From: Paenibacillus rubinfantis
Lineage (GTDB): Bacteria > Bacillota > Bacilli > Paenibacillales > Paenibacillaceae
Assembly: GCF_001486505.1 (NCBI RefSeq)
Contig: NZ_LN909066.1
Coordinates: 447,795-511,794, forward strand
Direction: 5' to 3'
DNA: 64,000 bases
Part shown: one piece after another, positions 1-64,000 of the stretch
Layout: each line of letters starts with the position of its first letter
Numbering within the stretch: the stretch's first letter is position 1
Translations under genes and position numbers: made by a program
Notes under the pieces: generated by a model
What the model was told of the DNA's origin: nothing
Databases searched by the model: none
Seen by the model: the letters and a program-made list of their open reading frames with translations, nothing else

Positions 1-856
1 GCCGCTTGCGCATCCGATGCGGCATAACCAGCAGGGCCGCCTCCACCATATCCTCTGGCCGAACCCGGGTACGCCCTTCCCAGGCAGCAAGTGCCATGGC
101 GGTTTTCATCAGGGTGATGTCCGCGCGATGACCGTCCACCCCCAGGCGAATCCCCACTTTGGCGGTCCATTCCAGAAGTTCGTCGGTCGGTTCGATTGAC
201 GCGAGTCGCTCGCGGGCGCTTATAATCCGTTCATAAAGCTGCTGCTGTTCCCGTTCGTACCCGCGGCGAAAGGCTGCCGGGTCCGCATCAAAGGCCAGGC
301 GACGCTTGACGACCTCCATCCGATCCGCCACCTCCCGTTCTCCGGTCACTTCCACGGAAAGAGCAAAACGGTCCAGCAGTTGGGGTCTGAGCTCCCCTTC
401 CTCCGGATTCATCGTACCGATGAGAATAAAACGAGCGGAGTGCGAATGCGATACCCCCTCCCGCTCCACGGTGTTCACGCCCATCGCAGCCGCATCCAGC
501 AGCGCATCCACAATTGCATCATCCAGCAAATTGATCTCGTCGACGTACAGAATTTGACCGTCCGCCGCCGCCAGCAGCCCCGGTTCAAACCGCTTCTCCC
601 CTTCTCGGATGGCGTGTTCGATATCCAGCGTGCCAACCACGCGGTCCTCGGTAGCGCTCACCGGAAGGTTCACGACCCGAAGCCCTGGCATCAGATCGGC
701 AAGGGCGCGGACCGCCGTCGATTTGGCGGTACCTTTTTCCCCGCGGATCAACATCCCGCCAAGCCGCGGCTCAACGAGGTTTAGGAGCAGTCCTTTTTTC
801 ATCGCCTCCTGCCCAACAATCGCCGCAAACGGATAGATCTCCGGTTTCCCGTTCAT
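1..856 (-). CDS. ChlI/BchI-like AAA+ ATPase, magnesium-chelatase type, 3' end off the window
   Basis: Open reading frame of 285 codons from ATG 854-856 to the left edge with no stop, so the C-terminus is missing. Seen: Walker [10 protein letters not shown] at residues 39-47, Walker B ILYVDE at 102-107, and a sensor/arginine-finger segment LRPQLLDRF, as in the I subunit of Mg- and Co-chelatases, which form AAA+ rings that drive metal insertion into tetrapyrroles. Its start overlaps the stop of the upstream ABC ATPase as ATGA, so the two are translationally coupled. It is the fourth gene of a leftward operon behind a Zur-type operator, so a role with zinc or cobalt is inferred rather than one in chlorophyll. 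A ChlD-like or CobN-like partner may follow beyond base 1. The family call is firm; the substrate is unknown. Confidence 0.85.
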
Positions 857-1683
857 CCTAATCCTCTCCTATATCTTCGATTTTCGATGTTTCCTTCCTG
901 ATCCAGCAGTCCCGTAACCAAGCAGCTTAAGCGAGCGGTTTCCGGGTCCTGCGTGATTTGTCCTTTTACCCCAAACACTTCACCCAGCGTTTGCTCGGTT
1001 AGCGTATCCGCCGGTTTTCCGCTCACATATACCTCCCCCTGGCTCAAAACCAGGATTTCGTCGGAAAAGGCAGCCGCATGATTCATATCGTGCAGCACCA
1101 TCAGGATGGTGATGCCGTGCTTTTGGTTCAGTTCGGAAACGAGCTCCATGATCTCCCATTGATGGCTGACATCCAAATACGTGGTGGGCTCGTCAAGCAG
1201 CAACAGACGCGGCTGTTGCGCCAGCGCCAGAGCGATCCACGCCCGCTGACGTTCTCCCCCCGACAAGGCGGACAGCTTGCGATCCGCCAGCGATAAGGCT
1301 CCTGTCTGGGCCAAAGCCCAGTCAATGATCTCCTCATCCTCCCGGCGAAGGCCGGCCCAGGCCGGTTTATGAGGAAAGCGTCCATAGCCGACCAAGGTGC
1401 GCACCGTCAAGTCCGGCTGCTTCTCCTGGCTTTGCTGTAGCATGGACAAATATCTGGCCAGGCCGCGTCGGGAATAGCTGGCGAGGGGCCGATCGTCCAG
1501 CAGGATCGTGCCGCGGACCGGCTTCAGCTGTCCGGCGATCGCTTTCAGTAAGGTGCTTTTTCCGCAACCGTTGGGACCGATGATGCTATAGATTTTGCCC
1601 TTCTCCGCCTTCCAGCTGATCCGCTCGATCACCGGGCGGTGGTTGTATTTGACAGCGAGGTTATCCAGCGCCAACGCGGTCAT
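853..1683 (-). CDS. FecE/FhuC-type ABC transporter ATP-binding protein
   Basis: 276-residue cytoplasmic ATPase of the siderophore/heme/cobalamin importer class. Walker [10 protein letters not shown] at residues 36-44, signature LSGGERQR at 140-147, Walker B LLLLDEP at 160-166 and the switch histidine in VLHDMNHA are all intact. It would power the FecCD-type permease encoded just upstream; the two genes overlap by ATGA, and the next gene (ChlI-like) also overlaps by ATGA. Family members move iron siderophores, heme, cobalamin or other metal chelates. The operon sits behind a Zur box, so the cargo here is more likely zinc or a zinc chelate, or a metal that compensates for zinc loss. That last step is inference. 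Confidence 0.92.
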
Positions 1684-2693
1684 TCGCCTTCCCTCCTTAA
1701 TAAATACAGAAAAAACGGCGCCCCGAAAGCGCCCAGAATGATGCCGACCGGAAGCTCAATGGGTGCAAACAGCAAGCGGGCCAGCGTATCACAGACGGTC
1801 ACCACGGCCACGCCAAGCAGGGCGGAAGCGGGCAGCAGCAAACGGTGGTCACTGCCAATGAGCAACCGGGCACAATGGGGGACAATCAGTCCCACAAAGC
1901 CCAGTAATCCCACGACGCTCACCGCGCTGGCAGCCAAAAGCGTGGCTACGGCCGTTAACATGAGGCGCGTGGCCTCCACCCTCACCCCAAGGCCACGCGC
2001 ATGGGCATCGCCTAGCGCCAACAGGTTGAGGTGTACCGAACCGATCATCGCCAACGCCAGACCTGCCAGCGAATAAGGAAGCATCATCTGCAGCTCCGGC
2101 CAGCTTTTGGCCGACAATCCGCCAACAAGGAAGACGAGCGCGCCGTTGACACGGTCGCTGTAGAAGGTGAGCAGCGCCGAGATCCCCGAGCCGAGAAACG
2201 CGGATACCGCGACCCCTGCCAGGATCAGGCGAACCGGCTGAACCCCCTGTTTCCAGGCCAACGTATAAATGATTGCCGCCGCCGCCGAAGCTCCAAGGAA
2301 GGCAACCGGCGTCAGCAGCGGCCAGGCCTCCGGATATAGGATCAGAATCGTGATCCCAAGCAGCCCTGCCCCGGAAGAAACGCCGATAATATGCGGGTCA
2401 GCCAGGGGATTCCGCATCACGCCCTGCAAGATCGCCCCCGACAAAGCGAGATTTACGCCAACCAAAGCTGCAACCAGTGTGCGGGGCAAACGGATGTTCC
2501 AAATGACTTCTCGCAAGGGGCCGTCGAATCCATGAAACAGATACTGCCAAATTTCCCCCGGCGAGATGAAGACGGCGCCGGTCCCGATGCTCCAGGCGAT
2601 CCCGAACACCGCCGCCAGCGCAATGGCCGTAAGCACGCCCCCTCCTCTTGCTGCGGTAAATAATTTGATGTTATTTTCCATTTCCATTTCCAT
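1680..2693 (-). CDS. FecCD-family ABC transporter permease
   Basis: 337-residue polytopic membrane protein with about nine to ten hydrophobic segments. It has the family hallmarks RLPRTLVAALVG near residue 48, GAILQGVMRNPLADPHIIG near 85, and GFVGLIVPH toward the C-terminus. It would form the homodimeric channel served by the downstream FecE-type ATPase. The start lies inside the 3' end of the binding-protein gene: a short GGAAAT direct repeat reads GNGNGK-stop in one frame and MEMEMEN in the other. The three successive ATGs (2693, 2687, 2681) therefore leave the exact start open and point to coupling with the binding protein. Substrate is inferred from the operon only. Confidence 0.92.
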   Translation of the reverse strand: MEMEMENNIKLFTAARGGGVLTAIALAAVFGIAWSIGTGAVFISPGEIWQYLFHGFDGPLREVIWNIRLPRTLVAALVGVNLALSGAILQGVMRNPLADPHIIGVSSGAGLLGITILILYPEAWPLLTPVAFLGASAAAAIIYTLAWKQGVQPVRLILAGVAVSAFLGSGISALLTFYSDRVNGALVFLVGGLSAKSWPELQMMLPYSLAGLALAMIGSVHLNLLALGDAHARGLGVRVEATRLMLTAVATLLAASAVSVVGLLGFVGLIVPHCARLLIGSDHRLLLPASALLGVAVVTVCDTLARLLFAPIELPVGIILGAFGAPFFLYLLRREGE

Positions 2694-3747
2694 AAATCTC
2701 GGGATAGACCAGTTTAGCTAAATATTCCACCGATTCGTTGAGCCGAAATCCCGGGTGCGACAGCAACAGGTTGGAAGGCAATATCGCCATGCGCTGTTCC
2801 TTAACCGCGCGCAGCGAAGCCCAGGCCGGTTGATTGGCCAGGTCGGATTCGATTTTCTTCTCTCCATCCTCACGAGCTCCATGAATCAGCAGGAACACAT
2901 AATCCGGGTCCAGCTCCACGATTTTCTCTAAGCTAAAAGGGGCTGTGCTGGGACTCTTCTGTGAAGCCTCCAGCGTTGCCGCCACGTTCGTCATATGCAG
3001 CATTTCCGCAACTTCCAGTCCCACGGTATGCTCTCGCTGTACGGTAATGCTGCTGGGCGTCACGTTGAGCATGATAAAGCTAGGCGATGAGCCCGCCGGT
3101 ACCTTCGCGGTCAACTCGTTAATTTGTCCCTCCAACTTGGCCAGCGCCTCCGTAGCTTTCGTCTCCGTATCGGCAAATTTGCCGAACAGCAGCGCCTTTT
3201 CCCGTAAATCTTCATACGTGCTGAGATTAAAAAGAGCAAAAGGAACGCCGCTCGTCTCCAATACGCTGGTCAGATCCCGATGGAACGAGGTGGAGCCGAG
3301 GACGAGATCCGGCTTTAAGGACAGTAATTTCTCGGTATTCACCGTGGTGATGCCTCCAACTTCTTCAAGCGACTTCGCTTCCTCCGGCACCGTTCCCCCG
3401 GTTGAAGTGGCCCGGGCGATGGCGGTACCGTCGACGGCATACAATAAATCAAGCAACTGCGGCGAAAGGACGATGATCTTCTTCGGACGTGACGGAAGCG
3501 TGACCTCACGTCCAGCATCATCCGTAAACGTAAGAAACGTCCCGGTTTCCCCCGGATCCCCGGCGGACGCTGCCTCCGTGGCTTGCACCGTTGTCGCCGG
3601 CGAGTTGGCGGCGGTTGTTTGGCTTGGCTGATCTCCTGCTGGCGATCCGCACCCTGCAGCTAATGCCAAGAGCACCCCCCCTAACAAACCACCTGCCCAT
3701 GTTTTGACTGGTCTCCTTTTGAAACCCGAAGCTTGCGATTGATTCAT
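2671..3747 (-). CDS. Metal/metallophore-binding lipoprotein, PF01497 (FepB/BtuF) type
   Basis: 358 residues. Lipoprotein signal with lipobox LALAAGC near residues 27-33, a Ser/Thr/Ala-rich tether, then a helical-backbone binding domain beginning FTDDAGREVTLPSRPKKIIV, which is typical of siderophore, heme and cobalamin receptors. It would sit on the outer face of the membrane and deliver cargo to the FecCD permease. Ribosome binding site AAAGGAGAGGAG precedes ATG 3747. It is the first gene of the leftward operon, with a TTGACA-18-TATACT promoter and a perfect Zur-type palindrome over the predicted transcription start. Its ligand is unknown: this fold differs from the ZnuA-type zinc receptor, so a chelated metal is more likely than free zinc. 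Confidence 0.9.
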   Translation of the reverse strand: MNQSQASGFKRRPVKTWAGGLLGGVLLALAAGCGSPAGDQPSQTTAANSPATTVQATEAASAGDPGETGTFLTFTDDAGREVTLPSRPKKIIVLSPQLLDLLYAVDGTAIARATSTGGTVPEEAKSLEEVGGITTVNTEKLLSLKPDLVLGSTSFHRDLTSVLETSGVPFALFNLSTYEDLREKALLFGKFADTETKATEALAKLEGQINELTAKVPAGSSPSFIMLNVTPSSITVQREHTVGLEVAEMLHMTNVAATLEASQKSPSTAPFSLEKIVELDPDYVFLLIHGAREDGEKKIESDLANQPAWASLRAVKEQRMAILPSNLLLSHPGFRLNESVEYLAKLVYPEIYGNGNGK

Positions 3748-3773
3748 ATGTAAAAGCTCCTCTCCTTTCCTTA

Positions 3774-3790
3774 ATCGTAATTATTACGAT
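3774..3790. promoter_or_regulatory. Zur box 1 (leftward metal-import operon)
   Basis: Perfect palindrome ATCGTAAT-T-ATTACGAT. It matches the B. subtilis Zur consensus (TCGTAATnATTACGA) at every arm position. It starts 7 bp downstream of the TATACT box of the leftward promoter, over the likely +1, so bound Zur would block initiation when zinc is plentiful. The sequence is observed; regulation is inferred from the known consensus. Confidence 0.85.
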
Positions 3791-3796
3791 GTAGAC

Positions 3797-3826
3797 AGTA
3801 TAATCACCCCTACTTTTGCTTGTCAA
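3797..3826 (-). promoter_or_regulatory. Sigma-A promoter of the leftward metal-import operon
   Basis: On the minus strand TTGACA (3821-3826) and TATACT (3797-3802) are separated by 18 bp, about 50 bp upstream of the binding-protein start at 3747. Zur box 1 lies directly downstream of the -10 element. Confidence 0.75.
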
Positions 3827-3861
3827 TCCAAATTCCAAGAATGGAACTGCCAATTTTTCTC

Positions 3862-3890
3862 TTGTTATTTGTAATGATTACGATTACTAT
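3862..3890 (+). promoter_or_regulatory. Sigma-A promoter of the rightward permease-CobW operon
   Basis: TTGTTA (3862-3867) and TACTAT (3885-3890) are separated by exactly 17 bp. The spacer is wholly occupied by Zur box 2. The first gene starts 47 bp downstream of the -10 element. Confidence 0.65.
3868..3884. promoter_or_regulatory. Zur box 2 (rightward operon)
   Basis: TTTGTAAT-G-ATTACGAT, identical to the Zur consensus except for two positions in the left arm. It fills the spacer between the -35 and -10 elements of the rightward promoter, a classic repression position. Its centre is 94 bp from the centre of box 1. Confidence 0.75.
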
Positions 3891-3937
3891 AGGGACAAAT
3901 AGCACTGTTTACCGGTTGTTGAAGGGGTTAATTTCTC

Positions 3938-4870
3938 ATGTCATGGCTTTCATCCGAGGTTTCGAATAACCTGCTCACGTTCAAAACGATGTTTATCAGC
4001 ATTTTTCTGGAGGCACTTCCCTTTCTCTTGCTTGGGGTTATCGTATCCTCCTTGCTGCAGTGGTTTGTTTCGGAACGTTTAATCTCCAAAATGATTCCCC
4101 GCCACCCGTTGCTCGGGATCTTGTTTGCTTGTTTCTTTGGGGTGATTTTTCCCATTTGTGAATGCGGGATGGTCCCGGTGATTCGCCGATTGATCGCCAA
4201 AGGCATGCCGGTGTACATCGCCACGGTGTTTATTCTTAGCGGGCCAATCTTGAATCCGATCGTTTTCTTCGCGACTTACACGGCCTTTCGCACTCGTCCC
4301 GAAGTGGTATACTCCCGAATGGGCTTAGCTCTGGTCGTCGCCTTGGTTATCGGCCTGCTCGTCTACCGGTTCATTCGATATCAGCCGCTCCGCTTCAGCC
4401 TGGATACGCTCTACGAAGAGGACCTTCGCGATCGCAGCCATGAATCCTGGACGGATAAGCTCACGTCCCGGCTCATGCATCTGTGTAACGAATGGTTTGA
4501 GATGACCAAATATCTGACGGTGGGCGCCCTGATTACGGCCCTGATCCACACCTTTGTGAGCACGAGCCAGCTGGCGGCGTATGGTCAGGGGCCCGTCTCC
4601 TCTCACCTTTTGATGGCGGGCTTCGCTTACCTGCTGTCGATCTGTTCGACCTCCGACGCCTTTGTTGCTTCTTCTTTTGTGAATACCTTTTCCGTGGGAT
4701 CACTCCTTACCTTTCTCGTCCTTGGCCCGATGCTCGACCTGAAAGGAACGCTGATGCTCTTCTCCGTCTTCAAGACGAAATTCGTCCTAACCCTTGGAGC
4801 GATCATCCTCGTCGTGGTGCTTGCTTTTAGCATCGGATGGGATCACATCGTGCTCCGATCATTTTCCTAG
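3938..4870 (+). CDS. ArsP_1/UPF0718-family permease (YcgR/YraQ-like)
   Basis: 310-residue integral membrane protein with about eight hydrophobic segments and family motifs ICECGMVPVIRRL and LSGPILNPIV, including the conserved Cys in CECG. These permeases occur with TIGR03943 proteins in Bacillota (B. subtilis YcgR/YcgQ); characterised ArsP relatives export methylated arsenic, but the YcgR branch has no settled substrate. It is first in a three-gene rightward operon that ends in a CobW GTPase, and its promoter carries a Zur box, so a zinc-starvation role is inferred. Start ATG 3938 follows GAAGGGG with suitable spacing. The next gene begins 12 bp downstream of the stop. Confidence 0.85.
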   Translation: MSWLSSEVSNNLLTFKTMFISIFLEALPFLLLGVIVSSLLQWFVSERLISKMIPRHPLLGILFACFFGVIFPICECGMVPVIRRLIAKGMPVYIATVFILSGPILNPIVFFATYTAFRTRPEVVYSRMGLALVVALVIGLLVYRFIRYQPLRFSLDTLYEEDLRDRSHESWTDKLTSRLMHLCNEWFEMTKYLTVGALITALIHTFVSTSQLAAYGQGPVSSHLLMAGFAYLLSICSTSDAFVASSFVNTFSVGSLLTFLVLGPMLDLKGTLMLFSVFKTKFVLTLGAIILVVVLAFSIGWDHIVLRSFS

Positions 4871-4882
4871 AGGTGGCCAATC

Positions 4883-5875
4883 ATGAGAGAACAACGATCG
4901 ATCACAGCGCTGCATCATCTTGTCAGAGCGATTCTGTTGCTTGGCCTGTCCATCCTAATCGCCTACCTCGTTGAGACGAACAACCTTCAACTCTACATCG
5001 GTGTACGCATCCGCCCTTTGGTCAAAATATCAGCCCTGATCGTTTATGCTTTGGCAGTCATCCAGGGCTTTATTGCCTACCGAATTTATCGCGGTTCAGC
5101 GGTTATGGATTGCGATTGCTGCGAACCTGCTCCAACGAAATCCTGGCCTAAGGCGGGTTTCCTTTACGGGATGATCGCTTTGCCACTGCTGTTGGGCTTT
5201 TTGCTGCCGGATACCGTCCTGGGTGGCTCTTTTGTAGACAAAAAAGGCATCGTGTTCACCTCGTCCATTCCCTACGGCAGTGCAGGATATTCCTCGCAAC
5301 AGGCCGCGGCTGCTGAGGTTGCCGATCCGCCGGAGGAGGCCGTTTCGGGGAAGGAAACGCTGAGCGACAGCTCGGAGATCTCTCCTGAAAAAGAGGCTCC
5401 CTCCGATGAATCTTTGGACGAACGGTTTCAAGCGGACGATGATTTTACACGGGATTTAGCCGAATTGGCGAAACGCATTTATGTATTGCCGGTGATCGAG
5501 GTCAAACCTGAAATCTACATGGAGATTCTCTCGGCGATCGTGTCGTTTAAGGAGCCGTTTCTCGGCAAGGAGATGGAAATCTCCGGCTTCGTGTATCGCG
5601 AACCGGATCTTGAGGAGAATCAATGGGTGATCGGGAGGATTGCCGTCCAGTGCTGCACGGCGGATGCGACGCCTTATGGCGTATTAATGGAGTTCGACGG
5701 GACTTCGCAACTAAAAGAGGATGCATGGGTCAAGGTGAAAGGCACTCTCGGCCAGACGAAGTATCACGGAAATCCCATTATTCAACTTGAGGCCGCCGAG
5801 GTCGAGGTTATCGAAAGGCCGGATAATCCATACATTTACCCCAACTTTGATTTTTTGAATGTAGATATTCCCTAG
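4883..5875 (+). CDS. TIGR03943-family membrane protein (YcgQ-like), partner of the ArsP_1 permease
   Basis: 330 residues. Transmembrane segments near residues 10-30, 40-60 and 90-108 are followed by a cytoplasmic-type cysteine cluster (DCDCCEP between TM2 and TM3) and a long soluble region. That region has an acidic, low-complexity linker (about 140-180) and then a C-terminal OB-like segment with ISGFVYREP and GRIAVQCC. Members are nearly always encoded beside a UPF0718 permease, as here, and are presumed to be its accessory subunit. The CxCC motif and the second Cys pair could bind metal. RBS AGAGGTGG lies just before ATG 4883. Function is inferred from pairing and Zur context only. Confidence 0.82.
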   Translation: MREQRSITALHHLVRAILLLGLSILIAYLVETNNLQLYIGVRIRPLVKISALIVYALAVIQGFIAYRIYRGSAVMDCDCCEPAPTKSWPKAGFLYGMIALPLLLGFLLPDTVLGGSFVDKKGIVFTSSIPYGSAGYSSQQAAAAEVADPPEEAVSGKETLSDSSEISPEKEAPSDESLDERFQADDDFTRDLAELAKRIYVLPVIEVKPEIYMEILSAIVSFKEPFLGKEMEISGFVYREPDLEENQWVIGRIAVQCCTADATPYGVLMEFDGTSQLKEDAWVKVKGTLGQTKYHGNPIIQLEAAEVEVIERPDNPYIYPNFDFLNVDIP

Positions 5876-5912
5876 AACGTGATTTCATGGTTTGAAGAAG
5901 GAGATGCTTCGA

Positions 5913-6947
5913 ATGCGTACCCCCGTGATCCTGCTTAGTGGTTTTTTAGGCAGTGGCAAAACGACGCTGCTGCTTGAGCTGATGAAGGAACTGCATGCCC
6001 GTGAGCTGAAACCGGCGGTCCTGATGAATGAGCTGGGCAAGGCCGATGTGGACGGCCGGATTTTATCCGAATCCACCCCCGACTTCCCCTTGGAGAAGCT
6101 GTTCGACGGCTGCATCTGCTGCAGCAAAAAAAGCGAAATTTCCGGCGCACTCCAAAGCCTATTGGCGCTTGCCCCCGACGTCATTGTCGTCGAATTAACC
6201 GGAGTCGCCAATCCTGAGGAGGTCGTGGATGCCATGGCCGAGCCGGAGCTCCTGAACAAATTGCGTTTACATAAGATCGTGACCGTGCTGGATGCCGAGC
6301 ATGCGCTGGAGTACAACAGCATCTTTTCCTCCGATCGCCAACTCGTGCGTACACTCCGTCGCCAGCTGGAAGTGGCGGATGTGATCGTCATCAATAAAAC
6401 CGATCTTGTATCGCCAGTCCAATTGACGAAAGTTAACCGCATGATCCAAAAGCATAACGAGCGTGCCGTGCTCCATCCTTCGGTTCACGCCAAATTTGAT
6501 CTGGAAGGGGTCATTCGGGGATTGGATCCGCTGCATCAGCAAGCGCAGAGATCCAAAATGTTGAAGGTGGTATCCACAGGGTATCCCCTCGCTCCAGCCG
6601 GCGGTGCCGGCTTGCACGAGGAGCGTGAGCAGGCTTCTTTTTCCCGTATTCAAAGTATTGTCGTGCCCCTTTCCGCACAGGTCCCTTTATCGCTGTATCA
6701 GCTGGAGAAGCTGCTTAGAAGCCAAGGGAGCCGGATACTGCGCGCCAAAGGGTATGTATCTTTGGATGACTCCCCCGAGGCAACCTTGATTCAATACGCC
6801 GGACGACGGATTCAGCGGGAACGCTCAGGTTACACGGGCCCTCATTATCTGGTGATCATCGGATACGAAATGGACGAGACCGCGTTGCTGGAGGAATGGC
6901 AGACTTCTATCAACCCCAATCCTCAAAATGCTCCTCAAGAAATCTGA
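5913..6947 (+). CDS. CobW/COG0523 GTPase, YciC/ZagA-like zinc metallochaperone
   Basis: 344 residues from ATG 5913, chosen because AAGAAGGAG lies 9 bp upstream; an in-frame TTG at 5892 would add seven residues but places that site inside the coding region. Walker A GFLGSGKTT at 10-18, the hallmark metal-binding CICC at 67-70, NKTD guanine-specificity motif at 161-164, and a CobW C-terminal domain from about 245. COG0523 proteins bind zinc and GTP and hand metal to client enzymes; B. subtilis YciC (ZagA) is Zur-controlled. The Zur box upstream of this operon supports the same role. The last 38 bp overlap convergently with the end of the next gene. Confidence 0.9.
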   Translation: MRTPVILLSGFLGSGKTTLLLELMKELHARELKPAVLMNELGKADVDGRILSESTPDFPLEKLFDGCICCSKKSEISGALQSLLALAPDVIVVELTGVANPEEVVDAMAEPELLNKLRLHKIVTVLDAEHALEYNSIFSSDRQLVRTLRRQLEVADVIVINKTDLVSPVQLTKVNRMIQKHNERAVLHPSVHAKFDLEGVIRGLDPLHQQAQRSKMLKVVSTGYPLAPAGGAGLHEEREQASFSRIQSIVVPLSAQVPLSLYQLEKLLRSQGSRILRAKGYVSLDDSPEATLIQYAGRRIQRERSGYTGPHYLVIIGYEMDETALLEEWQTSINPNPQNAPQEI

Positions 6948-7704
6948 CTTCCTTCTCGTAGTGAGCCAGGTGCCCTTCCTCAACCAGCTTGATAAAAGCC
7001 GGGTCTCCGGCAGCGGCACGTTCGGATAAAGTGCTGCACATGGCTTGGATTCGGGAGATCACCCATTCCTTGAAGTCGCTTGGTATATCGATCCCGTAGG
7101 ATTGGAAGAAGAGTTCGATCCTTCTTTTTCGCAAAGTCGCATGAAGTTCCCGGTCATAAGGAACCACCTCGCGGTCCTTATCCCCTGGGGCAAATCCAGC
7201 GAGGGGAACCGAGGTATACAGGGTGTAGGCGATATCCCACAACCGCGGACCGGGTCCGGCCATGTCGAAATCGATCATTCCCACAGGCTGTTGATCGTTA
7301 AACACGATATTGTACAAGGCCGCGTCATTATGACAGACGACTTCATTTCGCGTTTCATCTGGGTATCGGTTGACCGATTCATGGGGGGTTACAAAACCTG
7401 TTGTGGCATCATGATAACTTCTCAAAAGCTTCGCTAACTGGGTTAGCACATGGTCCGACCACATATAGGGTTCAATTTCGGGGTAGTTGTTCCCCGGCAC
7501 ATCACCTTCCAGATAAGTCAGGATTTCTCTCCCCTGCTCATCTCGCCCCAAAAATCTCGGAGAGTGAGCAAACCCTTGGGCTTCAAGGTGTTTCAGCAAA
7601 TCATACACATAAGGGTTGGGATCTGCCTTTCTTCGCACGGTCCCCCCTACTTTTACGACCTGATTGATATTACCGCCGTTTAACATTTCTTCGTGTTCGG
7701 ACAT
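6910..7704 (-). CDS. Aminoglycoside phosphotransferase (APH)-family small-molecule kinase
   Basis: 264 residues from ATG 7704, with GGGAGG 9 bp upstream; the in-frame GTG at 7713 touches that site and is unlikely. Kinase motifs: catalytic loop HNDAALYNIVF (HxDxxxxN) and the metal-binding IDFDMAGPGPRLWDIAY. The family phosphorylates aminoglycosides, choline, homoserine or other small alcohols, and sequence alone does not say which; no resistance role can be claimed. It is a monocistronic gene convergent with the CobW gene, with 38 bp of shared coding sequence at the 3' ends. The 240 bp upstream hold the repeat cluster at 7803-7937. Confidence 0.82.
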   Translation of the reverse strand: MSEHEEMLNGGNINQVVKVGGTVRRKADPNPYVYDLLKHLEAQGFAHSPRFLGRDEQGREILTYLEGDVPGNNYPEIEPYMWSDHVLTQLAKLLRSYHDATTGFVTPHESVNRYPDETRNEVVCHNDAALYNIVFNDQQPVGMIDFDMAGPGPRLWDIAYTLYTSVPLAGFAPGDKDREVVPYDRELHATLRKRRIELFFQSYGIDIPSDFKEWVISRIQAMCSTLSERAAAGDPAFIKLVEEGHLAHYEKEVRFLEEHFEDWG

Positions 7705-7802
7705 GATGTACACCTCCCGTCGATGGCCCTACTTCGGTTTCATGGTTTCTTTATGTACTATCGGAATTGTATTCGAAATTTCATATATAATTTGGGCGCT
7801 GG

Positions 7803-7937
7803 CGACGAAAAATCCGAAATGTATTCGGTTTTTCATATAGATTTAGGCCAAAACCCTTGAAAGTGCGCAAATCTATATGAAATTTCATATACATTGCGAT
7901 AAAACCGACGAAATCGCCAAAATGTATTCGGTTTTTC
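7803..7937. repeat. Intergenic repeat cluster with a 14-bp perfect inverted repeat
   Basis: Two 32-bp direct copies (7803-7834 and 7906-7937, 28 of 32 identical) each end in GTATTCGGTTTTTC. Between them, 7831-7844 and 7869-7882 form a perfect 14-bp inverted repeat around a 24-nt loop. A weaker relative with GTATTCGAAATTTCATATA lies just upstream. The cluster fills the gap between the APH-like gene and the phosphatase gene, both read leftward. Whether it acts as an RNA structure, a regulatory array or an interspersed genomic repeat is unknown. Confidence 0.7.
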
Positions 7938-7944
7938 GACCAAA

Positions 7945-8487
7945 CTACTCCCAAAGACGCTTTACATCCATTACCTTATCCCCGGTAACCCCTAGCTCAT
8001 ACACATCTGGATTCGTAAGCCGGCTCCACGCCTCGTACCCAAATGAAGAGTCATAATGTTTCAAAATCAAGGACATGAGATTCCCGTGAGTCACCACAAC
8101 GAGATTCATTTCCGGTCGTTGAACCAAGTCTTCCATAACTGAGATTCCCCGAGTCATTGCCTCCCATGAGGATTCCCCACCCGGCAGCTTCATATCGAGA
8201 TCATCAAACGACTTCCTTAGTTTATCCATCCAATCTGGCATCCCCTCGGACGACAGAATTCTCTCACGAAGACGATTATCTCTATGTATTGGCAAACCTA
8301 ACCGTTGTGCTAGTGGTTGAATCGTTGAGATCGCTCTTTGATAGGGGCTGCAAACTATCCAATCTATGAATTTGTCCTCTAAAAAATCCGCCAACTGCCC
8401 CGCCTGAGTTACTCCTTCTTGCGTTAACTCCGCCGAGGCTTCTTGACCACTCGCCTTACAATGTCTAATTAAGTAAATCCGCTTCAA
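7945..8487 (-). CDS. Histidine phosphatase superfamily protein (phosphoglycerate-mutase-like)
   Basis: 180 residues. The N-terminal IRHCKASG is the RHG-type phosphohistidine motif with Cys in place of Gly; the second catalytic His is in VVVTHGNLMS near residue 133, and the CSPYQRAISTIQPL segment is also typical. The fold carries out phosphatase or mutase chemistry on sugars, nucleotides or cofactors; the exact substrate cannot be read from sequence. Start ATG 8487 follows AGGGAGGGG. It appears to be a stand-alone gene with the lipoprotein gene 56 bp upstream on the same strand. Confidence 0.85.
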   Translation of the reverse strand: MKRIYLIRHCKASGQEASAELTQEGVTQAGQLADFLEDKFIDWIVCSPYQRAISTIQPLAQRLGLPIHRDNRLRERILSSEGMPDWMDKLRKSFDDLDMKLPGGESSWEAMTRGISVMEDLVQRPEMNLVVVTHGNLMSLILKHYDSSFGYEAWSRLTNPDVYELGVTGDKVMDVKRLWE

Positions 8488-8543
8488 GGATGTCCCCTCC
8501 CTAAGTTAGGATTGGTAAGGAAAATACCTTCTCCCGGTTCATG

Positions 8544-9299
8544 TTACCCTCTCCCTGCCTTCCATTGCTTATATAACTGCTCCATGGAAGTGTTCAGGAT
8601 CGTCTCCAAGGCGTAAGGATCTCTAATGAGTTCATTTAACGAATCCAGTCCATATTCATCAACAATAAATTGGACAATTAATCCACTATAGAAATAGGCT
8701 GAACTTCCGTAATCATCAAAAAAGGTGGCACTTTGAAGCTGTTCAAATGTTGGAATCTCGCGGAATTGATGTGTTTTATCCAAATCTGCCTCAAGCTGCA
8801 AAGCAGCGTAATAAGCCGTGCCTTCATCCAGCCATTTCATCTGTCCAACCACCGGATTTATTTGTTGGATGATCGCATGAACAAATTCGTGAACTAATTG
8901 ATCCATATAGTCTGAATGTAAAGAAGGGACAAATCGGATTTGTGACGGGGTAAACACCTTAATCGTTTGATCCTTGGCATCATACGTCCCTTCCGTTTGA
9001 CGGCCTATGGATTCATAAAATTGCGCCTTGTCGGTATATACATGAATCTTCGTTTTCTCAGAGGGACTGAAGTGGAACATGCGGGTTAACCGTTCATAAT
9101 GGGACTCATAATGTAGAGATAACTCTTCAACAACTTGTTGAACATCATCCTCTTGACTTGGAGAATAGAATTTTCCATGTTGGGTTTCTTGAATGAGTAA
9201 GAGTTCATCTTCATTTGCTCCATTGCCTTGGTTGGTGCCAGAACAAGAACCTAATAGCAGTAACGTGAATATACTCCATGCTGCAAAAGCATGCTTCAA
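8544..9299 (-). CDS. Lipoprotein with HExxH zinc-peptidase-like domain
   Basis: 251 residues. Lipobox LLLGSC near residue 19 places it outside the membrane. HEFVHA (HExxH) and, about 25 residues later, WLDEGTAYY supply the usual gluzincin ligands His, His and Glu, as in the peptidase MA-like family. It is therefore probably a cell-surface metallopeptidase or a relative that kept the metal site. No partner gene is evident. Distance and orientation allow co-transcription with the acetyltransferase gene upstream (108 bp gap). Confidence 0.72.
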   Translation of the reverse strand: MKHAFAAWSIFTLLLLGSCSGTNQGNGANEDELLLIQETQHGKFYSPSQEDDVQQVVEELSLHYESHYERLTRMFHFSPSEKTKIHVYTDKAQFYESIGRQTEGTYDAKDQTIKVFTPSQIRFVPSLHSDYMDQLVHEFVHAIIQQINPVVGQMKWLDEGTAYYAALQLEADLDKTHQFREIPTFEQLQSATFFDDYGSSAYFYSGLIVQFIVDEYGLDSLNELIRDPYALETILNTSMEQLYKQWKAGRG

Positions 9300-9407
9300 T
9301 TGCTTTCCCCACTCTCTTGTGTATGTAATAACTCCACTTGCCCAAGAACCCAGCCCTGGATCGCTTTTATCTTCGGCCGGGTCGTCTGTTGGGATTGGCT
9401 CTACTCC

Positions 9408-9914
9408 CTAGATTTTAGGTATGCGGTACACCTTATCGTATAGAAGCGCCTTGCACGCCAAGAACTCGTTCTCTGCGAGCGACTTCGGATAGCTCATGAT
9501 TTTCAGCGGTAGATCCTCTTCTCCAACCCGTAACGGTGGCTGAACATAGTCATAATCATTAAGACGGAATCCAAGGCGCTCATAAAACCGGATTCGGCGA
9601 CAAGAGAGCGTGTCTTCCGGCAGTTCCACCTCGAGTATAGTCAATTTCTTCGACTCACTTAAATACTTGTTCATCAGCCGTTTCCCAATTCCCCCACCTC
9701 GCACAGAGGGATCTACGGCCAGATGCTCAATAAAGCGAAACAGCGGAAATTCCCATGCCGCCAAAAAGGCGATCATCTGCCCCTGCTCATCGGACTCGGT
9801 CATCAGCCGATATTCGGGGTGCTGCAGCAGCTCCTTTTGTCCGGATGGGGTTCGATATTCGTTCTCCGGAAAAGAAGCTGACATCATCTCATAAACGCGC
9901 TCAAAATCATTCAT
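9408..9914 (-). CDS. GNAT-family N-acetyltransferase
   Basis: 168 residues from ATG 9914; an in-frame TTG at 9953 would add 13 residues but has no ribosome binding site, whereas GAAGGAAG lies upstream of 9914 (spacing a little long). Acetyl-CoA-binding signature VRGGGIGKRLM near residues 80-90, preceded by a beta-strand EHLAVDPS and followed by FYERLGFR, all typical of GNAT. The N-terminus FERVYEMMSASFPENEYR is common in Bacillota members annotated only as acetyltransferases. Acceptor substrate unknown. Confidence 0.82.
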   Translation of the reverse strand: MNDFERVYEMMSASFPENEYRTPSGQKELLQHPEYRLMTESDEQGQMIAFLAAWEFPLFRFIEHLAVDPSVRGGGIGKRLMNKYLSESKKLTILEVELPEDTLSCRRIRFYERLGFRLNDYDYVQPPLRVGEEDLPLKIMSYPKSLAENEFLACKALLYDKVYRIPKI

Positions 9915-10094
9915 TCCGCTAACTGCACTTCCTTCATCTTGTTCAATTATCAAAAAAGGCCTTCGGATATTGGAGTTCCCCTTGATAAGTCCGGATCCGC
10001 TCGACTAACTTTGACTCCTCCTCCCGCTCCCCGAAAGCATGGAAGTGAAGTGTAAAGATCGCTTGGACATCACTTGGTTCTTCCGCTCTGATCC

Positions 10095-10640
10095 TCATAG
10101 ACCTGGATTCCACTCCTCTTTTAAAAGCCCATAAATCACTTTATCCATGTAACGATCGACGAACCTTTCCGCTTGACGCAAGATGCCTTCCTGAACAAAT
10201 CCGAGCCTTTCCGGGATGTTTCGGCTTCTTGTATTGTCAGGGTGAACTCGAATCTCGATTCGATGGAGCCCCAGCTCCTCAAATACATACTTAATGATTT
10301 CACGGCAGCATCGGCTGATGATTCCTTGCCCTTCATATTCCTGCGCGAGGTAATACCCGATTTCGGTGGTTTGATCCATCCGGTTGATATGTACGAAACC
10401 AATTGCCCCAACTAATTGATCCTCTAGCCAGATACCGCACCAACCGCCATTCCCGGCAGCCTGCTTCTGAATCGTTCCGGCTATGAACGCACTGGCATCG
10501 TTCACGGTATGGGTATGATAAGGGAATTCAAGCCACTCGCCAAAATGATCCCGGTTCGCTTGAATAAGCTTAAACAAATCATCGGAATGGCTGGGGTTAA
10601 ATAATTCAATCCGCAGCTTCTCATCTACGCTTCTCCGCAT
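10095..10640 (-). CDS. RimJ/RimL-type GNAT acetyltransferase
   Basis: 181 residues from ATG 10640, with AGGGGGGAT directly upstream; the open frame extends to 10841 but that part overlaps the neighbouring gene and has no plausible start signal. Motifs: IGYYLAQEYEGQGI for acetyl-CoA binding and HRIEIRVHPDNTRSRNIPERLGF toward the end, the pattern of ribosomal-protein serine or alanine acetyltransferases. Such relatives (for example B. subtilis YdaF) act on proteins or small amines. It starts 14 bp after the stop of the small membrane protein gene, so they are probably co-transcribed. Confidence 0.85.
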   Translation of the reverse strand: MRRSVDEKLRIELFNPSHSDDLFKLIQANRDHFGEWLEFPYHTHTVNDASAFIAGTIQKQAAGNGGWCGIWLEDQLVGAIGFVHINRMDQTTEIGYYLAQEYEGQGIISRCCREIIKYVFEELGLHRIEIRVHPDNTRSRNIPERLGFVQEGILRQAERFVDRYMDKVIYGLLKEEWNPGL

Positions 10641-10654
10641 GCAAATCCCCCCTA

Positions 10655-10975
10655 CTAAAAGATTCCTTCCGTGAACTTCGGATACACAAAAGAACAGATG
10701 AACGTGGCAATAATCATGATCATCAGGATTCTTGGATACCTCTCCTTCAGCCCACGGACCGTTTGGTACAAACAGAGCAATAAAAGAGGAATCGAAATCA
10801 AAGAGGTGATATGCCACCCTGTCTTCGCTTCCTTCGACCAACTCCCTATTCCAATGTCGTCTAGGAAAGAGTCAAGAAAGGAATATCCGTGACTGTGGTT
10901 GCTTGCTAAGATCAACAGTAGGAAATATCCCGCCATCCATAACCAACCTTTATACACCTGATGACCGCGTTTCAT
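10655..10975 (-). CDS. Small membrane protein, unknown function
   Basis: 106 residues from ATG 10975, where AAGGGAGGTG lies 7 bp upstream; the longer open frame to 11041 lacks such a site. Three hydrophobic segments (about 10-26, 52-70 and 82-98) separated by short polar loops with several His and Ser residues (SNHSHGYS). No family recognised. It precedes the RimJ/RimL-type acetyltransferase gene by 14 bp, suggesting a two-gene operon. Confidence 0.65.
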   Translation of the reverse strand: MKRGHQVYKGWLWMAGYFLLLILASNHSHGYSFLDSFLDDIGIGSWSKEAKTGWHITSLISIPLLLLCLYQTVRGLKERYPRILMIMIIATFICSFVYPKFTEGIF

Positions 10976-11087
10976 TCCGCAGCACCTCCCTTGCTGATGG
11001 TAGGGCTCCTGGGATTCCGTATGAAAGCTGGACCCTTCCATAATTATACAACCGATCCGGTGAAGGCGATAGCGACGATTCCTTTAT

Positions 11088-11115
11088 AAAAAAGAGAACC
11101 CCGCTATCGCAGGGT
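11088..11115 (-). terminator. Rho-independent terminator after the mini-MerR gene
   Basis: Minus-strand hairpin ACCCTGC-GATA-GCGGGGT (11098-11115) with one G-T pair, followed by a T-rich run. It ends the leftward GPP34-like/MerR-like transcript 18 bp after the stop. Confidence 0.75.
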
Positions 11116-11132
11116 CCGTTCATCTCATGCGT

Positions 11133-11396
11133 TTAGGATTCCTCCATCAGCTTCGCCTTGATCTCAGGGACGGACATCCCCTCGGAGCGAAGTTGCTTGA
11201 TCCGCAAGATCCGCTCCACCGTCTCTACCCGCCGGTACCGGCGCGTCAAATTCTCCTCGGCTTGCTCGAACGGCAGCATCCCTTCCTCCGTGTAGAACTT
11301 CAGGGTGCTGTAGCGGGTTGCCGTCAACCGCGCCAATTCGCCAATCGTGACGAACTCCGAAGCTTCAATGGCTTCCATGGATCGTTGTCTGGACAT
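11133..11396 (-). CDS. MerR-type DNA-binding protein lacking an effector domain
   Basis: 87 residues. A single winged helix: EFVTIGELARLTATRYSTLK (helix-turn-helix), FYTEEGMLPF (wing), then RYRRVETVERILRIKQL and a terminal helix. Normal MerR regulators add a dimerising coiled coil and a ligand domain; both are absent here and the length matches the bare HTH_17/MerR unit, so this looks complete rather than truncated. It follows the GPP34-like gene by 15 bp and shares its terminator. It probably regulates that operon or acts with its product; target unknown. Confidence 0.75.
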   Translation of the reverse strand: MSRQRSMEAIEASEFVTIGELARLTATRYSTLKFYTEEGMLPFEQAEENLTRRYRRVETVERILRIKQLRSEGMSVPEIKAKLMEES

Positions 11397-11411
11397 GGGG
11401 GCAGGACTCCT

Positions 11412-12422
11412 TTAGATCGGGCGTTTCGGAAGCAGCCGTACCCCTTGGATCGGTACGCGCACCGTTACATAATGCGGAACCACTTCATAAACCAGATTGT
11501 CAATTTTGATCGTGGGGATCTCCCCCTCCTTCAGCACCGTAAACACGTGGCCTTGCGCTTCAAGCCGATTCTTGACGGCCTCCAGCCGTTGCTTGGAGTT
11601 AGAGAACCACGCCTCCGTCTCGATAAAAACCGCCTGCGAACGGTCCAACAACGGGAACAAGAACAACATGCCGGTGCCAACCGTCGAGCGAATAAACGAT
11701 CTCTTTATCCGCAGGGCATCCTTTACCGCGATTTCCCATCCCCGGTAGATTTGAATCGGAAAGATCATATGGGCCAACGAATGGCTTGTATCCAACTCCC
11801 CTATTCTCGTCGCCACAAGGTCCAGTTCATTCCGCGAAAAGAGATCCGGCAAGCAGCCGCTTTCCCGCAGCAGCCATAATAGGCAAACCGCATCATCGCT
11901 GACCGGTCCCTCCTCCAGGATCTCCGCCCGGAACCCTTCCGTAATCCTCGTATATTCATCGATCGGACAGCGGTACTCCTTGATCGACACGCCTGCCGAC
12001 TCATAAAACATATCGCACCCGAGCAAATTCGGGATCTCCTCCATCCTTCCCAGATCGGCAAGGCCCTTCGCCATGACGAGTTCGAAACGGGCCAGGGTCC
12101 GCTTAGGCAGCGAGGAAGCCTTCTTTAACCACCACGGCAGCTTAGGTTGACGGTCGCGCGCTTTCGATCCGACTGCTTTCAAAATCAACTCCCGGTAAGC
12201 CAAATCTCCAGTTGAAATCTCCTTCCCCGGCACCACCGCACCTTCGATGTGGCCTTTCGCCCCAGCGGTTAACCCATCCTCCAGGTATACCTCCAGGATG
12301 ACCGCTGCCGCTATCGTACGGAGCGAGATTTTCTTAACGGTAGTCATCATATTGCTTCGCTGCGCGTTCAGCGCAATCATCGAGAAACGCTGGGCTAAGG
12401 TAAGCTCCTTCAACTCTGCCAT
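11412..12422 (-). CDS. GPP34 (GOLPH3)-like protein with C-terminal extension, function unknown
   Basis: 336 residues from ATG 12422 (AGGGGAG 7 bp upstream; in-frame TTG at 12428 is less likely). Soluble, no signal peptide. The N-terminus LTLAQRFSMIAL followed by ISLRTIAAAVILEVYLEDGL resembles the opening of GOLPH3/GPP34 domains, and VSDDAVCLLWLLRESGCL with a following basic helix resembles their middle part. About 90 further residues, ending in a strand-rich VPHYVTVRVPIQG segment, have no family I recognise. GOLPH3 binds phosphoinositides in eukaryotes; bacterial versions are unstudied or poorly known. Followed after 15 bp by the mini-MerR gene and preceded by a heptanucleotide repeat. Domain call is tentative. 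Confidence 0.55.
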   Translation of the reverse strand: MAELKELTLAQRFSMIALNAQRSNMMTTVKKISLRTIAAAVILEVYLEDGLTAGAKGHIEGAVVPGKEISTGDLAYRELILKAVGSKARDRQPKLPWWLKKASSLPKRTLARFELVMAKGLADLGRMEEIPNLLGCDMFYESAGVSIKEYRCPIDEYTRITEGFRAEILEEGPVSDDAVCLLWLLRESGCLPDLFSRNELDLVATRIGELDTSHSLAHMIFPIQIYRGWEIAVKDALRIKRSFIRSTVGTGMLFLFPLLDRSQAVFIETEAWFSNSKQRLEAVKNRLEAQGHVFTVLKEGEIPTIKIDNLVYEVVPHYVTVRVPIQGVRLLPKRPI

Positions 12423-12507
12423 CGCCAAACTCCCCTATCGTTCTGGAATTGTGTGATCCGCCAACTCTTACATCCGTCTCATGTTCCAACTTCACATATC
12501 GCTTATC

Positions 12508-12549
12508 ACTTACTACTTACTACTTACTACTTACTACTTATCACTTACT
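12508..12549. repeat. Heptanucleotide tandem repeat upstream of the GPP34-like gene
   Basis: Six consecutive 7-bp units ACTTACT (five exact, one ACTTATC), flanked by CTTATC and TATTTAC, so the periodic tract spans about 12502-12555. It lies about 85 bp upstream of the GPP34-like start, in its probable promoter or leader, and about 75 bp past the helicase stop. Confidence 0.85.
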
Positions 12550-12622
12550 ATTTACAATATACTCCCATTGGAACGATTTGTCAATTGGTTTCACACCCCA
12601 TACACAACTTCACTTCGCCCTC

Positions 12623-14989
12623 CTATTCCTCAACCTTCACTAGTCCTTGGGTGATCGCCGCCCCCATAAACGGACTCGCCGTCCCAACGCTAAACAGCTG
12701 CAAATGGTGCATCGCCCGGGTACACGCGGTATAGAACAACCGCCGCACGCCCTCCTCCCCATAAGACCGTGCCGAAGCATCGTAAAGGATCACCGCATCG
12801 AACTCGATGCCTTTGGCCAAATAAGCCGGGATGACCACCACACCTTGCTTGTATTCGATCGAATCGCGGGTGACCAGCTTCAACTCACCGAGGGGTCCTC
12901 CGTTCAAAGCAACATAAGCAGCCGTGCTTTCCGCGGCGGACCGGCATATGATGGCGATCGTAGCTGCTCCCTGTACTTTGAATTCCGCGACCTTGGCCTC
13001 AATACGCCGGTGTAATTCAGCCGGGTCAGCCACCTGCGTCAACACCGGGGTTTCTCCGTCCCGCTCGAAAGGTTCGATCTGTTCACCGCCGGGGATCAGG
13101 CTCCGCGTAAACTCGACGATCGGTCGAGTCGACCGATAGCTGCGCCGCAATTGGATCGTCTCTGTTTGCTCCGGTCCATAGAGGCGTTGCAATCCCTGGA
13201 AATCCGCCGTGCCAGCGGCGTGCGCGAAGATCGCCTGATGGAAATCGCCGAGCACCGTCAGCTTTGCGGCAGGAAACAGCCTTTTCAAAAATTCGAATTG
13301 AAGCGGAGAATAATCCTGCGCCTCATCGATTAGGACATGGCGGATCGATATGTTCGCCTGGAACCCCAAAATCAGCTCATGCAGCAGCAGAAACGGCGTC
13401 GCATCCTCATAAAACAACTTACCCACATCGAGGTTCTGAACTGTGATCCGGCAAATCTCCCCCCAGGCTTCCCTCACCTCCGGAGCCTCCGATTCCATCC
13501 AGGAACCGATATGAACCGGAGCCTCAAAAAGCTGTTTATACACCCCAGCCAGATCGATAAAACGCAGCTCACGGATCTGTTCGCGGATCGGCTTTAGCTT
13601 CTTGCGCACGACCATGCGTGCCAGCTCCCTCACCAAGCGTTCACCTTCGATCTCCTCGTCGGAATCCTCGGTTAAGCCGTATTTTTGCCGAATCCGTTCA
13701 CAAGCCCGTTCGTATTGCTCGTTGCTAAGCAACTCGATGGCATCCTGCACCCAGGGCTTACGGCGCTCCTGCTTCTCGATCTCGCCGATTCGTTCATTCA
13801 GCCAGGTCGTTAATCGTTCGATCCGACCGGACATACGTGGTGAGTCCTCCCCGCTGTAAAACTGCGCTGCCATCTCTTCCGCCGAAACCAACGTGTCTCC
13901 GCGAAATTGGATGGGCCGGAACCGCATGCCGCCTTGTTCCAAAGACGACCGATAAGCCTGTATCGCTTCGAAAAATGACGCCGAAGCCTTCAACCGGATC
14001 GCGGCCATACGCGTTTGATAATCCGGATCCTCCTGCGCCGTCAGCACGTATTCCAACTGCGCGTAAGGATCCTCAACCTCAAAGAAGCCGCTAAGCCGGT
14101 GGTCGAGGTATTCCTGGAACGTCACCTGCTGCATATTTTCCTCGCCAAGCTCGGGAAGCACGCCGGACACATAAGTCTGAAACATCGCGTTTGGCGAAAA
14201 TAACACGATCTGATCGGCCGTCATCCGTTCGCGGTATTTGTACAGCAAATAAGCGATCCGCTGCAAAGCCGCGGACGTTTTCCCGCTGCCGGCGGCGCCT
14301 TGCACAATCAGCAGACGACCTTGATCATGGCGGATGATCCGGTTCTGCTCCTGCTGGATCGTAGCTACGATGCTGCGCATCTGCGCATTGGCGGTATGAC
14401 CTAACACCTGCTGCAGCACCTCGTCCCCAATCGTCAGCGAGGTATCAAACATCGAGTCGATCCGACCGTGCCGGATGAGATATTGCCATTTCCGCTCCAG
14501 CTCCCCGCGAATCGTCCCGCCGGGCGTCACATACTCGGCTGGCCCCGGCGCGTAATCGTAATACACGCTGGAGATGGGAGCCCGCCAATCGTAGATCAGA
14601 AACTTCTCCCCGCTGGGATCCACCAAAGACGAGACGCCGATGTAAACCCGTTCGGTCTCCGGCTCGCCTTCCTCGGCGAAATCGATTCGCCCGAAGTAGG
14701 GGTTCTCCTGCATTCGCAGCAGCGCTGCCCGGCGTTTGGAGGCTTGACGGTGGCTGCTTTGGCTTAACGACAAGACCTCGGCCTGCTGCCGCAGACTGAT
14801 GACCGTTTCCAGAAAGTCGTCAAAGTTATCCAAATTCACCGTAACATCTTCCCAAAAATGCTTACGGAACTCGACCACCTCATTTCTGCGGCGCGAGGTA
14901 TCCTCCTCCAGTTCGCCGATGCTCTCCGCGAGGATCTCCATCACATGATCCAACCGTTCCTGTTCCCGCTTCAGCTCTTTATCCATCAT
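12623..14989 (-). CDS. helD: HelD-like UvrD/Rep-family helicase, RNA polymerase recycling factor
   Basis: 788 residues from ATG 14989 (AAAAAGGAG upstream), close to the 774 of B. subtilis HelD. An N-terminal charged coiled coil (about 1-70) would reach into RNA polymerase; Walker A GAAGSGKTS at 231-239, the Walker B-like DEAQDYSPLQ around 550, and the C-terminal motif RRLFYTACTRAM mark the superfamily 1 ATPase core. HelD-type proteins strip RNA polymerase from DNA and recycle it after stalled transcription. A strong hairpin (15086-15109) sits 97 bp upstream. Paenibacillus genomes often carry more than one paralogue, so the symbol describes the family and is not proof of orthology. Confidence 0.88.
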   Translation of the reverse strand: MMDKELKREQERLDHVMEILAESIGELEEDTSRRRNEVVEFRKHFWEDVTVNLDNFDDFLETVISLRQQAEVLSLSQSSHRQASKRRAALLRMQENPYFGRIDFAEEGEPETERVYIGVSSLVDPSGEKFLIYDWRAPISSVYYDYAPGPAEYVTPGGTIRGELERKWQYLIRHGRIDSMFDTSLTIGDEVLQQVLGHTANAQMRSIVATIQQEQNRIIRHDQGRLLIVQGAAGSGKTSAALQRIAYLLYKYRERMTADQIVLFSPNAMFQTYVSGVLPELGEENMQQVTFQEYLDHRLSGFFEVEDPYAQLEYVLTAQEDPDYQTRMAAIRLKASASFFEAIQAYRSSLEQGGMRFRPIQFRGDTLVSAEEMAAQFYSGEDSPRMSGRIERLTTWLNERIGEIEKQERRKPWVQDAIELLSNEQYERACERIRQKYGLTEDSDEEIEGERLVRELARMVVRKKLKPIREQIRELRFIDLAGVYKQLFEAPVHIGSWMESEAPEVREAWGEICRITVQNLDVGKLFYEDATPFLLLHELILGFQANISIRHVLIDEAQDYSPLQFEFLKRLFPAAKLTVLGDFHQAIFAHAAGTADFQGLQRLYGPEQTETIQLRRSYRSTRPIVEFTRSLIPGGEQIEPFERDGETPVLTQVADPAELHRRIEAKVAEFKVQGAATIAIICRSAAESTAAYVALNGGPLGELKLVTRDSIEYKQGVVVIPAYLAKGIEFDAVILYDASARSYGEEGVRRLFYTACTRAMHHLQLFSVGTASPFMGAAITQGLVKVEE

Positions 14990-15085
14990 ACGCACTCCTT
15001 TTTGCAAATTTGGGGGTTGACGCGAGTTGATTTTTTCGCTACAATAAAATTAGGATAGGTACGCACTGTTACTTTAAATCTCGAC

Positions 15086-15114
15086 GCATGCTATTCCAAT
15101 ATAGCATGCTTTTT
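15086..15114. other. Perfect 9-bp hairpin in the helD upstream region
   Basis: GCATGCTAT (15086-15094) and ATAGCATGC (15101-15109) pair around a 6-nt loop, with five T residues after it on the plus strand. It looks like a plus-strand terminator although no plus-strand gene ends there, and it would also fold in a leftward helD leader transcript. Confidence 0.55.
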
Positions 15115-15136
15115 GGCGTTTATCAATACGAAGTGT

Positions 15137-15177
15137 AAAAAGCCGCGCCCTCCCCTCTAAGGGAAGAAACGCGGCTT
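15137..15177 (-). terminator. Terminator of the nitroreductase operon
   Basis: AAGCCGCG (15140-15147) pairs with CGCGGCTT (15170-15177); on the minus strand the stem is followed by a T-rich run. It lies 44 bp past the nitroreductase stop and shields helD from that transcript. Confidence 0.75.
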
Positions 15178-15220
15178 GTTTTATCCAATCCGATTTAAGC
15201 TGACCTTGCCATCCACCGGA

Positions 15221-15712
15221 TTAAGGCAATGTTTTGATCTTCTCTGCGATCGGCGTTCTTGGTCTCGCAGCCGGCACCTCAACTGGGTAGCCGATGCCAA
15301 AAACCCCAATCACCTCATACCCTTCCTCTACGCCAAGCAGCTCACGGTTGTGCGGCAAGCCACCGATGGACGACCAGAACGTGCCTACGCCCGCTTCATG
15401 CGCGGCCAGCAGGAAATTTTGCGCGAAGCAAGCGGCCGCCATCACGTTCTCATCCCGTTCAATGACGGTTGCTCCCGGTTTGGACAACAGCCCGAGAACG
15501 ACGGGAGCCCCCCAGAAGTCGCTCTTGTGCTTTAGCTTCGCCCGCGATTCCGGGCCGATGCGGAGCAGCTCCCACGGCTCGTTGCAGCGGTGGTTCGGGG
15601 CAAAGCTTGCCGCCTCCAGCCAGCTCATCAATGCAGTTTCATCGACCGGGTCCGGCTTAAACGCCTTAATATTTCTCCGGCTTCTAATTAAATCAATCGT
15701 ACTCTTGCTCAT
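15221..15712 (-). CDS. Nitroreductase-family flavoprotein
   Basis: 163 residues, short for the family but with both ends intact. The N-terminal SRRNIKAFKPDPVDE and APNHRCNEPWELLRIG are the FMN-phosphate-binding and dimer segments, and EAGVGTFWSSIGG plus the GIGYPVE near the C-terminus are also standard. Members are FMN- and NAD(P)H-dependent oxidoreductases of nitro compounds, quinones or flavins; native substrate unknown. ATG 15712 has AGGGAGG upstream and overlaps the 3' end of the preceding gene by 20 bp, so both belong to one operon under the promoter with twin BlaI/CopY-like boxes. Confidence 0.85.
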   Translation of the reverse strand: MSKSTIDLIRSRRNIKAFKPDPVDETALMSWLEAASFAPNHRCNEPWELLRIGPESRAKLKHKSDFWGAPVVLGLLSKPGATVIERDENVMAAACFAQNFLLAAHEAGVGTFWSSIGGLPHNRELLGVEEGYEVIGVFGIGYPVEVPAARPRTPIAEKIKTLP

Positions 15713-16037
15713 CCGTTAGTGCCTCCCTTAACTCGAACAAATGGATAAATTCTTGAATAATTTCGTCGACCGCCTTTAATTCGCCGCTAATCACCGGCTT
15801 GATCGCATCGTATTCCGGTTGATTCAGCTGTTGCCGAAGCACTTGGCGCTTAACCTCAAGCCGCTCCAAAAAAGCGATCGCCCGCCCGCGCCGAAACGTC
15901 TGTGCACTTTGGGTTCGCGGCTCGCCCCCATCCTTGGTCGAGCGTTGACCTCCCCGGCCATGACCTCGCCGGTCCTTAGACGCGAGAGCTTCTGAGTCGT
16001 AATGCCCTCGATAGGATTCATGTCTGCCTTCTCGCAT
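15693..16037 (-). CDS. Unknown 114-residue protein under twin BlaI/CopY-like operators
   Basis: 114 residues from ATG 16037, with AGGAGGG 9 bp upstream. The longer frame to 16196 runs through the promoter and operators and is not used. The first 45 residues are basic, Gly- and Arg-rich and probably disordered; residues 46-110 are two predicted helices rich in Leu and Glu (AIAFLERLEVKRQVLRQQL and EIIQEFIHLFELREAL), likely a helical hairpin or coiled coil. No signal, membrane segment or helix-turn-helix seen. Family not recognised. It is translationally coupled to the nitroreductase gene by a 20-bp overlap. Confidence 0.7.
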   Translation of the reverse strand: MREGRHESYRGHYDSEALASKDRRGHGRGGQRSTKDGGEPRTQSAQTFRRGRAIAFLERLEVKRQVLRQQLNQPEYDAIKPVISGELKAVDEIIQEFIHLFELREALTDEQEYD

Positions 16038-16054
16038 TCCTGGATCCCTCCTAT

Positions 16055-16074
16055 TTGTATACATATGTATACGA
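16055..16074. promoter_or_regulatory. BlaI/MecI/CopY-type operator 1
   Basis: TTGTATAC-ATAT-GTATACGA, a near-perfect inverted repeat whose core TACATATGTA fits the TACAnnTGTA box of the BlaI/MecI/CopY repressor family. It lies between the -10 element and the ribosome binding site of the 114-residue gene. Confidence 0.65.
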
Positions 16075-16082
16075 TTTGCATC

Positions 16083-16102
16083 TTGTATACAAATGTATAC
16101 AA
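16083..16102. promoter_or_regulatory. BlaI/MecI/CopY-type operator 2
   Basis: TTGTATAC-AAAT-GTATACAA, a perfect inverted repeat with core TACAAATGTA (TACAnnTGTA). It covers the -10 element at 16092-16097 and is centred 28 bp from operator 1. Confidence 0.68.
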
Positions 16103-16120
16103 AAAGCGGTTCGTTGTCAA
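16092..16120 (-). promoter_or_regulatory. Sigma-A promoter of the unknown-nitroreductase operon
   Basis: Minus-strand TTGACA (16115-16120) and TACATT (16092-16097) with a 17-bp spacer. Operator 2 overlaps the -10 element. Confidence 0.65.
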
Positions 16121-16140
16121 GTTTATCCAATCGATACACA

Positions 16141-16173
16141 AAAAAAGACAGCCTCTGCCGTGAGAGGTCTGTC
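16141..16173 (-). terminator. Terminator after the 56-residue gene
   Basis: The stem formed by 16147-16156 and 16163-16173 (one bulge) is followed by at least six T residues on the minus strand. It ends transcription from the small gene stopping at 16205. Confidence 0.75.
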
Positions 16174-16204
16174 TTGATCTTCTTCCAACACTTCACTTCA
16201 AGCG

Positions 16205-16375
16205 TTAATACAACCGTTCCTCACCGGTAACCGGGTTCTGAAACGCCGATTGGATATCGCTTTTCGTCAGCTCTTCAGCAAACTCCGTATCCTGAGCCGG
16301 TTTGGATTGAGCCGGCCGCTTGGTTTTCGAGGCATCCCCCCGAGAACCCGCCGCTTGCTTTGATTCTTTCGCCAT
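16205..16375 (-). CDS. Small 56-residue hydrophilic protein with a TEFAEE motif
   Basis: Reading frame from ATG 16373-16375 to TAA 16205-16207. RBS AAAGGAGAG lies about 12 bp upstream, and a rho-independent terminator follows 32 bp after the stop, so it is a plausible stand-alone gene. The first half is rich in Lys, Ser, Ala and Gln (MAKESKQAAGSRG), with no hydrophobic stretch; the second half holds TEFAEELTKSD and ends NPVTGEERLY. TEFAEE resembles the TEFASE cleavage site that the germination protease GPR recognises in gamma-type spore proteins, but the rest does not look like a known SASP. No family recognised. Confidence 0.6.
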   Translation of the reverse strand: MAKESKQAAGSRGDASKTKRPAQSKPAQDTEFAEELTKSDIQSAFQNPVTGEERLY

Positions 16376-16469
16376 CGCCTAGTTGCACTCTCCTTTATCT
16401 ACGAAATGCTTACCTAGGCGTTAGGGTGCGGTTCCAGCCGATCTTTTATACAACATATCAAGCTTTGGC

Positions 16470-16537
16470 TTAATAAGCCGTCCAGCCGGCATCTGCGGTA
16501 ATCGTCGTACCATTCACGAAACTTGAATCATCGGATC
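16470..16537 (-). pseudogene. C-terminal remnant of a short-chain dehydrogenase gene
   Basis: On the minus strand, directly behind the GH105 stop, codons read SDDSSFVNGTTITADAGWTAY then TAA; the last five residues of this stretch are given only to show the end. This is the characteristic tail of classical SDR enzymes (SDxSSFVtGxxxxxDGGW). Only about 22 codons survive and no Rossmann region is present, so it is what remains of a lost or truncated gene. It marks a deletion or rearrangement boundary. Confidence 0.65.
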
Positions 16538-17572
16538 TTATGCTTGTTGTCCGTTCTCGATCACGGCGGCCAGCAACGCCAGCGTCAGCCCTTGCCCCCA
16601 GCCCTGCGCCCATTTTCGGTCCACCTGAAGATAACCCTCGATATCCTTCATCACGGCCGTCCCGCCCGATACGTTCAAGACGCGGCCTTGCTCCGTGATG
16701 TTGCTTAGCACCCCGTCCAGCGCCTTCTGCACATATTTGGCGTGCAGCGGGTTACCTTGGGTGAGCATCGCCGCCGAGATCCCCGCCGTGGCGGACACCT
16801 CGCCGTAAGCGTCCGGGTAATCGAGCACGGTGCCCCATAAGCCGTCCTCATGCTGCAGCTTCTTCAGCGCAGCCAACTGATCGCGCAAGGAGCTCCAAAT
16901 ATGCATCATCGGCGGATACAGATAAGCTTCCGGCAAGATCTTAGCCGCCCGCGACATCGTGTAAGCCGCCCAAGCGTTAGCCCGCCCCCAGTAGATGCCG
17001 GACATATGATCCTGATTAAGGTGATTGTACCCGTGGTACCACAGGCCGGTGTCCTCGCTTTGCAAATAATGGATATGCCCGAAGAACTGATGGAGCGCAT
17101 CGTCTATCAAAGGCTTCTCGCCCAGCATGATCCCCGTGCGGAGCATAAAGTACGCCGCCATAAACAACGTATCCGCCCAGCATTGCTCGGGAAAATCATT
17201 CCCCGCCGACACCGTATGCTGGAGCACCCGGTCCCCGAATCGCGGAGCTTGATTCAGCAGGTAATCGATTTTGCTGAGGATCAGGTCGAGATACTTTTGC
17301 TCCTTCGTTTGTTCATACAGCGTTAGCAGCATATGTCCCATCGCGCAGGCGTTTACCGTCCAGACCGGGAGTCCCGCCTCGAGGTACTCGTCGCACCATT
17401 GAATCATCCGCTCCACGTAAGCCGACTCTCCGGTCGCTTCAAACGCTCGGCTGATTCCATAATAAGCTACGCCGCACGGCCAATCCCAGGTCAGATCCAT
17501 TCCGAAGGTGTACTCCACAACGCGTTGCATGACTGGCTTGAGCTCGGAAGGGGTTGTTTTCAGCTTCAACAT
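16538..17572 (-). CDS. GH105 unsaturated rhamnogalacturonyl/uronyl hydrolase (YteR/YesR-like)
   Basis: 344 residues from ATG 17572 (GGAGGACGGAG just upstream, 25 bp after the binding-protein stop); the frame to 17638 overlaps that gene and is not preferred. An (alpha/alpha)6-barrel enzyme with no signal peptide, so cytoplasmic. Family signatures are the segment ending QCWADTLFM, containing the catalytic-type Asp, HGYNHLNQDHMSGIYWGRAN, and the WAQGWGQGL near the C-terminus. GH105 enzymes remove the unsaturated uronic acid from lyase-generated disaccharides of pectin or other uronides. As the last gene of the import operon, it would process what the transporter brings in. Confidence 0.88.
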   Translation of the reverse strand: MLKLKTTPSELKPVMQRVVEYTFGMDLTWDWPCGVAYYGISRAFEATGESAYVERMIQWCDEYLEAGLPVWTVNACAMGHMLLTLYEQTKEQKYLDLILSKIDYLLNQAPRFGDRVLQHTVSAGNDFPEQCWADTLFMAAYFMLRTGIMLGEKPLIDDALHQFFGHIHYLQSEDTGLWYHGYNHLNQDHMSGIYWGRANAWAAYTMSRAAKILPEAYLYPPMMHIWSSLRDQLAALKKLQHEDGLWGTVLDYPDAYGEVSATAGISAAMLTQGNPLHAKYVQKALDGVLSNITEQGRVLNVSGGTAVMKDIEGYLQVDRKWAQGWGQGLTLALLAAVIENGQQA

Positions 17573-17597
17573 CTCTCCGTCCTCCTCACCCTTGACT

Positions 17598-19238
17598 TTA
17601 TTTGTAGTTTCCGGCATCGATCGCCGCCTGCTTCTCATCTAGAATTTCCTGATACCCCGCATCAAGATAAGTTTTCTTGGCCGCCTCATACGTGGCGTCA
17701 AACTCGTTTTCCGGCGCAATTGCAATCTTGACATATAGCTCCTGATACAGCGAATTCAAATCGGCCTTGTATTCATTCACCTTCTCAAGCACCACGCTGT
17801 ACAAGGCATCCGGCGTACGGAATTCCGCATACTTGTCATAGAATGCCAAGGAGTCCTTCGCCAAATTTTCGTATCCCGGCGGCGACATGCTGCGCAGATA
17901 AGCTTCCCGCATTTGCTTCGGATCATCGTATTTTACGGTTTCAACCACGAGGCACCAGTAGTCTTTGTTGTTGTTTTGGGAGAGCACCGAATCGCCTTTA
18001 AAATCCGGATTTTTTACGGCGATGCCATCGGCATCCAGCGTATAGTTTTCACCTTCGACACCGTTTTGCAGGAAGAACAGGTTCTCCGGCTGACTCATCC
18101 ATTCCAGGTACATCCAAACGGCAGCGCGTTCCATCTCAGTCGATTCATAGTTGATGCCCATGATCATGCCAAACGGCCAGTAAGCACGGCCCTGCGGCTT
18201 CCGCCCTTCCGGTACGCCGGCTTGGGTGTCCAGCACCGCAAATTCCGCTTCTGAATTGTTTTTCAAGGTGGAGGTTATTACGTCGGTATTGCTGGACAGA
18301 TAGAAGCTGAAGGTCCCGGTTTTGCCCGCGACAAATTCCGCTTTGGCTTTGTTCTCATCATCGCGTAAGTAAAACTCTTTATCGATCAGGCCGTTATTAT
18401 ATTGATAGTTCAGGTTGCGCAGATAACGCTCAGTGTCGGCGGTTGTCAGGTCAGCTACGCCCAGGTCGGAATACAAGGCGCGGTATTTCTCGTCGATCGG
18501 CCAGTCGCGGAACGCGTAATTAAACGTGTAATTGTTCTTTTTCAGCGTTTCGCCGCCGGTACCCAACCCCGCTTCCTTCCACTTTGCCAAGAGCTCGTTG
18601 TATTTTTCCAGGGACGTCAGATCCTCCACTTTCATGCCAACCTTCTCCACCCAGTCCTTACGAATCAGCGTTGTGAAGCTGTCCAGGCTCGGACGCTCGC
18701 CGAAGAAGAAGACGTTTTTCTTATCAACCGTGCCATATTGCTTGATAGTATCGCCCATCGTCTTCCAGTACGTCGGTGCGTAATGGGCAATTTCGTCCAA
18801 ATCCAGCTCCTGCATCACGCCCTCCCCGTAGTAGGCCAAAGCCTGGGGCATATCATAATGGTAAATAATATCCGGCGCTTTGTGCGACGCCAGCAGTTGC
18901 TCGTAGTCCGTCACTTCATTGCTGCGAGTAATCGGGATAAACTTTACGTTCACATTGTACTTATCGCCAAATTGCTGTTGAATCCAGCGCGTGTAGTAGT
19001 TGTCGGTGACGTTCCAGCCCTCGAAAGCCCTTTCATAAACCGGAAGCTCCAGTGTCACCTTCTCGGGAAATCCGCCCGAGTAATCGGCATATTTGCCGTC
19101 TACGCTGTTCGTGGCTGTAGGTGTCGACTCGTCCGAGCCGTTGTTCGAATTAGCTTTCTTGCCGCTGCCGCCCATGCAGCCCGACAATAAACCGACGATG
19201 ATTACGGAAACCAGAATCCAGGTGAACTTTTTGCCCAT
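17598..19238 (-). CDS. Sugar-binding lipoprotein of CUT1 importer A (LipO-type)
   Basis: 546 residues. Signal peptide with lipobox GLLSGC near residue 17-21, a Ser/Asn/Gly-rich tether, then a type-1 solute-binding fold (LELPVYERAFEGWNVTDNYY; LNYQYNNGLIDKEFY). Long binding proteins of this class accompany LplB/YtcP permeases and take up oligosaccharides. The order lplB-type, ytcP-type, binding protein, GH105 points to unsaturated pectic or uronide disaccharides; the substrate is inferred from the hydrolase, not from the protein. No ATPase is encoded nearby. Confidence 0.87.
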   Translation of the reverse strand: MGKKFTWILVSVIIVGLLSGCMGGSGKKANSNNGSDESTPTATNSVDGKYADYSGGFPEKVTLELPVYERAFEGWNVTDNYYTRWIQQQFGDKYNVNVKFIPITRSNEVTDYEQLLASHKAPDIIYHYDMPQALAYYGEGVMQELDLDEIAHYAPTYWKTMGDTIKQYGTVDKKNVFFFGERPSLDSFTTLIRKDWVEKVGMKVEDLTSLEKYNELLAKWKEAGLGTGGETLKKNNYTFNYAFRDWPIDEKYRALYSDLGVADLTTADTERYLRNLNYQYNNGLIDKEFYLRDDENKAKAEFVAGKTGTFSFYLSSNTDVITSTLKNNSEAEFAVLDTQAGVPEGRKPQGRAYWPFGMIMGINYESTEMERAAVWMYLEWMSQPENLFFLQNGVEGENYTLDADGIAVKNPDFKGDSVLSQNNNKDYWCLVVETVKYDDPKQMREAYLRSMSPPGYENLAKDSLAFYDKYAEFRTPDALYSVVLEKVNEYKADLNSLYQELYVKIAIAPENEFDATYEAAKKTYLDAGYQEILDEKQAAIDAGNYK

Positions 19239-19266
19239 TTCTCATTTCCCCCTAATCGATAATGAA

Positions 19267-20166
19267 CTACTCCTTAACAGCCCCCAGCATGACCCCTTGA
19301 ACAAAATACTTCTGGATAAAAGGATACACGCACAGGATCGGCAGGGTGGCGAAAACAACGCACGAGGCCTTCAGCACCTCGGGATTGCTTAACGAGACCT
19401 GCGTCGCTTCCAACTGGAAGCTTTCGCTTGCTTGAATGACCAGATAATACAATTTGAGCTGCAGCGGACGGAGATCCACCCGTTGCTTAATGTAAAACAG
19501 CGCATCTTGATAAGCGTTCCAGCGCCCTACCGCATAGAACAGCGACAACGTCGCCAGAATGGGCTTGGAGAGCGGGAGCACGATGCTCCACAGGATGCGG
19601 AAATGCCCGGCCCCGTCGATCCGCGCCGATTCTTCCAGGCTGACCGGAATGCTGCTGGAAATCGCCGTCTTCATGATCAGCAGATTAAACGCGCTGAACG
19701 CCGGCGGCAGAATTAATGCCGACCACGTATCCAGCATGCCGAGATTGCTGATCAGCATATATTCGGGAATGATCCCGCCGGTGAAATACAAGGTGAACAT
19801 AAAGAGGAACGTCAGCGTGGTACGGCCCTTCAACTGCTTGCGGGACAGCGGATAAGCTGCGCAGATCGTAATGATCATGCCAAGTACTGTGAACAGAACC
19901 GTTACCACCACCGATACGTACAAGGAACGGAGAATACTCGCATCGGCAAAAATTTTGCTGTACGCCTCCAACGTAAAACCTTCCGGCCATAAAAACACCT
20001 TGTTAGCAATGACAAACGCATCATCGCTTAACGACTTCGCAACGACATGAAGAAACGGCAGCAGACACACAAGCGAGGCGAGGATTAGCGTAAGATGGAT
20101 GAGGACGTCCCAGACGTCAAAGCGGCGTTTTCGGTGCAGCGCCAGCGTATTTACGGATGCTTTCAT
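19267..20166 (-). CDS. CUT1 permease, YtcP/LplC type, importer A
   Basis: 299 residues, six transmembrane segments and the cytoplasmic EAA loop (LEESARIDGAGHFRILWSIV) that docks the ATPase. The C-terminal FIQKYFVQGVMLGAVKE is the standard ending of this subfamily. RBS AAGGAGG precedes ATG 20166, 15 bp after the stop of the other permease gene. Forms a heterodimeric channel with the LplB-type subunit. Confidence 0.9.
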   Translation of the reverse strand: MKASVNTLALHRKRRFDVWDVLIHLTLILASLVCLLPFLHVVAKSLSDDAFVIANKVFLWPEGFTLEAYSKIFADASILRSLYVSVVVTVLFTVLGMIITICAAYPLSRKQLKGRTTLTFLFMFTLYFTGGIIPEYMLISNLGMLDTWSALILPPAFSAFNLLIMKTAISSSIPVSLEESARIDGAGHFRILWSIVLPLSKPILATLSLFYAVGRWNAYQDALFYIKQRVDLRPLQLKLYYLVIQASESFQLEATQVSLSNPEVLKASCVVFATLPILCVYPFIQKYFVQGVMLGAVKE

Positions 20167-20181
20167 GGTTCGCCTCCTTTC

Positions 20182-21144
20182 TTAGAGCAGCCCGTCTTCG
20201 CCAAGCTTCTTGGCAACCCGGTCGGCCAGCAGGACGAGCATCAGGCCAATCACGGATTGGAACAACCCAAGCGCCGTAGCCCGGCTGAAGTTTCCGCTTT
20301 CGATCCCCCAGCGATAGACCAGGACCGGAATCGTAGTCGTGAATTCGGTGGTCGCTTTATTTTGCAAGGCAAAAATCCGTTCGAATGAGCCTTCCATCAC
20401 CCGGCCCAAATTCATGATGAGCAACGTGACGATGGTCGGACGGATGGAAGGCAGCGTGACGTTCCACACCTTCCTCCACCTCCCGGCTCCATCCACCGTC
20501 GCCGCCTCGTACAGCTCCGGATTGATGCCGCTCATGGAAGCCAGATAGATGATGGTCCCCCAGCCCATGCTTTGCCAGATGCCGATGGCTAGATAACTGA
20601 TCAACCAGTTCGTATCCTCTTGCAGGAACGGAACCCGCGTGCCGCCCAGCATGGCGATCAGGTTGTTGATGACCCCGTTGCTTTCGCTCAATAATTGGTA
20701 AGCGATCGCTCCGATGATGATCCAGGATAAAAAATGCGGCAGGTACAGCAGTGTCTGGTTGACCCGTTTGAATTTCACGTTTTTGATTTCATTTAGCAGG
20801 ATGGCAAGCAGGACGGGGATTGTAAAGCTAAAGACCAGGTCAAGCGAATTCAGCAACAGGGTGTTTCGGACGGCACGGCCGAAGTCATGTTTGGCGAAGA
20901 TTTCGGCAAACACCTCGAAGCCCACCCATTCGCTGCCCCAAAATCCCCGGGCGATTTTGTAATCCTTAAAGGCCAGCACGAGTCCGGACATCGGCGCGTA
21001 TTTGAACACCAATACAAAGGACAGCGGAATTAACAGCAGCAAATACAACTCCCAGTCCCGGCGAAAATGGAACGTTGCCCCTCGGCCTAAAGGCGGGTCA
21101 ACCCGCAGTTTCGATTTCGTTTTTGAAGCGCTTTCAACTTTCAC
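20182..21144 (-). CDS. CUT1 permease, LplB type, importer A
   Basis: 320 residues. Start taken as GTG 21144, 8 bp after GGAGGTG; the frame's upstream GTG at 21153 falls inside that ribosome binding site. Six transmembrane segments, EAA loop ELYEAATVDGAGRWRKVWNV, and the N-terminal YLLLLIPLSFVLVFKYAPM typical of LplB. A cre-like sequence overlaps codons 3-7 (21123-21136), so carbon catabolite repression could block early elongation. First gene of the operon that ends with GH105. Confidence 0.9.
   Translation of the reverse strand: MKVESASKTKSKLRVDPPLGRGATFHFRRDWELYLLLLIPLSFVLVFKYAPMSGLVLAFKDYKIARGFWGSEWVGFEVFAEIFAKHDFGRAVRNTLLLNSLDLVFSFTIPVLLAILLNEIKNVKFKRVNQTLLYLPHFLSWIIIGAIAYQLLSESNGVINNLIAMLGGTRVPFLQEDTNWLISYLAIGIWQSMGWGTIIYLASMSGINPELYEAATVDGAGRWRKVWNVTLPSIRPTIVTLLIMNLGRVMEGSFERIFALQNKATTEFTTTIPVLVYRWGIESGNFSRATALGLFQSVIGLMLVLLADRVAKKLGEDGLL
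21123..21136 (-). promoter_or_regulatory. cre-like site at the start of operon A
   Basis: Minus strand TGAAAGCGCTTCAA matches the CcpA consensus TGWAARCGYTWNCW at 13 of 14 positions. It lies inside the first codons of the LplB-type gene. It may be coincidence of coding sequence, though the AAAGCGCTT core is exact. Confidence 0.45.
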
Positions 21145-21342
21145 AAACCTCACCTCCTCCAGGGTCTGGCCTAACTCGCTTCCACCGCGGCTGCTTCAGC
21201 TATGGCGAGTTTGTGTCACATCATACCTCCCCATCCGCTCCCCCGTAAATCATGAGTTTTGATTCTCCACATCACTTTTGATCGGTTCCCATGCCGATAG
21301 TGCGGTTGCCATCGTCACATGATCAAATCTGATAGGTCGGAG

Positions 21343-21388
21343 CAAAAATGGAGCTGCTTCCCTCGGTCCCCCGCAGGAAAGCAGCTCC
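21343..21388 (-). terminator. Terminator of the AraC-sensor gene
   Basis: GGAGCTGCTT (21350-21359) pairs perfectly with AAGCAGCTCC (21379-21388), followed by a T run on the minus strand, just past the stop at 21396. It separates the sensor gene from operon A, which needs its own promoter between 21145 and 21340. Confidence 0.8.
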
Positions 21389-21395
21389 TTTCAAC

Positions 21396-23681
21396 CTACC
21401 CCGAGCTCCGCAGCTTGTAGGCTTTATAACTGCTCGGCGGCATTCCTTCATATTTCCGGAAGAACCGGTTAAAGCTCTGAACGTTAACGTAACCCACCTC
21501 TGCCGCAATCTGTTTGACTGTCATTCCGGTTTCCAGCAGCAGGCCTTTCGCTTTCTCAATGCGCCGCAGGTTAATGTAATCGATCAAGCTGGTTCCCGTC
21601 ATCTCGTAAACGATCTTGCGCATATACGAGTAACTGATGCCAATCTCCTTGGCCATGTCCTCAAATACGATTTCTTCGCAATAATGTGCATCCAGATAGC
21701 GAATGATCCGTTCGCCGTGCCCCATTTCGCTCTCCGGCCTTCGCGCAAGGTATTGGAGAATATCGCGATAGAACTCGCGCATGTAAGTGTCCAGCTCATC
21801 CAGGGTGTCCATAGAAGCGATAGCGGAATAGATGTTACCCCGCCCGGCGAAAATTCGCGTTGGATTGATTTGATTCTCCCTCAGCTGCTTGATCGTAACG
21901 CCAACCAACTGGTGATAGATAAACATCAGATTATCGTAAGAAATATACGGGGCCGATTGGATTTCCCGGCGAATCCCCGTCAATTCCTCCAATAGGCTTT
22001 CCTGATCCCCGGCTTCCAGGTAATTCAGAATCCGCCTTTCGCTGTCCGCTGGGTACAAGTAAGGTTTGCCCGGCTCGTCTTCCTCCCTCCAGAAGGAGAC
22101 CCCGCCTCCGCCGCCAACCCGCCGCTGCTTAATCAGCTCCATCGCCTCCGCCGCCCGATCCTGCAGCTCGGCGCAACTCTCCGCCCGGTTGCTGACGCCC
22201 ACGGTGACGGTGTGATGAAGGGTTTCCTCCGCGTAACGGCTTAACGTCTCCAATGCCCCTTGGATTCCTTCATCTCCGCGATCCGCTTCCGCCTGTCCGA
22301 AATTGATCACAACGGCGAAGCCCCCCTCCCCTTGATAAACGCACTTAGCGAAAATACCGGGAGGAAATAATGTCTCGCTGTGCGTGACGATCAGATACCG
22401 ATGATAACTCCGGGTTTCCGGATTGGTCGTGTCCGCATAATTCCGGTAGCGGTCGATCGAAAGGACGGCAACACGGTAAAAAGCTTCAGGAAACAGCGTC
22501 TCTGCCGACTGTACCTCATCTCCTCGCAGCAATCGATGAACCGTCAAGCTGCGGGCATCCTGCTCCCGTTTCCTCAGCAGCTTGTAGAGCTGCTCCTCTT
22601 CCTCTTGCATCCGTTTAAATACGGCGTCAAGAAAGGTCAGTTCATTTTTGTGCGACACTCCTCGGCTGCCGCTCGTCCTTAGATTCCTTACCAGCTTCCG
22701 CACCGGCTTGGAGAGCCAGGTCGCCAGAAACACCGTTAGCACAGAACCGGCAAAAATTACAGCGGCTGTCAGCCAAATGATATTATGCTGCAGCTTCTTG
22801 GTTTTGGTCATCAACGCATCCATGGAATAGACATTGACGTTCCACCAACCAAACAGCTCGGAACGGGACCACGTATACAACAATCGTTCCCCTCCAAGTT
22901 CATAGAACGAGTAGCCCTCCCCTGCAGGACTCTCCAGAATCTCCCGAATATACGGCTGCTTGCTCCCGTCCGTGAGCAGCAGCGACTTGTCGTTATGCGA
23001 AAGGATGGTCCCGTCCGCATCCAGCAGTAAGAAGCCTTGTTCGCCGGGTTCCGTCGAGCGTAAGTACGTCCCGATTTGGCTCTCCCGCAAATTGATGACG
23101 ATGGTTCCGCGCGTTGTAGTTGATAAGCGGTTCAGCGGCAGCACATACGAGATGACGGTTTCTCCGGAAGCCAATCGGCGCGGGAACCATACGCCGCTAA
23201 TCCCTCGGCGCCCGGCCAGCGCCTCATCGATCCAGCCGATCGACTCATAGCGGTCTAGCGTCGTAATCCCTTTGTCAGTCGAGATCACGTAATCGGCATC
23301 GTCTAGATAGAAGTAAGAGGAATGCACCCCGTTCACCCGGTGATTCAAATTGACCAGCTCCCGGAGCACGATCAGAGCCTGGCTCACATGCGAGTAATTT
23401 CCCTGCAGCTCCTTATAGGTCTCGAATTGGCGAATTCGGTCAAAAACTCGGCTGGCGGTCAACCGCACCGTATCCTGAGCCAAGTTGTTCAGGGCGTTCT
23501 CGTTTAGTCTTCGGTTCGCGTCCAGACCTGCTAAGGAAGATTCCGCAATCGCCTTCTCCGAGTAATGCAAAATTTGCGTCCCGCTATACAGCGTCAAAAT
23601 AATCGCAGGAACCGCCATGACGCAGAACAGGATAATTCCCAATTGAAGCATCATCGGAATCCGTTTCATTTTCCCTTTCAT
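21396..23681 (-). CDS. Membrane-bound AraC-type regulator with extracellular sensor (YesS-like)
   Basis: 761 residues. Transmembrane segment near 11-33, extracellular Cache-like sensor region (about 34-290), second transmembrane segment near 300-322 (IIWLTAAVIFAGSVLTVFLA), a middle domain, and two helix-turn-helix motifs of the AraC type at the C-terminus (EDMAKEIGISYSYMRKIVYE; MTVKQIAAEVGYVNVQSFNR). One-piece regulators of this type are found beside pectin and polysaccharide operons in Bacillus and Paenibacillus (for example YesS). It stands 240 bp upstream of operon A in the same direction, its likely target. A cre-like site lies in its promoter region. Start could also be ATG 23669. Confidence 0.85.
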   Translation of the reverse strand: MKGKMKRIPMMLQLGIILFCVMAVPAIILTLYSGTQILHYSEKAIAESSLAGLDANRRLNENALNNLAQDTVRLTASRVFDRIRQFETYKELQGNYSHVSQALIVLRELVNLNHRVNGVHSSYFYLDDADYVISTDKGITTLDRYESIGWIDEALAGRRGISGVWFPRRLASGETVISYVLPLNRLSTTTRGTIVINLRESQIGTYLRSTEPGEQGFLLLDADGTILSHNDKSLLLTDGSKQPYIREILESPAGEGYSFYELGGERLLYTWSRSELFGWWNVNVYSMDALMTKTKKLQHNIIWLTAAVIFAGSVLTVFLATWLSKPVRKLVRNLRTSGSRGVSHKNELTFLDAVFKRMQEEEEQLYKLLRKREQDARSLTVHRLLRGDEVQSAETLFPEAFYRVAVLSIDRYRNYADTTNPETRSYHRYLIVTHSETLFPPGIFAKCVYQGEGGFAVVINFGQAEADRGDEGIQGALETLSRYAEETLHHTVTVGVSNRAESCAELQDRAAEAMELIKQRRVGGGGGVSFWREEDEPGKPYLYPADSERRILNYLEAGDQESLLEELTGIRREIQSAPYISYDNLMFIYHQLVGVTIKQLRENQINPTRIFAGRGNIYSAIASMDTLDELDTYMREFYRDILQYLARRPESEMGHGERIIRYLDAHYCEEIVFEDMAKEIGISYSYMRKIVYEMTGTSLIDYINLRRIEKAKGLLLETGMTVKQIAAEVGYVNVQSFNRFFRKYEGMPPSSYKAYKLRSSG

Positions 23682-23727
23682 CCCCTCCGAAATGGGCTTT
23701 TCCGCAGCAGACTTCTGGGTGTTAGAT

Positions 23728-23741
23728 ATAAAGCGCTTTCA
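23728..23741 (-). promoter_or_regulatory. cre-like site upstream of the membrane AraC gene
   Basis: Minus strand TGAAAGCGCTTTAT, 13 of 14 positions to TGWAARCGYTWNCW with a perfect TGAAAGCGCTTT core, 47 bp upstream of the start at 23681. Suggests CcpA control of the regulator. Confidence 0.6.
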
Positions 23742-23820
23742 AAATCAACTTGGATAAATTATACATCAGCACTAAGTCAGGGTCTATTTCTATCCATGAG
23801 AAATTTCATCCTTCCAAAGT

Positions 23821-23850
23821 AAAAAGCTCGCACCTCATAGGTACGAGCTT
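23821..23850 (-). terminator. Terminator of the YesM/YesN operon
   Basis: AAGCTCG-ACCT and AGGT-CGAGCTT arms around CATA with one internal mismatch, T run on the minus strand, 16 bp past the response-regulator stop at 23866. Confidence 0.8.
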
Positions 23851-23865
23851 GATCAATCGGGATTG

Positions 23866-25479
23866 TCATTCCCCATCTGGACGAAGGCTTGTTCCTGCAG
23901 ACCAGGCGCTGCCGGCCGCTAATTTGTCTCGATACTCCTGCGGAGAGACGCCCTCCAGCTCTTTGAAGACGCGGGAGAAATGACGGGTATTCTCGAATCC
24001 GACGGCGGTGCCGATTTCCGCTAGCTTTAGGGATCCTTTTCCGAGCAGCTCTTTCGCTTTGCGGATTCTCACTTTTTTCAGGTAGGTAACGAAGCTCTCG
24101 CCGGTATACGCCTTAAAGGCTTCGCTGAAATAGGAGTAATTCAACGAGACGTGGTTGCTGACGATCGCCATGTTCAACTGCCGGTGGTAATGGTTCTCGA
24201 TATACACCACCGCCTCTTTCATATCTCCATGCTCGCTGTGCGCGGAACGAACTTCCTTGATATATTCGTCCAATTCAGATAACAATTGCTCGAGCGATCG
24301 AAAATAGTCGTGAAAATGGCAGAAGTTCGACATGTCCCCCACTTTGCGGTACAGCTTCAACACGTCAACTGAGGCTTCGCCGTAAACACGGAACACTTCA
24401 TCCAGCACCTGTTCGTTCACATGCCGGCTGACCGACTCCAAATACGAAATATCAATTTGAGGCAGCTCCTCAATGTGGAAAATTTCCTGCAGCAGCGGCC
24501 CGATTTCCTTCCCGCGATTCGTACCCAGGATATTGCCTAGCTTGCGGATGGCCTCCTGGGGTACCGGATAAAGCAGCCGCTTCATCTGCTTATCCTCATA
24601 CCAAATCAGCCGGGTCTTCGGATGAATAAAAGTATATTTCAGCGCTTCGCATGCCTGTTGGTAGCACGACGGCAGATCCGACAGCCGGTTCCCCTCCTGG
24701 CTGACGCCAATCAGCATCCCGTCAAGCTCCCGTTCCGCCGCAAGCAGCGACAGTTCCTCGAACTTGCTGCACGGGCCCCCAACCAGGATCATCCGCCCCT
24801 CAAAATCCAACAAGGAAGCGCTGAGCACGCCGTCGACGCTTTCGAACATGTGCAGCGCAAGCGACTTCAGATCCTCCTTCTTCATGCGGCTGCCATCCTG
24901 ATTTTTGTAGATGATCGCTGCAATCGAAAAGGGGACAACATACTGACCGAAACCGATTTCGGAACTCCATACGTCAAGGTCCTCCCCGGTCAGCCCCTGT
25001 TGCAACAGCAGCTCCTGCAGACGTACGGATTGCACCTGTTTCCGGTAGGACTCCGTTGCAGCCAATTGTTCCGCCATATGGGAGCGTTTTGCCAAATTAT
25101 CCTGGCACTTGCGCAACGCCGCGAAGAGTTCATCCCGGCGAATCGGCTTCAGCAGATAGTCGACGGCCTGATAACGAATGGCCGCTTTCGCGTACCTGAA
25201 GTCCTCGTACCCGCTGAGGATGATGATTTGCGGTCGACTGTGCTGCTCGGGCGGCGGAGGTCCTTCCGACACCTGCTCGATTAACGCGATCCCATCCATG
25301 ACGGGCATGCGGATATCCGTAATCATAATGTCCGCACCTTGGGTCTGGTACAGCTCAAGGGCTTCCGCCCCTTGAGCTGCCATGCTCAACTCGTATTGGC
25401 CCGGGAATTCGCGTTCAATCATCGTCTTCAGGCCCATCCGAATATTTTTCTCGTCATCCACGATCAATAGTTTTATCAT
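23866..25479 (-). CDS. YesN-type response regulator, AraC output
   Basis: 537 residues from ATG 25479 (AGGGAGG 10 bp upstream; an in-frame TTG at 25488 is possible). Receiver domain at the N-terminus with acidic pair DDE at 8-10, phospho-acceptor Asp55 in ITDIRMP and Lys in LLKPIRRDEL. A middle region of about 270 residues of unknown function and an AraC double helix-turn-helix at the C-terminus (MAIVSNHVSLNYSYFSEAFK; LKLAEIGTAVGFENTRHFSR). Overlaps the kinase gene by 26 bp, so the pair is translationally coupled. Probably controls importer B upstream. Confidence 0.92.
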   Translation of the reverse strand: MIKLLIVDDEKNIRMGLKTMIEREFPGQYELSMAAQGAEALELYQTQGADIMITDIRMPVMDGIALIEQVSEGPPPPEQHSRPQIIILSGYEDFRYAKAAIRYQAVDYLLKPIRRDELFAALRKCQDNLAKRSHMAEQLAATESYRKQVQSVRLQELLLQQGLTGEDLDVWSSEIGFGQYVVPFSIAAIIYKNQDGSRMKKEDLKSLALHMFESVDGVLSASLLDFEGRMILVGGPCSKFEELSLLAAERELDGMLIGVSQEGNRLSDLPSCYQQACEALKYTFIHPKTRLIWYEDKQMKRLLYPVPQEAIRKLGNILGTNRGKEIGPLLQEIFHIEELPQIDISYLESVSRHVNEQVLDEVFRVYGEASVDVLKLYRKVGDMSNFCHFHDYFRSLEQLLSELDEYIKEVRSAHSEHGDMKEAVVYIENHYHRQLNMAIVSNHVSLNYSYFSEAFKAYTGESFVTYLKKVRIRKAKELLGKGSLKLAEIGTAVGFENTRHFSRVFKELEGVSPQEYRDKLAAGSAWSAGTSLRPDGE

Positions 25480-27373
25480 CTGTGCCAACCCTCCCTGTTA
25501 ACAGCACCTTTGGCATGACCAACACTACCTGGGTGTACTGTCCTTGATCGCTGAAAACCTTCAGTCCGTATTGTTTACCATAGTAAAGCCGAATGCGCTC
25601 TTGCACATTGCGAAGGCCAATCCCGTAATGGTTCGACGATTTCGGCGCAAAATTGCCCGGGACCTTATCCATCAAGCCGACCTTATCCAATTCCAGGTTT
25701 AATTCGAGCAGCGAAGCGTCGTCTACCCCTCTTCCGTTGTCCATAACAACAATCCGGATATCGCTTTGAGGTAATTCAACAACCTGGATTGAGATGCTCC
25801 GAGCTCGATCTTCTTCCCCGGTCCAGGCATGCTTCACCGCGTTCTCCACTATCGGTTGTAGCGACATCTTGAGCATTTCCATATCGAGCAGATCGTTAGG
25901 AATGTCCAACTGCAACTCAATCGGTTCATCAAATCGAATATTCATCACTTCAATATAGTTTTCAATATGGCGAATTTCATCGCGCAGCTTGACGTATTCC
26001 CCGGACCATTTGAAGTTGTACCGCATCATTCCCCCCAGGGAAGTTAAGGCGTCGGAGATTTGCCGTTGATTTTCGATTTCGGCCAGCATTTTAATGTTCT
26101 CTAACGTATTATACAGAAAATGAGCGTCAATTTGGTTATGAAGCGTACGCAATTCCGCTTCCTTCGTGAGCGCTTCTTTGTATACGGCCTGAGCCACCAG
26201 CGTATTGATCGTGTTCATCAGCTTGGAGAAATGATGCGCCAGTTCACCAACCTCGCCTCCGCCGCGGATCGTGATGCCGCTGTACGCCTCCCCGCGCCGC
26301 ACCTTCTTCATCTCTTCCGTTAGCACCCGGAGATTCTTGAGTATAAACGCATTAAGAATATAAGCAATCACCGTAACAAGCGTAATAAATCCGATGTTCG
26401 CCCCAATTAAGATATTGCGCATATGTGAAATTTCTCGAAGCACGCCGTCCATCGACACAATATTTAGCAGATCCGCATTGATCCGCTCAATGGGCTTATG
26501 CAGCAGCAGAAATGATTTTCCATTTTCCTTATAATGAATATCCCAAACTCCCGTTTCTTTATAATGCATCAAGCGCTTTTGGACGACCTCACTTAAGCCA
26601 GGATTCGCCTCTAGAAAAGAATTGGTCTCACGGGTAAAAATCTGCGCTTCACTATCCACAAGCAGAATTTGGGACTCGCTGTCTTGAGATTTTGAGTAGG
26701 TTCTTGGACTGAATTTCTCGAGCAGCATATCCACCTGAACCATTCCGACATGGTTGTTCGCCGGAATGCTCATTTCCCGCAGCAGGGAAACCTTGGGCGT
26801 TGTAGCTGGAGTCTGTCCTTTATATCTTTCCATCAAATCAGGATCATTGTACAAGAAGGACCAGGATTCCATGCCCTTTAATTCCTTCGCCTTTTGATAC
26901 CATGGCTCATCTGCCACACGGTATTCCCGAAAAAAAATCGGCCAAATCTCGGTGATATTACTACTGGAGAACAGGCGAAGATGTTCCACATTCGGGTTTA
27001 GATATTGAATCCAAGTTAAGCTTTTAGAGGTATTGTTGCTGAAGTTAACCAGCTCATCGGAGCCTAACTCGGTTGTGTTGGCTAGATAATCCCTCACTTT
27101 ATTATCCGCATAGGCTACTTCTACTGCCCGCGCCATTGATTCGATTTGCGTTTCGATATGCTGGACTTCCATCTCCAGCAGCGAGGTATTCTTGTCCTCG
27201 GCATCACGGACATACATGTTATTGATGGCATCATACGAATAAAAGGACACCAATGCGCAGGGGCCCAAAATGATAAAAATATAAGAAGCGAGCAGACGGC
27301 TCTGAAGTGAGCGGCGCCCAAACCAATACTTAAATGAATCCCACCAAGATGCCCAGGGCCTGCTTCTCTTCAT
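25454..27373 (-). CDS. YesM-type sensor histidine kinase
   Basis: 639 residues. Transmembrane segments near 28-48 and 322-344 enclose an extracellular Cache-like sensor of about 270 residues; a HAMP linker follows, then the HisKA-type box with His418 in QIDAHFLYNTLE and the ATPase N-box LQPIVENAVKHA (506-516) and DNGRG (545-549). In most relatives the histidine box reads QINPHFLYN; here N-P is D-A. The kinase would sense an extracellular sugar or binding-protein complex and phosphorylate the YesN-type regulator. A hairpin terminator lies between it and the binding-protein gene upstream. Confidence 0.92.
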   Translation of the reverse strand: MKRSRPWASWWDSFKYWFGRRSLQSRLLASYIFIILGPCALVSFYSYDAINNMYVRDAEDKNTSLLEMEVQHIETQIESMARAVEVAYADNKVRDYLANTTELGSDELVNFSNNTSKSLTWIQYLNPNVEHLRLFSSSNITEIWPIFFREYRVADEPWYQKAKELKGMESWSFLYNDPDLMERYKGQTPATTPKVSLLREMSIPANNHVGMVQVDMLLEKFSPRTYSKSQDSESQILLVDSEAQIFTRETNSFLEANPGLSEVVQKRLMHYKETGVWDIHYKENGKSFLLLHKPIERINADLLNIVSMDGVLREISHMRNILIGANIGFITLVTVIAYILNAFILKNLRVLTEEMKKVRRGEAYSGITIRGGGEVGELAHHFSKLMNTINTLVAQAVYKEALTKEAELRTLHNQIDAHFLYNTLENIKMLAEIENQRQISDALTSLGGMMRYNFKWSGEYVKLRDEIRHIENYIEVMNIRFDEPIELQLDIPNDLLDMEMLKMSLQPIVENAVKHAWTGEEDRARSISIQVVELPQSDIRIVVMDNGRGVDDASLLELNLELDKVGLMDKVPGNFAPKSSNHYGIGLRNVQERIRLYYGKQYGLKVFSDQGQYTQVVLVMPKVLLTGRVGTDDKTIDRG

Positions 27374-27404
27374 AAGCCGATCGACTCCTTTTCATTAAAC
27401 GCCC

Positions 27405-27425
27405 AAAAGCCCGCGGTTCGCGGGC
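27405..27425 (-). terminator. Intra-operon terminator/attenuator between binding protein and sensor kinase
   Basis: GCCCGCG (27409-27415) and CGCGGGC (27419-27425) form a 7-bp GC-only stem with a 3-nt loop and four T residues on the minus strand; a T run also follows on the plus side. It would cut the level of kinase transcript relative to the transporter genes. Confidence 0.65.
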
Positions 27426-27442
27426 ATTTTTGGGCAGAGCAA

Positions 27443-29131
27443 TTATTGCATGCCAAGTTTTTTCTTATTCTCTTCATACTTAGTTTGCTGGAACGCCTGA
27501 ACTTTGGCAAGCCCCAGATCTTCTTGCTTCTTGATATAGTCCGCCCAGATTTTATCAAATTCGGCTTCGGACGGTGCCATCAGCAATTTCGGAAGCGTCT
27601 TGCTGCGTAAATCTTTAATTTTACCAAGAATGATACCTTCGTCAGAGTTAGCCAGCGGGTCAATCAAGTCAAATTCGGAGACACTGATCGTTTTGCCGCG
27701 AGTCCAGTCTTCCAATTGTTTGTATGGCTCAACCGATTCAGGCTGCCATTGCTGCGTGATGTTCGTGTTTTGCATCATCCAGAAGGTGAAGGAAGATCCG
27801 TATTGCTTATCGAATGCAGCACGGTCTTTATTCATAAGATCAAAGGCTTCTGGTTTAAATTGGTCTTTCCCATCAATCGTGTCATAGCTGACGCCTTTTT
27901 CACCCAGGTAAAGGTCCTTCTGTCCTTCTTCACTCATCAGGTAGCTCAAGAATTTGATTGCACGAGCTTTGTCTTTTACATCCTTGGAGATCAAGGTTAC
28001 TGTCCAACCAGAAATCGAAGGACCGTTCAAAGTAGGCGGATCCATTTTGGAGTTAGCCGGACCATCCACTGCGATATAAATCTTGTTTGGATCTTGTTGA
28101 TACAAGGTACCCAATTGGGCAGCAAAGTCCGTGCGTTGGTACAGCATTGCGAAGTAACGACCTTGTGCAATTTTTTCTTCCATTTGAGCGCGTTTGTCGA
28201 TAAAGATATCCTTCGCCAGCAAGCCTTCTTGGTTGGCTTGGCGCAGCGTTTTTAACCATGTTACATATTCCGGATCAGTTTCACGGTTGTACAACTTACC
28301 GTCTTTTTGTCTCGGAATCGCCAGGAAGTTTTGCAGATAACCTTCCAAGGAGTCATTACCGGTAGCGGTAAACTCATGCAAGCCCAGCGGAATCAGCGGT
28401 TGGCCGTTGATTTCAGGGAATTTCTCTTGAGCCGCTTTCAGAGCAGCCACGAAGCCTTCCGGTGTCCGCATGTCCGGGCTTCCGATCGCTTCATAAATGT
28501 CTTTACGTACGACAAACGTTTGGTTGGATACATAAGTGTCGCCGTATTGCTCATAGTCTTTCGGAGACGAGGAGGAGTTCGGATATCCGTAGATGTTCCC
28601 GTCCTCTTGCGTATACCAGCCCAGCTTATCCGGGTCGGCAACTTTGAAGAAGTATGGATCATATTGTTCAGCCAATTTGTTTAACGGCTCAACAAGTCCG
28701 CCTTCGATCATTTTCTTCACACCGTCTTCATACCAGCCCAGCGTAATGAAATCAGGCAGCTTGCCGGAAGCGATCAGCGTGTTCAGCTTCTCATTTTCGT
28801 TGCCGGCCGGAACGATGAAGTTAATGTCTACACCTGTTTTCTTCGTGACATATTGGGAAGTCGGGTCAACGCCCCATTTATTCGGGAACCAGGCAAAATT
28901 CAGGTACCAGTCGAATGTGATGGGTGACGTATCAGATTTCCAACCTGGTTCGTCAGCCGATGGAGTTGCAGCCGGCTCGGTAGTTTCCTGCGTATTGGTG
29001 TTGGCAGCCTTGTTGTTAGCGCTTTCTTTGGTGGCGTTGTTATTTCCGCCGCCGCAAGCAGCCAGAGACAGGACCATGATGGCCGCCATCAGCAGCATCA
29101 TCATTTTTTTGGACTTGCTTTTCATGCCCAT
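27443..29131 (-). CDS. Sugar-binding lipoprotein of CUT1 importer B
   Basis: 562 residues. Lipobox LSLAAC near residues 21-26 followed by a long Asn/Thr/Ala-rich tether (about 27-60), then a LipO-type binding fold (TFDWYLNFAWFPNKWG; PDFITLGWYEDGVKKMIEGG). AAAAGGGG precedes ATG 29131. Third gene of the transporter operon, with the YesM/YesN pair downstream. No hydrolase is linked, so the ligand stays unknown; oligosaccharide uptake is inferred from the family. Confidence 0.87.
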   Translation of the reverse strand: MGMKSKSKKMMMLLMAAIMVLSLAACGGGNNNATKESANNKAANTNTQETTEPAATPSADEPGWKSDTSPITFDWYLNFAWFPNKWGVDPTSQYVTKKTGVDINFIVPAGNENEKLNTLIASGKLPDFITLGWYEDGVKKMIEGGLVEPLNKLAEQYDPYFFKVADPDKLGWYTQEDGNIYGYPNSSSSPKDYEQYGDTYVSNQTFVVRKDIYEAIGSPDMRTPEGFVAALKAAQEKFPEINGQPLIPLGLHEFTATGNDSLEGYLQNFLAIPRQKDGKLYNRETDPEYVTWLKTLRQANQEGLLAKDIFIDKRAQMEEKIAQGRYFAMLYQRTDFAAQLGTLYQQDPNKIYIAVDGPANSKMDPPTLNGPSISGWTVTLISKDVKDKARAIKFLSYLMSEEGQKDLYLGEKGVSYDTIDGKDQFKPEAFDLMNKDRAAFDKQYGSSFTFWMMQNTNITQQWQPESVEPYKQLEDWTRGKTISVSEFDLIDPLANSDEGIILGKIKDLRSKTLPKLLMAPSEAEFDKIWADYIKKQEDLGLAKVQAFQQTKYEENKKKLGMQ

Positions 29132-29244
29132 GCTTTTTTACCCCTTTTCTCATTTGGTGTAAATCCTATTATGTGCAACTCCAAAGCCGCCGGAAAGCGG
29201 CTCGGAGGAGTTACTGCATGTAAGGCGTTGCTTATAATGCCGGT

Positions 29245-30135
29245 TTAGCCCTTGATCGACCCGATCATCATTCCTTTGACGAAATAACGTTGCAGGAACG
29301 GATACGCAAATACGATTGGCAGGGTCGTCACGACCATCGTAGCCAGCTTAATCGATTGAGAAGTGACCGTTTTGGTCACGGCGCTGCCCTGTACGGCCGT
29401 CGTCATGATATTTGAACTTGACTGGGCCACAACCCGATAGAGGAATGTCTGTATCGGCTGCAGGTTCTCGTTGTTGACATAAATAATTCCGGTAAAATAG
29501 TCGTTCCATTGATATACCCCGTGGAACAAAGCGATCGTCGCGAGTACGGGCATCGAAACCGGAAGCACAACGCGCAGGAAAACCGTCCAATCGTTCGCTC
29601 CGTCAATTCGAGCCGCTTCCTCCAGTCCATCGGGAATTTCCCGGAAGAAGGTCATAAAGATAATGAGATCAAAGAAGCTGAACAGCACCGGAATAATGTA
29701 AACCATAAAATTATCAAGTAAGTGTAAGTCCCGGATCAACAGGAAGGTCGGAATTAGCCCCCCGGAGAAAATCATCGTGATTGTTCCCAGCAGGATGTAT
29801 ACCTTTCCGCCAATCAGCTCTCTGCGGGAGAAAGCATACGCGACCATCGCTGTAAAAAATACGTGAGCTACAACCCCAATGACCGTCTTTGCAACCGTAA
29901 GTCCCATCGCGGTCATGATACCCGGATTATCAAATACCGCCTTAAAATTCTCGAGACTGAACACCCGGGGCCACCAATAAATGCCCCCAAGCATGGCGTC
30001 CTTCCCGTCGTTAAAGGCATTGATCAGCACGTACCAAATCGGATACAGGGTGACGAAGCAGATCAGTAGCATTCCCAGATTGTTTAGTGAATCAAAGATG
30101 ACTTCACCTTTGGTTCTGCGGCGTAATGAAAACAT
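29245..30135 (-). CDS. CUT1 permease, YtcP/LplC type, importer B
   Basis: 296 residues, six transmembrane segments, EAA loop GLEEAARIDGANDWTVFLRV, subfamily ending FLQRYFVKGMMIGSIKG. Second gene of the transporter operon, 18 bp after the LplB-type gene. The 113 bp between its stop and the binding-protein start contain no clear hairpin, so all three genes can share a transcript. Confidence 0.9.
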   Translation of the reverse strand: MFSLRRRTKGEVIFDSLNNLGMLLICFVTLYPIWYVLINAFNDGKDAMLGGIYWWPRVFSLENFKAVFDNPGIMTAMGLTVAKTVIGVVAHVFFTAMVAYAFSRRELIGGKVYILLGTITMIFSGGLIPTFLLIRDLHLLDNFMVYIIPVLFSFFDLIIFMTFFREIPDGLEEAARIDGANDWTVFLRVVLPVSMPVLATIALFHGVYQWNDYFTGIIYVNNENLQPIQTFLYRVVAQSSSNIMTTAVQGSAVTKTVTSQSIKLATMVVTTLPIVFAYPFLQRYFVKGMMIGSIKG

Positions 30136-30153
30136 GTGCAGGTCCCCCTTGGC

Positions 30154-31122
30154 CTAAAACAACGAAGTGTCGTTGAGTTTTTTAGATACTTGGTTGGCAA
30201 TCAGCAGCAGGATAAGCGCAATGACGGACTTGAACAATCCGATCGCCGTGGAGAACGAGTACCGGCCCGAAGAAATCCCTGTGTAATAAACATAGTAATC
30301 TATAACATTACTTGCACTATCGTTCAAGGAGTTACGCAATACCAAAATCTGGTCGAAGTTAGAGTTCAGCACACCGCTAACCGCCAGGATGAACAAAATA
30401 CTGATGGTCGCTTTAATCGACGGAAGCGTAACGTACCACATCTGCTGGAATCGTCCGGCACCGTCAATCGTAGCAGCTTCGTACATTTCGGGAGAAATGC
30501 TCGTAATCGCCGCCAAATAGATGATCGCGGACCATCCTAGCTCCTTCCAAATATCCGAAGTGATGATGATCGTCCAGAAATATTTCGGCTCAGCCAAGAA
30601 AGAAATCGGTTTATCGATAATATGGAGTGCCATGAATATATCATTGATGATGCCTACGTCCGACAGCCAAGTGGCCAATATACCGCCAAGCACAACCCAT
30701 GACAGGAAGTGAGGTAAGTAAGAGATCGTTTGGATCGCCTTCTTGTAACGAAGAGAGCGAACTTCATTCAGGAACAAGGCAAATGCGATTGGTAACGGAA
30801 ACGTAAGCAACTTCAGCAAACTGATCCCGAGCGTATTTTTCATAACGTTGACGAAGTTCTCGTCTTGCAAAAATTCCTTGAAATGCGTAAGTCCGGCCCA
30901 CGGGGCTTCCGCAATCGTTCGAATAATATCGTAGTCCTTAAAAGCGATGATGACACCGTACATCGGAATATAGTTGAAAATAACCATCCAGGCGATGCCG
31001 AGCAAAGCCATAATCTGAATATGCCTTTGCGTGTACAGTTTCTTCAGCCATTTTCGCCTTGACGAGGGCGGCGTTTCTATCTCTTGCATGGCTGCGGGTT
31101 GCGTTGACGGCTGCATTTCCAT
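30154..31122 (-). CDS. CUT1 permease, LplB type, importer B
   Basis: 322 residues. A soluble, Pro- and Gln-rich N-terminus of about 35 residues, then six transmembrane segments and EAA loop EMYEAATIDGAGRFQQMWYV. GGAGG lies 9 bp before ATG 31122. First gene of operon B. A cre-like site is 36 bp upstream of the start, so catabolite repression is likely. Confidence 0.9.
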   Translation of the reverse strand: MEMQPSTQPAAMQEIETPPSSRRKWLKKLYTQRHIQIMALLGIAWMVIFNYIPMYGVIIAFKDYDIIRTIAEAPWAGLTHFKEFLQDENFVNVMKNTLGISLLKLLTFPLPIAFALFLNEVRSLRYKKAIQTISYLPHFLSWVVLGGILATWLSDVGIINDIFMALHIIDKPISFLAEPKYFWTIIITSDIWKELGWSAIIYLAAITSISPEMYEAATIDGAGRFQQMWYVTLPSIKATISILFILAVSGVLNSNFDQILVLRNSLNDSASNVIDYYVYYTGISSGRYSFSTAIGLFKSVIALILLLIANQVSKKLNDTSLF

Positions 31123-31157
31123 CCCCTCTGACCTCCAAGCTGTTCTAGTCTAGTATT

Positions 31158-31171
31158 GTAAGCACTTTCAC
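31158..31171 (-). promoter_or_regulatory. cre-like site upstream of operon B
   Basis: Minus strand TGAAAGTGCTTACA, 13 of 14 positions to the CcpA consensus; the central CG is TG. It lies 36 bp before the LplB-type start. Confidence 0.5.
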
Positions 31172-31250
31172 CTATCTGTATCTATTGTACTTGGGATCGG
31201 GCCATAGGGTAATGCTCCAGATTTCGTATCGATGTATCCTTTTTTCGGCT

Positions 31251-31283
31251 AAAAAAAAGAAAACCCGTACCGAGAAGTACGGG
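31251..31283 (-). terminator. Terminator downstream of the esterase and remnant tail
   Basis: CCCGTAC (31264-31270) and GTACGGG (31277-31283) form a perfect 7-bp stem; a T-rich run of about 12 residues follows on the minus strand. Confidence 0.8.
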
Positions 31284-31292
31284 CGTAAAAAC

Positions 31293-31510
31293 TTACCTAA
31301 TAATCAGCTCTTCCGGCTGGACGTCGTACGGTGCTCTTCTTCCTAGAAGCACGTCCAGCAATTCCGCATGGGCGGCCTTGATTTCCTGCACAAAAGCTTC
31401 ATAGGGCCGATGACAAACATCTACGATCCCGATCTGATAGTTCTCCCCGTCGAACTCGGCGAGCTCCATGTGCGACCTTATCCGAAATAGTTGGATCGTT
31501 AGAACGCGAT
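31293..31510 (-). pseudogene. Open C-terminal tail of a lost gene, possibly a glycoside hydrolase
   Basis: Immediately behind the esterase stop, one minus-strand frame stays open for about 72 codons to TAA 31293-31295. It reads through RVLTIQLFRIRSHMELAEFD, NYQIGIVDVCHRPYEAFVQE and ends PEELIIR. The segment QIGIVDVxxxPYEAFVQ resembles the last strand-helix of TIM-barrel glycoside hydrolases such as agarase-like proteins, but the match is by eye. There is no ribosome binding site for the only ATG (31469). It is best read as a truncated remnant; a short real gene cannot be excluded. Confidence 0.4.
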
Positions 31511-32314
<804 letters not shown>

Positions 32315-32378
32315 TTATAGCGCTCCCCAAAAACGAGGGATAGGCAAAAAATAAAGATCTCATCCACTTTTCTTCAAT

Positions 32379-32429
32379 AAAAACAGGCGAACGATCTCGT
32401 TCAATGATATGAACCGGATCGTTCGCCTG
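32379..32429 (-). terminator. Terminator of the alkaline phosphatase gene
   Basis: CAGGCGAACGAT (32384-32395) pairs perfectly over 12 bp with ATCGTTCGCCTG (32418-32429), with a T run on the minus strand, 23 bp past the stop. Confidence 0.85.
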
Positions 32430-32451
32430 CTTGATTCCGAAGCTTCGGAGT

Positions 32452-33717
32452 TTATTTTGCGTTAAAACCTAAGGCTTTCATCAGCTTCGTAAAGACTTCT
32501 GTATTTTCAAAAACGCCGGTGAACAAATTGGCATTCTTGCCCATCGCCGTAACTGGAATATCGACGGCCGTATGACCGGACGTTGTCCAATCAACAACAA
32601 ATTGTTCCTTGGAGCCCGCGATCGTAAACGGTCCGTCTTCCTTGGAAATCGCATCCCCGGATTCGTCCTCTGCATCCACCGGCTCGATCGAAAGACCGCC
32701 GGTCTCATGGTCGGCTAATACCAGTACAAGGGTATCCGGGTTTTTCTTGGCGAAATCCTTAGCGACCTGTACAGCTTTATCCAGCTGCTGGCCGGCTTTA
32801 ATGGTTAAAGCGGCATTGTTCTCGTGCGCCATTTCGTCCGTAGCTTCCTCTTCGACCATCAGGAAGAAGCCTTTCTTGTTTTGCGACAGCGTGTCGATCG
32901 CTTTCTGGGTCATCTCCGGAAGTGAAACGACCGGGTTGTAAATATCGCCGTCCCCTTCTTCTCTCTGCTGGAACATCTCTTCATTGGCAAACAGACCGAG
33001 AAGCTTACCGCCCTTTGCTTTTTGCAGATCTTGTTTATTGTGAACATAGGTGTAACCCAGCTGTTTGGCTTTCTCAACGAGGTTGCCTTGGGTTCCTTTA
33101 CTCTTCTCGGAAGGATCCTCCGCCGGTTCGTCCTGGAAAGCGCCGGGATTGCCTGGCGGGAACCAGAAATCCTCGCCTCCACCCAACAGAACATCTACCT
33201 TGCTTTTCGTCAATAATTGCAGTGCGATATCGCTTTGTGCGGAACGATCCTCCACATGAGCACCAAAGGCAGCCCCGGTCGCGTCCGTCACCTGGCTCGT
33301 CGTCACAACCCCTGTAGACAATCCTGCTTGTTTCGCGTATTCCATGATCGTTTTAACCGGCTTCTTGTTGGCGTCCATGCCAATAGCACCGTTATAGGTT
33401 TTTACTCCGCTGGCATAGGCGGTAGCAGAAGCTGCCGAATCGGTTACGGCCGACGTCGAGCTTGTATGTACCAGTCCAGCATAAGGCATGTCGTCCATCG
33501 CCAGCTTGCCTTTCTCTCCTACCGTTGCCAACCGAATGGCGTTGCGCGCTGCATTCCCCATGCCGTCACCAACGAACAAGATCACGTTCTTGGTGTGGGA
33601 GGAGGCTGCTACTGCCGGACTCGGAGACTGTGCGGTCAGAATTCCGGTTACCGCAACCGCTGCCGCCGCAGTCACCACAAATGCCGTTCTTAAACGCATG
33701 CTTTTTGCCAGTTTCAT
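32452..33717 (-). CDS. Secreted alkaline phosphatase (PhoA family)
   Basis: 421 residues. Sec signal peptide with basic start, hydrophobic core and likely cleavage after AVAAS near residue 39; no lipobox. Metal and catalytic motifs: FVGDGMG (Asp ligand), nucleophile Ser in VTDSAASATAYASG, EEEATDEMAHENN and VLADHETGG (zinc ligands). It hydrolyses phosphate monoesters outside the cell. Single gene with its own terminator. I see no clear PhoP-box repeats upstream in the 90-bp gap to the RCC1-like gene, which is on the same strand. Confidence 0.92.
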   Translation of the reverse strand: MKLAKSMRLRTAFVVTAAAAVAVTGILTAQSPSPAVAASSHTKNVILFVGDGMGNAARNAIRLATVGEKGKLAMDDMPYAGLVHTSSTSAVTDSAASATAYASGVKTYNGAIGMDANKKPVKTIMEYAKQAGLSTGVVTTSQVTDATGAAFGAHVEDRSAQSDIALQLLTKSKVDVLLGGGEDFWFPPGNPGAFQDEPAEDPSEKSKGTQGNLVEKAKQLGYTYVHNKQDLQKAKGGKLLGLFANEEMFQQREEGDGDIYNPVVSLPEMTQKAIDTLSQNKKGFFLMVEEEATDEMAHENNAALTIKAGQQLDKAVQVAKDFAKKNPDTLVLVLADHETGGLSIEPVDAEDESGDAISKEDGPFTIAGSKEQFVVDWTTSGHTAVDIPVTAMGKNANLFTGVFENTEVFTKLMKALGFNAK

Positions 33718-33806
33718 AAAGTACGAACCTCCTAAATGATTTGAGTTTCCGTACTCTATGATAAATTTCGTAAATTAACGAGATATGTAGAGAATGTAAA
33801 AGATTG

Positions 33807-34700
33807 TTAAATCGGAGGCTGGATCCCGTTCCAACCGCCAACCTCGCATTGACCGTATTCATTATAGCCGGCAGCAACAACCGTCCCATCCGCCTTTAAG
33901 CCAAGCGTATGAACGCACCCCGCAGCGATCGCGACAATCCCGTGCCAGCGGGTAACCTCCCCTTGCCCAAATTGTTTCGAGCCCGTCGCCATCACGGTAC
34001 CGTCCGATTTTAAGCCAAGCGTATGATAGCTGCCGGCGGCAATTGCCACAATCTCGCGCCAGTCCTCTACCTCGCATTGGCCATGCTTGTTTAATCCCGC
34101 CGCTACCACGGTGCCATCCGATCGAAGACCCACGGTATGAAGATACCCTGCCGCCACTTCCGTGATTTCATGCCAAAGGCTCACATTACACTGCCCATAA
34201 CGATTGTTCCCCGCCATCGTCACCGTACCATCCAATCGAAGCCCGGCGGTATGCCAATCCCCTGCCGAAATTGCCACGATATCCCGCCAGTCGCTGACTT
34301 CGCATTGGCCTTCCGCATTCCGCCCCACGGCCACTACCGTACCATCGGATTTTAGCCCGAGCGTTCTGCGCCAACCTGCCGTGATCGCCACGATCTCGCT
34401 CCAGCCGTTCACTTCACATTGGTGATGCCCGTTCCACCCTGTCGCCACCACCGTGCCGTCAGAGCGAAGTCCTACGGAATGCGAATTTCCCGTGTTCGCC
34501 GCCATATGTACATTTCCGGCCGCCACCGCTACGATATGCCGCCAATCGTCAACCTTACATTGACCTGATTTCGCATCTCCAACTGCAACCACCGTGCCGT
34601 CCGAGCGAAGTCCTACGGAATGGCGCGGGCCTGCGGCCAGAGGCGATTTAAGCCGAGGTTTTGCCTGAAACACCGGATGATTGGATGAAAATGGCTCCAT
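33807..34700 (-). CDS. RCC1-like beta-propeller protein, seven 38-residue repeats
   Basis: 297 residues, no signal peptide or membrane segment. After a 27-residue lead, seven repeats run to the end on the pattern HTxGLxSDGTVVAxG(N)xxGQCxVxxWxxIVAIAAG. All are 38 residues except the first, which carries about nine extra residues (around NVHMAANTGN), and the last, which breaks off at NGIQPPI. Seven blades is the number that closes an RCC1-type propeller. Eukaryotic RCC1 is a nucleotide exchange factor; bacterial members are varied and mostly unstudied. Repeats are highly alike, suggesting recent expansion. Role unknown. Confidence 0.75.
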   Translation of the reverse strand: MEPFSSNHPVFQAKPRLKSPLAAGPRHSVGLRSDGTVVAVGDAKSGQCKVDDWRHIVAVAAGNVHMAANTGNSHSVGLRSDGTVVATGWNGHHQCEVNGWSEIVAITAGWRRTLGLKSDGTVVAVGRNAEGQCEVSDWRDIVAISAGDWHTAGLRLDGTVTMAGNNRYGQCNVSLWHEITEVAAGYLHTVGLRSDGTVVAAGLNKHGQCEVEDWREIVAIAAGSYHTLGLKSDGTVMATGSKQFGQGEVTRWHGIVAIAAGCVHTLGLKADGTVVAAGYNEYGQCEVGGWNGIQPPI

Positions 34701-34872
34701 ATTTTGCCTCCTTGCATATAAATCCAGTTGACCTCATCATACGAAAAGCTTCCGAAAAAAATCAAACAAAATCATAAGATTAACGTGTCGAACCTAAAGC
34801 GACCGAAACTTATGATGAGATTGTGACACAGCTAGCCGCCTTTTCCGTGGCGGGCTACTTCGGGGGTGATGT

Positions 34873-35670
34873 ATGAATCAACCGGCTCAAGTCATCTTGT
34901 TGACGGACGCCGACAATCCGGTGGGAAAAGCAATGATTCGCCGTTTCGCCGGGGAGGGCGCCCATTTTTTGCTGAACAGCGAGTCCAATGGAACCGCGGC
35001 GATCGCCGAGATCGACTTCGCCAAGGCGTCCGGCTCCAAAGTGATCGTAAGGAACGTCGATCTGAGCGCAGACGCGGGTGCCAGTGAGCTTGTCCTGCTG
35101 GCGGAGCGGGAGCTAGGTCCACTCGACGTACTGATCCATAACAACGACCGGCTCGTCTCGATGTCCATCGAAGGCGGCCCTGAACCCTCCTACCGCGAGG
35201 TAATAAATGCCAACGCTAAGTCGGCCTTTCTTTGCGCGAGGGCTGCTGGAAAGGTGATGGCCCCACGAGAGTCTGGCTGCATCCTCTTCGTCTCCTCCAT
35301 CCATGCCGAGAAGCCCACCGGCTCCTCCTTCGCGTACAGCGCCTCCAAGGGCGCAATCAAGATGCTGGCCAAAGAAGCGGCCCTTGAGCTTGGGCGGCAC
35401 GGCATCCGCGTAAATACGATTGAAGTCGGTCCGCTGGAAGGCGACAACGAACGGTTCCAAAGTTCGCTGACGACGCTTTATCGTAGTTACGATACCAAGG
35501 TTCCAAGCGCCCGACTAGGTACCGCGGAGGACATCGCAAATGTCGCCTGCTTCCTGGCGTCGGAGGAGGCGCGTTACGTAAACGGCGCGGATCTCCGGCT
35601 GGACGGGGGTTTCCTGCTTCATTATATGGATCACAAAATGAAACAGCCAAGGAGCGGTGATTCGCCATGA
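34873..35670 (+). CDS. SDR-family protein with degenerate cofactor motif
   Basis: 265 residues from ATG 34873 (GGGGGTGAT upstream). The classical SDR fold is clear: active-site Ser in LFVSSIHAEKP, Tyr-Lys in YSASKGAIKML, and the tail ARYVNGADLRLDGGF. However the dinucleotide-binding TGxxxGxG reads TDADNPVG, and the NNAG motif reads NNDR, so NAD(P) binding may be altered or lost. Translationally coupled (ATGA) to a fully canonical SDR gene. It might be a structural or regulatory partner of that enzyme. First gene of the rightward operon in the uronate-like cluster. Confidence 0.85.
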   Translation: MNQPAQVILLTDADNPVGKAMIRRFAGEGAHFLLNSESNGTAAIAEIDFAKASGSKVIVRNVDLSADAGASELVLLAERELGPLDVLIHNNDRLVSMSIEGGPEPSYREVINANAKSAFLCARAAGKVMAPRESGCILFVSSIHAEKPTGSSFAYSASKGAIKMLAKEAALELGRHGIRVNTIEVGPLEGDNERFQSSLTTLYRSYDTKVPSARLGTAEDIANVACFLASEEARYVNGADLRLDGGFLLHYMDHKMKQPRSGDSP

Positions 35671-36443
35671 GTATCGCGGGTAAAGTTGTCCTCGTAACGG
35701 GCTCCGGAACCGGCATCGGACAGGGGATCGCCCTTGAGATGGCGAAAAGAGGCGCCATCACCGCTCTCCACTATAACCGCAGCGAAGCCGGCGTTCTTCA
35801 GACGAAGCAACAAATCGACGAGGCGGGAGGCGATAGCTTGATCGTCCAGGCGGATGTGTCGAAACAGAAAGATATTGCCGCGATGGTTCGCCAGATCGAA
35901 AGTCGCGCCGGCGAAATCGACGTTCTCGTCAACAATGCCGCCGTGCAGTTGAACTACGACCTCTTCAAGCATGACGGCGAGACCTTCGACCGGATGTTTG
36001 ATACCAACGTAAAGGGTTACTGGCAGTGTATCCAGGCCGTCGTTCCCGGCATGAAGCGGAAGGGAAGCGGCCGCATCATCCTGATCTCCTCGGTGCATGC
36101 CAAGCGCCCCACCGATTTTGATCCGGTTTATGCCATGACCAAAGGCGCGATCCGCATGCTTGGGCGGGAAAGTGCGATCGAGCTGGCTCCGTACGGCATC
36201 ACGGTGAACACGATCGAGCCGGGAGCCGTTGATGTGGGCAAATACAACCTCATCTTGCCGGACGATCCGGACGCGGAGAAGAAACGGGAAGCGCGGCGCA
36301 AGCACCATCAGGAGAAATTTCCGATGGGCCGCGTGGGTCTCCCGCTCGATGTCGCCCACCTCGCCTGCTTTCTTGCTTCAGACGAAAGCGAATACATGAC
36401 GGGCTCCGCCATCCGGCTCGACGGCGGAAGCATGCTGCTGTAA
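35667..36443 (+). CDS. Short-chain dehydrogenase/reductase
   Basis: 258 residues. Cofactor motif TGSGTGIG at about 10-17, NNAA, Ser in ILISSVHAKRP, Tyr-Lys in YAMTKGAIRML and C-terminal GSAIRLDGGSML. A canonical NAD(P)-dependent oxidoreductase. Start overlaps the previous SDR stop by ATGA. With a UxuA-like dehydratase and an enolase-superfamily enzyme close by, oxidation or reduction of a sugar acid such as fructuronate or a keto-aldonate is a fair inference; substrate not determined by sequence. Confidence 0.9.
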   Translation: MSIAGKVVLVTGSGTGIGQGIALEMAKRGAITALHYNRSEAGVLQTKQQIDEAGGDSLIVQADVSKQKDIAAMVRQIESRAGEIDVLVNNAAVQLNYDLFKHDGETFDRMFDTNVKGYWQCIQAVVPGMKRKGSGRIILISSVHAKRPTDFDPVYAMTKGAIRMLGRESAIELAPYGITVNTIEPGAVDVGKYNLILPDDPDAEKKREARRKHHQEKFPMGRVGLPLDVAHLACFLASDESEYMTGSAIRLDGGSMLL

Positions 36444-36481
36444 CGCAGCTGCTGCAATCATCCGATTTTAGGAGTGATCTC

Positions 36482-37870
36482 ATGGTGAACAAAGAAACGT
36501 ACGAACAGACGTTGGCCCATGTCCGGACCGCCTCCAACCCTTCGGAGCTGCGCATTACCGATATTCGCTTCACCGATATCGTTGGCGGGCCGTTCCACAG
36601 CAGCCTGATTAAGGTATATACCAACCAAGGGCTGGTTGGCTTCGGGGAAGTCCGGGACGGGGCGGACAAGGTGTACGCCCTCATGCTGAAGAGCCGGCTT
36701 CTCGGGGAGAACCCGTGTAACATCGACAAGCTGTTCCGCCGGATCAAACAGTTTGGCGGCCATGCCCGCCAAGGCGGAGGCGTCAGCGGAATCGAGCTGG
36801 CGCTTTGGGATCTGGCCGGCAAGGCGTACGGCGTGCCGATCTACCAGATGCTTGGCGGCAAGTTCCGCGACCGGATCCGTATGTATTGCGACACGGACGT
36901 GGACGGCAAGGATACCGGAAAAGCGATGGGCGAGGCGCTCAAGAAGCGGATGGAAGCCGGCTTCACCTTCCTCAAGATGGACCTGGGCATCGGCCAGATC
37001 ATCGACGAACCGGGGACGCTTAGCGCGCCGCTCGGCTTCCTGGAGGAGATGCGGGAGATCTCGAAACGCCGGTACGCCCGGAACACGGGGAGTCTCACCG
37101 AACAAGAGCTTCGCGAGATCAAAAACCGCCACTACGATATCAACAACATCCCTCATCCTTTCACCGGCATCCACATTACCGAAAAAGGCCTCGACCTGCT
37201 GGAACAATACGTCGCCGAGGTTCGGTCGGTCATTGGCACCCAAGTGCCGCTCGCGATCGACCACTTCGGCCATATCGGACTAGAAGACTGCATCAAGCTG
37301 GGCCGACGCATCGACAAGTATAACCTCGCCTGGATGGAGGATATGATTCCATGGCAGTATACCGATCAGTACGCCCGGTTGTCCCGCGCCGTGACGACGC
37401 CGATCTGTACAGGCGAAGACATCTATTTAAAAGAGAACTTCAAGCCGCTGCTCGAAGCCGGCGGCGTGTCTGTGGTCCATCCGGACATCCTGACGTCCGG
37501 AGGCATCCTCGAGACGAAGAAGATTGGGGACATGGCGCAGGATTACGGTGTGGCGATGGCGATTCATATGGCGGAAAGCCCCATCGCTTGCCTAGCCGCC
37601 GCTCACGTCGCCGCAGCGACCGAGAACTTCCTTGCACTCGAATACCATTCCTGTGAAGTGGATTGGTGGGACGACATCGTGATCGGCAGCCGCCTCCCGG
37701 AAAAGCTCGTCCAGAACGGCTTCATCACCTTGACGGACGCCCCCGGACTGGGGATCGACGATTTGAATGACGAAGTATTGGCTGAGCATCTTCATCCCGA
37801 AATCGGCGGCCTCTGGGAAGCAACGGATCAATGGAATCATCATTATTCTAACGACCGGCAGTGGAGCTAA
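36482..37870 (+). CDS. Enolase-superfamily dehydratase/racemase (mandelate racemase type)
   Basis: 462 residues, longer than the usual 370-400 because of an insertion around residues 180-230. N-terminal capping domain, then the barrel: FLKMDLG (Lys-x-Asp catalytic-type), metal ligands in AIDHFGH and CTGEDIYLKEN, and a C-terminal His in AIHMAESP. Members dehydrate or epimerise sugar acids. RBS TTAGGAGTGAT precedes ATG 36482, 38 bp after the SDR stop. The downstream stem at 37859 ends the operon. Substrate is probably an aldonate or uronate-derived acid, inferred from the cluster. Confidence 0.87.
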   Translation: MVNKETYEQTLAHVRTASNPSELRITDIRFTDIVGGPFHSSLIKVYTNQGLVGFGEVRDGADKVYALMLKSRLLGENPCNIDKLFRRIKQFGGHARQGGGVSGIELALWDLAGKAYGVPIYQMLGGKFRDRIRMYCDTDVDGKDTGKAMGEALKKRMEAGFTFLKMDLGIGQIIDEPGTLSAPLGFLEEMREISKRRYARNTGSLTEQELREIKNRHYDINNIPHPFTGIHITEKGLDLLEQYVAEVRSVIGTQVPLAIDHFGHIGLEDCIKLGRRIDKYNLAWMEDMIPWQYTDQYARLSRAVTTPICTGEDIYLKENFKPLLEAGGVSVVHPDILTSGGILETKKIGDMAQDYGVAMAIHMAESPIACLAAAHVAAATENFLALEYHSCEVDWWDDIVIGSRLPEKLVQNGFITLTDAPGLGIDDLNDEVLAEHLHPEIGGLWEATDQWNHHYSNDRQWS

Positions 37871-37888
37871 CGCTCCGCTGTTTTTTTT
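37859..37888 (+). terminator. Terminator of the SDR-SDR-enolase operon
   Basis: CAGTGGAGC-TAAC-GCTCCGCTG (one G-T pair) then eight T residues. The stem begins inside the last codons of the enolase-superfamily gene. Confidence 0.85.
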
Positions 37889-37897
37889 CTTGCACGT

Positions 37898-37943
37898 AAA
37901 AAAGGATCGTCCTAACGGCACACGCCGATCAGGACGATCCTTT
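37898..37943 (-). terminator. Terminator of the importer C/UxuA-like operon
   Basis: AAAGGATCGTCCT (37901-37913) pairs perfectly with AGGACGATCCTTT (37931-37943), with a T run on the minus strand. It sits directly behind the UxuA-like stop at 37946. Confidence 0.85.
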
Positions 37944-37945
37944 GC

Positions 37946-38929
37946 TTACTTAACGGAGGAAACACCACTCATCTTGGCCGCCGCCTCCATCAATCCGGTA
38001 ATATATCCTACGCCAAACAAGCGGCCAAGCAGCTCATATCCCGGATTCTCATTGCTTTCGCCTTCCATCGTTGGCACATGGTCCGGTCTGGCCGGACCGT
38101 CAAAGCCGATCTCGTAATACGTCCTCATCGCTTCGAGCATATCCGTCTGACCGTCGTCATGGAACGTCTCCTCGAATTTCTCCGGCGTGCCCTTCACATC
38201 GCGGAAGTGGACGAAAAACAGCTTCTGCTGATCGGCAAAATGCCGGATCACCGCCGGAATGTCCTCGCCGGCCGTTGCCAGCGTTCCTTGGCAGAGCGTA
38301 ATGCCGCTGTACGCACTGGGCACCAGATCGATCGCCCGCTGCAGCGCCGCCGCGTTCGTCAAGATCCGGGATACGCCGCGGATCGGCGTAATCGGCGGGT
38401 CGTCCGGATGAAGCGCCAGCTTCACCCGGGCGGATTCCGCGACGGGAACGATTTTTTCCAGGAAATAATGGAGATTCTCCCACAGCTGCTCCTCCGTCAC
38501 GATTCCAGCTTCCGTCAGCGGAGCATCCGCCATCAGACTATGATCGTAGCTGGAGACGAGCGCGCCTCCCCGCGTCCGGGTCGTTGTAGACGTGCGGAAC
38601 CAGTTGAATTGCGCCATAAAGTTATAGCAGAGCACGTGAATGCCGGCGGCCCCCATATTCACGATAAATTGCTGAAACGTCTCGATCTCTTCGTCACGGC
38701 CAGGAGCTCCCAGCTTGATCTTATTGCTTGGCGGCATCGATTCGATGACGGACAAGGTGAGCCCAAAGTCGGCGTAGCGCTGCTTCATCCGAATGAGCGG
38801 CATCAAATCCCACGGCTTCTCTGTATTCTCTTCCCAAGGCAGCCCGCTGACCGCGTAATTCACGTTCATCTGCTTCGCCAAATGCCACAGTTGACTAGGT
38901 TGGGAGGGAAGAAATTCCGCAAGCTGCAT
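37946..38929 (-). CDS. UxuA-like mannonate dehydratase, TIM-barrel
   Basis: 327 residues, slightly short for the UxuA family (about 350-390). Conserved metal and active-site segments: LALHPDDPP, FVHFRDVKGT, DDGQTDM and RPDHVPTMEG. UxuA converts D-mannonate to 2-keto-3-deoxygluconate in glucuronate breakdown. It is the last gene of the leftward CUT1 importer operon, which makes uronate-containing sugars the likely import substrate. Relatives with the same fold may act on other aldonates, so the exact sugar is open. Confidence 0.85.
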   Translation of the reverse strand: MQLAEFLPSQPSQLWHLAKQMNVNYAVSGLPWEENTEKPWDLMPLIRMKQRYADFGLTLSVIESMPPSNKIKLGAPGRDEEIETFQQFIVNMGAAGIHVLCYNFMAQFNWFRTSTTTRTRGGALVSSYDHSLMADAPLTEAGIVTEEQLWENLHYFLEKIVPVAESARVKLALHPDDPPITPIRGVSRILTNAAALQRAIDLVPSAYSGITLCQGTLATAGEDIPAVIRHFADQQKLFFVHFRDVKGTPEKFEETFHDDGQTDMLEAMRTYYEIGFDGPARPDHVPTMEGESNENPGYELLGRLFGVGYITGLMEAAAKMSGVSSVK

Positions 38930-38954
38930 CTCGTTTATCCCCGCTTTCTATCGC

Positions 38955-40301
38955 TTATTTACCTGCCTTGGCGGCCAGGTCTTTGCCAAGCTTATCGATC
39001 TTATTAAAAGCTTCTTCGATGGACTGCTGACCAAACGTCACCGCGTCCATCTCCTTCTTGTAGGTATCCACCCACTCCGAAAAACCGGGAGCCGGGGAAT
39101 AGAACGGCAACGCCTTATCTACGGACAGATCGTAAATTTCTTTGCCAAGCTTATCTTTCGTCTCCAGATTCGGTTCCAGCTTATTGTAGATGTCTGGATT
39201 AATCGGAATGCCGCGGGTCAAGCCAAGCGCGTCGCCTGCGGCTTCATCGGTAATAAACCATTTGACGAACTTCTTGGCTTCCTCCTTGTTCTTCGAATTG
39301 GTACTGACGCTGAGGAAAATCGTCGACTGCGCCCAGCCGCCGCCCGCAGGTCCGGTGGGCATATTTACGACGCCTACTTTGCCCGGCATGAGCAGTTCGA
39401 GAGCGCTGACCGAACCAGTGGTTGCTCCTCTCGTCATGACGACACCGCTTGCCATGGGGTCTGCCTGCGGATCGTTCTCGAGGAAGGCGGCGGACTGCTC
39501 CGCCGGAGGTACGATTTTATCCTTGCGGAACTGTTCGTAGGTTTGATAGAAGTTCATAAACAGGTCTTTATCGAGCGTAAAGGTTTTTCCCCCGTCAGAC
39601 ATGATCGGCGGTTTCCCCATTGCCGTTTGGTAGTAGTTGAAGAAGTCCCAGGTGGTTGTATCGCCGATCGGATACTTGCCCTCCGGCAGCTTGGCGCGGG
39701 CGTCTCTCGCCCATTGGAAGTACTCGTCGTAGGTCCAATCCTTATGCGGCAGCGGGATGCCATATTGCTCGAGCTCAACCTTGTTAAAAGCGGTGCCCTG
39801 CGCGTTCTGGCTGAGCGGAATGCCGTACAGCTTACCGTCGACCTTGAGGTTCTCGATCACACCGGGATCCACAATGCCGGTCAGGTCGATATCCGACAGA
39901 TCCTCCAGTTGTCCCCGGCTGACGTATTCCTGTAAGTACGCCGCATCCATTTGAAGCACATCCGTCATTGTTTTGGACGCTGCTAACGTCGGCAGCTTCT
40001 GCCAATAAGCGTCCCAAGCCATAAATTCGGGCTTGAATTTCACGCCGGGATTTTGCTGCGTATAGAGGTCCAGGGCTTTCTGCGTCGCTTCGTGGCGCGC
40101 ATCCGTCCCCCACCACATGATGCTAAGCGTCTTCTCTCCGCCGGACCCTCTGTTTCCGCCGTTCCCCCCGCCGCTTCCACCGGAGTTCCCGCCGGAATCA
40201 CCTCCGGCATTGCCTCCGCCCCCGCCTCCGCCGCAAGCCGTCAGGGCTAGAAGCAGGGCTAGAAGAAGTGCAGTCGCGCTCATCCATCTCGTTTTGCTCA
40301 T
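38955..40301 (-). CDS. Sugar-binding lipoprotein of CUT1 importer C, poly-Gly tether
   Basis: 448 residues from ATG 40301 (AAGGGG 9 bp upstream); the longer frame to 40520 runs into the permease gene and is not used. Lipobox LALTAC near residue 18-23, then an unusual tether of about 32 residues made almost only of Gly with a few Asn, Ser and Asp. The binding domain starts EKTLSIMWWGTDARHEAT, typical of UgpB/MalE-like proteins for oligosaccharides. Third gene of its operon, followed by the UxuA-like dehydratase. Confidence 0.87.
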   Translation of the reverse strand: MSKTRWMSATALLLALLLALTACGGGGGGGNAGGDSGGNSGGSGGGNGGNRGSGGEKTLSIMWWGTDARHEATQKALDLYTQQNPGVKFKPEFMAWDAYWQKLPTLAASKTMTDVLQMDAAYLQEYVSRGQLEDLSDIDLTGIVDPGVIENLKVDGKLYGIPLSQNAQGTAFNKVELEQYGIPLPHKDWTYDEYFQWARDARAKLPEGKYPIGDTTTWDFFNYYQTAMGKPPIMSDGGKTFTLDKDLFMNFYQTYEQFRKDKIVPPAEQSAAFLENDPQADPMASGVVMTRGATTGSVSALELLMPGKVGVVNMPTGPAGGGWAQSTIFLSVSTNSKNKEEAKKFVKWFITDEAAGDALGLTRGIPINPDIYNKLEPNLETKDKLGKEIYDLSVDKALPFYSPAPGFSEWVDTYKKEMDAVTFGQQSIEEAFNKIDKLGKDLAAKAGK

Positions 40302-40362
40302 CCTTGATTTCCCCTTTCGAATGATATATTCAAGCGATTGATTCCAGTTCATCAAGCTAACG

Positions 40363-41190
40363 TTAGCCTTTAAGCCCTGTCGTTGCGATCCCTTCCACGA
40401 AGTGTTTCTGTGCGAACAGGAAGATAAGCGCGGAAGGAACGACGGACAGGAGCGACATCGCCAGCAGTTGCCCCCACTGAATCTCAAACTGGTCAATGAA
40501 TCCCCGAAGTGCCAAACCAACCGTAAATTTATCCACGGAGCTGAGATACAACACCTGCGAGAAGAAATCGTCCCAGCTCCAGATGAAGGTGAAGATCGCT
40601 ACCGTAACCAGCGCCGGCTTGATCAGCGGAAATACGATCCACAGGAAGATGCCGTATACCGAGGCACCGTCGATTTTTGCCGCCATATCCAAGTCTCGGG
40701 GGATGCCTCGGATAAATTGGACGAGAAGGAAGATGAAGAATGCCCCTCCGCCGAAGAAATGCGGCAGCACCAACGGAACATAGCTGTCGACGAAGCCAAA
40801 GGAGTTAAACAGAATATATTGAGGAACAACCGTCACCTGGCCCGGCAGCATCATCGTCAGCAGGAGAACCGAGAACCAGAAGCCCCGCAGCTTGAAGTTC
40901 AGCCTGCCGAAGCCGTAAGCAACGACCGCGGCTGTCAACACACCCCCCAATACGTTCCCCACCTCCATCAAGAGCGTGTTGCCAAAGAAATGGGCAAACG
41001 TGTAGTCGTTGGAGTAATGCCAGCCGTTGCTATAGTTCTCCCACATCGGTGACCGCGGCCACAGCGTGGGCAAGCTCAGCTCTTCGGTCTTTTTTAGCGA
41101 AGCGCCAACCCACCAAATCACCGGATACAACATGAGGAGCGAGAATAGGGTCAGAAGCAGATGATGAATTAGCTTAGAGCCCGCCTTCAT
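40363..41190 (-). CDS. CUT1 permease, MalG/UgpE type, importer C
   Basis: 275 residues, six transmembrane segments and EAA-type loop GIPRDLDMAAKIDGASVYGI. The C-terminus FAQKHFVEGIATTGLKG is typical of MalG-like subunits. Start overlaps the stop of the MalF-type gene as ATGA; the binding-protein start lies 61 bp downstream. Confidence 0.9.
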   Translation of the reverse strand: MKAGSKLIHHLLLTLFSLLMLYPVIWWVGASLKKTEELSLPTLWPRSPMWENYSNGWHYSNDYTFAHFFGNTLLMEVGNVLGGVLTAAVVAYGFGRLNFKLRGFWFSVLLLTMMLPGQVTVVPQYILFNSFGFVDSYVPLVLPHFFGGGAFFIFLLVQFIRGIPRDLDMAAKIDGASVYGIFLWIVFPLIKPALVTVAIFTFIWSWDDFFSQVLYLSSVDKFTVGLALRGFIDQFEIQWGQLLAMSLLSVVPSALIFLFAQKHFVEGIATTGLKG

Positions 41191-42143
41191 TTCGATCCTC
41201 CCCCTTCCGATTCATAGAACACCCAGTATCGGGATGCGGCGAAGTTCATGATGGTCAGCAGCCCAACGATGGCCAGCAAGATCCAAGCCAGCGCCGAGGC
41301 ATAGCCCATCTGGTAATGCTTGAACGCTTTTTCATACAGGAATAAGGCGTACACATAAGTGGAATTGACCGGTCCGCCCTTTGTAATAATGAAAGCGGAG
41401 GTGAAGGTTTGGAAGGAGCCGATCACGCCGAGAATTAAGTTAAAGAACATCACGGGGGACAACATTGGCAGCGTGATGCTGATGAATCGGCGGAACTTGT
41501 TTGCGCCGTCCACCGCCGCGGATTCGTACAGCTCCTGAGGGATCTGCTTAAGCCCGGCCAGGAAGATAACCATCGTTGAGCCAAACTGCCACGTATTCAA
41601 CAAAATCAACGTTCCGAGCGAGGTGTCCGGGTTGGTAATCCAACCGGCGCCCTGGATGCCAAACCAGGCGAGCACCTGATTGATGTAGCCATCCAGCCCG
41701 AACATGTTGCGCCACAAAGCCGCAACCGCGATGCTGCCGCCAATCAGCGAAGGGAAATAGATTGCCGTCCGGTACAGGTTCATGCCCTTCAGCTTCTGAT
41801 TTAGCGCCATCGCGACAAGCAGCGAAAAAAGCAGCTTCAGCGGCACGGAGAATAAAACAAACGTAAAGGTCACGCTAAGCGATTTCGTAAAGGTTGAATC
41901 ATTTGTAAAAATATTGACGTAGTTACTTGTTCCCGTCCATATCGGATCTTCCAGCAGCGAATAATCCGTAAACGACAGGTACAACGATTGGGCGATCGGC
42001 CATAACGTCAGCAATAGAAAGCCGATAAGCCACGGGGAAATAAAAACATAACCGGCCAGATGGTTTGCTCCGGTCTTCACGCGCTTTCGGACGGTGCGTC
42101 CCGCTTTTCCGGCCTCGTTAGCGGCATTGGTTTGTGCAGCCAT
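41187..42143 (-). CDS. CUT1 permease, MalF/UgpA type, importer C
   Basis: 318 residues from ATG 42143, with GGGGAGGAG 8 bp upstream; the frame to 42185 covers the operator region and is not used. Six transmembrane segments, EAA loop ELYESAAVDGANKFRRFISI. First gene of the importer C operon (MalF, MalG, binding protein, UxuA-like). Upstream within 75 bp are a FadR-type GntR box and a cre-like site. Confidence 0.9.
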   Translation of the reverse strand: MAAQTNAANEAGKAGRTVRKRVKTGANHLAGYVFISPWLIGFLLLTLWPIAQSLYLSFTDYSLLEDPIWTGTSNYVNIFTNDSTFTKSLSVTFTFVLFSVPLKLLFSLLVAMALNQKLKGMNLYRTAIYFPSLIGGSIAVAALWRNMFGLDGYINQVLAWFGIQGAGWITNPDTSLGTLILLNTWQFGSTMVIFLAGLKQIPQELYESAAVDGANKFRRFISITLPMLSPVMFFNLILGVIGSFQTFTSAFIITKGGPVNSTYVYALFLYEKAFKHYQMGYASALAWILLAIVGLLTIMNFAASRYWVFYESEGGGSK

Positions 42144-42186
42144 CCTATGGACTCCTCCCCTCTTGCGATCCACGATGTGATCCATG

Positions 42187-42197
42187 TTGTAGTACTA
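42187..42197. promoter_or_regulatory. FadR-type GntR operator candidate
   Basis: TTGTAGTACTA fits the TnGTnnnACnA consensus of FadR-subfamily GntR regulators and contains the perfect palindrome GTAGTACTAC (42189-42198). It is 44 bp upstream of the MalF-type start; a FadR-type GntR gene lies at 44594-45241. Link inferred. Confidence 0.5.
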
Positions 42198-42204
42198 CTT
42201 TATG

Positions 42205-42218
42205 CGAATGCGCTTTCA
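42205..42218 (-). promoter_or_regulatory. cre-like site upstream of operon C
   Basis: Minus strand TGAAAGCGCATTCG; the TGAAAGCGC half is exact, with two mismatches in the second half. Adjacent to the GntR box. Confidence 0.4.
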
Positions 42219-42428
42219 CGATTAAAGGAGACGAATTTATGATATTGTTTGTTTTTTTAGAATCCGTCGAATTCTCCCTAAAGCTCCAGGGGACCGGGGG
42301 AAAAATTATGATTCAGCACGTAAAAAGCCTTAAGAAAGTCGCATCGACAAAACCGCGGTCGTCCCTAACAATAGAGTCATGTCAAAAGGTAAGGGTTTAC
42401 AATTTCCCGGCTAAGAGGAGGCGCTTCA

Positions 42429-43334
42429 ATGAAATTTGATAACCCGGAAGATATCATTCAGCTGACGCCGCTGTGGAAAGGCGAACGGTTTGAGAACGGA
42501 CGGCCGAAGGTGCCGGCCGATGTGCTGCGAAGAATTCGCAAAATTACGCTGGAGGAAGCATGGGGGCCACTTTGGCACCGTGGCTATACGTTTCAATTCG
42601 AAGGCGACTTCAAAGTCGTTCATCCCGATCAGGTGATGGTCGGGCGGGCCGTAACCGCCGTCATGGTACCCAAGCGGCCCGACCTTCACGAGACGCTGCT
42701 GAATTACGGGCATGAGCAAGAGGGGCGAAAGGGCTTCTTTAACCAGTGGGTGATCGATTCCCTGGTCGAGGATGATGTTGTGGTTGTCGATATGTTTGAT
42801 AAAATTCACCTCGGCACCTATGTCGGCGGGAATCTATCCACGGCCATTTCAACCCGCACCAAACGGGGTGGTGCCGTAATCTGGGGCGGCATCCGCGACA
42901 ATCAGCAGGTAGCGGAAATTAAGAACATTAACGTCTACTACCGCGGCAGCGACCCAACGGCCATCGGCGATGTCACAATGGTTGGCATGAACGTACCGAC
43001 CCGCATCGGCAAGGCGATCTGCCTTCCCGGGGATGTAGTGCTGGGTACACCGGCAGGGGTTATCTTCATCCCACCCCATCTTGCCGAGCTGACGGCGGAG
43101 CAGGCGGAGAAATCGCAGGTTCGCGATGTATTTGGCTTTATCCGGTTGAAGGAGGGCGTGTATACTACCGCTCAGATCGATGCCTCCTGGCCTACCGCGC
43201 TGTGGGAGGACTTCATCCAGTGGTTCCAGCGCGACGAGGCGGCCGCCGAATACCACCACTTAAGCTGGGAGAAGGAGCTTGAGGAGGCGCGGCGAAACGA
43301 GCAGGACGGACCTCGTTCCGACGTACGTTTGTAG
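42429..43334 (+). CDS. RraA/dimethylmenaquinone methyltransferase-like family protein (aldolase type)
   Basis: 301 residues from ATG 42429 (AGGAGG 7 bp upstream). The core has the RraA fold signatures VVVVDMFDKIHLGTYVGG, TKRGGAVIWGGIRD and VVLGTPAGVIFIPP, with an N-terminal extension of about 60 residues and a C-terminal helical tail. Structural relatives include HMG/CHA aldolases and keto-acid decarboxylases, and in sugar-acid clusters such proteins probably cleave or decarboxylate a keto-acid. It is divergent from the importer C operon and convergent with the AraC gene. True RNase E inhibitor function is unlikely here. Confidence 0.8.
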   Translation: MKFDNPEDIIQLTPLWKGERFENGRPKVPADVLRRIRKITLEEAWGPLWHRGYTFQFEGDFKVVHPDQVMVGRAVTAVMVPKRPDLHETLLNYGHEQEGRKGFFNQWVIDSLVEDDVVVVDMFDKIHLGTYVGGNLSTAISTRTKRGGAVIWGGIRDNQQVAEIKNINVYYRGSDPTAIGDVTMVGMNVPTRIGKAICLPGDVVLGTPAGVIFIPPHLAELTAEQAEKSQVRDVFGFIRLKEGVYTTAQIDASWPTALWEDFIQWFQRDEAAAEYHHLSWEKELEEARRNEQDGPRSDVRL

Positions 43335-43343
43335 AAGCCGAAA

Positions 43344-43386
43344 CAAAAAACAGGAAGCGGGCGCTGTACCGCTTCCTGTTTTATTT
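43344..43386. terminator. Bidirectional terminator between RraA-like and AraC genes
   Basis: AACAGGAAGCGG (43349-43360) and CCGCTTCCTGTT (43369-43380) form a perfect 12-bp stem with T runs on both strands. Confidence 0.88.
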
Positions 43387-44550
43387 TCCCATCGACTCCC
43401 GATACTCGCTTGGCGATACGCCCACCTTCTTCTTGAAGATTTGGCTGAAATAACGTGGATCCTGATAGCCGACCTTCTCAGCGACTTCGTAATTCTTGAA
43501 ATGAGTCGTCCGCAGCATTTCCTTCGCCTTTTCGATCCGGATATCGGTTAGATGCTCGATAAACGTCTTGCCGGTATTCGTCTTGAAGAGCAGGCTTAAA
43601 TAGGTTGGCGTCATATATATCTTTTGAGCTACGGTTTGCAGCGAAGCGTACCGACAGTCCTGCTCCATGTAGTGGATCGTCTTCTTGATAATGCTGCGAT
43701 GGCTTTCCTTCTGGCCGGGGGAGGCCACCTTCCACAACTCGGTCAAAAACCGGCCGACATAACGCTTCAGCTCCTCAAGCGTCCCCAGCTTCACAAGCAA
43801 TGTCGCTTCAAATGGCCTGTAAGCGCCTACATTTCCTTCGTCGGCAAGCACTCTTCTCTCCATTCCGACCAGCAGGCGAATCGTCAACTCATACATGCTC
43901 TTGATGTCGATCGGCCCCTGCTCCAGTACCGCAGCATAGAATAATTCCACCGCCTCCGCGAGCTCCTCTTCCGAAGCGGCCGAGCGGAAATGGTCATACA
44001 GTCGTTTTTCCTTCTCCGTTGGGTAGCTGCTGATCGGCTCCAGCCGGAGAAACTCGCCGTAATGAATCATTTGGCCGGTTCCGCTGTAGAACTTGTTCTG
44101 CAGCGCCCATGCAGCCTGCCGATAGGAAAGGTGGACGTCTCGCAAATGGCTGCACGGCTTTCCAACCCCGATACTAATAGGGTCATCGAATTGTTCCTTA
44201 AGGATCACCTGCAGCCGCTCCAGCACCTCCTTGGATACCCAAGAGAATAGCAGCCCAATCCGTCCCTCGCCATCCAGAAAAGCGATACTGTTCCCCGGCA
44301 TCCGCTGCTGAAGCGATTCCCGCATGCTCTCCAGATAAGTCAGCTTGTTGTGTTCATTCGTCGCGGGAGCGGTCGGCTCCAATAACGCAATGGTGGGAAA
44401 AGTGTAAGACGGATTTAGGTGAAGCCGGGCCAGGCTCTCCTTCAAATCCGCTTTCGCATCCGCGGCCCCGGATACCAGATACTGCAGGAGGCGGTCACTC
44501 ATCCATGTCGTAATCGCTTGGTGATCCATCACAAGACGTTCATTCAGCAT
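43381..44550 (-). CDS. AraC-family transcriptional regulator (YesN-like without receiver)
   Basis: 389 residues from ATG 44550 (GGGGGAAGGAG upstream); the frame to 44589 lacks a good site. N-terminal and middle region of about 290 residues resemble the linker found between receiver and DNA-binding domains in YesN-type regulators (FPTIALLEP, SYRQAAWALQNKFY), but no receiver or phospho-acceptor is present. C-terminal AraC double helix-turn-helix: LQTVAQKIYMTPTYLSLLFK and KNYEVAEKVGYQDPRYFSQI. Probably controls the uronate-like cluster. Followed downstream of its promoter by the GntR gene (44 bp apart, same strand). Confidence 0.87.
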   Translation of the reverse strand: MLNERLVMDHQAITTWMSDRLLQYLVSGAADAKADLKESLARLHLNPSYTFPTIALLEPTAPATNEHNKLTYLESMRESLQQRMPGNSIAFLDGEGRIGLLFSWVSKEVLERLQVILKEQFDDPISIGVGKPCSHLRDVHLSYRQAAWALQNKFYSGTGQMIHYGEFLRLEPISSYPTEKEKRLYDHFRSAASEEELAEAVELFYAAVLEQGPIDIKSMYELTIRLLVGMERRVLADEGNVGAYRPFEATLLVKLGTLEELKRYVGRFLTELWKVASPGQKESHRSIIKKTIHYMEQDCRYASLQTVAQKIYMTPTYLSLLFKTNTGKTFIEHLTDIRIEKAKEMLRTTHFKNYEVAEKVGYQDPRYFSQIFKKKVGVSPSEYRESMGK

Positions 44551-44593
44551 ACTCCTTCCCCCTTTTGAAAGATGACCAACGCGAGCCAAGACC

Positions 44594-45241
44594 CTAATCC
44601 AAATGAATAAATTTATAGGCGTGCATGTGCTCGATAAACGCTTCCTCCGCCGCCTCGCCGTCCCCCGTCCGGAGGGCGTCGATCAACAGCCTGTGCCAAT
44701 CGGCCAGCATTTCTGTCGTATGATGCCGATTTGAAATGGCCATGAAGCGCATCACCTTCGTCTGTATGTGGTTCCATAGCTCCAGGATCGCTTGATTGTC
44801 GCAGCGTCTATAGAAAAAACCGTGAAAATCCATATCCAACTCAAGAATGCTTAACGTGTCTCCCTGCTCGACCGCTTCCTCCATCCTCTGGATCATCGCT
44901 TCCAGCGCAGCGTAATCCGCCTCCGTTAAGGTTGGCATGGTTGTGCGAACGGCGTAGCCTTCGATAATTTCCCGGAGAACAAATAAATCCCGGATCTCCT
45001 TCGACGTAATGTTGGATACCACGGACCCTTTGTTCCGAATGCCGGTAATTAATCCTTCCTGCTTCATCCGTTCCAGCGCTTCCCGTACGGGCGCCTGGCT
45101 CACTTGAAATTGACCTGCGATCTCCAGCACGAGGAGCCGGGTTCCCGGGGCAAGCTCACCGGTAAGTATTTTGCGTTTCAGGGTGACATAAATTTGCTCG
45201 CTTATGGAATTCACCAACGGGACAATATCGTTGCTTGGCAT
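44594..45241 (-). CDS. GntR-family regulator, FadR subfamily
   Basis: 215 residues. N-terminal winged helix with LAPGTRLLVLEIAGQFQVSQ and PVREALERMKQEGLI, then an all-helical FCD effector domain containing the Asp and His residues expected for a metal-dependent ligand site (LELDMDFHGFFYRRCDN; SNRHHT). FadR-type regulators often sense sugar acids such as glucuronate or gluconate. A matching operator box lies before the importer C operon. RBS is GAGAAGGATG; a 12-bp perfect palindrome lies 34 bp upstream. Confidence 0.88.
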   Translation of the reverse strand: MPSNDIVPLVNSISEQIYVTLKRKILTGELAPGTRLLVLEIAGQFQVSQAPVREALERMKQEGLITGIRNKGSVVSNITSKEIRDLFVLREIIEGYAVRTTMPTLTEADYAALEAMIQRMEEAVEQGDTLSILELDMDFHGFFYRRCDNQAILELWNHIQTKVMRFMAISNRHHTTEMLADWHRLLIDALRTGDGEAAEEAFIEHMHAYKFIHLD

Positions 45242-45274
45242 CCTTCTCAGTCTCCATTCGATTATCGTTTATCG

Positions 45275-45286
45275 ATTATCGATAAT
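45275..45286. promoter_or_regulatory. Perfect 12-bp palindrome upstream of the GntR gene
   Basis: ATTATCGATAAT, embedded in further TTATCG/CGATAA units (45261-45290). Possible autoregulatory operator; it does not match the TnGTnnnACnA box seen upstream of operon C, so a different binder is also possible. Confidence 0.4.
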
Positions 45287-45338
45287 TCGTTTACTTCCAT
45301 TGTATGAGTGGACCTGCGCATCTGATACCGGGGCAACC

Positions 45339-45373
45339 AAAAAAAAGCCCGCGAAGCTATCGCTTCACGAGCT
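45339..45373 (-). terminator. Terminator of the LytTR-ABC operon region
   Basis: Minus-strand stem with 12 paired positions (G-T pairs included) around a GATA loop, then eight T residues. Its sequence is 23 of 28 identical to the terminator behind which the group IIC intron sits at 50239-50272. It lies between the ABC exporter operon and the GntR promoter. Confidence 0.8.
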
Positions 45374-45392
45374 GAATGAGGTACTCCCTGAA

Positions 45393-45578
45393 CTAACGGA
45401 CCTCAGAGACGTTATTGACTACCGTTGAAGTCAAAAGCGAATTCTAACGGACCGAGGAGACCTTATTTTGGATAAAAACCACCTAATACTTGCCATGAGA
45501 GCCCAATAAGATCCTTGGAGTCCGTTACAGCGGGAAATAACAGGGGAAATAGCAAATAAGGTCACTAGGGTCCGTTAG
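45393..45578. repeat. Four-copy 24-bp interspersed repeat, two pairs in opposite orientation
   Basis: Copies at 45393-45416 and 45444-45467 (plus) and 45505-45528 and 45555-45578 (minus) share CTAACGGACC then a variable core and GACCTTATT. Spacing is close to 51 bp within each pair. No open frame is supported in this 400-bp gap (45242-45644), which otherwise holds the GntR promoter, a terminator and an octamer repeat. Confidence 0.75.
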
Positions 45579-45581
45579 CCT

Positions 45582-45621
45582 CAGACTTTCAGACTTTCAG
45601 ACTTTCAGACTGTCAGACTGT
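45582..45621. repeat. Octanucleotide tandem repeat
   Basis: Five consecutive 8-bp units: three CAGACTTT and two CAGACTGT, directly followed by a decayed CGGCTTGT. It ends 23 bp before the stop of the ABC-2 permease gene. Confidence 0.85.
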
Positions 45622-45644
45622 CGGCTTGTCACTTCCCCACCTCC

Positions 45645-46370
45645 CTACTCATCCTTCAACCGACGCTGATACAGAACCACAGACACAATCGTTAGTACAA
45701 CGGTCCATATGAAGGTAATGACGAGGGGTTTGAGCAAATCTCCCGTCGTATATCCGGTATCGCTTAAACCTATCAAATGCACAAGCTGACTACTCGGTAC
45801 GTAATCCAGCGCTCTGAAGATCGGATAATCGTCCGCGAGAAACACGCCCCAAGGCGCCCCGGTGAATACGAAGGCCACCGGAAGGATGGACAGCGAGGCA
45901 TCGAGCAGCGTCCTGGAAAATAAGCCGCAGATCGTTCCGGTCGCGATGTATAAAATCAGCGATAGCGCAACGACCACCACCAAAGCCCCTAGATTGGCGG
46001 GCTCATACCCGAAAATATACGTAGTAATAACGAGAACAACCGCAGACATCACAAAAACCAGACTGCTTTTCCCAACTAATACGTCCAACGTTGTGGCCGG
46101 CGTCATCATTAAGGACCTTAATGTGTTCCGCTCCTTCTCTTCCGCAATCAAGCATGCTTGGGCGAAACAGGTCAGCATCACAAACGAGAGGTTAAGTACC
46201 GTAGCGAAGGTCCCCGCTACAGCAGCTAGGGGCAATGACGAATCCACCCCTCGAATTAGAAGCGCCAGGACAATAGGGAGAATTAACATAATAGAGACCG
46301 CATAATTGCGTGAAAACTCTTTGTAATCCTTCACAAAAATCGCTCGCACACGCTTGAAGGAGATCCTCAT
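45645..46370 (-). CDS. ABC-2 type exporter permease
   Basis: 241 residues, six hydrophobic segments, with the cytoplasmic segment ERNTLRSLMMTPATTLDVLVGKS typical of ABC-2 permeases of the NatB/YhaP group. Works with the ATPase encoded upstream; start overlaps its stop as ATGA. Substrate unknown: relatives export sodium, drugs or peptides. The operon is headed by an unusual LytTR regulator. Confidence 0.85.
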   Translation of the reverse strand: MRISFKRVRAIFVKDYKEFSRNYAVSIMLILPIVLALLIRGVDSSLPLAAVAGTFATVLNLSFVMLTCFAQACLIAEEKERNTLRSLMMTPATTLDVLVGKSSLVFVMSAVVLVITTYIFGYEPANLGALVVVVALSLILYIATGTICGLFSRTLLDASLSILPVAFVFTGAPWGVFLADDYPIFRALDYVPSSQLVHLIGLSDTGYTTGDLLKPLVITFIWTVVLTIVSVVLYQRRLKDE

Positions 46371-47212
46371 AACAACTCACTTCCCGTCATTTTGATGAAA
46401 ATATCACCGAGGCTAGGTTCCTTCGTTTCCACCCGGTCGATGAGCCCGCGCTTCATCCAATCGGCGATACGATCCGCGGTCTCCCCATTGATCGGCAGCT
46501 CGTAAGCTTCCCCATTCACCAAGTCAACCCCTATGACATTTTCCCGATGCTGCTTCTTTAATTCCCTAGGGGTACCGATGGCTTGGATTTCCCCTTGATG
46601 CAAAATCGCTACCCGATTGCACATCAATTCGGCCTCCGTCATATCATGCGTCGTTAAAAAAATCGTCGTCCCCTTCTCATTTAGGTAGCGTAAGCCTTTA
46701 TAGATATGGGCCGAGTTCACCGGATCTAAAGCCGATGTAGGTTCATCCAAAAATAGCAGTTCCGGCTCATGGATGATCGCGCAGGCCAGCAAAACACGCT
46801 GACGCATTCCTTTTGATAAACGGGTGACCTTCTTTTTGCGCTCTCCGCTTAGGTTCACAAACTGCAAAACCTTATCGATCGAGGTTTTGGGCAATTCGTA
46901 CAAAAGGCGGTACAGCTCCAGATTCTCTTCAACCGTTAATCGCTCGTAGAGACCACTGTTATCGGTCAGGATACCAAAGCGCATTTTCTGCGCCGGCTGG
47001 TACATCATCTCTGACGGCTGGTTAAATACGCTGGCCTGCCCGTTGGTCGGGCTTAATTGCGCCGTGAGAATCTTTATTAATGTCGTTTTCCCTGCTCCGC
47101 TTGGACCAAGGAAACCAAAAATTTCTCCTTTCGGAATGGAAAAGGATACGTCCGATAACGCATCCTTGTTTCCAAATCTTTTCTGAATATGTGCGACTTG
47201 AATGACAGCCAT
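46367..47212 (-). CDS. ABC exporter ATP-binding protein
   Basis: 281 residues from ATG 47212, with GGAAGTGG upstream; the frame's GTGs at 47218-47221 lie within that site. Walker A GPSGAGKTT, signature LSKGMRQRVLLA, Walker B LLFLDEPTSALDP and switch His in LTTHDMTEAE are all intact. It pairs with the ABC-2 permease directly downstream. The gene lies 138 bp after the LytTR-fusion gene. Confidence 0.9.
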   Translation of the reverse strand: MAVIQVAHIQKRFGNKDALSDVSFSIPKGEIFGFLGPSGAGKTTLIKILTAQLSPTNGQASVFNQPSEMMYQPAQKMRFGILTDNSGLYERLTVEENLELYRLLYELPKTSIDKVLQFVNLSGERKKKVTRLSKGMRQRVLLACAIIHEPELLFLDEPTSALDPVNSAHIYKGLRYLNEKGTTIFLTTHDMTEAELMCNRVAILHQGEIQAIGTPRELKKQHRENVIGVDLVNGEAYELPINGETADRIADWMKRGLIDRVETKEPSLGDIFIKMTGSELL

Positions 47213-47350
47213 GTACACCACTTCCTTAGCTTTGATGCCTTAAGCATAGGATGGAAGCTAACCTCAAGCCATTAAAAACCGCTGAAATGTAGCTAAATCC
47301 GTCTGAACGGTACCCTGGAAGACTTGACCGGTCCGATATTCCCCTGGAAA

Positions 47351-48286
47351 TTAAATGTGAAGCAGTGCTTTTAATTCCTGCAATTTGGAACGAGATAACG
47401 GAACCACCGCGTCCTTCCCTGTATTTAAGCGTAAGCTGTAGCTATTCTTCGTCCATGTAATGATCTCTCTTACTTTTTGCAAATTTACAAGATAAGACCG
47501 GTGACATCTGAAAAATCCGAAATGAGTTAATCTCAACTCAAGATCGGTTAACGTCGATACGCAAACATAATTTTCCCCGTCCACGTGAACGAGGATGGAA
47601 CCGTCCAAGCTTTCAATGTAATCAACCTCAGGAGGATCAAATAAAATTACCTTCTCATTTCTTTTGGTGGAAATTTTCTGCAACGTTATATTCGGCGAAT
47701 CGTGTTCCTTGATGCCTTGTTTGTCCTCTCCTGAGTCCCGGATATCCAGCGGATGAAAGCCAAATTCGTTTAACCGATAAATCTCATCGCAGGAGATCAT
47801 GGCATCCTCTAAATTCGAAGTTAAAATGAGAATTGACTTCTCTTGCGAGAGGTCCTCCAGAATCCGCTTCAAATGACGACGATCCTCTTCTTCCAAATAA
47901 AAATAAGGCTCCTCCAACACAATCGTTGGCTGATACGCAAAAAAGGCTCGCAGCAAGGTAACGTACATTCTTTTCGACGGGGGGAGCTTCTTCACCTTGA
48001 CCTTTCGGACTTCATTCAAAGCCAAATAATCCATTAAGGGATCCAAACGATCCTTTCTCTCCGTCACTTGGAGGAGGAAGGTGATTAGCTCTGTTACTGT
48101 TAAATGCAGGTATTCGTTTTGCCCCGCTCGAAGTACAAAATATCGGGATCGATCCGATAGCTGATTTATGACGAGTTGCTTTCGCTTCAAGTCCGTAATG
48201 ATGCCCGTCGATTCATTTGGGTTCATCTGGAGTTCAAACTTCGGTAGAAGTAATTTTCCATTTTGATAAATGGGTTCGAATTGCAT
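47351..48286 (-). CDS. LytTR transcription factor fused to a dead ABC-ATPase domain
   Basis: 311 residues. Residues 1-190 follow the layout of an ABC ATPase but have lost its chemistry: the Walker A position reads ITDLKRKQL with no GxxGxGK, the signature reads LPPSKRMYVTLLRA, Walker B reads PTIVLEEPYFYLEEED (Asp changed to Glu) and the switch His is Asn in LTSNLEDA. Residues 215-311 are a LytTR DNA-binding domain (FFRCHRSYLVNLQKV near the end). Cytoplasmic. RBS AGGAGG precedes ATG 48286. It heads the exporter operon, so it may regulate it, perhaps by pairing with the active ATPase; that is inference. Confidence 0.85.
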   Translation of the reverse strand: MQFEPIYQNGKLLLPKFELQMNPNESTGIITDLKRKQLVINQLSDRSRYFVLRAGQNEYLHLTVTELITFLLQVTERKDRLDPLMDYLALNEVRKVKVKKLPPSKRMYVTLLRAFFAYQPTIVLEEPYFYLEEEDRRHLKRILEDLSQEKSILILTSNLEDAMISCDEIYRLNEFGFHPLDIRDSGEDKQGIKEHDSPNITLQKISTKRNEKVILFDPPEVDYIESLDGSILVHVDGENYVCVSTLTDLELRLTHFGFFRCHRSYLVNLQKVREIITWTKNSYSLRLNTGKDAVVPLSRSKLQELKALLHI

Positions 48287-48380
48287 GTCATCCTCCTAGT
48301 CCGTGCCACCGTTGGATATCTATCACAATTATAATAATCGGGTAGGAGGCTACCCATTAATTGAGTAGCCGACCTCCCAC

Positions 48381-48414
48381 ACCACCGTACGTACCGTTCG
48401 GTATACGGCGGTTC
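48381..48414 (-). ncRNA. Group IIC intron domain V (catalytic hairpin)
   Basis: 34-nt hairpin beginning GAACCGCCGTATACC and ending GTACGTACGGTGGT on the minus strand, with the CGC catalytic triad expected of group IIC. It starts 7 nt after the maturase stop. Confidence 0.85.
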
Positions 48415-48420
48415 CTAAGT

Positions 48421-49833
48421 TTACGCAGTTACTTGTCGATAATAATCCGAGAAGAAGAGAAATCCTAAGCCCTTGAGGGTGTTATTTCCGAGGGACTTCG
48501 AGAGGACGGGGCTATTGGAGATTCTCCAGTAGCCCTTTCTCGTGTTTGCGTATTCCCATGCTTTTTGTCCTTGGATTCCGAGCGATTGCAGTTTCTCGAA
48601 TTTCGTCCTCACTCGTTTCCACTGCTTCCAGAAGATCATGCGAATCCGCCTTCTCATCCATTCATCCGTGGATTGGAGCATACTTTTCATATCCGCTATT
48701 TTGTAGTAGTTGATCCACCCCATGATGTAGCGTCTAAGCTTTTCGGCTCGTTCTTCATTTCCCATCCCGTTGCTTCTGGACGTGAGCTCCTTTACTTTGG
48801 CTTTCATCTTGGCAGCGGATTTCGGATGAATGCGGACTCGTGTCTCTCCTTTCCTTTTGTAGAAGGAGAACCCAAGAAATTTAACCTTCCACGCCTCGTC
48901 CACCACTGTCTTTTCCCGGTTCACTTTGAGAAACAACTTCTTTTCAATGAAGGGAAGAATGTTCTCCAGTGTCCGTTCCGCGCTCCTTTTGCTTTTGTTG
49001 AAGATCAGGAGATCGTCCGCATAGCGCACGAAGCGGTGCCCGCGGCTTTCCAGTTCCTTGTCCAGTTCGTTCAGCATAATGTTGCTGAGAATTGGACTCA
49101 GATTGCCCCCTTGCGGTACGCCGATTTCCGTATCCTCGAAGCGGTGCTTCACGACAACGCCGGCTTTCAGGTACTTGTGGATGAGCGAGATGACCCGCCC
49201 GTCTTTAATGGTTCGGGATAAGACTTCCACCAATTTGCTTTGGTTAACGGTGTCAAAGAATTTCTCCAAGTCCATATCGACCACGTATTTGTACCCTTCT
49301 TCGATGTTTGATTGGCTTCTCTGAATAGCGTTATGTGCGCTTCTCTTGGGTCGGAATCCGAAACTGTTCTCCGAAAACTGTTTTTCGTAGATCGGGGTAA
49401 GCACTTGAGCGATCGCCTGTTGGATAACTCGGTCAACAACCGTAGGAATTCCCAGGTTTCTCTTCTTTCCGTTCTCTTTCGGGATTTCTACCCTTCGAAC
49501 AGGATTCGGACGGTAGGTTCCGTCCAGAATGGATTCCTTGATGGTTTCTCCGTTCTCTCGGAGATATTGTAGAAGTTCATCTACTCCCATCCCGTCGATT
49601 CCGTGAGATCCTTTGTTAGTTTTGACCCGCTTGAACGCTTCGTTCATGTTGTCTCTGCTAACGATTTTCTCAAGCAACTCGTCCTTCGACTCGGTTGCGT
49701 CGGTGCTGTCGGTTTCAGGTATCCGCTCAGGACTGTGCGCTCCCGCATATTCTCCATGTTCCGCATGTACGTTTTGCGTCGAGCCTTCTCTTCGAAGTTG
49801 GCTGCACTTGACTCCTGTTTCGGTACCATTCAT
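48421..49833 (-). CDS. Group II intron reverse transcriptase/maturase (group C type)
   Basis: 470 residues from ATG 49833, with AAGGAGGTG about 7 bp upstream; the frame to 49869 lacks such a site. Reverse transcriptase blocks include RRVEIPKENGKKRNLGIPTV, SFGFRPKRSAHNAI, GVPQGGNLSPILSN and the catalytic YADD at 271-274. A GIIM maturase/thumb domain follows (about 345-470). No HNH endonuclease domain is present, as usual for class C, which uses hairpin and replication-fork targets. The protein splices and mobilises the intron. About 55 N-terminal residues are a polar extension. Confidence 0.92.
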   Translation of the reverse strand: MNGTETGVKCSQLRREGSTQNVHAEHGEYAGAHSPERIPETDSTDATESKDELLEKIVSRDNMNEAFKRVKTNKGSHGIDGMGVDELLQYLRENGETIKESILDGTYRPNPVRRVEIPKENGKKRNLGIPTVVDRVIQQAIAQVLTPIYEKQFSENSFGFRPKRSAHNAIQRSQSNIEEGYKYVVDMDLEKFFDTVNQSKLVEVLSRTIKDGRVISLIHKYLKAGVVVKHRFEDTEIGVPQGGNLSPILSNIMLNELDKELESRGHRFVRYADDLLIFNKSKRSAERTLENILPFIEKKLFLKVNREKTVVDEAWKVKFLGFSFYKRKGETRVRIHPKSAAKMKAKVKELTSRSNGMGNEERAEKLRRYIMGWINYYKIADMKSMLQSTDEWMRRRIRMIFWKQWKRVRTKFEKLQSLGIQGQKAWEYANTRKGYWRISNSPVLSKSLGNNTLKGLGFLFFSDYYRQVTA

Positions 49834-50238
49834 TAACCCACACCTCCTTAGGTTCAGCCCTTCCCTCAAGTTGTCGACTAACCGAGGTACTATGGCGTCT
49901 GCTGACTTCTCATGATAAATCTTGTTTCAACCATGATTTGAAATTCATCTCCTCACGTCCATGAGACCTCCCACGGTAAGACGCGTAACTTTCATCCCGT
50001 ATACCCGCCGCATTTACATCCGCGTGTCCGTGCAGTTTATTGGATTTCGTCTTGTTTAGCAGACTCATCCCACTTTGGATGCCTGATGCGATTCGTGTTC
50101 CTCAGGCCGGGACTTTGCCTCCAGCTTCCTTCAGATTCCACCTCACGATGGACACCCTTGCTCTTGGCTAATGGTTGGCAACTGCCAGCCCCCATAGCGG
50201 ACTTTCACCGCCTAGCTACGCGCCATGCGTGGCGCACC

Positions 50239-50272
50239 AAAAAAAGCCCGCGAGGCTCTCGCCTCACGGACT
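50239..50272 (-). terminator. Terminator of operon D, 5' exon of the group IIC intron
   Basis: A 12-bp stem (50245-50256 with 50261-50272, two G-T pairs) around a GAGA loop and a 7-T run on the minus strand. One G separates the T run from the intron's GTGCG. It lies 12 bp past the stop at 50284. Confidence 0.9.
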
Positions 50273-50283
50273 TAATACCGCAT

Positions 50284-51366
50284 TTATTCCTGATCAAAAT
50301 ATACAATCTTCCCCGATTCGGCGGATTGATAAACCGCTTCTAAGATTTGAGTCACAATCATCGCTTCTTTCGGCTTCACTAACGGTTCGGTATCATTGAC
50401 GATGCTGTGAATCCATTGCTTGGCTTCATACTCGAAATCAGTCAGTTTCTCCCCGCGGAACAGCTCTCTTGCGTTGGGGTTCACATCGATTTCATTCAGG
50501 AACAAGCTTCCGTCTCTCTCTCCGTTGATCCGCAGTTTACGGTTATTAAAATCCGCGCCTCCCTTCGTTCCGCACAGCAGGTTGCCGCCGCCGTCCGCAA
50601 TGTTCAGGGCCCAACTCGTTTCAATGATGACCGTGGCGCCGTTTTTGAATTTCACATATCCAAATGCGGAGTCCTCAACCTCGAATTGATTGGGATCCCA
50701 GGATCCCCATTCGTTTGCGGCATTTTCGGTATGCTTCAGTTTATGGAACACGCTGCCTACAACGCTTTCCGGCTCATAGTTATCCATCAACCAGAGGATG
50801 AGGTCCAGGGAATGGGTGCCGATATCGATCATCGGACCTCCCCCCTGCTTCTCTTTATCCAAGAAGACCCCCCAAGTAGGTACGCCTCTTCTCCGGGTAG
50901 CTACCGCTTTGGCGAAATAGATGTCTCCCAGTTCCCCGCCTACGATCATCTTCTTTAAAAGTTGGCTTTTGGCGCTGGACCGGCTCTGGTACCCGACGGT
51001 GAGCTTCTTGCCTGTTCGCAGGTGGGCTTCGTACATCGCTTTCGCCTCCGCACCGGTGACAGCCATCGGCTTCTCGCACATGACATGCTTGCCGCTCTCG
51101 AGTGCATCGATGGCAATCACGGCATGGGCGCTATTGGGGGTGAGCACATGCACGACTTCGATCTCTTCCACCGCCAGCAGATCCTTGTAATCGGTGAACA
51201 CCTTGGCTTCTGGTGTGCCGTATTTTTTCGCGGCGGCTTCGGCTCTTTCCGGAATCAAGTCACAGAAGGCCACCATCTGCACGTTCTCCACCTTAGCTAG
51301 ACTTGGCATATGTTTGTCATTGGCAATCAAGCCACAACCGATGATCCCAACTTTAACAGTTCTCAT
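50284..51366 (-). CDS. Gfo/Idh/MocA-family oxidoreductase
   Basis: 360 residues. N-terminal Rossmann motif VGIIGCGLIAND, the catalytic-type EKP in MCEKPMAVTG, and the C-terminal alpha/beta sheet domain. NAD(P)-dependent sugar or inositol dehydrogenases belong here. Last gene of operon D, 17 bp after the second oxidoreductase gene; start ATG 51366 follows GGGAGGGGAG. Substrate unknown, probably the sugar imported by the linked transporter or a derivative. Confidence 0.9.
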   Translation of the reverse strand: MRTVKVGIIGCGLIANDKHMPSLAKVENVQMVAFCDLIPERAEAAAKKYGTPEAKVFTDYKDLLAVEEIEVVHVLTPNSAHAVIAIDALESGKHVMCEKPMAVTGAEAKAMYEAHLRTGKKLTVGYQSRSSAKSQLLKKMIVGGELGDIYFAKAVATRRRGVPTWGVFLDKEKQGGGPMIDIGTHSLDLILWLMDNYEPESVVGSVFHKLKHTENAANEWGSWDPNQFEVEDSAFGYVKFKNGATVIIETSWALNIADGGGNLLCGTKGGADFNNRKLRINGERDGSLFLNEIDVNPNARELFRGEKLTDFEYEAKQWIHSIVNDTEPLVKPKEAMIVTQILEAVYQSAESGKIVYFDQE

Positions 51367-51383
51367 AGTCTCCCCTCCCTTCG

Positions 51384-52367
51384 TTATTTGAACTCCACCG
51401 TTCGGTTTTCCTTATGGGCGATGTAAGCCGCTTCCAAGAGCTCCGTCAACTTCGTCCCGTCCTCCAGTCCGAATGGCATCGGCTTGTCGTCAAGCAAGGC
51501 ATCCGCCCATTGCGTGATCGGAGCCGGCTGCGCGGCAGGAAGTTGCTGGGGTGTGATCCATCCGGAGAAGGGTAAATCAAGCTGCTTCGAAATGACTTTC
51601 ACGTTCGAATCCGAGATGATTAACGTGCCTTCGGTACCGTAAATCTCCAGCGCAGAAGGAGTTCGATACGTCACTAGGCTGGTCTCCACCAAAGCGACCG
51701 CATTGTTCGCGAACTCGATGGAGCATTGCGCATTATCTTCTACGGTGCGCTGGGTGAAGTAATGGAACATAGAGGTGATCCGTTTCGGCTTTCCTAAGTA
51801 CCAGCTAGCAAGATACATCGGATGACAGCCTAAATCCATCATCGCTCCACCACCCGCTTGCTTCTCATCATACCAGTACTCCGGAAGCCAATTATTCAAG
51901 GCCCCGTCATGGCCGTTCCGAATACGCAACAGCGTCACATTCCCTAGGAGCCGGTCATCGATCAACTGCTTCGCGAACAATTCATGGGGTCTCGTACGCG
52001 CAGGGAAGGAAATGCAAAACTTAACGCCGGCTTGGCGTACCGCTTCGGAAATCCGGTCGCATTCCTCCGTGGTCAGCGCCATGGCTTTCTCGGTAAAGAT
52101 ATGCTTCCCGGCCTGAGCCGCAGCCACCATGACGTCCGCGTGCATGCTTGTAGGGGCATCCACTACGACTCCATCAACGTCCTCGCGCGCTAAAAGAGTG
52201 TCCAAATCCGCCTCAAAATCCGCTCCCAGCCCGGCTGCCCATTCCTTCCCCCGGTCGGGTTGTTCATCCCAGACGGCTGTGATCTTCACCTTCCCGTGGG
52301 ATTGCAGCTTTCTGGCGTAATCCTCGGCATGCACATGCCATTTGCTTAACATTGCCACGTTCAACAT
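51384..52367 (-). CDS. Atypical Gfo/Idh/MocA-family oxidoreductase
   Basis: 327 residues from ATG 52367 (AAGGAGGG upstream). Overall fold is that of the family (GVVVDAPTSMHADVMVAAAQ; the second domain with GGGAMMDLGCHPMYLA), but the N-terminal glycine motif is missing: the strand leads into AMLSKWHVHAEDYARKL rather than GxGxxA, and the EKP motif reads EKAM. The HVHAEDY signature defines a recurrent subfamily whose cofactor use is not settled as far as I know. Sits between the binding protein and a canonical family member in operon D. Confidence 0.82.
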   Translation of the reverse strand: MLNVAMLSKWHVHAEDYARKLQSHGKVKITAVWDEQPDRGKEWAAGLGADFEADLDTLLAREDVDGVVVDAPTSMHADVMVAAAQAGKHIFTEKAMALTTEECDRISEAVRQAGVKFCISFPARTRPHELFAKQLIDDRLLGNVTLLRIRNGHDGALNNWLPEYWYDEKQAGGGAMMDLGCHPMYLASWYLGKPKRITSMFHYFTQRTVEDNAQCSIEFANNAVALVETSLVTYRTPSALEIYGTEGTLIISDSNVKVISKQLDLPFSGWITPQQLPAAQPAPITQWADALLDDKPMPFGLEDGTKLTELLEAAYIAHKENRTVEFK

Positions 52368-52403
52368 GTCATGTTCCCTCCTTCGTCTTGAGGATGAGCC
52401 GGG

Positions 52404-54110
52404 TTAGAATCCGACATCATCTCGTTCCGCCGCTTTTTGAGCCACAAACTCCGCCATTTCTTCTGCACCGGCAGCTCTAAATTTCTCTTGCACCTCATGA
52501 AGCATCTTTAAGGCTTCTTCATCGGACCCTGCGAAAAGCGCCTTTTTGAACTCATCATCGAAGTTCAAGCTGCTCGTTTTATCGATATACTCCTGATACT
52601 TAGGCCACTCTCTCGCCAGGTAGCTGGCGCTGACTTTGTCGATGATTTTGATCGGCATTTTGACCGAGAAGCTTTCCTCCAACTTCTGCCATTGCGTTTT
52701 TTGATCCTCCGGTGTAGGCCAAGTGACAGAATCGGAGAAGGCACCGATGAATCGTCCCGGAAGGAAATTAAGTCCCGCGTCCCGTTTCAGATCCGGGTTT
52801 TCGTCAAATTGCTTCTTCACGTCCGGAATCCATTGCGGAATCCCGTTCTCCAACGTGTAGTGCGTGCCTTCAATCCCGAAATACGCAAGCAAACGGCCTT
52901 CCTCGCTGTTGACATAATCAATGTACCGTAATGCTGCATCGGGATCTTTGATGTTCGCGCTTAAGAAAAGAACAGGGAAACCGGAGCGGCCGGGTTTTTC
53001 CACTTGCGTCCGAATTTCTCCGCGCTTATTCTTCATCGGTCCAAGCAGCTCATATTGCATTTCCGGATTGGTTTTATACAGCGTTTTCGATAACTCAGCC
53101 AACATCGGTTGAGCTCCGAAGATGGCAAGCTTGCCTGTCGTCAGCTTTTCATTGGCGGTTGTGCTCGTATTACTGAACGCTTCGAGGTCAAACAACCCTT
53201 CCGTTAATAGCTTTCTCATGTATAACAGTCGGTCCTCATAGTCCTTGGATTGCGTCCAGTGGATGAGCTTACCGCCTTCCTCGCGGTAGTCCGAGATATT
53301 ATAATCCGACCAACCGGCAAGGAATTGACCATAATCCCAACCATTCCACATCGTTCCTGCCGGGATCACCGGCTTGCCGGCGATATCCTTGAAGCCGCCG
53401 TCTCTGATCTTAACCAACAAATCATACAGTTCCTCTTGCGTATCGATATCCTCGGCTTTTACATTTAACGCCTTCAGAATATCGCCGCGGGCAAAAAGGC
53501 CATAATTCCAGTTATGAATGCTCTCGGGGTTTCCATCCGGGGTTTCCGTAGGAATGAGATAGGTCTTTCCTTCGAAATCCGGACCATTGAGATCAAACTC
53601 GTTAAAATCCTTGGCGATCCCAGTCGTCACCAGTCTTTTTACATTCGGATACTTATCGAGATAAGGGGTGAGATCCAAAATCTGTCCTTCCATCGCGGCC
53701 TTCTTGATGACTTGCCCTTCCCCTCCCGTAGTCGACCAGAAAGGGGCGTTGACGATATCCGGAACCGTACCGGAAGCAAAGATGGTATTCAGTTTTTCAA
53801 CTTCGCTGGTCGTGATGGATTCCATTTTTAAGGTGACCCCGGTTTTATCCCGGATTTGTTTGGCAACGGGGTTGTTCTCCTGATCCTGCGGGAAACCGGC
53901 GCCACCCCCGTTCCAAGTATTGAGGAAAGATAAAGTGACCGGCTTGATTTCTTCCGTACCCGAATCCTTCACGGTACCTGGCTCATTTGCGCCTGTGTTG
54001 CCCGTTCCGGCTTCCTCCTTCCCACCGGATCCCATGCATGCTGTGAGTCCAAATAGCAAGAATCCGATCAGCGTGATACTTAAGACACCCCTCAACCCTT
54101 TTTTCTTCAT
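52404..54110 (-). CDS. Sugar-binding lipoprotein of CUT1 importer D
   Basis: 568 residues. Lipobox FGLTAC near residue 20-25, Gly/Thr/Glu tether, LipO-type binding fold (LSFLNTWNGGGAGFPQDQEN; FASGTVPDIVNAPFWSTTGG). RBS GAGGGGAG precedes ATG 54110. Third gene of operon D after the two permeases and followed by two oxidoreductases. Ligand unknown. Confidence 0.87.
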   Translation of the reverse strand: MKKKGLRGVLSITLIGFLLFGLTACMGSGGKEEAGTGNTGANEPGTVKDSGTEEIKPVTLSFLNTWNGGGAGFPQDQENNPVAKQIRDKTGVTLKMESITTSEVEKLNTIFASGTVPDIVNAPFWSTTGGEGQVIKKAAMEGQILDLTPYLDKYPNVKRLVTTGIAKDFNEFDLNGPDFEGKTYLIPTETPDGNPESIHNWNYGLFARGDILKALNVKAEDIDTQEELYDLLVKIRDGGFKDIAGKPVIPAGTMWNGWDYGQFLAGWSDYNISDYREEGGKLIHWTQSKDYEDRLLYMRKLLTEGLFDLEAFSNTSTTANEKLTTGKLAIFGAQPMLAELSKTLYKTNPEMQYELLGPMKNKRGEIRTQVEKPGRSGFPVLFLSANIKDPDAALRYIDYVNSEEGRLLAYFGIEGTHYTLENGIPQWIPDVKKQFDENPDLKRDAGLNFLPGRFIGAFSDSVTWPTPEDQKTQWQKLEESFSVKMPIKIIDKVSASYLAREWPKYQEYIDKTSSLNFDDEFKKALFAGSDEEALKMLHEVQEKFRAAGAEEMAEFVAQKAAERDDVGF

Positions 54111-54176
54111 ACGACACTCCCCTCTCGTTAGGCATTTTTTATATAAAAGGCTTGGCCTCTTATATCGAAATCACAA

Positions 54177-55097
54177 CTACTCTTTCAGGGAACCCACCAA
54201 TACGCCTTTCACAAAATACTTCTGCAGGAACGGATACACGCAGATGATCGGTGTTGTAATAATAATGACAAAGGTCATCCGCAAAGCTTCCGGAGTGACG
54301 CCGCGCAACTCCATCTGCGCTTCGGTCATGTTCTGAATCGCGGAGCCGCTGTTCCCCGACGACGACGTCATCGACTGGAAGGACGCTTCACTGATCATTT
54401 TGTTCAGGAACGTCGCGGCCGGCTGCAGCTTCTCATTCTGGATAAAGAACTGACCGGTGAACCAGTCATTCCATACGCCCACCCCAACAAACAAGGCAAT
54501 GGTAGCCAGCACCGGTAGGGAAAGAGGCAGGATGATTCGGGCAAATACCGACAACTCGCTGGCTCCATCGATGCGGGCCGACTCCGATAATGCTTCCGGA
54601 ATCCCATCGAAGAATGTTTTCATGATAATCGCATTAAAAAAGCTATACAGAGAGGGCAATACCAGCACCCAAAACGTATTCAGAATGTGGAGTTGCCGGA
54701 ACAGAATAAAGGTCGGGATCAGGCCGCCGCTGAACAACGTGGTGAAGAAAAAGAAGAACACGATATACCTTCTTCCGGGCAAGCCTTTCCGCGACAGCGC
54801 ATAGGCCAATAACGCCGTCAAAAATACGGACCCGATCGTGACGACTAAGGTTCGTACAACCGAAACATAAAACGAATTTAAGATGAGCGGGTGGGTAAAT
54901 GCCTTGGCATAGTTCTCCAAAGTAAACACTCTAGGAAAAAAATAGATTCCGCCCTTCATCGCATCGTAGCCGTCATTAAACGACAGGGCCAGGAAATAAA
55001 CAAATGGGTACAGCGCCGTGGCGCAGAAAATAAACAACACCAAGTAGTTAAACCCCATATACAAACGGTCCGCCGACGTCAGCCTTTTCGCCCCCAT
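54177..55097 (-). CDS. CUT1 permease, YtcP/LplC type, importer D
   Basis: 306 residues from ATG 55097, with GAGGAGG 8 bp upstream; the frame's GTG at 55106 overlaps that site. Six transmembrane segments, EAA loop ALSESARIDGASELSVFARI, ending FLQKYFVKGVLVGSLKE. Second gene of operon D. Confidence 0.9.
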   Translation of the reverse strand: MGAKRLTSADRLYMGFNYLVLFIFCATALYPFVYFLALSFNDGYDAMKGGIYFFPRVFTLENYAKAFTHPLILNSFYVSVVRTLVVTIGSVFLTALLAYALSRKGLPGRRYIVFFFFFTTLFSGGLIPTFILFRQLHILNTFWVLVLPSLYSFFNAIIMKTFFDGIPEALSESARIDGASELSVFARIILPLSLPVLATIALFVGVGVWNDWFTGQFFIQNEKLQPAATFLNKMISEASFQSMTSSSGNSGSAIQNMTEAQMELRGVTPEALRMTFVIIITTPIICVYPFLQKYFVKGVLVGSLKE

Positions 55098-55128
55098 GCG
55101 TAACACCTCCTCAAGCGTCGCTGGCTTC

Positions 55129-56037
55129 TTACCATAGCGATACTTCGCTTACACGCCTTGAAATATGATTGACAGCCACAATAAGCAGCAACGAAATCGC
55201 GGATTTAAATAACCCGATAGCTGTGGAATAGGCGAGTTGCCCTTGCTGGAGCCCTGTTTTTAGCACATAGGTATCCAATATCTCCGAAACACCTAAGGTA
55301 GACGGGGTTTGCATCAGCCATATTTGATCAAAGCCCGCGTTCAGAATGCCGCTAAGCGAAAAGATCAGCAGGATGGCGATCGTTGGCGTGAGGCAGGGCA
55401 GCGTAATTTTAAACAGTTTGCTCCACCTGCCCGCCCCGTCGATTTCGGCCGCTTCATACAAGTGCGGATCGATATTCGTTAACGCGGCTAAGTAGATGAT
55501 GGAACCCCAACCGACCCCTTTCCAGATGTCAGAAATGATCACCAAAGGATAAAATAATTCCGGCTTGCCCATAAAAAAGATCGGATCCAAACCCATTTGA
55601 TACCGAATGTCATTGATCAACCCTACGTTTGGGGACAGGATCTTTTGAAGTAAGGTTACGACCACAACCCATGACACAAAATGCGGCAGATAGGAAATCG
55701 TTTGAAACACTCGTTTGATTTTGGCGTGCATGACCGCATTTAGCATTAAGGCCAGGATTAATGGAGCTGGAAACCCAAAAAGAAGCTTCAGGGCGCTGAT
55801 GGACAATGTGTTGCGGAGCACTTCGTAAAACCGGGAATCATGTAAAAACTGTTCAAAATATCTAAAGCCTGCCCACGGACTCCCCAAAATGCCCAGATTG
55901 TATTTGAAATCTTTAAACGCTATTAAAATGCCGTACATCGGATAGTAAGCAAAAACCAGAAACCAAATAATAGCGGGAAGCAAAAACAAATAGATATGCC
56001 TGAAATACCAGATTTTCCGTAATCTATTGGATCCCAT
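55129..56037 (-). CDS. CUT1 permease, LplB type, importer D
   Basis: 302 residues, six transmembrane segments, EAA loop HLYEAAEIDGAGRWSKLFKI. AGGAGGTGAT precedes ATG 56037. First gene of operon D, with a cre-like site 93 bp upstream. The stretch 56038-56400 holds no gene: besides the cre site it is AT-rich, with a TATATACATATATACCC segment near 56308-56324 and the terminator of the ManA-like gene. Confidence 0.9.
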   Translation of the reverse strand: MGSNRLRKIWYFRHIYLFLLPAIIWFLVFAYYPMYGILIAFKDFKYNLGILGSPWAGFRYFEQFLHDSRFYEVLRNTLSISALKLLFGFPAPLILALMLNAVMHAKIKRVFQTISYLPHFVSWVVVVTLLQKILSPNVGLINDIRYQMGLDPIFFMGKPELFYPLVIISDIWKGVGWGSIIYLAALTNIDPHLYEAAEIDGAGRWSKLFKITLPCLTPTIAILLIFSLSGILNAGFDQIWLMQTPSTLGVSEILDTYVLKTGLQQGQLAYSTAIGLFKSAISLLLIVAVNHISRRVSEVSLW

Positions 56038-56129
56038 TCTGCGATCACCTCCTAGAACTTCGTCGGATCGATTCTAGAGAATCGTCAATCCATACGCCGG
56101 TAGTTTAGCGACTTTCTCCCCCCCTTACT

Positions 56130-56143
56130 TGCAAGCGGTTTCA
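56130..56143 (-). promoter_or_regulatory. cre-like site upstream of operon D
   Basis: Minus strand TGAAACCGCTTGCA, 13 of 14 positions to TGWAARCGYTWNCW. It lies 93 bp upstream of the LplB-type start. Confidence 0.55.
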
Positions 56144-56338
56144 TTTATATGTTTATAAATATTCGATATAAACAAATATATTCAATATGCTATGAGAAAA
56201 ATTCCGTAAACCTTTGGGTTAAGGAAACCTTTAAGGTCGAAGAACTTTGAATTAACGGTAAACTTAACAAATCCCCAAAAATAACCCATAATGGGTATGT
56301 TCAATATATACATATATACCCAATACCCAAATAACAGC

Positions 56339-56380
56339 AAAAAGCGGGTGTCTCCAAAGAATCCTTTGGAACACCCGCTT
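56339..56380 (-). terminator. Terminator of the mannoside operon E
   Basis: AAGCGGGTGT (56342-56351) pairs perfectly with ACACCCGCTT (56371-56380), inner stem continuing, T run on the minus strand; 20 bp past the ManA-like stop. Confidence 0.88.
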
Positions 56381-56400
56381 GGCTTTCAGGTATTACGAAC

Positions 56401-58146
56401 TTAGCGGACCGACGCTACGATCAGCATGACCGTCTCCCCTTCCGAAATTCCCGAGGGCCGGACCGAGTAGTTGCCCACGGCTGCCGGAACAATGGCCGTT
56501 TCGGCATAATGGACGTCGAAGGGAGGAAAGGCGTTGGTTTGGCTGTATATCGTAATCTGCCCTCCTTCTACTAGGTTCAATACCTGGACGCTGTCCTTGC
56601 AGTCGATCTCGACCGTCGTCGAAAAGGTATAGCGGAACGTCTCGATGAACTGCCGGTGATGCAGGCCGGTTCGTTCCACTTTGCCGCCTTCCGATTCTTC
56701 CAGCACCTTCTCTTGATGAATGAGATTTCCCTTTACCCAAGACGTATCCCAATCCCACTGGATATTCTTGAGCCCGTGCTCCAGATGAGTTGGACGAGGC
56801 AGGCCATCCAAACCCACTCGCCCCCAATCCCAAAGCTTAAACGTAAAGATATACGGGGTCGCGCTAATCTCCAGCACCATCGTGTCTTTGCCCGAACAGT
56901 GGAGGGTGCCTGCAGGAATCAGCACATGATCATGCTTTTTAACCGGGATTTGGTTGACGTACTCCTCTGCCGGGAAAGGGGCCTCTCCGCTTTTCGCGCG
57001 GTACAAGTCATTCGCCATGCGTTCGCGGTCCACCTGCTCTTTGAGTCCCAAATAAACGTAAGCCTCTCCGTCTTCAGCAGCGTCCAAGATATAGTAGCTC
57101 TCATCTTGGGTATAGTGCATGCCAAAGGTCTGCTGGATGTATTCGGTCAGGGGATGGACTTGAAGCGATAAGTTCCCGCCTCCCATAGTATCCAGCAAAT
57201 CAAAGCGAATCGGGAATTCCGCCCCAAACCGGGCATGCACCCGGTCACCCAACAGTGGACGGGGGCAGAACAGCACCAAGTCCATCGCTGGAACCTCCAG
57301 AGTGACCTTGCCGAAACGAAACTGGAGGCTGTTCTCTTCCGGGACCCCGTCAAAGCTCCAGGCATAGTTTGGCGGTCCCTCGGGGAGCAAGATGTTTTCC
57401 TTCATCCACTGCCCGCCCCATACTCCGGGATCGAAATAAGGCTTGAGGCGGAACGGTCGCGAAGCCGACGCTTGAAGCGCGGTGCGAAAAGCGTCCCCGG
57501 TAACCAGGTTGGGCTGTCCCGGCTTGGTTGTTTCCATCAAATAATCCAAGCTTCCGATCAACTCGGCTTTGTGCCGGTCCGCAATGCGCCATTCAACAAA
57601 GAACCCGCGCTTGTACTTTTCCAGAATGGGCGCATCGGGATTGTCGGTTAGCCAGTTCGTCATGCCCCGGCGATAGCGCAGTTGAATTTCCCAACGGGGC
57701 AAATCGAGGTAGACCAGCAGATCCCCTTTCGTTACGAGTGACGCGCCGGTCCCATAGAGAAATACAGGGCCATCGGATCGACTAATTTCTGTCCTTAACG
57801 CATCCAGAGCGGCAGGATCAAAACAGTGGTCTAAGCGGCCGTAAAACATCACGCCAAACACCGGATCCGGCGGAAGGTTAGGTGCAAGGAGCTGTTCCAG
57901 CTGCTCGGACGGCAACAGGCAGCTTTCGCAGTCCACCATCTGCGCTGGAGATAACAGCGCCAGCTCCTTCGCCACTTCCTCCTTGTCCGTGCCTGGATAA
58001 CAATCAAAAACAATCACACGGCATCGATCCATTTGCCGCCTCAGCTCTTCCCGAACGGCTTCCCATCCCGAAAAAGCATGCTCATCCCATTCCGGAATGT
58101 CCACTACCGGATCCAAATCGTAGTTGCGGTATTTCATGTTGTTCAT
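56401..58146 (-). CDS. Mannose-6-phosphate isomerase-like cupin protein with N-terminal kinase-like domain
   Basis: 581 residues, nearly twice a standard ManA. Residues about 240-581 are the class I isomerase: metal ligands in NLSLQVHPLTEYIQQTFG and DESYYILDA, and a His in LIPAGTLHCSG. Residues 1-230 resemble a P-loop small-molecule kinase in layout (strand RVIVFDCYPGTDKEEVAKEL at the loop position, then LPRWEIQLRYRRGMTNWL), but the loop lacks the GxGK(S/T) pattern, so phosphotransfer is doubtful. As last gene of the mannoside operon it would convert mannose-6-phosphate, made by the upstream ROK kinase, to fructose-6-phosphate. Role of the N-terminal part unknown. Confidence 0.82.
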   Translation of the reverse strand: MNNMKYRNYDLDPVVDIPEWDEHAFSGWEAVREELRRQMDRCRVIVFDCYPGTDKEEVAKELALLSPAQMVDCESCLLPSEQLEQLLAPNLPPDPVFGVMFYGRLDHCFDPAALDALRTEISRSDGPVFLYGTGASLVTKGDLLVYLDLPRWEIQLRYRRGMTNWLTDNPDAPILEKYKRGFFVEWRIADRHKAELIGSLDYLMETTKPGQPNLVTGDAFRTALQASASRPFRLKPYFDPGVWGGQWMKENILLPEGPPNYAWSFDGVPEENSLQFRFGKVTLEVPAMDLVLFCPRPLLGDRVHARFGAEFPIRFDLLDTMGGGNLSLQVHPLTEYIQQTFGMHYTQDESYYILDAAEDGEAYVYLGLKEQVDRERMANDLYRAKSGEAPFPAEEYVNQIPVKKHDHVLIPAGTLHCSGKDTMVLEISATPYIFTFKLWDWGRVGLDGLPRPTHLEHGLKNIQWDWDTSWVKGNLIHQEKVLEESEGGKVERTGLHHRQFIETFRYTFSTTVEIDCKDSVQVLNLVEGGQITIYSQTNAFPPFDVHYAETAIVPAAVGNYSVRPSGISEGETVMLIVASVR

Positions 58147-58166
58147 ATCAAAGTGCTCCTCAACGT

Positions 58167-60629
58167 TTAGATGTAGAATGCGAGCAAGCCTTCGTTATAA
58201 GCCTCGCAAAGGCGCATCGCCGCTTCGGTGGTCTGCTTATCCTGGCAGGAAAGCGTAAACGCAAATTCATAGAAACCACCCAAATCGACCTTGAAGTTCG
58301 TCTCCCAATAGTTGTTCATGACCCAAGCAAACGTTTCACCTCGGTTCAATTCCCAGTTATTGCCGTCGCATAGCTGGATTGGCTTCGCTTCCAGGGGGCC
58401 AAACGTCAGTAAAGGCGTGTCTTTGACCGCCACCAACACCTGCCGTTCGCCTGCTTCCATCACCAATCCGTTTTGGATCAGATAAAATTCCATATTGCTG
58501 CCGGGCAATTGATCAATGCCCGGGCGAAGGATGCAGCCGGTTTTGTCCACATACTTCACCTCATCATCGCCCGCGGTAAATGGCAGCGACACATAAAGGT
58601 TTTCCGGGTCCCACACGCTATCCTTGTGGACGCGCACCATCGCTTCAATTTTATTGATCTCCCGGTACAACTTCAGGAACACCATGTAGAACCGCGTACC
58701 CTCCAGGCTGTAATCGAGCTGCAACGAGACAAACAGCGGCCCGCTCTCTACGATTTGGATATCGGTCAGACGAGCCTCATACCGTCTGGTTGCCGGGGAT
58801 TTGCGGTTGCGTCCCATCCGGCGACGTTCCTCCGTCGGAGAGGTGCGGATATCCGTCACCTCGTAGATTCCGCTAAAGGGGGCGTAGGCCGCGCCCTGCC
58901 GGACCAAATTCTTCCCGCTCTTCCGATCGATAATCGAGGTAATCCCCCGCTTCTGATCCAACTCCACCCGATAGAACGTCGTCTCTACGCAGGCCACATC
59001 CTCGCGCGGCGCCCCAGGCTGCAGCACATCTTCTACCCCCTCCGCGCCAATATGGGCGTGGTTTTGGGAGGTTCCATTCCGATACTGACCCGTCGCGCGC
59101 ACCCCAACGTTACGTTCCTCCTTGGGTTGCAGCTTCAGCGGAATCTCAATCTCGTAGGCCCGGGCGATTCGCTTCACCTGGTGCGAGATCACTTCATTGG
59201 TGGCCAAATCTACCACTTCGATGGGAATATCCAAGCTGTAGTTCAACCCATTGATATACTCCCAAAACTCAATATAGACTTTAGCGGTTGTCTCTAGCGG
59301 AAGGTCGTGGGGATTGATAATTCGATAGTGTTGCGGCCGGTCTTGCCGAATGGCTACCTCCCCTTTTTTCGCTAAAATCCGGTCCAGGTTGTCCGCGGCC
59401 TCCGTGTTCCCATTGATGGCGTAGGCTGATTTTTTGTGTTCCAGTTCTCCAACCAGAGTCTCCCAAGGTTCCGATACGGAGGAGGAATACCCCCAGGTGT
59501 GCTCGCTGTAGAGGATCAGATTTTCCGCCGCTTTCTGCATCAACCCCGCATCCCCCAAAGCGGAATCCGGATCCAGCTTTTTGCAGAGATCGTACTTGCG
59601 TTGCCCCTCTCGATACACCTTGACAACCGCTGGTGTGGAGCCCACACCATCCGCCCACCAATCGTTCCAATCGCCCTGATATACTGGAATATCCTTCCAA
59701 TTCGCTTCTAGATGATCAAAAAACTGGTCCAAGGTAGCCATGCAAACTTCCAGTGTTCCGGCATACTTCCGGTTCAGCCAGTCAACCCGTTCGGCGATCT
59801 TGACGTTAGGCGGGGCATTGTCCGTGATCGCGCCCGAAACCATGAAGGGTACAAAATCGCCGGGATACCCCTCGGCCTCCAGATTCTGTAGATAGCGCTC
59901 CAGCCGTTCCTCGAGAATGGCTAACTCGACTTGCTCCGTATCCTCGGGACTGGTAGTAAAGAGCTGATTACCTCTCATTTTCTTGCTAATTTCATCGAAA
60001 ATCATATAAGTCGAAGCCGCATGCGGCGAAAAGCAAAACTCGTTCCCAAAGTGGTAATGCTCCCCGTTCCACACCAGTACCTTCTTCCCGGACGGTCCCT
60101 GCCAGTAGAAGGGGGTCTGTTTTTTATAGAGGGGGAACATGCCGTGATGGGAATGTAGGCAAGAAAACAGGCGTTCCACGCCACACTCCTGCAGAACATC
60201 GGCATAACCCCAAGCAAACCCGTTGATATCGGCGCTCATTCCGCTGCGGACCGGAAATCCAATTTGCTCACCATAAACCTTGGCTTGAATCGTGCAATCG
60301 TAGAGAATATCTCGACTGACCAGTTCGGTTAAATTCATATAGTTGCCCGAAAGCCCAATTCGTCCTGCTCTCACATATTTTTCAAAGTCCGTAATATAAT
60401 CCGAAGGCGCATGGTCATAGAAGTTTTTGACCTGCCAGTGGTTTTCACACTGCCACACAAAGCCTTTGCGAGCCTGATTGCCGGTGCGATCAGCCTCTCT
60501 CAGAATATCGATGGCCTGTTTGATAAAATCGCTATGATAGTGAATAATTTTATCCTGCCGCTCGGTGTAGCCAATATCCGTGTGAGAATGATGTACGAGG
60601 AATACCTTCCATTTTTTCGACAGTTTCAT
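58167..60629 (-). CDS. GH38 alpha-mannosidase
   Basis: 820 residues, no signal peptide, so cytoplasmic. N-terminal zinc motif in VHHSHTDIGYTERQ, nucleophile-type Asp in SGMSADINGFAWG, His in LHSHHGMFPLYKK and WNGEHYHFGNE, followed by the large beta-rich C-terminal domain. GH38 enzymes remove alpha-linked mannose from N-glycan-like or mannan oligosaccharides. Encoded between the transporter and the mannose-phosphate isomerase, so it would act on imported mannosides. Start ATG 60629, 23 bp after the permease stop. Confidence 0.9.
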   Translation of the reverse strand: MKLSKKWKVFLVHHSHTDIGYTERQDKIIHYHSDFIKQAIDILREADRTGNQARKGFVWQCENHWQVKNFYDHAPSDYITDFEKYVRAGRIGLSGNYMNLTELVSRDILYDCTIQAKVYGEQIGFPVRSGMSADINGFAWGYADVLQECGVERLFSCLHSHHGMFPLYKKQTPFYWQGPSGKKVLVWNGEHYHFGNEFCFSPHAASTYMIFDEISKKMRGNQLFTTSPEDTEQVELAILEERLERYLQNLEAEGYPGDFVPFMVSGAITDNAPPNVKIAERVDWLNRKYAGTLEVCMATLDQFFDHLEANWKDIPVYQGDWNDWWADGVGSTPAVVKVYREGQRKYDLCKKLDPDSALGDAGLMQKAAENLILYSEHTWGYSSSVSEPWETLVGELEHKKSAYAINGNTEAADNLDRILAKKGEVAIRQDRPQHYRIINPHDLPLETTAKVYIEFWEYINGLNYSLDIPIEVVDLATNEVISHQVKRIARAYEIEIPLKLQPKEERNVGVRATGQYRNGTSQNHAHIGAEGVEDVLQPGAPREDVACVETTFYRVELDQKRGITSIIDRKSGKNLVRQGAAYAPFSGIYEVTDIRTSPTEERRRMGRNRKSPATRRYEARLTDIQIVESGPLFVSLQLDYSLEGTRFYMVFLKLYREINKIEAMVRVHKDSVWDPENLYVSLPFTAGDDEVKYVDKTGCILRPGIDQLPGSNMEFYLIQNGLVMEAGERQVLVAVKDTPLLTFGPLEAKPIQLCDGNNWELNRGETFAWVMNNYWETNFKVDLGGFYEFAFTLSCQDKQTTEAAMRLCEAYNEGLLAFYI

Positions 60630-60652
60630 AAAGCCACTCCGTTCATTTAGGT

Positions 60653-61471
60653 TTACTTGCTCTGATAAGCATAACCAGCCTCAAAATGTTTGTTCAGCAA
60701 GAAAAACAGCAGCAGCGTTGGAATCGAGGCAACCACGCAAGCCATAAGAATCACAGGGACATTCGCTTTGTCCATTAATGTGATCGCAGCCATCACCGGG
60801 CGAATCTCCCGGGATTTCGTGAAGGTCAGTCCAAACATCAACTCGTTCCATACCCAATTGAACTGGGTAAGGAAGATCACCGCCAGCGGGGCGGTCGACA
60901 TGGGAACAAAGATATGCCCTAAAATTTGCAGACTGTTGCACCCATCGATTTTGGCCGATTCACATATTTCCTTGGATATACTTAGAAAATAATTCCGGAG
61001 TACAAACATGCAGAAGGGTACGCAGATTGCCGTATAGAACAAAATCATCCCCAATTGGGTATCGTACAGCTGGCTGACCGTCAGTCCCTTGTAAACCGGA
61101 ATCAAATAGATTTGAAACGGAAAGATCGTTCCGCTGTAGATAAAGAGAAACCAAACCATCGGCCGTTTGATCTTGAGATGGGAGATGGCATAGGCGGCCA
61201 AGATCGCGATGATTACGGCTGCCCCCGCCGAGACCGAAGCGTACAGAAAGCTGTTGGCCATCCCCTTGATCATGCCAAAGGTACCGGCAATTCCTTTTAA
61301 ATTTTCGGCCAGGCTTATTCCCTTGGGCAGATCCCAGAAGTTCCCCAAATTGTATTCCTGCTTCTTCTTGAACATCCCGATGATGGCGAACACCGCCGGA
61401 AATATCCAAAAAATCGATAGAAGGATCAGCACTGAATTTACGACGATTCTTCCACGGCTTGCTTTTTTCAT
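60653..61471 (-). CDS. CUT1 permease, MalG type, importer E
   Basis: 272 residues, six transmembrane segments, EAA-type loop ISKEICESAKIDGCNSLQIL and C-terminal LLNKHFEAGYAYQSK. Second permease of the mannoside importer, 27 bp after the MalF-type gene and directly upstream of the GH38 gene. Confidence 0.9.
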   Translation of the reverse strand: MKKASRGRIVVNSVLILLSIFWIFPAVFAIIGMFKKKQEYNLGNFWDLPKGISLAENLKGIAGTFGMIKGMANSFLYASVSAGAAVIIAILAAYAISHLKIKRPMVWFLFIYSGTIFPFQIYLIPVYKGLTVSQLYDTQLGMILFYTAICVPFCMFVLRNYFLSISKEICESAKIDGCNSLQILGHIFVPMSTAPLAVIFLTQFNWVWNELMFGLTFTKSREIRPVMAAITLMDKANVPVILMACVVASIPTLLLFFLLNKHFEAGYAYQSK

Positions 61472-61498
61472 AGGATGGGTTCTCCTTTCGCGCTTCGC

Positions 61499-62371
61499 TC
61501 AGGCCGTCCGGTCGGTGTCTCCGAAGGTGTTGCGGATATTAAAATAAGAGACGATCAAAATCATGATGGTGAGCACTACCGCCACTGCCGCACCGACACC
61601 AAACTTGCCATGGATAAAGGACTCCTGATACATCGTTAACGCCAAGGTCTCAGAAGTTCGGTAAGGGCCGCCTTTCGTCATCACCCAGATCGAATCAAAC
61701 ACCTTAAAGCTGTTCACCAGAGACATCAGCAACACCACCACCGTGGTCGGCTGAAGAAGCGGAAAAATCACCTTGGTGTAAAGCTGAGTCGTCCGCGCCC
61801 CTTCGATTTTGGCAGCCTCAATCGGAGAACTGGGAATGGTGGACAACCCCGTAATGAATAAAATGGTGTTCAAGCCAACACCTTGCCACGTTCCCATCAA
61901 AATCATGATGAAGGTGTTGACATATGGGATGGCCAGCCAATCGCGAACCCAGCTCTCAAACCCAAGCAAGCCAAACAACTGAGGAATGCCGTACTTCGAG
62001 AGAATGGCCACCATGATAATGCCCCCGATGGTGCTCGACAGGGCCGTGGGATAGTAGAAAATATTTTTAAATCCGCCAACCCAGGCGCTGTTCTTAATCA
62101 AAACGGCCAACAGCAGTGGCAGCGCCAGCGTAAACACAAGGGAAAACACAACCCAGATGACGGTGTTCATGAGAGAAATTTTGAAGTTAGCATCCTGAAA
62201 CAGATGGCGATAATTCTCGATGCCCACAAACCGCATGGCGGAAAATCCGTCGTATTCATAGAAGCTAAGGCGCAAGGTATATCCAATGGATGTGACAAAG
62301 AAGACGGCAACCAGCACAACGGCCGGCAGCAGATAAAGATAGTTCGTCCAAGCAAAGTTGCTTTTCTTCAA
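61499..62371 (-). CDS. CUT1 permease, MalF type, importer E
   Basis: 290 residues, six transmembrane segments and EAA-type loop IPSSPIEAAKIEGARTTQLY (Gln/Ile context, Glu for Asp at the usual Asp-Gly). Follows the binding-protein gene by 25 bp. Together with the MalG-type subunit it forms the mannoside channel; the ATPase must come from elsewhere. Confidence 0.9.
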   Translation of the reverse strand: MKKSNFAWTNYLYLLPAVVLVAVFFVTSIGYTLRLSFYEYDGFSAMRFVGIENYRHLFQDANFKISLMNTVIWVVFSLVFTLALPLLLAVLIKNSAWVGGFKNIFYYPTALSSTIGGIIMVAILSKYGIPQLFGLLGFESWVRDWLAIPYVNTFIMILMGTWQGVGLNTILFITGLSTIPSSPIEAAKIEGARTTQLYTKVIFPLLQPTTVVVLLMSLVNSFKVFDSIWVMTKGGPYRTSETLALTMYQESFIHGKFGVGAAVAVVLTIMILIVSYFNIRNTFGDTDRTA

Positions 62372-62396
62372 GAGAACCCCCTCACTCCTTCGTAAT

Positions 62397-63689
62397 TTAA
62401 CCGAATACTTCGTCCGCCTTGGCTTGAATGTTATTCAGCACTTCGTCAATCGCTGCCCCGCTGTACATAAAGCGAGAGAGCTCATCCAGGGCTGTATTTC
62501 GCACATCTTCGGGAGTATTCTCATAGAAACGAAGCAGGAGCTGGTAATGTTCTGAATCCCCCGTCATCTCCAAAATGTTCTGAATCGTCTGATTCTCCAC
62601 CGATACCGCACTGACGTTAGCGATACCGAGGTCGTTGACCATCACAGATTGGGTTTCGGGTTTGTAGAAGCTGCGCAACGCGGCAAGAGCCTGTTCTTTG
62701 GAGGCGCTGGCTTCGGTAACAACAATCGGCGAGGCTTCGAAGAAGATCGTCCCTTTCCCGTCATTCATACTGGGCAGGACAAAGGCGTCAATATGGGTTT
62801 CCGGCTCCATGCCGTAATCGTCCTGCAACCCGGTTACCGTTGGGCTGTCCTCCAAGATCATGGCGACGACGCCTGTAGCAAACTCCTTGTGAAGGTCGCT
62901 GTAGACAATCGGTTCCCCAAAATAACCTTTATCAAACATCTCTCTCCAGATCCCCATCACTTCCTTCACAGCCTCGTCTGTGTAGGGTTTAGTGCCGTCG
63001 CAAAGATCCAAATACAACTGAGGATCATAGGCGGCGATCAACTGCTGGAACCAGATGAAGCTAGCCCAGGAATCGTTCTTCAAGCCAATCGGGGTGACGC
63101 CGCTGGCTTTGAGCTTCTCGCAAGCCTCCAGAAACTCTTCGAATGTCGTAGGAACAGCCACGCCGGCAGCCTCAAACACCTTCACATTATAAAGAACCGA
63201 TGCGTAGCGGAGACTGTATGGAGCCGCATACACTTTCCCGTCCACGGTAAAAGCATCTTTGACATCGGCAGCAACCCCATCGGCGATGTAGTTGTCCCAT
63301 TCGGCAGACAAATCCGCCAGCTTACCGTTCTTGGCCAGTGTTTCCAATTGGGGGCCGCTCCACCAGGTAAACAAGCCCGGAGCGCCGGGGTCGTCGATCG
63401 TTTGTTGGATGGAGGTCTGATAAGCCGCCACATCCGGATAATTGGTGAACACGACCTCAATCCCTGAATCCTTCTGCCACACTTCGGACAAGCGAGCCGC
63501 CTTTTCGGCATCCCCCAGTTTATCCAGCCAAAACTCTACTTTTCCACCGGTCTTGGCGGGTGGATTCTCCGATGTAGCGGAATTTGGGGTGTTACCGTTA
63601 CCGGAGGAATTCCCCCCACCACATGCTGCAAGGATCCCTGTCATCAGAATAACGAAAAGAATGATGGACAAATTTTTTTTGCCAGACAT
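62397..63689 (-). CDS. Sugar-binding lipoprotein of CUT1 importer E
   Basis: 430 residues from ATG 63689, with GGGGGAGGG 7 bp upstream; the frame to 63776 has no such site. Lipobox GILAAC near residue 18-23, short Gly/Asn tether, UgpB/MalE-like fold (KVEFWLDKLGDAEKAARLSE; LKASGVTPIGLKNDSWASF). First transporter gene of the operon, downstream of the ROK kinase. Mannose-containing oligosaccharides are the likely ligand because GH38 and ManA-like genes follow. Confidence 0.87.
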   Translation of the reverse strand: MSGKKNLSIILFVILMTGILAACGGGNSSGNGNTPNSATSENPPAKTGGKVEFWLDKLGDAEKAARLSEVWQKDSGIEVVFTNYPDVAAYQTSIQQTIDDPGAPGLFTWWSGPQLETLAKNGKLADLSAEWDNYIADGVAADVKDAFTVDGKVYAAPYSLRYASVLYNVKVFEAAGVAVPTTFEEFLEACEKLKASGVTPIGLKNDSWASFIWFQQLIAAYDPQLYLDLCDGTKPYTDEAVKEVMGIWREMFDKGYFGEPIVYSDLHKEFATGVVAMILEDSPTVTGLQDDYGMEPETHIDAFVLPSMNDGKGTIFFEASPIVVTEASASKEQALAALRSFYKPETQSVMVNDLGIANVSAVSVENQTIQNILEMTGDSEHYQLLLRFYENTPEDVRNTALDELSRFMYSGAAIDEVLNNIQAKADEVFG

Positions 63690-63781
63690 ACCATTACCCT
63701 CCCCCTTGTTAGTCGGTACATTTGAACCCGCAGCACGATGTGCAACTTTAGCGGGTTTGTAGACAAAACGTGTCATTGACC

Positions 63782-64000
63782 TTACTTCACAGCCGTTGCT
63801 TGATACCCTTTCAAGTAAGCTGCGCCAAGGAGTCCGGCATCATTGTTAAGTTTAGCGATCGTCAGTTGCGGCAGCGGAACCTGCTTGCAGTACACCCCCT
63901 TATTTACATGGGCAAGGATGGGCTGCAACAGATAGTCCCCTTCGCTGCTAATTCCACCGCCGATGACAATCATCTCAGGCTGAAACACATTAATGATGTC
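63782..64000 (-). CDS. ROK-family sugar kinase, C-terminal part
   Basis: 72 codons plus stop; the gene continues past the right edge. EMIVIGGGISSEGDYLLQPI and LNNDAGLLGAAYLK are the standard C-terminal segments of ROK glucokinase/fructokinase/mannokinase proteins. The stop lies 92 bp before the binding-protein start, so it probably leads operon E. In this setting phosphorylation of mannose to mannose-6-phosphate is the obvious role, but ROK specificity cannot be read from the tail. Confidence 0.85.
   Translation of the reverse strand, partial: DIINVFQPEMIVIGGGISSEGDYLLQPILAHVNKGVYCKQVPLPQLTIAKLNNDAGLLGAAYLKGYQATAVK

Follow-up and report, generated by a model that had tools for sequence, protein, structure and literature searches.

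A predicted Zur-controlled divergent locus in Paenibacillus rubinfantis pairs an importer-plus-chelatase operon with a permease and COG0523 operon

We analysed a 64-kb stretch of the genome of P. rubinfantis (hereafter the window). Two divergent operons, separated by the intergenic region 3748-3937, lie at its left end, and their features are listed in Table 1. Genes of an ABC importer and of a chelatase make up the left operon, which runs out of the window. The right operon encodes a permease pair and a COG0523 GTPase. Both permease proteins scored over the cut-offs of their models (PF03773, 239 bits against 32.3; TIGR03943, 161 bits against 88.8). The GTPase reached 95.8 bits with the ZigA model NF038288 (cut-off 600) and is not of the ZigA subfamily. 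An APH-type phosphotransferase gene (6910-7713) converges on the GTPase gene, their ends overlapping by 38 bases, and an Rfam search placed group II intron domains at 49857-50152 on the minus strand.

Table 1. Genes, predicted promoters and predicted Zur boxes of the divergent locus, in window coordinates (negative positions lie left of the window)
Feature	Position	Strand	Details
ChlD-like and BchH/CobN-like genes	about -5487 to -72	-	left of window; latter 1,257 aa
ChlI/BchI-like AAA+ chelatase subunit	2-856	-	312 aa in full; extends out of window
FecE/FhuC-type ABC ATPase	853-1683	-	profile match
FecCD-type ABC permease	1680-2693	-	PF01032
Substrate-binding protein, lipoprotein-like, Peripla_BP_2	2671-3747	-	relatives: Lmo2184, heme-binding IsdE, siderophore binders
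Predicted Zur box 1	3775-3789	.	TCGTAATTATTACGA; perfect 7-1-7 palindrome, 7 nt downstream of leftward -10
Predicted leftward promoter	3797-3826	-	TTGACA (3826-3821), 18-nt spacer, TATACT (3802-3797); 11/12 consensus bases
Predicted rightward promoter	3862-3890	+	TTGTTA (3862-3867), 17 nt, TACTAT (3885-3890); 8/12 consensus bases
Predicted Zur box 2	3869-3883	.	TTGTAATGATTACGA; one mismatch, in spacer of rightward promoter
ArsP_1 permease	3938-4870	+	PF03773
DUF1980/TIGR03943 permease partner	4883-5875	+	profile match
COG0523 (CobW-like) GTPase, candidate metal chaperone	5892-6947	+	cobW domains

The part of the left operon beyond the window was read from the adjoining stretch, L005, in which window position equals L005 position minus 10000. 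ChlD is split there across two overlapping minus-strand frames (8299-9417 and 9209-9928), so that the gene as a whole occupies L005:8299-9928, or about -1701 to -72 of the window. A single ChlD frame of 643-734 aa was present in 23 of the 24 readable loci of relatives, the exception being L065. The chelatase of P. rubinfantis may therefore be damaged, unless the assembly is wrong. Since the contigs of G007, a genome of the same genus with a 90% identical chelatase, break at ChlD, an assembly fault is possible.

Candidate Zur sites were scored against TCGTAATNATTACGA, which we take to be the Zur 7-1-7 pattern. Within one mismatch of the pattern, the window contained no sites other than boxes 1 and 2, and 100 dinucleotide shuffles of it contained none. 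The 7-1-7 and 9-1-9 forms of the Zur site are both named in a review (PMC6103462). A first-pass annotation had described box 1 as a perfect Zur palindrome directly behind the leftward -10 element; this was confirmed without a mismatch, with the start one base higher than annotated, and the box lies over the likely transcription start. It had also described box 2 as exactly filling the 17-bp spacer of the rightward promoter. Box 2 does lie within that spacer, but it covers 15 of the 17 bases.

The leftward promoter is not rare by itself, as 0.9 such hits are expected per shuffled region, and the rightward one scored under the threshold of our promoter scan. Matches to the permease were found in 328 of the 392 genomes of the order, and the 30 best-scoring loci were fetched. 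All nine loci scoring next after the window's own retain TTGTTA at the same 17-nt distance from an AT-rich -10, which is TAAAAT in the relatives; the single mismatch of box 2 in the window compares with two to three in these nine. Thus, the predicted rightward promoter is conserved in nine relatives, and box 2 is conserved there more loosely. A Zur site with at most two mismatches within 400 bp was present at 20 of the 30 loci, and eight of these 20 sites share a single weak motif, TAGTAATAATTATGA.

The first-pass annotation had proposed a genome scan with a Zur position matrix, which was carried out here as a pattern search over all 5.37 Mb (18 contigs). The genome contains two perfect sites, one of which is box 1, and four with one mismatch, compared with 0.016 and 0.68 expected from independent bases. 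Zinc-type genes lie downstream of five of these six sites. Two of the five precede the window operons, and the other three a znuC-like gene, a znuA-like gene and a COG0523 gene divergent from a second permease set. The znu and kinase names were read from translations, and the COG0523 gene was scanned by profile. The sixth site sits within a sugar-kinase-like gene and is probably there by chance. With three mismatches allowed, the scan gave 240 sites per strand, compared with 114 for the reversed pattern, and was dropped as uninformative.

The COG0523 gene just mentioned belongs to a second divergent Zur-boxed locus (L080:6087-11036; G000 C18:1.0041-1.0090 Mb), in which it stands opposite a permease/DUF1980/CobW set. 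It scored 537 bits with the ZigA model (cut-off 600), and znuC-, znuB- and znuA-like genes adjoin the locus. Four Fur-family proteins are encoded in the genome. Among them, a 153-aa protein on contig C17 is a Zur candidate; it carries HHHHH and CxxC motifs, and its gene and a znuA-type operon with a Zur box (L060) are about 3 kb apart. The PDB chains nearest to it are PerR, Fur and the zinc regulator FurB of M. tuberculosis. The candidate scored 25 bits with the NCBI Zur model (cut-off 167), and its naming therefore rests on motifs and place.

We then compared the locus with its counterparts in other genomes. Binding-protein matches were present in 82 of 117 relatives searched, and chelatase matches in 28 of the order's 392 genomes. 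The cassette set consists of the 26 genomes readable up to the binding protein; G211 (contig ends before it) and G308 (broken pieces) are not among these, and neither is another class of chelatase, seen in G108, in G155 and as a second copy in G103. Of the 26 cassettes, 20 carried a Zur box with at most two mismatches no further than 500 bp from the binding-protein gene; none of 11 controls did (eight importer sets without chelatase and three chelatases of the other class). Sixteen more distant binding-protein loci (L044-L059), which overlap with the controls, likewise had no box at two mismatches or fewer. Mononucleotide shuffles gave a box in 0.4% of regions. The Fisher p for 20/26 versus 0/11 is 1.4e-5, uncorrected for relatedness and too small because the sample contains six near copies (G005, G012, G023, G057, G080, G313).

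The six cassettes that missed the cut differ in kind. At L065 and L118, the best sites within 500 bp have three mismatches; L065 is rearranged and has better Zur sites 3 kb upstream. L122 has a perfect box some 720 bp upstream; a zur-like gene and a remnant resembling rpsN separate it from the cassette (L122:8783-9327). L124, L126 and L127 also have three mismatches; in these, znuA and znuC lie 0.5-1.6 kb upstream of the cassette and point the same way, with a one-mismatch box ahead of znuC. The L062 region contains znuA, rpsN-like, zur-like and two COG0523 genes as well. At L065 (G003) and L174, ChlD and chelatase pieces are rearranged and no good Zur box lies within 500 bp; these loci are possibly decaying or misassembled.

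That both boxes are chance matches is extremely improbable. The palindrome is short and AT-rich, and three-mismatch sites are numerous in the genome, which speaks for chance; the rarity of good sites in the genome, the empty window shuffles and the conservation of boxes at the cassettes of relatives speak against it, and we rejected this reading. Genome rarity, genomic company and conservation in relatives together lend good support to a Zur operator on each of the two divergent promoters, and comparison strongly supports predicted Zur control of both operons. The first-pass annotation had taken the leftmost 7 kb of the window as one zinc-starvation regulon. Predicted control of both operons agrees with this, but the extent does not, as the left block continues for about 5.5 kb past the edge of the window.

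The same cassette was sought beyond the order in a scan of GTDB genomes, from which the best 80 of 120 confirmed loci were kept. Among these, importer-plus-chelatase clusters were found in Bacillaceae, Clostridia and two Chloroflexota. The label of each cluster came from the best site no more than 400 bp from its first gene; for L125 and L169, the Zur label was assigned manually from the 500-bp order-wide scan (L116 there is locus L169). In dinucleotide-shuffled regions, the expected frequency of a site with at most two mismatches is 0.09% for Zur and 0.8% for Fur. In Bacillaceae, a box was present at six of the seven cassettes of the Zur binding-protein group, two of which are from strains of one species. 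Fur-type sites were found at six cassette loci of other Firmicutes among the best 80 of 120. Four Bacillaceae loci (L189, L194, L195, L224) have one-mismatch Fur-type sites upstream of the cassette and are candidates for a Fur-controlled heme or iron-chelate system. The Fur-type site of L197 has two mismatches and that of its sister L193 four, and the Fur label of L197 may be due to chance. Evansella vedderi has the Zur version and E. caseinilytica the Fur version.

These labels follow the binding-protein tree. Its 59 rows comprise 25 Zur, 6 Fur, 25 without a site and 3 linked to znu genes, and all 25 Zur rows share a group of 32 with the 3 znu-linked rows and 4 of those without a site, although the support for this group in the quick tree is only 82. 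Zur and Fur are separated by a single change. Separating Zur from all other labels takes seven changes, compared with a shuffled mean of 19.0. In the chelatase tree, also a quick tree and one with a long-branch warning, two changes lie between Zur and Fur. In Bacillaceae, the Fur versions come with another binding-protein clade than the Zur versions.

The large subunit of the chelatase contains the full-length CobN-Mg_chel domain (PF02514, 1044 bits, profile 2-1089 of 1090). It scored below the curated cut-offs of both the BchH model (TIGR02025, 809 bits, cut-off 829) and the CobN model (TIGR02257, 637 bits, cut-off 822), and by these cut-offs it is therefore neither BchH nor CobN. Its best PDB profile matches were ChlH (693 bits), CobN (594) and HmuS (9d26, 470). 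The corrin marker CbiC/CobH was absent from this genome, as no PF02570 match was found, and B12 synthesis by the left operon was rejected on this ground together with the low CobN score. Among the 28 chelatase-bearing genomes, CbiC was above cut-off in three, and a fourth has a broken match below cut-off. Another CobN-like chelatase class (29-34% identical) adjoins ABC importer genes at L128, L129 and L130. A B12 role, considered for this class at first, was not kept, the genomes concerned (G103, G108, G155) being without CbiC too.

As for the cargo, the binding protein was compared with known structures by profile and by fold. By profile, Lmo2184 ranked first (117 bits) and IsdE fourth (111 bits) of 91 PDB entries, with siderophore binders between them; the fold comparison again put Lmo2184 at the top and heme-bound IsdE in third place, in the company of siderophore binders (model pLDDT 86.5). 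The protein also resembles the siderophore binders FeuA, YfiY and HtsA. Residues were compared in 25 of the 32 Zur-group proteins (seven omitted, mostly near copies), five Bacillaceae Fur proteins and 19 of 22 others. His156, Asn228 and His289 were constant in all 25 of the Zur group. Position 156 is Asn in all five Fur proteins and Gln (15) or His (4) in the others; position 289 is His (2) or Pro (3) in the Fur set and never His in the 19 others, which are of Clostridial type. His289 aligns with a His of IsdE that we take to be the heme ligand His229. The other heme ligand of IsdE is presumably Met78, and a Thr stands at the aligned position here. The alignment of His289 fits a porphyrin ligand, but His289 is no mark of porphyrin binding for the whole cassette family, since it is absent from the Clostridial types and present in two of the five Fur proteins. 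Import of a chelate of some kind follows from the predicted protein families, and from regulation and linkage we infer that zinc is the metal carried.

We propose the following explanation, which we consider likely as a whole. Zinc-loaded Zur on box 1, over the transcription start, and on box 2, between the -35 and -10 elements, would shut both promoters; repression at both is what we infer from the positions of the boxes. When zinc falls, Zur would leave and both divergent operons would be expressed. The left operon would supply a heme/siderophore-class importer together with a three-part class I chelatase (ChlI, ChlD and BchH/CobN-like). Its importer would bring a metal-organic chelate into the cell, and the chelatase would act on the metal in the cytosol. 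The permease pair and GTPase of the right operon would move or deliver scarce zinc. The first-pass annotation had assigned a zinc function to four vague genes; the zinc context stands, whereas the reaction does not follow, as Zur control alone gives none.

The reading we favour, with somewhat less than even credence, is that zinc enters in the chelate and is released by the chelatase. Analogy to HmuS suggests de-metallation of what is perhaps a zinc tetrapyrrole; what speaks against it is that ChlH and CobN, the closest relatives of known function, insert metal, and that HmuS uses NADH and apparently no ATPase partners. More tentatively, a Zur-run importer of heme type with a His-bearing binding protein may take up zinc tetrapyrroles from which a BchHID-type de-chelatase frees zinc; as a Fur-linked iron version also exists, the metal would then have switched in evolution along with the binding protein. 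The reaction could also run the other way: an imported tetrapyrrole, free or carrying iron, would receive a different metal (cobalt or zinc, for example) to be used or stored while zinc is scarce. We consider this somewhat unlikely. The nearest characterised proteins insert metal, BchH and CobN lead by model score and ChlH and CobN among PDB matches, and a Zur-regulated cobN-like operon was suggested by the authors as a possible explanation for the raised cobalt of a P. aeruginosa znuA mutant (PMC4542158). Set against insertion are the missing corrin marker and the removal of metal by the homologous HmuS (PMC12583661), and the importer within the operon, with znuA-znuC or zur-like neighbours in four relatives, suits uptake better.

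It is unlikely that the cargo is a non-tetrapyrrole zinc metallophore (catechol or carboxylate), with the chelatase-like complex serving as an ATP-driven release machine. PA2911-2914 has been proposed as a carrier of chelated zinc (PMC4542158), in keeping with such a cargo. YfiY, HtsA and FeuA also match the binding protein by fold nearly as well as IsdE does. To our knowledge, however, all characterised class I chelatases act on tetrapyrroles. ChlH, CobN and HmuS are grouped together in one account (PMC12583661), which also weighs against the metallophore. We consider it quite improbable that the left operon serves iron or cobalt, has no zinc role and came under Zur by mere chance. The Fur-type sites at cassettes of other Firmicutes and the family names, which say iron and cobalt, point that way, but the Zur rows form one binding-protein group over two families, one change from Fur, and the cassette is linked in relatives to znuA-znuC, zur-like and COG0523 genes.

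If the zinc reading is true, the left operon would be an uncharacterised route of zinc acquisition in Firmicutes. One group of these chelatases gains a likely metal and a testable role from the Zur box that precedes a full set of importer and chelatase genes, for the most part in genomes lacking the corrin marker. The cassette exists in a Zur and a Fur version and so provides a natural experiment on change of metal specificity. Among the papers listed for Paenibacillus and Zur, none gave binding or transcript data on this organism. Among the matches listed from titles and abstract starts of open-licence PubMed Central papers, none described a Gram-positive operon with an importer and three chelatase subunits under Zur, with a Fur sister; subscription papers or regulon databases may hold one. 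The main text of the Zur review does not contain the words "chelatase" or "cobN" (PMC6103462). The new part of the locus is the left operon.

Operons like the right one are already known as targets of Zur, and a zinc role for them is no novelty. Control of COG0523 genes by Zur is classical (PMC2770081), and in B. anthracis, gel shifts showed that Zur binds before the ArsP_1 permease operon BAS1632 and the COG0523 gene yciC (PMC6336718). Our locus shares with this system an ArsP_1 operon, a COG0523 gene and two Zur boxes. The partner opposite the ArsP_1 operon of B. anthracis appears to be yciC (BAS1633; both probes, one primer pair; PMC6336718), whereas in the window it is the chelatase operon, and the word "chelatase" does not occur in the main text of that paper. 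The B. anthracis-type arrangement is also found in our genome, elsewhere (C18:1.005 Mb).

The left operon resembles several known systems in part. With HmuS of the Bacteroides hmu operon, it has in common a class I chelatase homologue in an uptake operon. HmuS takes iron from heme under anaerobic conditions, yielding protoporphyrin and Fe(II) with NADH and apparently without ATPase partners (PMC12583661); here, ChlI and ChlD genes are present and a Zur box precedes the operon. Met-79, His-254 and a methionine-rich insertion are specific features of HmuS, and the likeness here is one of profile similarity only. B. fragilis without the CobN-like BtuS1 and BtuS2 grew poorly on heme as sole iron source (PMC6460266). 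With the magnesium chelatase BchH-BchI-BchD, the left operon shares all three subunit types, its H subunit being nearest to BchH by model score; unlike that enzyme, it has an importer and a Zur box in the operon and an H subunit under the BchH cut-off.

In P. aeruginosa, zinc starvation induces a heme/B12-type ABC importer as well as a cobN-like gene (PMC4542158), and cobN-like and heme-type importer operons are Zur-controlled there (PMC4542158, PMC13083405). The gene types of PA1921-PA1925 and PA2911-PA2914, a cobN-like gene and a heme/B12-type importer, recur here. In this Gram-negative species they form two separate clusters with TonB receptors (PMC4542158), whereas in P. rubinfantis they stand in one operon with ChlI and ChlD. 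As the role of the P. aeruginosa cobN-like gene was left open by the authors (PMC4542158), an answer from the present operon may reach beyond Firmicutes.
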